From the NCBI RefSeq assembly GCF_014904065.1, contig NZ_JACXJG010000014.1, positions 10,365 to 21,822 on the forward strand: 11,458 nt of DNA. The letters run 5' to 3'. A program made the position numbers and the translations under genes. The DNA is from Gulosibacter sediminis. GTDB taxonomy: Bacteria > Actinomycetota > Actinomycetes > Actinomycetales > Microbacteriaceae. The notes below the pieces were generated by a model. It searched no databases and had not been told where the DNA came from. It saw only the letters and a program-made list of their open reading frames with translations. Shown here piece after piece: positions 1-11,458 of the stretch (positions within the stretch are counted from its first letter, which is position 1; each line of letters starts with the position of its first letter).

Positions 1-705
<705 letters not shown>

Positions 706-742
706 GCGCGCTATCTTTCCACGACCCGGCGACAAATCCCGC

Positions 743-776
743 ATCGACCTGGCCATCCGGGGCCTAGGATCGGTGC
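743..776 (+). promoter_or_regulatory. Candidate promoter giving a leaderless rsmD mRNA
   Basis: In the 71-bp gap between the divergent MoxR and rsmD genes, a -10-like TAGGAT (765-770) lies six bases before the GTG start of rsmD. That spacing would put transcription initiation on the start codon itself, a leaderless arrangement common in actinobacteria. No Shine-Dalgarno-like sequence precedes the GTG. A weak -35-like TCGACC (744-749) is 15 bp upstream of the -10, which is short. The -10 position is the main support; the rest is inference. Confidence 0.35.
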
Positions 777-1340
777 GTGACTCGGATTATTGGTGGCCAG
801 GCGGCAGCGGTGCGCCTCGAGGTGCCACCACGCGGCACCCGGCCGACGAGCGACAAGGTGCGCGAGGCGATGTTCTCGACGCTCGACTCGGCCTTCGAAC
901 TCGACGGTGCTCGGGTACTCGACCTCTATGCCGGCACCGGCGCGCTCGGGCTCGAGGCGCTCTCGCGAGGCGCCGAGTCGGTCGTGCTCGTCGAGAAGTC
1001 CGAGCAGGCGGCGCGGCTGCTGCGCACGAATGCGCGGGCCGTCTCCCGCCAGCTCCCCCGGGCCTCGGCCTCGGTCGAGAACTCGCCCGTCGCCCGCTGG
1101 CTCGCCCGCGGCCTTGGCGAATTCGACCTCGTGTTCATCGACCCGCCGTACGACGTTGCCACCGCGACCGTGTACGGCGAGCTCGAGCTGCTGCTCCCCC
1201 TCCTCTCCCCCGACGCCCTCGTGGTCGTCGAGCGGTCGAGTCGCAGCGACGCCATCGAGGCGCCCGAGGGGTACGTCCTGTGGCGACAGAAGGACTACGG
1301 CGAGACGGTGGTGCGCTACTTCGAACTCGCGTCGCGGTAG
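777..1340 (+). CDS. rsmD: 16S rRNA (guanine966-N2)-methyltransferase RsmD
   Basis: RsmD uses S-adenosylmethionine to methylate N2 of G966 in 16S rRNA during assembly of the 30S subunit. The 187-residue product has the family length and landmarks: an N-terminal MTRIIGG with PTSDKVREAMF (23-33), the SAM-binding loop VLDLYAGTGALGLEALSRGA (47-66), and the catalytic motif IV DPPY (122-125). The GTG start at 777 gives the conserved N-terminus directly and is probably leaderless. The gene stands alone on the plus strand; its 3' end overlaps the 3' end of thiL by 25 bp. The partners often found with rsmD elsewhere (recG, coaD) are not visible in this window. Confidence 0.95.
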   Translation: MTRIIGGQAAAVRLEVPPRGTRPTSDKVREAMFSTLDSAFELDGARVLDLYAGTGALGLEALSRGAESVVLVEKSEQAARLLRTNARAVSRQLPRASASVENSPVARWLARGLGEFDLVFIDPPYDVATATVYGELELLLPLLSPDALVVVERSSRSDAIEAPEGYVLWRQKDYGETVVRYFELASR

Positions 1341-2338
1341 GGGTCCCACCCCTTCGCGGCCGCCAGCCGACCGCCGACCGTCACGCCCGGCGTGCCCTCG
1401 TGCACCGTGCCGATGCGGGTAAAGCCGGCGGACAGGGCGACCCCCTCGGGGAACGTCGCGAGCATGGTGTGCTCCTCGCCGCCCGTGAGCTGCAGTTCGA
1501 GGGCGAGCTCCGCGCTCGCCAGCGGTTTGAGGCCGAGCAGCCGCGCGAGGTGCGAGGCGAGGCGGTCACTCAGGTGCGCGAAGCGGCCAGGTTCGAGATC
1601 GATGCGCACGCGCGAGGCCGTCGCCAAGCGGTCGGCGTCGAGCAGCGGACCGTCCGAGAGGTCCATCATCGCGGATGCGCCGGCCCGGGCCGCGCGCAGG
1701 CCCGCCGTGAGATCTGGCTCGGGCGCGAGCTGCGCGTTCATGAGCCGCTGGGCCTCGGCGTCGCGGCTCTTGCGGAGCCCGGCAAAGAGCAGCTTCAGGC
1801 CAGCAGCCGACTGGCCGAGCGCACCCGAGACCGCCAGGGCATCCCCCGGTCGCGCGCCCGAACGGAGCACCGGCGCCCGACCCTCCAGCGAGCCGAAGGC
1901 GGTGACGGCGATGAGCACCTGCGGCGCGGTCGCGAGGTCGCCACCGGCGATGCCGCAGCCGGGCGCGTGCCGGCGCAGCGCCCCCGCCATACCCTCAGCG
2001 AGGCCCTCGACGAACGCGGCGCTCGTCGTACCCGGCACCGCGAGGGCCACGACGAGCCCGGTCGGCCGGGCGCCCATCGCGGCGATGTCCGACAGGTTCG
2101 ACACCATGGCTTTGTGGCCGAGCTGCTGGGGCGACGACCACTCGAGCCGAAAGTCGGGCCCCTCGATCATCGTGTCGCTCGTCACGACCACCTGGCCATC
2201 GGGGGCGGGGAGGATCGCCGAATCGTCGCCCGGTCCGAGCGGCAGTTCGACGTCGGGCAGGCGGCGCAGGATGCGCGCGAGCACCTCGCGCTCGCCGAGC
2301 TCGGCAACGGTCTCGGCGGCAGCCATGGGTTCGGTCAC
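1316..2338 (-). CDS. thiL: Thiamine-monophosphate kinase ThiL
   Basis: ThiL phosphorylates thiamine monophosphate with ATP to give thiamine diphosphate, the active cofactor. The 340-residue frame carries the AIRS/PurM-like kinase signature in order: GPGDDSAIL (35-43), TSDTMIEG (53-60), HKAMVSNLSDIAAMGA (75-90), GIAGGDL (129-135), MMDLSDG (224-230) with LLDADRLA following, TGGEEH (285-290) and a C-terminal GWDPYR (330-335). I chose GTG 2338; ATG 2326, four codons in, is an equally usable start, and neither has a strong ribosome site. The usual GGED(Y/H) motif reads GGEEH here. The gene diverges from the DUF3515 gene and runs into the tail of rsmD, overlapping it by 25 bp. Confidence 0.93.
   Translation of the reverse strand: MTEPMAAAETVAELGEREVLARILRRLPDVELPLGPGDDSAILPAPDGQVVVTSDTMIEGPDFRLEWSSPQQLGHKAMVSNLSDIAAMGARPTGLVVALAVPGTTSAAFVEGLAEGMAGALRRHAPGCGIAGGDLATAPQVLIAVTAFGSLEGRAPVLRSGARPGDALAVSGALGQSAAGLKLLFAGLRKSRDAEAQRLMNAQLAPEPDLTAGLRAARAGASAMMDLSDGPLLDADRLATASRVRIDLEPGRFAHLSDRLASHLARLLGLKPLASAELALELQLTGGEEHTMLATFPEGVALSAGFTRIGTVHEGTPGVTVGGRLAAAKGWDPYRDASSK
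1339..1353 (+). terminator. Short hairpin at the rsmD stop (possible terminator)
   Basis: The inverted repeat AGGGGT-ccc-ACCCCT begins inside the rsmD stop codon and makes a perfect 6-bp stem with a 3-nt loop. It is followed by TTC but by no T-tract. It lies inside the last codons of thiL, so thiL coding also constrains it. It could help end rsmD transcription before it runs antisense through thiL, but the evidence is only the stem. Confidence 0.25.
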
Positions 2339-2396
2339 CGCGCCACCATACCGCGCCCTGCCACCGCGGCCGCGGGCCGATAAGCTTGTGTGCACA

Positions 2397-2885
2397 ATGT
2401 CTCGCTTCTCGCTGCGCCCCCTGGCGGCGCTCACCATCGCCGCATCCGCCGTGTTGTTGTCGGGCTGCAGCGGCCCATCGGTCGCTATGCAACCCGCCGA
2501 GTCGGCCGCCGCGCCCGAGTGCGCCGACGTCACGGTGCGTCTGCCCGACACCGTCGACGGCCTCGAGAAGCGCGAAACGAACGCGCAGGCCACGGGCGCA
2601 TGGGGCAATCCCGCGTCGGTGCTGCTGCGCTGCGGGGTGCCCTCGCCGGGGCCGACGAGCGACCGGTGCATCTCGCTCAACGGCATCGACTGGATCGAGG
2701 ACGCCTCCGAGGCACCGACCTACCGGTACACGAGCTACGGGCGCACGCCGGCCGTCGAGGTCGCGATCGACTCGAGCACCGGCGTCTCGGGCACGAACGC
2801 CCTCATCGACCTGCAGGATGCCGTCGGCATGCTGCCGCAGACCGGCGCGTGCGTCGGCCCCGACGACCTGCTCAACACCCCGTAG
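2397..2885 (+). CDS. DUF3515-family lipoprotein
   Basis: This is a predicted exported lipoprotein of unknown function. The 162-residue product has a basic start (MSRFSLR), a hydrophobic core and a lipobox LSGC with the lipidated cysteine at residue 24. The mature part contains a GAWGNPASVLLRCGV stretch (67-81) typical of DUF3515, and four further cysteines (42, 79, 91, 152) that could form two disulfides outside the membrane. A GTG at 2388, in frame and three codons upstream, is an alternative start; no clear ribosome site is seen, and a weak TAAGCT (2381-2386) could be a -10 for a very short leader. The gene sits reversed between ddl and thiL, as its homologue does in mycobacteria. That neighbourhood suggests an envelope role, but this is only inference. 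Confidence 0.87.
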   Translation: MSRFSLRPLAALTIAASAVLLSGCSGPSVAMQPAESAAAPECADVTVRLPDTVDGLEKRETNAQATGAWGNPASVLLRCGVPSPGPTSDRCISLNGIDWIEDASEAPTYRYTSYGRTPAVEVAIDSSTGVSGTNALIDLQDAVGMLPQTGACVGPDDLLNTP

Positions 2886-2889
2886 CCGG

Positions 2890-2912
2890 GCCCGCCCACA
2901 CGTCGGGCGAGC
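2890..2912. terminator. Intergenic hairpin between converging DUF3515 and ddl genes
   Basis: The 36-bp gap between two converging stop codons holds an inverted repeat with arms 2890-2897 and 2905-2912 and a 7-nt loop. Read on the minus strand (end of ddl) it forms 8 bp with one G-U pair. Read on the plus strand it forms the same stem with one mismatch. There is no T-tract on either side, as is common for actinobacterial terminators. Its position at the end of two converging units supports a bidirectional terminator. Confidence 0.5.
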
Positions 2913-2921
2913 GCGAAATCA

Positions 2922-4031
2922 CTACTTCGCGTATCGCGAGAGCGCGACCTCGATGAGCTCGGTGATGAGCTCGGGGTAGCTCACGCCCGTCTCCTGCCAG
3001 CAGCGCGGGAACATCGAGATCGGTGTGAAGCCGGGCAGCGTGTTCACCTCGTTGATGAGGAAGCCCTCGTCGTCGAGGAAGAAGTCGACGCGGGCGAGCC
3101 CGTCACAGCCGAGCGCCTCGAAGGCGCGCACCGCGAGGTCCTGCGCGGCCGCGAGCTGCGCATCGGTCAGTTCGGCCGGGCACACGAGCTGCGCCGCGGA
3201 GTCGTCGAGGTACTTCGACGCGAAGTCGTAGAAGCCGCCGTTCGAGATGACGATCTCACCAGCAACCGAGGCCCGGGCGCGCTCCCCCGGGCGTGACGCG
3301 AGCACCGCGATTTCAACCTCGCGGCCCGAGATGCCGCGCTCGATGAGCACGTGGTCGTCTTCGGCGAGCGCGACGCGCATTGCCTCAGCAAGTGCCTCAG
3401 GCGCATCCACCTTCGACACGCCCACCGACGACCCGGCGCGGGCGGGCTTCACGAAGGCCGGGTAGCCGAGCTCATCGGCGACGCGCGAGGTAACGATGTC
3501 GCCGGCCTGTGCCCACTCCTGCGCGTGCACCGTGATGCCGGGCGCGGTGCGAATGCCCGCGGCCTCGAGCACGAGCTTCGTGTAGTGCTTGTCCATGCCA
3601 ACGGCGCTCGCGAGCACCGACGAGCCGACGAACGGCAGGCCGACGAGCTCGAGCGCGCCCTGCAGAGTGCCGTCCTCGCCGAACGGGCCGTGCAGCACCG
3701 GGAACACGAGGTCGATGTCGCCGAGCGACTCGATGACGCCGTCGCGCAGCACGCGCAGCTCGCGGGTGTCGGCCGAGTCGGGCAGCAGGATACGGGTGCC
3801 GTTGTCGACGATCTCGGGCAGGTGCTCGGGGTCGAGGCGGAACTTCTCGGCGTCGTCGTCCTCGAGCACCCACGCGCCCTGACGTGTGATGCCGACGGGA
3901 ATCACGCGGTAGCGGTCGCGATCGATCGCTCCGAGCACGCCCGACGCCGTGGCGCACGAGATCTGGTGCTCGCTCGAACGGCCACCGAAGACGAGCATCA
4001 CGGTCGTGAGCGGTGCGGTGGTGTCGGTCAT
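2922..4031 (-). CDS. ddl: D-alanine--D-alanine ligase
   Basis: Ddl joins two D-alanines using ATP in the cytoplasm, supplying the dipeptide end of the peptidoglycan precursor. The 369-residue ATP-grasp protein shows FGGRSSEHQIS (15-25), HGPFGEDG (114-121), the ATP-binding KPARAGSSVGVSK (195-207), GREVEIAVL (236-244), the omega-loop YDFASKY (268-274), ARVDFF (313-318) and the metal-binding INEVNTLPGFT (326-336). Tyr274 matches the tyrosine that in characterised enzymes favours D-Ala over D-lactate as second substrate, so a D-Ala-D-Ala product is expected. The ATG start overlaps the gpsA stop by four bases (ATGA), which supports this start and translational coupling. It is the last gene of the leuC-to-ddl unit. 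Confidence 0.96.
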   Translation of the reverse strand: MTDTTAPLTTVMLVFGGRSSEHQISCATASGVLGAIDRDRYRVIPVGITRQGAWVLEDDDAEKFRLDPEHLPEIVDNGTRILLPDSADTRELRVLRDGVIESLGDIDLVFPVLHGPFGEDGTLQGALELVGLPFVGSSVLASAVGMDKHYTKLVLEAAGIRTAPGITVHAQEWAQAGDIVTSRVADELGYPAFVKPARAGSSVGVSKVDAPEALAEAMRVALAEDDHVLIERGISGREVEIAVLASRPGERARASVAGEIVISNGGFYDFASKYLDDSAAQLVCPAELTDAQLAAAQDLAVRAFEALGCDGLARVDFFLDDEGFLINEVNTLPGFTPISMFPRCWQETGVSYPELITELIEVALSRYAK

Positions 4032-5113
4032 GCGGTTTCTCCCTGCGGTTCTTCGTCGTGTTCGGTGGCGAGGTGCGGCGCGAGGTCGGAGGGATGCATT
4101 TTGCCCTGCAGCACATCGGCGATCTGCTGCACGATTGGCATCGGCACGCGGCGCGAATTCGCAATCTGGAGAATCGACGATACCGAGCGCAGGCCCTCCG
4201 CCGTCTGTTCCATGCGCGAGTTGACGTCTTGGTAGCTGTAGCCCTGGCCGAGCAGGCGACCGGCGGTGAAGTTGCGCGAGAGCGGCGACATGCACGTCGC
4301 GATGAGGTCGCCCATGCCCGCGAGGCCCATCATGGTGTCGCGCGAGGCGCCGAGGGCCACCGCGAAATCGGTGATCTCGGCGAGACCGCGGGTCATGATC
4401 GACGCCTTGGTGTTCTCGCCGAAGCCGACGCCGTCACAAATGCCGATCGCGATGGCGATGAGGTTCTTGAGCACGCCGCCGAACTCGGTGCCGATGACGT
4501 CCTCGTTGACGTAGCTGCGGAGGTAGCTGTTGCGTGCGACCTGCGCGACGCGCACGGCGAGTTCGCGCGACTGGCTCGCGACCACGATCGCCGTCGGCTG
4601 CTCGCGGGCAATCTCGAGCGCAATGTTCGGGCCACTCGCGGCCGCGACTCGGTCGCCGTGGAGGTGCGCCACCTCGGAGATGACCTCACTCATGCGCTTG
4701 CCGGTCGAGCGTTCGACGCCCTTCATGAGGCTCACGATCGCCGCGTTAGGCGACAGCGCCGACGAGAACTCCTCGAGGTTCTCTCGGGCCGACTGCGCGG
4801 GCACCGAAAGGAAGATAATCGAGCCGTCAGCGACGGCCGAGCGGGTGTCGCAGGTGGCGCGGATGCGCGCGGGCAGGTTCACGCCCGGCAGGTAGAGGGT
4901 GTTGCGGTGCGCCTCGTTGATCTCGGCGGCGAGTTCGGGGCGCCGCACGACGAGCGTGACATCGCGGCCTCCGTCGGCGACAACCTTTGCGAAGGTCGTG
5001 CCCCAGTTACCGCCGCCAACCACGACCACGCGCTCCTGCTCGGCGGGCTGCCGCTCGTTTTCCGCGAACGCGGGCAGCGTCAGCGGTTGGGTGAGCGGGT
5101 ACCACTCGCTCAT
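4028..5113 (-). CDS. gpsA: NAD(P)H-dependent glycerol-3-phosphate dehydrogenase
   Basis: GpsA reduces dihydroxyacetone phosphate to sn-glycerol 3-phosphate, the backbone of phospholipids. Visible motifs are the Rossmann loop GGGNWGT (33-39), LMKGVE (129-134) with its active-site lysine region, SGPN (160-163), GGVLKN with the catalytic lysine at 217, NTKA (234-237) and GLAGMGDLIATC (263-274). At 361 residues it is slightly longer than usual because about 28 residues precede the Rossmann fold. The ATG start shares ATGA with the acyltransferase stop, which supports it. An in-frame GTG at codon 29 has AGGAG only three bases away and looks less likely. The gene lies between the acyltransferase that uses its product's derivative and ddl. 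Confidence 0.95.
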   Translation of the reverse strand: MSEWYPLTQPLTLPAFAENERQPAEQERVVVVGGGNWGTTFAKVVADGGRDVTLVVRRPELAAEINEAHRNTLYLPGVNLPARIRATCDTRSAVADGSIIFLSVPAQSARENLEEFSSALSPNAAIVSLMKGVERSTGKRMSEVISEVAHLHGDRVAAASGPNIALEIAREQPTAIVVASQSRELAVRVAQVARNSYLRSYVNEDVIGTEFGGVLKNLIAIAIGICDGVGFGENTKASIMTRGLAEITDFAVALGASRDTMMGLAGMGDLIATCMSPLSRNFTAGRLLGQGYSYQDVNSRMEQTAEGLRSVSSILQIANSRRVPMPIVQQIADVLQGKMHPSDLAPHLATEHDEEPQGETA

Positions 5114-5925
5114 TTCGCCGACCCCTCGTTCTTGCCGCGCCGACGACGCAGCTTCGCTGAGGCGCGTTCCTCCTGCACCTTCGTCGGCAGCCCGAACTCG
5201 GTCTCGCCATGGTTCGCGGGGTCATAGACCTCGGCGGGCGCCTCGCCCTCGCGAATCTCTTCGAGCAGACGCGTGATCTCGGCCATGAGGCGACGCGTCG
5301 CCTCCTCGACCGCGCTGCGCGAGGTGTGCTTGCCGGCAAACTCGGTCAGGTCGATTGGCTCGCCAACGTTGACGATGATCGGCGTGCGCCACCGAAACTT
5401 GAACTTCTTCTCGAAGCGCGGCATGAGTGCCTGCGCACCCCACGAAGCCATGGGGATCAGCGGCACATTCGATTCCAGGGCAAGGCGCACCGCGCCCGAC
5501 TTACCGCGCATCGGCCACGAGTCGGGCTCGCGGGTGAGCGTGCCCTCTGGATACACGATGACGATGCCCTGCTGGCTCACGAGCTCGCGGGCGGCCGACA
5601 TGCTGCCGCTGAGGTTCGCGGCGCGGGCACGCTCGACCGGGATCTGCCCGGACTTGCGCAGCAACCAGCCGAGGACGGGCACCTTGAACAACGAGGCCTT
5701 CGCCATGTAGCGCGGCTTTCGGCCGAGCTTCCATACCGCGACGCCGTTCGAGACGGGGTCGATGTCGGAGTAGTGATTCGGCGCGAGCACCGCCGCCCCG
5801 GTGGGCGGGAGGCTCCCGCGAATCTCGTACTTCGTTAGCAGCGACCATGGCGGCACCGCGATGCCCGCCATCACCCAGAACAGCGACGGTTTGCGCCGTT
5901 CCGGGTAGCGTCCACCTCGCGCCAT
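5110..5925 (-). CDS. PlsC-type 1-acylglycerol-3-phosphate acyltransferase
   Basis: The protein belongs to the PlsC/AGPAT family, which transfers an acyl chain to 1-acylglycerol-3-phosphate to form phosphatidate at the inner membrane face. In the 271 residues the catalytic motif NHYSDID (50-56; His51 and Asp56) is intact. It is followed by the substrate-binding motif YPEGT (125-129) and the VPLIPMA motif (154-160). A hydrophobic segment near residues 15-30 could hold it on the membrane. The C-terminal tail is rich in Arg/Lys. The gene starts three bases after the murA stop and ends inside the gpsA start. Actinobacteria carry several paralogues, some acting on mannosides or other lipids, so the exact acceptor is not certain; the next gene, gpsA, favours glycerophospholipid synthesis. 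Confidence 0.9.
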   Translation of the reverse strand: MARGGRYPERRKPSLFWVMAGIAVPPWSLLTKYEIRGSLPPTGAAVLAPNHYSDIDPVSNGVAVWKLGRKPRYMAKASLFKVPVLGWLLRKSGQIPVERARAANLSGSMSAARELVSQQGIVIVYPEGTLTREPDSWPMRGKSGAVRLALESNVPLIPMASWGAQALMPRFEKKFKFRWRTPIIVNVGEPIDLTEFAGKHTSRSAVEEATRRLMAEITRLLEEIREGEAPAEVYDPANHGETEFGLPTKVQEERASAKLRRRRGKNEGSAK

Positions 5926-5928
5926 CGT

Positions 5929-7305
5929 CTAGTTCTCGATCTCGAAGTCGGCGCCGAGGCCGCGCAGCTTCGAGAGGAAATTCTCGTAGCCACGCGCGAT
6001 GATGCCAACGTTCGAGACGCGCGATTCGCCCTCCGCCATGAGCGCGGCGATGAGATGGCTGAAGCCACCGCGCAGGTCGGGCACCTGAATGTCGGCGCCG
6101 TGCAGCTGCGACGGGCCCGAGATGACGGCCGAGTGCACGAAGTTGCGCTGGCCAAAGCGACACTTCTGGCCACCGAGGCACTCTCGGTGCAGTTCGATGG
6201 TCGCACCCATGGCCGAGAGCGCTTCGGTGAAGCCAAAGCGCTGCTCGTACACGGTCTCGTGCACGATCGAGACGCCGGGGGCCTGCGTGAGCGCGACCAC
6301 GACCGGCTGCTGCCAGTCAGTCATGAAGCCCGGGTGCACATCCGTCTCGATCACGACGGGACGCAACTCGTGCGCGTCGCCGGGGTGCGTGAAACGAATG
6401 CCGTCGTCCTGCACCTCGAAGCGCCCGCCCGCCTTGCGGAAGACGTTGAGGAAGGTGAGCATCTCGCTCTGGGTCGCTCCCTCGACGAAGATGTCACCGC
6501 GGGTCGCGAGTGCGGCGGCAGCCCAACTCGCGGCCTCGTTGCGATCAAACAGCGACTTGTGGTCGTAGCCGTGCATCGACGACACACCTTCGATGCGGAT
6601 CACGCGGTCGGCGTCCACCGAAATGACGGCGCCCATCTTCTGGAGCAGGTTGATGAGATCCATGATCTCGGGCTCGATGGCGGCGTTCGACAGCTCGGTG
6701 AGGCCCTGCGCGCGAACGGCGGTGAGCAGCACCTGCTCGGTCGCGCCAACCGACGGGTAGTCGAGGTGAATCTTCGCGCCCGTGAGGCCGTTCGGCGCGG
6801 TGAGGCGGATGCCCTCGGGCAGCTTGTCGACCGTGGCACCAAACGAGCGCAGTGCCGAGAGGTGGAAGTCGATCGGGCGGTCACCAATGCGGCAGCCACC
6901 GAGGTCGGGAATGAAGGCCTCGCCGAGCTGGTGCAGCAGCGGGCCGCAGAACAGAATCGGGATGCGGCTCGACCCGGCGTGCGCATTGATCTCTGCCGAG
7001 TGCGCACGCTTCACGTTCGACGGGTCGAGGCGGATCTCGCCGCCCTCGACGTCGCGGTCAATCTCGACGCCGTGCACGCCGAGCAAGCCCGAAACGATGC
7101 GAACATCAGAGATGTCGGGCACATTGCGCAGCACGCTCGGCGTATCGGCGAGCAGGGCCGCGACCATGGCCTTGGTTACAAAATTCTTGGCACCACGTAC
7201 GTGGACACGTCCGTTGAGGGGCTGGCCCCCGTGGAAAGTGATGGTGTCGGCGTCGAGTCCCGAGAACTTTGCGAAACGTGCAGCGTCCTCAGTCAGTGTG
7301 CTCAC
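5929..7305 (-). CDS. murA: UDP-N-acetylglucosamine 1-carboxyvinyltransferase MurA
   Basis: MurA transfers enolpyruvate from phosphoenolpyruvate to UDP-GlcNAc, the first committed step of peptidoglycan synthesis. The 458-residue EPSP-synthase-fold protein has RGAKN (37-41; Lys40-Asn41), [11 protein letters not shown] (136-146) with the catalytic cysteine at 138, [13 protein letters not shown] (321-333; Asp330) and DLR (410-412; the PEP-binding arginine). It is about 40 residues longer than the E. coli enzyme. The excess is an N-terminal stretch of about 20 residues and an insertion near 374-392 that contains two cysteines (376, 382). The start is GTG 7305, overlapping the leuD stop by four bases (GTGA), so it is probably coupled to leuD. 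Cys138 is the residue alkylated by fosfomycin in other MurA enzymes. Confidence 0.95.
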
Positions 7306-7955
7306 GCGCGATTCCCTCCAGTTGCTTCGGTAATTGCCGGGATTCCCGGCTCAGTTTCGCCCAGTGCGGGCAGGGTCCGCGGCATCCAGCTCGGGCGAGT
7401 CTTCTCAAACTCGTCGATTGCCGATTCGTCGCGGAGGGTCAGCCCGATGTCATCGAGCCCCTCGAGGAGGCGCCAGCGCATGTACGGGTCGATCTCGAAA
7501 CCAAACTCGAGTTCACCCGCGCGCACAAGCTGCGCCTCAAGATCTACCGTCACCGCGGCGCCGGGGTCGCCCTCGAGGTACTCCCAGATCTGCTCGACCT
7601 GGGGCTCCTCGATGATGGCGATAAGCAGGCCCTGCTTGCCCGAGTTACCGCGGAAAATTTCGCCGAAGCGCGAGCCGATGACCGCCTGGAAGCCGTAGTC
7701 CTTGAGCGCCCACACGGCGTGCTCGCGGCTCGAGCCGGTGCCAAAGTCGGGGCCGACGACGAGCACGCGCGGGCTCGCGTACGCGGGCTGGTTCAGGATG
7801 AACTCCGGGTCCTGCCGCCAGTTCGCGAACAGGGCATCGTCAAAGCCGGTTTTCGTGACGCGCTTGAGGAACACCGCCGGGATGATCTGGTCGGTGTCGA
7901 CGTTCGAACGGCGCAGCGGAACTCCGGTGCCGTCAATCCTTGAAATTTTGTCCAT
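7302..7955 (-). CDS. leuD: 3-isopropylmalate dehydratase small subunit
   Basis: LeuD is the small, swivelling subunit that combines with LeuC to isomerise 2-isopropylmalate to 3-isopropylmalate in leucine synthesis. The 217-residue product shows [10 protein letters not shown] (17-26), the signature [14 protein letters not shown] (71-84) and [11 protein letters not shown] (95-105). The C-terminus extends somewhat past the [10 protein letters not shown] segment found in actinobacterial LeuD. Its ATG uses the last A of the leuC stop (TAATG, a 1-bp overlap), which fixes the start and implies co-translation with its partner subunit. Its stop overlaps the murA start. Confidence 0.97.
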
Positions 7956-9415
7956 TAGGCGGCCTCTCCCGCGTGTGCCGGTGCCACGACGGGCTCCAGG
8001 TCGGATGGGCTTGAGAGCGTTCCGCGCACCGCGGTCGCGCCCGCGACGAGCGGCGAGACGAGGTGGGTGCGGCCACCCTTGCCCTGGCGGCCCTCAAAGT
8101 TGCGGTTCGAGGTCGAGGCGCAGCGTTCGCCCGGTTCGAGCTGGTCGGGGTTCATGCCGAGGCACATCGAGCAGCCGGCGAAGCGCCACTCGGCACCGAA
8201 GTCCTTCACGATGCGGTCGATGCCCTCGGCCTCGGCCTGCAGGCGCACGCGGGCCGAACCCGGCACGACCATGACGCGAACGTCATCCGCCTTCTGGCGG
8301 CCCTCGATGATGCTCGCGAAGGCACGGAGGTCTTCGATGCGCGAGTTCGTGCACGAGCCCATGAACACCGTGTCGACCTTGACGTCCTTGAGCGGCGTGC
8401 CGGCCTTGAGGTCCATGTATTCGAGCGCGCGCTCAGCGGCAGTGCGCTCGTTCGGGTCGGCCATGTCGGCCGGGTTCGGCACGACCTCCGACAGCGGCGA
8501 ACCTTGGCCGGGGTTCGTGCCCCAGGTCACGAAGGGCTCGAGCTCGTTCGCGTCGATGAACACCTCAGCGTCGAACGTCGCTCCCTCGTCGGTGCGCAGG
8601 GTGCGCCAGTACTCGACCGCGGCATCCCAGTCAGCGCCCGCTGGCGCGTGCGGGCGGCCCTTGAGGTAGTCGAACGTCGTGTCGTCGGGAGCGACGAGGC
8701 CCGCGCGGGCGCCCGCCTCGATCGACATGTTGCAGATCGTCATGCGGCCCTCCATCGAGAGCTCCCGGATCGCCGAACCGCGGTATTCGAGCACGTAGCC
8801 CGCGCCGCCGCCGGTGCCGATCTTCGCGATGACCGCGAGGATGATGTCCTTCGCCGTCACGCCGGGGCGCAGCGTGCCCTCGACGTTGATGGCCATGGTC
8901 TTGAACGGCTTCAGCGGCAGGGTCTGGGTGGCGAGCACGTGCTCGACCTCCGACGTGCCGATACCGAACGCCATCGCGCCGAACGCGCCGTGCGTCGAGG
9001 TGTGCGAGTCGCCGCATACGACCGTGACGCCGGGCATCGTCAGGCCGAGCTGCGGGCCGACGACGTGCACGATGCCCTGCTCGCGGTCGCCGAGCGAGTG
9101 GAGACGAATGCCGAACTCCTCGGCGTTGTGGCGCAGGGTGTCGATCTGCGTGCGCGACGTGTCGTCGGCGATGCGGTCGAGGATGTTCACCGTCGGGGTG
9201 TTGTGGTCCTCAGTCGCGATCGTGAGGTCGGGGCGGCGCACCGGGCGGCCGGCCTGACGGAGGCCATCGAAGGCCTGCGGGCTCGTGACCTCGTGCATGA
9301 TGTGCAGGTCGATGTAGATGAGGTCGGGCGCACCGTCCTCGCCGCGCTTCACAATGTGGGCGTCCCACACCTTCTCGGGCAGCGTCTTGGGCGCCTGTGC
9401 GGATTCTGTGCTCAT
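7955..9415 (-). CDS. leuC: 3-isopropylmalate dehydratase large subunit
   Basis: LeuC is the [4Fe-4S] catalytic subunit of isopropylmalate isomerase. The 486-residue protein has the aconitase-superfamily landmarks: TEDHNTPT (68-75), [20 protein letters not shown] (134-153), and the three cluster-binding cysteines in MGSCTNSR (Cys355) and [11 protein letters not shown] (Cys415, Cys418). [10 protein letters not shown] (436-445) follows. Length and motifs are normal. The ATG start at 9415 has only weak ribosome-site candidates: AAGAGA ten bases upstream and GGAA two bases upstream. It is the first structural gene of the six-gene minus-strand unit and lies 65 bases after a Leu-rich leader ORF and hairpin, so leucine-dependent control is likely. 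Confidence 0.97.
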
Positions 9416-9459
9416 GGTTCCAATTTCTCTTGGTTCAGCGGTTCAGGCGATGACTGACT

Positions 9460-9496
9460 CCGCGACGGGGTCGCCTTTGGCTAAATCCCGTCGCGG
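9460..9496 (-). promoter_or_regulatory. Attenuator-like hairpins in the leuC leader
   Basis: Two exactly complementary 10-base arms, CCGCGACGGG (9460-9469) and CCCGTCGCGG (9487-9496), enclose a 17-nt loop. On the minus-strand transcript the first arm falls in the last codons of the Leu-rich leader ORF (from the C of its TGC codon through GGG). A second stem competes for the other arm: GCGAC (minus strand, 9474-9470), a CCC loop and GTCGC (9466-9462). A weaker AGGCGA/TCGCCT pairing (9472-9477 with 9445-9450) is also possible. A ribosome paused on the Leu codons would cover the first arm and favour the alternative folds. There is no T-tract, so control could be at translation or by Rho rather than by a classic intrinsic terminator. 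The mechanism is inferred. Confidence 0.6.
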
Positions 9497-9531
9497 CACA
9501 GAAGGAGCCGCAGAACACGCATGCACGTCAT
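9481..9531 (-). CDS. Leucine-rich leader peptide ahead of leuCD
   Basis: A 16-codon minus-strand ORF reads MTCMRVLRLLLCRDGI and stops at TAG 9483-9481. Four of five consecutive codons are leucine (CTG CGG CTC CTT CTG), and CTT is uncommon in the neighbouring genes. A second ATG at 9522 gives a 13-residue form (MRVLRLLLCRDGI). That start fits a leaderless transcript, because a -10-like TACGAT ends seven bases before it; no Shine-Dalgarno sequence is visible before either ATG. The ORF ends inside the first arm of a perfect 10-bp hairpin and lies 65 bases before leuC, the arrangement of a leucine attenuation leader. The same frame stays open upstream into the PP2C gene, so the ATG choice is inference. 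Confidence 0.65.
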   Translation of the reverse strand: MTCMRVLRLLLCRDGI

Positions 9532-9557
9532 CGTAGCAACCGGCCCAAATTCGTCAG
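9530..9557 (-). promoter_or_regulatory. Candidate promoter for the leuCD leader and operon
   Basis: On the minus strand a -35-like CTGACG (9557-9552; four of six matches to TTGACA) and a -10-like TACGAT (9535-9530; four of six matches to TATAAT) are 16 bp apart. Initiation seven bases past the -10 would fall on the ATG at 9522 of the Leu-rich leader ORF. The agreement between promoter position and leaderless start is the main reason to report it; the hexamers alone are weak. Confidence 0.4.
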
Positions 9558-9571
9558 GTAGGTCGTTTTCG

Positions 9572-9588
9572 ACGTTCGCCGAGAACGT
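9572..9588 (-). terminator. Hairpin just after the PP2C stop
   Basis: Five bases past the PP2C stop a perfect 6-bp inverted repeat, ACGTTC and GAACGT with a 5-nt loop, could end the phosphatase transcript before the leuC leader. No T-tract follows on the minus strand. The stem is modest, so read-through into leuC cannot be excluded. Confidence 0.35.
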
Positions 9589-9592
9589 AGTC

Positions 9593-10447
9593 TCACTGGC
9601 CCGGCTCGGCGGAAGCGCTCGGCGGTGCTTCAACACCCTCAGGAGCGACCACGGTCGACTCAACCACCACGACACTGACGTTGTCGCGGCCGCCATGCCG
9701 CAGCGCCCCCGCAACGAGCGCCTGCGCGAGCGTGTCCTTGTCGTGGGTGTTCTCGATGTGGTTCCGAATCGTCGCCGAGATCTGCTCGTCCTCGAGCTCT
9801 TTCGTGAGCCCGTCGGAGCAGATGATGAAGACTTGGTGGCCCTGCACGGGCATGAGCCAGAGGTCGGTGTCAACGAAGGTATCCGACCCAACGGCGCGGG
9901 TAATGACGTTGCGGTCAGGGTGCACGAGGGCTTCCTCCGGCGTGATGACGCCGAGCGCCACAAGCTCATGCACCGCCGAGTGGTCCACTGTGATCTGCAC
10001 GACCTCGCGGCCATTCCAGCTGTAGACACGCGAGTCGCCGACATTGAAGATCATCCAGTGCGGCAGAATCTCGTCGCCGTCGCCCGCCGCGACCTCGACG
10101 AGCGCGACGCCGGTGAGGGTCGTGCCGGCGACCGCCCCTGGGCCGTCCGCCTCGGTGATGAGGTTTTGGATGCGGTCGTTCGCCGCGTCGATGACAGCGA
10201 GGATTTCGGCGGGGGTCGACGGCTCGCTCGAGGGCAGCAACTCGTCGAAGGCCGCGCCGATAGCCTGGCTCGCGCGATCTCCGTAGTGGTGGCCGCCCAT
10301 GCCGTCGGCGACAAGGAAGATCGGTGCACGGGTGTAGACGGAGTCCTCGTTGACGGCGCGCACAGCACCGATGTCCGTCGCTGCGACGGCGCGGAGTTCA
10401 ATGTTGCCGCCGCGGGTCGCGAGCGTAGTGATTAGCTCTTCGGCCAC
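9593..10447 (-). CDS. PP2C-type (PPM) serine/threonine protein phosphatase
   Basis: This is a metal-dependent protein phosphatase of the PP2C/PPM family, which removes phosphate from Ser/Thr of proteins. The phosphatase domain is complete in 284 residues: TDIGAVRAVNEDS (24-36), the metal-binding DGMGGH (48-53), GTTLTGVAL, NVGDSRVYSW, the VITRAVGSD segment, SDGLT and a C-terminal GGRDN with the last metal aspartate. No transmembrane segment or sensor domain is seen, so it is probably a cytosolic stand-alone enzyme, unlike membrane-anchored PstP. I chose GTG 10447, which has GGGGTG three bases upstream. GTG 10453 and ATG 10483 are in-frame alternatives that only lengthen the poorly conserved N-terminus. 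No kinase or FHA gene lies in the window, so its substrate is unknown. Confidence 0.9.
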   Translation of the reverse strand: MAEELITTLATRGGNIELRAVAATDIGAVRAVNEDSVYTRAPIFLVADGMGGHHYGDRASQAIGAAFDELLPSSEPSTPAEILAVIDAANDRIQNLITEADGPGAVAGTTLTGVALVEVAAGDGDEILPHWMIFNVGDSRVYSWNGREVVQITVDHSAVHELVALGVITPEEALVHPDRNVITRAVGSDTFVDTDLWLMPVQGHQVFIICSDGLTKELEDEQISATIRNHIENTHDKDTLAQALVAGALRHGGRDNVSVVVVESTVVAPEGVEAPPSASAEPGQ

Positions 10448-10512
10448 TTCCACCCCTATGCGTTCTGCCTGCCAAAAAACCATAGCGGGTTCGAGGCACG
10501 CCGTGGAAACCA

Positions 10513-10544
10513 ACAAAGCCCGGACCTTGCGATCCGGGCTTTGT
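10513..10544 (-). terminator. Intrinsic terminator of the tRNA-Glu transcript
   Basis: A perfect 12-bp stem (ACAAAGCCCGGA with TCCGGGCTTTGT) and an 8-nt loop begins six bases after the tRNA 3' end on the minus strand. The descending arm ends CTTTGT and is followed by TGGTTT, giving a T-rich end. It separates the tRNA from the PP2C gene, which reads in the same direction. Confidence 0.85.
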
Positions 10545-10549
10545 CAGGT

Positions 10550-10625
10550 TGGTGACCCCAGCGGGATTTGAACCCGCGCTGCCGCCGTGAGAGGGCGGTG
10601 TCCTAGGCCGCTAAACGATGGGGCC
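10550..10625 (-). tRNA. tRNA-Glu (anticodon CUC), CCA encoded
   Basis: The minus strand folds as a complete 76-nt tRNA. The acceptor stem is GGCCCCA with TGGGGTC (one G-U pair), the discriminator is A and the 3' CCA is encoded. The D arm carries TTTAGCGGCCTAGGA. The anticodon stem is CCGCC/GGCGG around the loop CTCTCAC, so the anticodon is CUC at 10592-10590, reading GAG. The T arm is GCGGG-TTCAAAT-CCCGC. GAG is the favoured glutamate codon in genomes of this composition. Confidence 0.97.
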
Positions 10626-10642
10626 GCGCTGACAACTCGTCT

Positions 10643-10672
10643 ATCTTGGCACATGGTTCAGCGCATGGTCAA
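10643..10672 (-). promoter_or_regulatory. Candidate promoter of tRNA-Glu
   Basis: Upstream of the tRNA on the minus strand a -35-like TTGACC (10672-10667; five of six matches to TTGACA) and a weak -10-like CAAGAT (10648-10643) are 18 bp apart. Transcription would start near 10636, leaving an 11-nt 5' leader on the tRNA. The -35 is convincing and the -10 is weak. Confidence 0.4.
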
Positions 10673-10708
10673 ATCGGCGTGCGAGAATTCTGAGGTTGCC
10701 CTTTTTCG

Positions 10709-10724
10709 GGCCCAAGGTTGGGCC
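10709..10724. promoter_or_regulatory. Perfect 16-bp dyad upstream of the hydrolase gene
   Basis: GGCCCAAGGTTGGGCC is a 7-2-7 inverted repeat located 28 bp before the GTG of the metal-dependent hydrolase gene. The 2-nt centre is too small for a good RNA loop, so it looks more like a protein-binding operator than a hairpin. A neighbouring GCCC-tttttc-GGGC (10698-10711) overlaps its left half. No regulator gene is in view, and the function is inferred only from symmetry and position. Confidence 0.35.
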
Positions 10725-10752
10725 AATCCGAGCGATCCGAAAGGAAGACTCC

Positions 10753-11403
10753 GTGCGAGTCACCAAGCTTGAGCACGCCTGCATCCTCGTCGAGGAGAGC
10801 GGCCGCAAGTGCTTCATCGATCCGGGCAAGTTCACGACCCCGATCACCGAGGCCGCGCTCGTCGACCTCGTCGCCATCACGCACGAGCACGATGACCACT
10901 GGACGACCGAGCAGCTCGCGCGGCTTGCCGAGCGCTCCCCCGGCCTGACTGTCGTGACCACCGCGGCGACGGCCGAGCGCATCCGAGACGCTGGCATCGA
11001 AGGCCTGCGCAACGTCATCGTCGGCAAGCCGGGCGCGAACTATGAGATCGGCGAATTCAAGATCTCGTGCTTCGGCGGCAAGCACGCCGAGATCCACTCA
11101 TCGATTCCGATCATCGACAACCTCGTCGTCATCAACGGCAAGCTCGCTTACGGCGGCGACGCCTACGATCTACCGCCGCTGCCCGTCCAGGCGCTGGCCG
11201 TGCCGAAGTACGGGCCCTGGATGCGCATGGCCGAGTCGATGGACTACCTCGCGCAGGTGCGCCCCAAGCGGGCCTTCGGCGTGCACGAGATGTTGCTCGC
11301 CCTGCCAGGAAAACAGCTTGCGACGGCGCGCTTCAGCGAGATCGCCGAGTCGGTCGGCGCGAAGTATCTCGACCTCGCACCCTACGACTCCTTCGCGCTC
11401 TAA
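10753..11403 (+). CDS. Metallo-beta-lactamase-fold metal-dependent hydrolase
   Basis: This is a small metallo-beta-lactamase-superfamily hydrolase, apparently of the UlaG/Lactamase_B_3-like type; its substrate is unknown. The 216-residue protein carries the metal motif HEHDDH (44-49: His44, His46, Asp48, His49). Further likely ligands are His111 (GGKHAEIH), the bridging aspartate Asp136 (YGGDAYD) and His178 (VHEM). The GTG start at 10753 is chosen because AAGGAAG lies five bases upstream and the product then begins MRVTKLEHAC, as such proteins usually do; the frame is open for 19 more codons upstream but has no ribosome site there. No signal peptide is present, so it is cytosolic. It is divergent from tRNA-Glu and appears to be transcribed alone. 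Confidence 0.9.
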   Translation: MRVTKLEHACILVEESGRKCFIDPGKFTTPITEAALVDLVAITHEHDDHWTTEQLARLAERSPGLTVVTTAATAERIRDAGIEGLRNVIVGKPGANYEIGEFKISCFGGKHAEIHSSIPIIDNLVVINGKLAYGGDAYDLPPLPVQALAVPKYGPWMRMAESMDYLAQVRPKRAFGVHEMLLALPGKQLATARFSEIAESVGAKYLDLAPYDSFAL

Positions 11404-11428
11404 CGGCAGCCGCGCATCCGCCGCCGTT
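11402..11428 (+). terminator. Possible terminator after the hydrolase gene
   Basis: AACGGC (11402-11407, overlapping the stop codon) and GCCGTT (11423-11428) form a perfect 6-bp stem with a 15-nt loop, followed by TGTATTG. The loop is long and the T-tract is poor, so this is a tentative call. The remaining bases to the window edge show nothing I can identify. Confidence 0.3.
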
Positions 11429-11458
11429 GTATTGGGTGCAGTTTTCTACGAACGATGC

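Follow-up and report, generated by a model that had tools for sequence, protein, structure and literature searches.

A second copy of the LEU element upstream of leuCD in Microbacteriaceae

The window analyzed here is a stretch of 11,458 nucleotides from Gulosibacter sediminis, and all the features we discuss lie on its minus strand. The controlled gene is leuC (7955..9415), the large subunit of 3-isopropylmalate dehydratase, which NCBIfam model TIGR00170 identifies with a score of 741 bits (cut-off 560). The end of leuC is overlapped by leuD (7302..7955), the small subunit, for which TIGR00171 scores 176 bits (cut-off 116). Downstream of this pair, in the same-strand row that spans 2922-9415, a murA-like gene of the EPSP synthase family and an acyltransferase gene follow with close spacing, and the row also holds genes that we take to be gpsA-like and ddl-like. 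A stop of transcription upstream of leuC could affect these envelope genes on the same strand. The arrangement of leuD and a murA-like gene downstream of leuC is also seen in many related loci. A PP2C-type phosphatase gene (9593-10516) lies directly upstream of the leader promoter described below, preceded by a tRNA gene (10553-10625) recognized by Rfam. A PP2C match upstream of leuC occurs in loci L011, L026, L036 and L217 as well.

The gap before leuC contains a 13-codon leader ORF, MRVLRLLLCRDGI, which occupies 9481..9522 and runs from an ATG at 9522-9520 to a TAG at 9483-9481. Four of the five codons CTG CGG CTC CTT CTG (9499..9513) encode leucine and one of the four is CTT. An in-frame ATG further upstream, at 9531, would give a leader of 16 codons. 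The first-pass annotation described just such a leucine leader of 13 or 16 codons, and the ORF is indeed present with a conserved frame. Within the Leu run the letters CTCCTT resemble an anti-Shine-Dalgarno sequence. Two nucleotides separate the end of the run from a stem that we call P2, a perfect 10-bp pairing between the 5' arm CCGCGACGGG (9487..9496), which overlaps the end of the leader ORF, and the 3' arm CCCGTCGCGG (9460..9469). The loop of this stem carries the strand AGGCGA (9471..9476), which pairs with TCGCCT (9445..9450) downstream to form a predicted pseudoknot, P3. The 132-nt stretch from 9531 to 9400 has a fold that was beaten or matched by only 3 of 200 shuffled sequences (z -2.3). 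Rfam gave no match up to E 5 at 9380-9620 with 4227 families searched.

An extended -10 element, TGC-TACGAT (9530..9538), has its hexamer TACGAT at 9535-9530, 7 nt upstream of the ATG at 9522. The ATG at 9531 overlaps this -10 box, so it is unlikely to be on the transcript and we reject it as the start of the leader; 9522 is the likely start and the leader is predicted to be leaderless. This agrees with the earlier proposal of a leaderless start at the second ATG. A strict sigma-70 scan, which looks for both hexamers, found no promoter in 9300-9700, and we predict the promoter from the conserved extended -10 by itself.

To describe the parts of the element we use 107 aligned elements, 46 upstream of leuC and 61 upstream of leuA; 5 of the 66 leuA elements were left out. 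At least three Leu codons occur in the seven codons before P2 in 102 of the 107 in the leader frame and in none of the 107 in either of the other frames. A stop codon falls inside the P2 loop in the leader frame of every element; in the other two frames this happens in 5 and 7. The 105 elements that entered the folds have leaders of 12-18 codons, 14 codons being the length in 67, and the start codon is GTG in 64 and ATG in 41. In 92 of the 105 the leader stop lies six codons (18 nt) beyond the final complete codon ahead of P2. The motif TANNNT is found 6-7 nt upstream of the leader start in 104 of the 107 elements, with TGn in 96 of these, and the starts had been chosen by length, independent of the -10. 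Many of the leaders read M or V followed by LFGLLLLSCRDES. Codon choice in the Leu run is narrow. Counting back from P2, 106 of 107 elements have CTT at codon -2, the position of the CTT in the window's leader; codon -3 is CTT or CTC in 103, and codon -4 is CTC or CTT in 91. In G+C-rich genomes such as these, leucine is usually encoded by CTG.

The perfect 10-bp hairpin noted at the end of the leader ORF holds up across relatives. In P2, 1065 of the 1070 aligned cells pair, and both-sided changes that keep the pairing occur at 3 of the 10 pairs among leuC elements and at 2 of the 10 among leuA elements. An alignment of relatives had been suggested as the check on the original reading, and the Leu run and the compensatory stem changes are what it contains. 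The covariation score of P2 is reached by 0 of 500 shuffles, in the leuC and leuA sets alike. Some further measures gave no excess: the number of further pair types was as high in 500 of 500 shuffles for leuC and 61 of 500 for leuA, and the number of pairs with both-sided changes in the leuA set was as high in 61 of 500.

P3 was seen as a helix of at least 4 bp between the loop and a strand 8-20 nt past P2 in 105 of 107 elements. The clear statistical result comes from a test restricted to these loop and downstream strand positions. Loops paired with their own partners score 12.30 against 11.19 for shuffled partners, a value that 0 of 5000 shuffles reach; taken separately, the leuC set gives 0 of 5000 and the leuA set 1 of 5000. 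Foreign partners often fit as well, GGCC opposite GGCT or GGCC being a frequent combination. Among the 25 loops without GGCC the difference is larger (14.86 versus 10.65, 0 of 5000 as high), and there the partner has changed along with the loop. Examples are AGGCGA:TCGCCT in the window, CTAAGCC:GGCTTAG in the leuA element of the window's own genome, ACCGACC:GGTCGGT in L206 and CCCCGGC:GCCGGGG in L212. An unrestricted form of the test is weaker, with 1 (all elements), 21 (leuC) and 2 (leuA) of 2000 shuffles as high.

Two parts of the first-pass annotation do not survive this comparison. It proposed a smaller hairpin, GCGAC-CCC-GTCGC, competing for an arm of the larger one. The hairpin exists in the window, but it is present in 1 of 107 elements, the window's own, and we reject it as a working part; most of the loop bases involved (AGGCGA, 9476-9471) belong to the conserved pseudoknot with 9450-9445, which had been missed. 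It also used the word attenuator. If this is taken to mean that transcription ends at an intrinsic terminator, as in classical attenuation, it has no support at this leader. The absence of a T-tract had already been pointed out and it is borne out: the 15 nt that follow the window's P2 contain no T run longer than 1, and a terminator scan of 9300-9700 returned 0. Across the 107 elements the longest T run is 1-4 in the 15 nt after P2 and 0-5 in nucleotides 9-40.

To find how widely the element occurs, we start from a scan for leuC that gave 80 loci from named genomes. The element lies upstream of leuC in 19 of the 80, in addition to the window, and all 19 are labelled Microbacteriaceae. Alignment A1 holds 18 of these leuC elements, the window's and 17 relatives, and from A1 alone we built a covariance model, R1, that describes only the stem. 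R1 has two strong matches in the window's genome, one being the element upstream of leuC (70.6 bits) and the other upstream of leuA (53.6 bits, at G000:C28:107416); the next best match reaches 21 bits and is on the opposite strand of the leuC element. That a model made from leuC elements matches leuA elements is what establishes sequence kinship with the LEU element, a leuA leader already described in Actinobacteria. The sequences indicate that the window's element is kin to that published element and not an independent invention. A LeuC tree places the window inside Microbacteriaceae, and that is why we call the sampled family (f1) by this name.

An R1 match at E 0.1 or better is found in 145 of 150 sampled genomes of the family. 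For association with genes we used 70 family genomes that represent 69 genera and counted an element when it lay within 600 nt upstream of the gene. All 66 family genomes with leuA have an R1 match ahead of that gene, and 46 of the 67 that carry leuC have one ahead of leuC, so a leucine leader exists here far beyond chance. Relatives lacking the short ORF had been named in advance as evidence against it. The element is kept in those 46 genomes and the remaining 21 of 67 have no R1 match upstream of leuC. We fetched and searched the leuC loci of 15 of the 21 and found one likely remnant. It lies before leuC of G017 (L215:2643-2731), is a 12-bit match, keeps CTTAG and the 5' arm CCGCGACGAG, and has a 3' arm that pairs incompletely. 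L215 is likely a decayed LEU element to judge by these letters, and such a remnant upstream of leuC means that some absences are losses. Eight weak family matches (25-33 bits) have no adjoining leu gene; we regard them as likely chance, and the 7 of 8 that were fetched lie in open frames of 172-942 codons.

Beyond the family the picture is different for the two genes. R1 matches in 109 of 139 genomes of an order sample. In 80 genomes of 17 other families, chosen for having an R1 match somewhere, the element is upstream of leuA in 78 and of leuC in 0. R1 is tuned to the window's family and could miss weaker leuC elements in other families. The same 80 genomes have 18 further matches away from leuA and leuC, and 13 of these regions were fetched: 5 are of a Val/Ile/Leu type described below, 1 lies before a leuA fragment, 6 fall within long open frames and 1 sits at the end of a contig. 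In a class sample R1 matches 100 of 118 genomes at E 0.001. We also inspected 54 loci of the best order and class matches (L119-L147, L288-L312), of which 44 have leuA, 7 have leuC, 2 have only leuB and 1 has none of these; the 7 leuC loci all belong to the window's family. A LeuC tree of 53 rows, made from the window plus 52 of the 80 loci, confines the element to a single clade, which starts past the Rhodoluna branch (support 99/87); 20 of its rows have the element and 7 do not.

It might be supposed that the two copies in a genome are kept alike by recent conversion. We reject this as a general rule since the likeness of leuA and leuC elements in the same genome (0.745 over 43 genomes) is barely above that of shuffled pairs (0.730, with 25 of 5000 as high). 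Individual genomes vary: the leuA and leuC leaders of G011 are identical over 24 nt, while in the window's genome the identity over 24 nt is 0.46.

Related elements turn up before other leucine genes. A second leuA copy, 53-58% identical, is preceded by a LEU-type element in 4 of the 7 family genomes that have one (G051:C1:24380, G003:C1:401022, G024:C1:12213 and G026:C1:23993). L293, L299 and L331, from other orders, are similar, with leuA 55-57% identical. Nine loci from other families (L148, L149, L150, L158, L159, L307, L318, L322 and L324) have leaders with mixed Val, Ile and Leu codons, for example MTQRVVILIRRGEFR and MLWSVRILSCRDEAR. The elements in these nine precede a conserved microprotein of about 20-45 amino acids (MSEEAQKARQALQESMDLREQGHSDD and its kin) with a core close to ALQESMDLRD, which is encoded in the gap that separates the element from leuB. 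In 8 of the 9 a leuB-like gene begins 207-669 nt beyond the element, and none was seen in L158; leuB is confirmed by NCBIfam in L148 and L159 and by tblastn in others. Judged from these letters, the Val/Ile/Leu type looks like a branched-chain version that may control the small protein. Further Val/Ile/Leu leaders, such as MRKQLVVIACRGGAS in L316, are found in L291, L315, L316, L319, L325, L329 and L332, from other orders of the class, 144-465 nt upstream of leuB. A simple filter did not find the microprotein in those seven loci, except for a weak match in L291.

The alignments thus contain a conserved leader with its frame and its -10 spacing, a conserved stem, a pseudoknot, and kinship with the leuA elements. 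We believe the best account of the window's copy is that it is a second LEU element before leuCD, a leaderless leader at which stalling on Leu codons controls translation of leuC, and we hold this with somewhat better than even confidence. Transcription in Gulosibacter sediminis would begin at the start codon of the leader, which would then be translated without a Shine-Dalgarno sequence. When leucyl-tRNA is plentiful the ribosome would pass the Leu codons and finish at the stop in the P2 loop, after which the RNA would fold into P2, P3 and a base stem in which the CUCCUU of the Leu run pairs with the region of the leuC translation start, and the folded leader would lower leuC translation. A shortage of leucyl-tRNA would instead make the ribosome stall on the Leu codons, cover the Leu run and part of the P2 5' arm, and leave the leuC start free. 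The choice of CTT and CTC at codons -2 and -3 fits pairing with a Shine-Dalgarno sequence.

Folding gives a mixed picture of this base stem. The folds cover 44 leuC and 61 leuA elements with the pseudoknot left out; the leuC elements L185 and L200 were omitted since they have no start codon by the rule used. Pairing of at least 3 bp between the Leu run and the Shine-Dalgarno sequence is expected in 27 of 44 leuC and 53 of 61 leuA folds, and the run is the best partner of a narrow Shine-Dalgarno window in 23 of the 44 and 51 of the 61. With a wider target (-20 to +13) it is the best partner in 21 of 44 and 29 of 61, and against this target the Leu run does no better than the strongest competing stretch in the leuC and leuA folds. 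From the size of a ribosome footprint we infer that a ribosome at the stop would cover the P2 5' arm and loop and hardly touch the Leu run, and that a stalled one would cover the run. With a ribosome masked on the Leu codons, the Shine-Dalgarno window opens by more than 0.1 in 19 of 44 leuC and 36 of 61 leuA folds and closes in 3 of each; with the mask at the stop the mean changes little (0.42 to 0.43 for leuC, 0.37 to 0.40 for leuA). Translational control at leuC by a ribosome stalled on leucine codons is likely.

Other observations also count against this explanation. The published mutants of the S. coelicolor leuA leader, described below, are one, and the 21 of 67 family genomes with leuC and no element before it are another. 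A third is the window itself, where the Shine-Dalgarno sequence is weak and the expected pairing of the Leu run with it is 0.01 bp. A minimum-energy fold of this one sequence pairs leader positions 9502-9497 with codons 2-4 of leuC instead (9405..9410), which is the predicted partner for the base stem here.

The same element could also act on transcription. Rho would terminate in the untranslated stretch that follows when the leader is completed quickly; it would be blocked by the pseudoknot or by a ribosome that has stalled. The lack of any intrinsic terminator suits this idea, Rho has been suggested for the leaders of cys operons in actinobacteria (PMC1262725), and the distance from leader stop to gene start, a median of 70 nt with a range of 32-111 over 44 leuC elements, provides such a stretch. 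However, that stretch is short, and the Leu-codon choice that is conserved matches a Shine-Dalgarno sequence. Unless they have promoters of their own, the murA-like gene, the acyltransferase gene and the further genes would be shut off too, and envelope-type genes close downstream of leuCD on the same strand speak against stopping transcription at the leader. We consider Rho-dependent control possible but unlikely. Having both a leuA and a leuC copy in the same cell makes the mechanism directly testable because the genes after leuC should stay on.

Less probable still, and to our minds rather doubtful, is the idea that a regulatory protein, an ML1624-type helicase as proposed in 2005, binds the element and that the leader peptide is secondary. 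The proposal came from a phylogenetic pattern and from mutants that do not fit attenuation (Seliverstov et al., PMC1262725), but binding alone does not explain why the frame of the Leu run, the spacing of the start and the position of the stop are kept over 107 elements despite base changes. The ordering we find most likely is therefore translational control by ribosome stalling, then Rho, then a binding protein. Very improbable is a decayed copy in this organism that keeps P2 and P3 and no longer controls leuC: the missing Shine-Dalgarno pairing, the divergence from the same genome's leuA leader and the remnant in L215 would fit, but the window's pseudoknot has changed on both strands and still matches, the frame is intact, the -10 is extended, the score is 70.6 bits, and the sister genome G020 (L204) keeps the element with a stem over the GGAG upstream of leuC.

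The leuCD genes of Corynebacterium glutamicum are a target of LtbR. LtbR regulates leucine genes in that species (Brune et al. 2007; PMC4340878), and PMC4340878 describes NdgR and its orthologues as adjoining leuCD and as transcriptional regulators of it. We searched for this regulator with one query, L033:2162-2881, which lies beside leuC in Pseudarthrobacter and which, by its position and family, we take to be LtbR/NdgR. At E 1e-25 it has no match in 69 of 70 family genomes, one having a 41% match, and it has a match in 10 of 10 checked genomes of other families. At least 800 nt upstream of leuC were available in 76 of the 80 leuC loci. Within the available stretch the regulator gene is found in 0 of 18 loci that have the element and in 48 of 58 that do not, and nine of the 10 loci with neither fall in the Microbacteriaceae clade. 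This contrast is between whole clades and so amounts to one or two evolutionary events; we claim no statistic for it. In the family that lacks the leuCD regulator, its place is often occupied by an RNA element that has been copied, and this suggests a regulator swap. It seems to us about an even bet that the ancestor of the Microbacteriaceae lost the IclR-type LtbR/NdgR of leuCD and that a duplicated leuA LEU element took over leuCD, exchanging a transcription factor for a leaderless translational switch. This would sit within a wider habit of copying the module to leucine genes, as with the leuA paralogues and with the Val/Ile/Leu version before the microprotein and leuB in other families.

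It remains to compare the element with known systems. In the leu and trp attenuators of enterobacteria the ribosome stalls at codons for the end product and alternating hairpins decide the fate of a U-tract terminator. The window's element differs in having no such terminator. In C. glutamicum leuL is a Leu-rich leader with four consecutive Leu codons upstream of leuA, and PMC4046766 and PMC8709942 term it transcriptional attenuation, unlike what we propose for the window. A closer relative is LeuL1, the leuA leader of Streptomyces lividans TK24, MRFGLLLLSCRGEGL, which is leaderless by RNA-seq and for which PMC8079986 reports no typical terminator. Its core LLLLSCR is common to many leaders of the family, and the window's leader retains LLLCR only.

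The closest system is the LEU element that Seliverstov et al. (2005, PMC1262725) published upstream of leuA in Actinobacteria. It has a leader ORF with a Leu run, a pseudoknot, as in the window, and a possible base stem between the Leu codons and the Shine-Dalgarno sequence, with no terminator described. Its authors preferred a binding protein for it, and they recount that leader mutants of Streptomyces coelicolor leuA had effects inconsistent with classical attenuation. They found it upstream of leuA, with one likeness inside a transposase gene, whereas the window's copy stands before leuCD; the words leuC, leuB and leuD are absent from their text. Among the open-licence papers that literature searches turned up, none mentions a leuC or leuCD leader of this kind in its title or the opening of its abstract, which is weak evidence of novelty. 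By its sequence and structure we file the window's element as a paralogous copy of the LEU element, distinct from the leuA copy. What is new is this second copy upstream of leuCD in Microbacteriaceae, which extends the element of 2005 to a second operon of the leucine pathway, and the 107 aligned natural variants fix its parts: the start spacing, the frame, the stop in the loop and the pseudoknot. From these comparisons we regard it as a conserved and functional-looking element, a known one in a new place.
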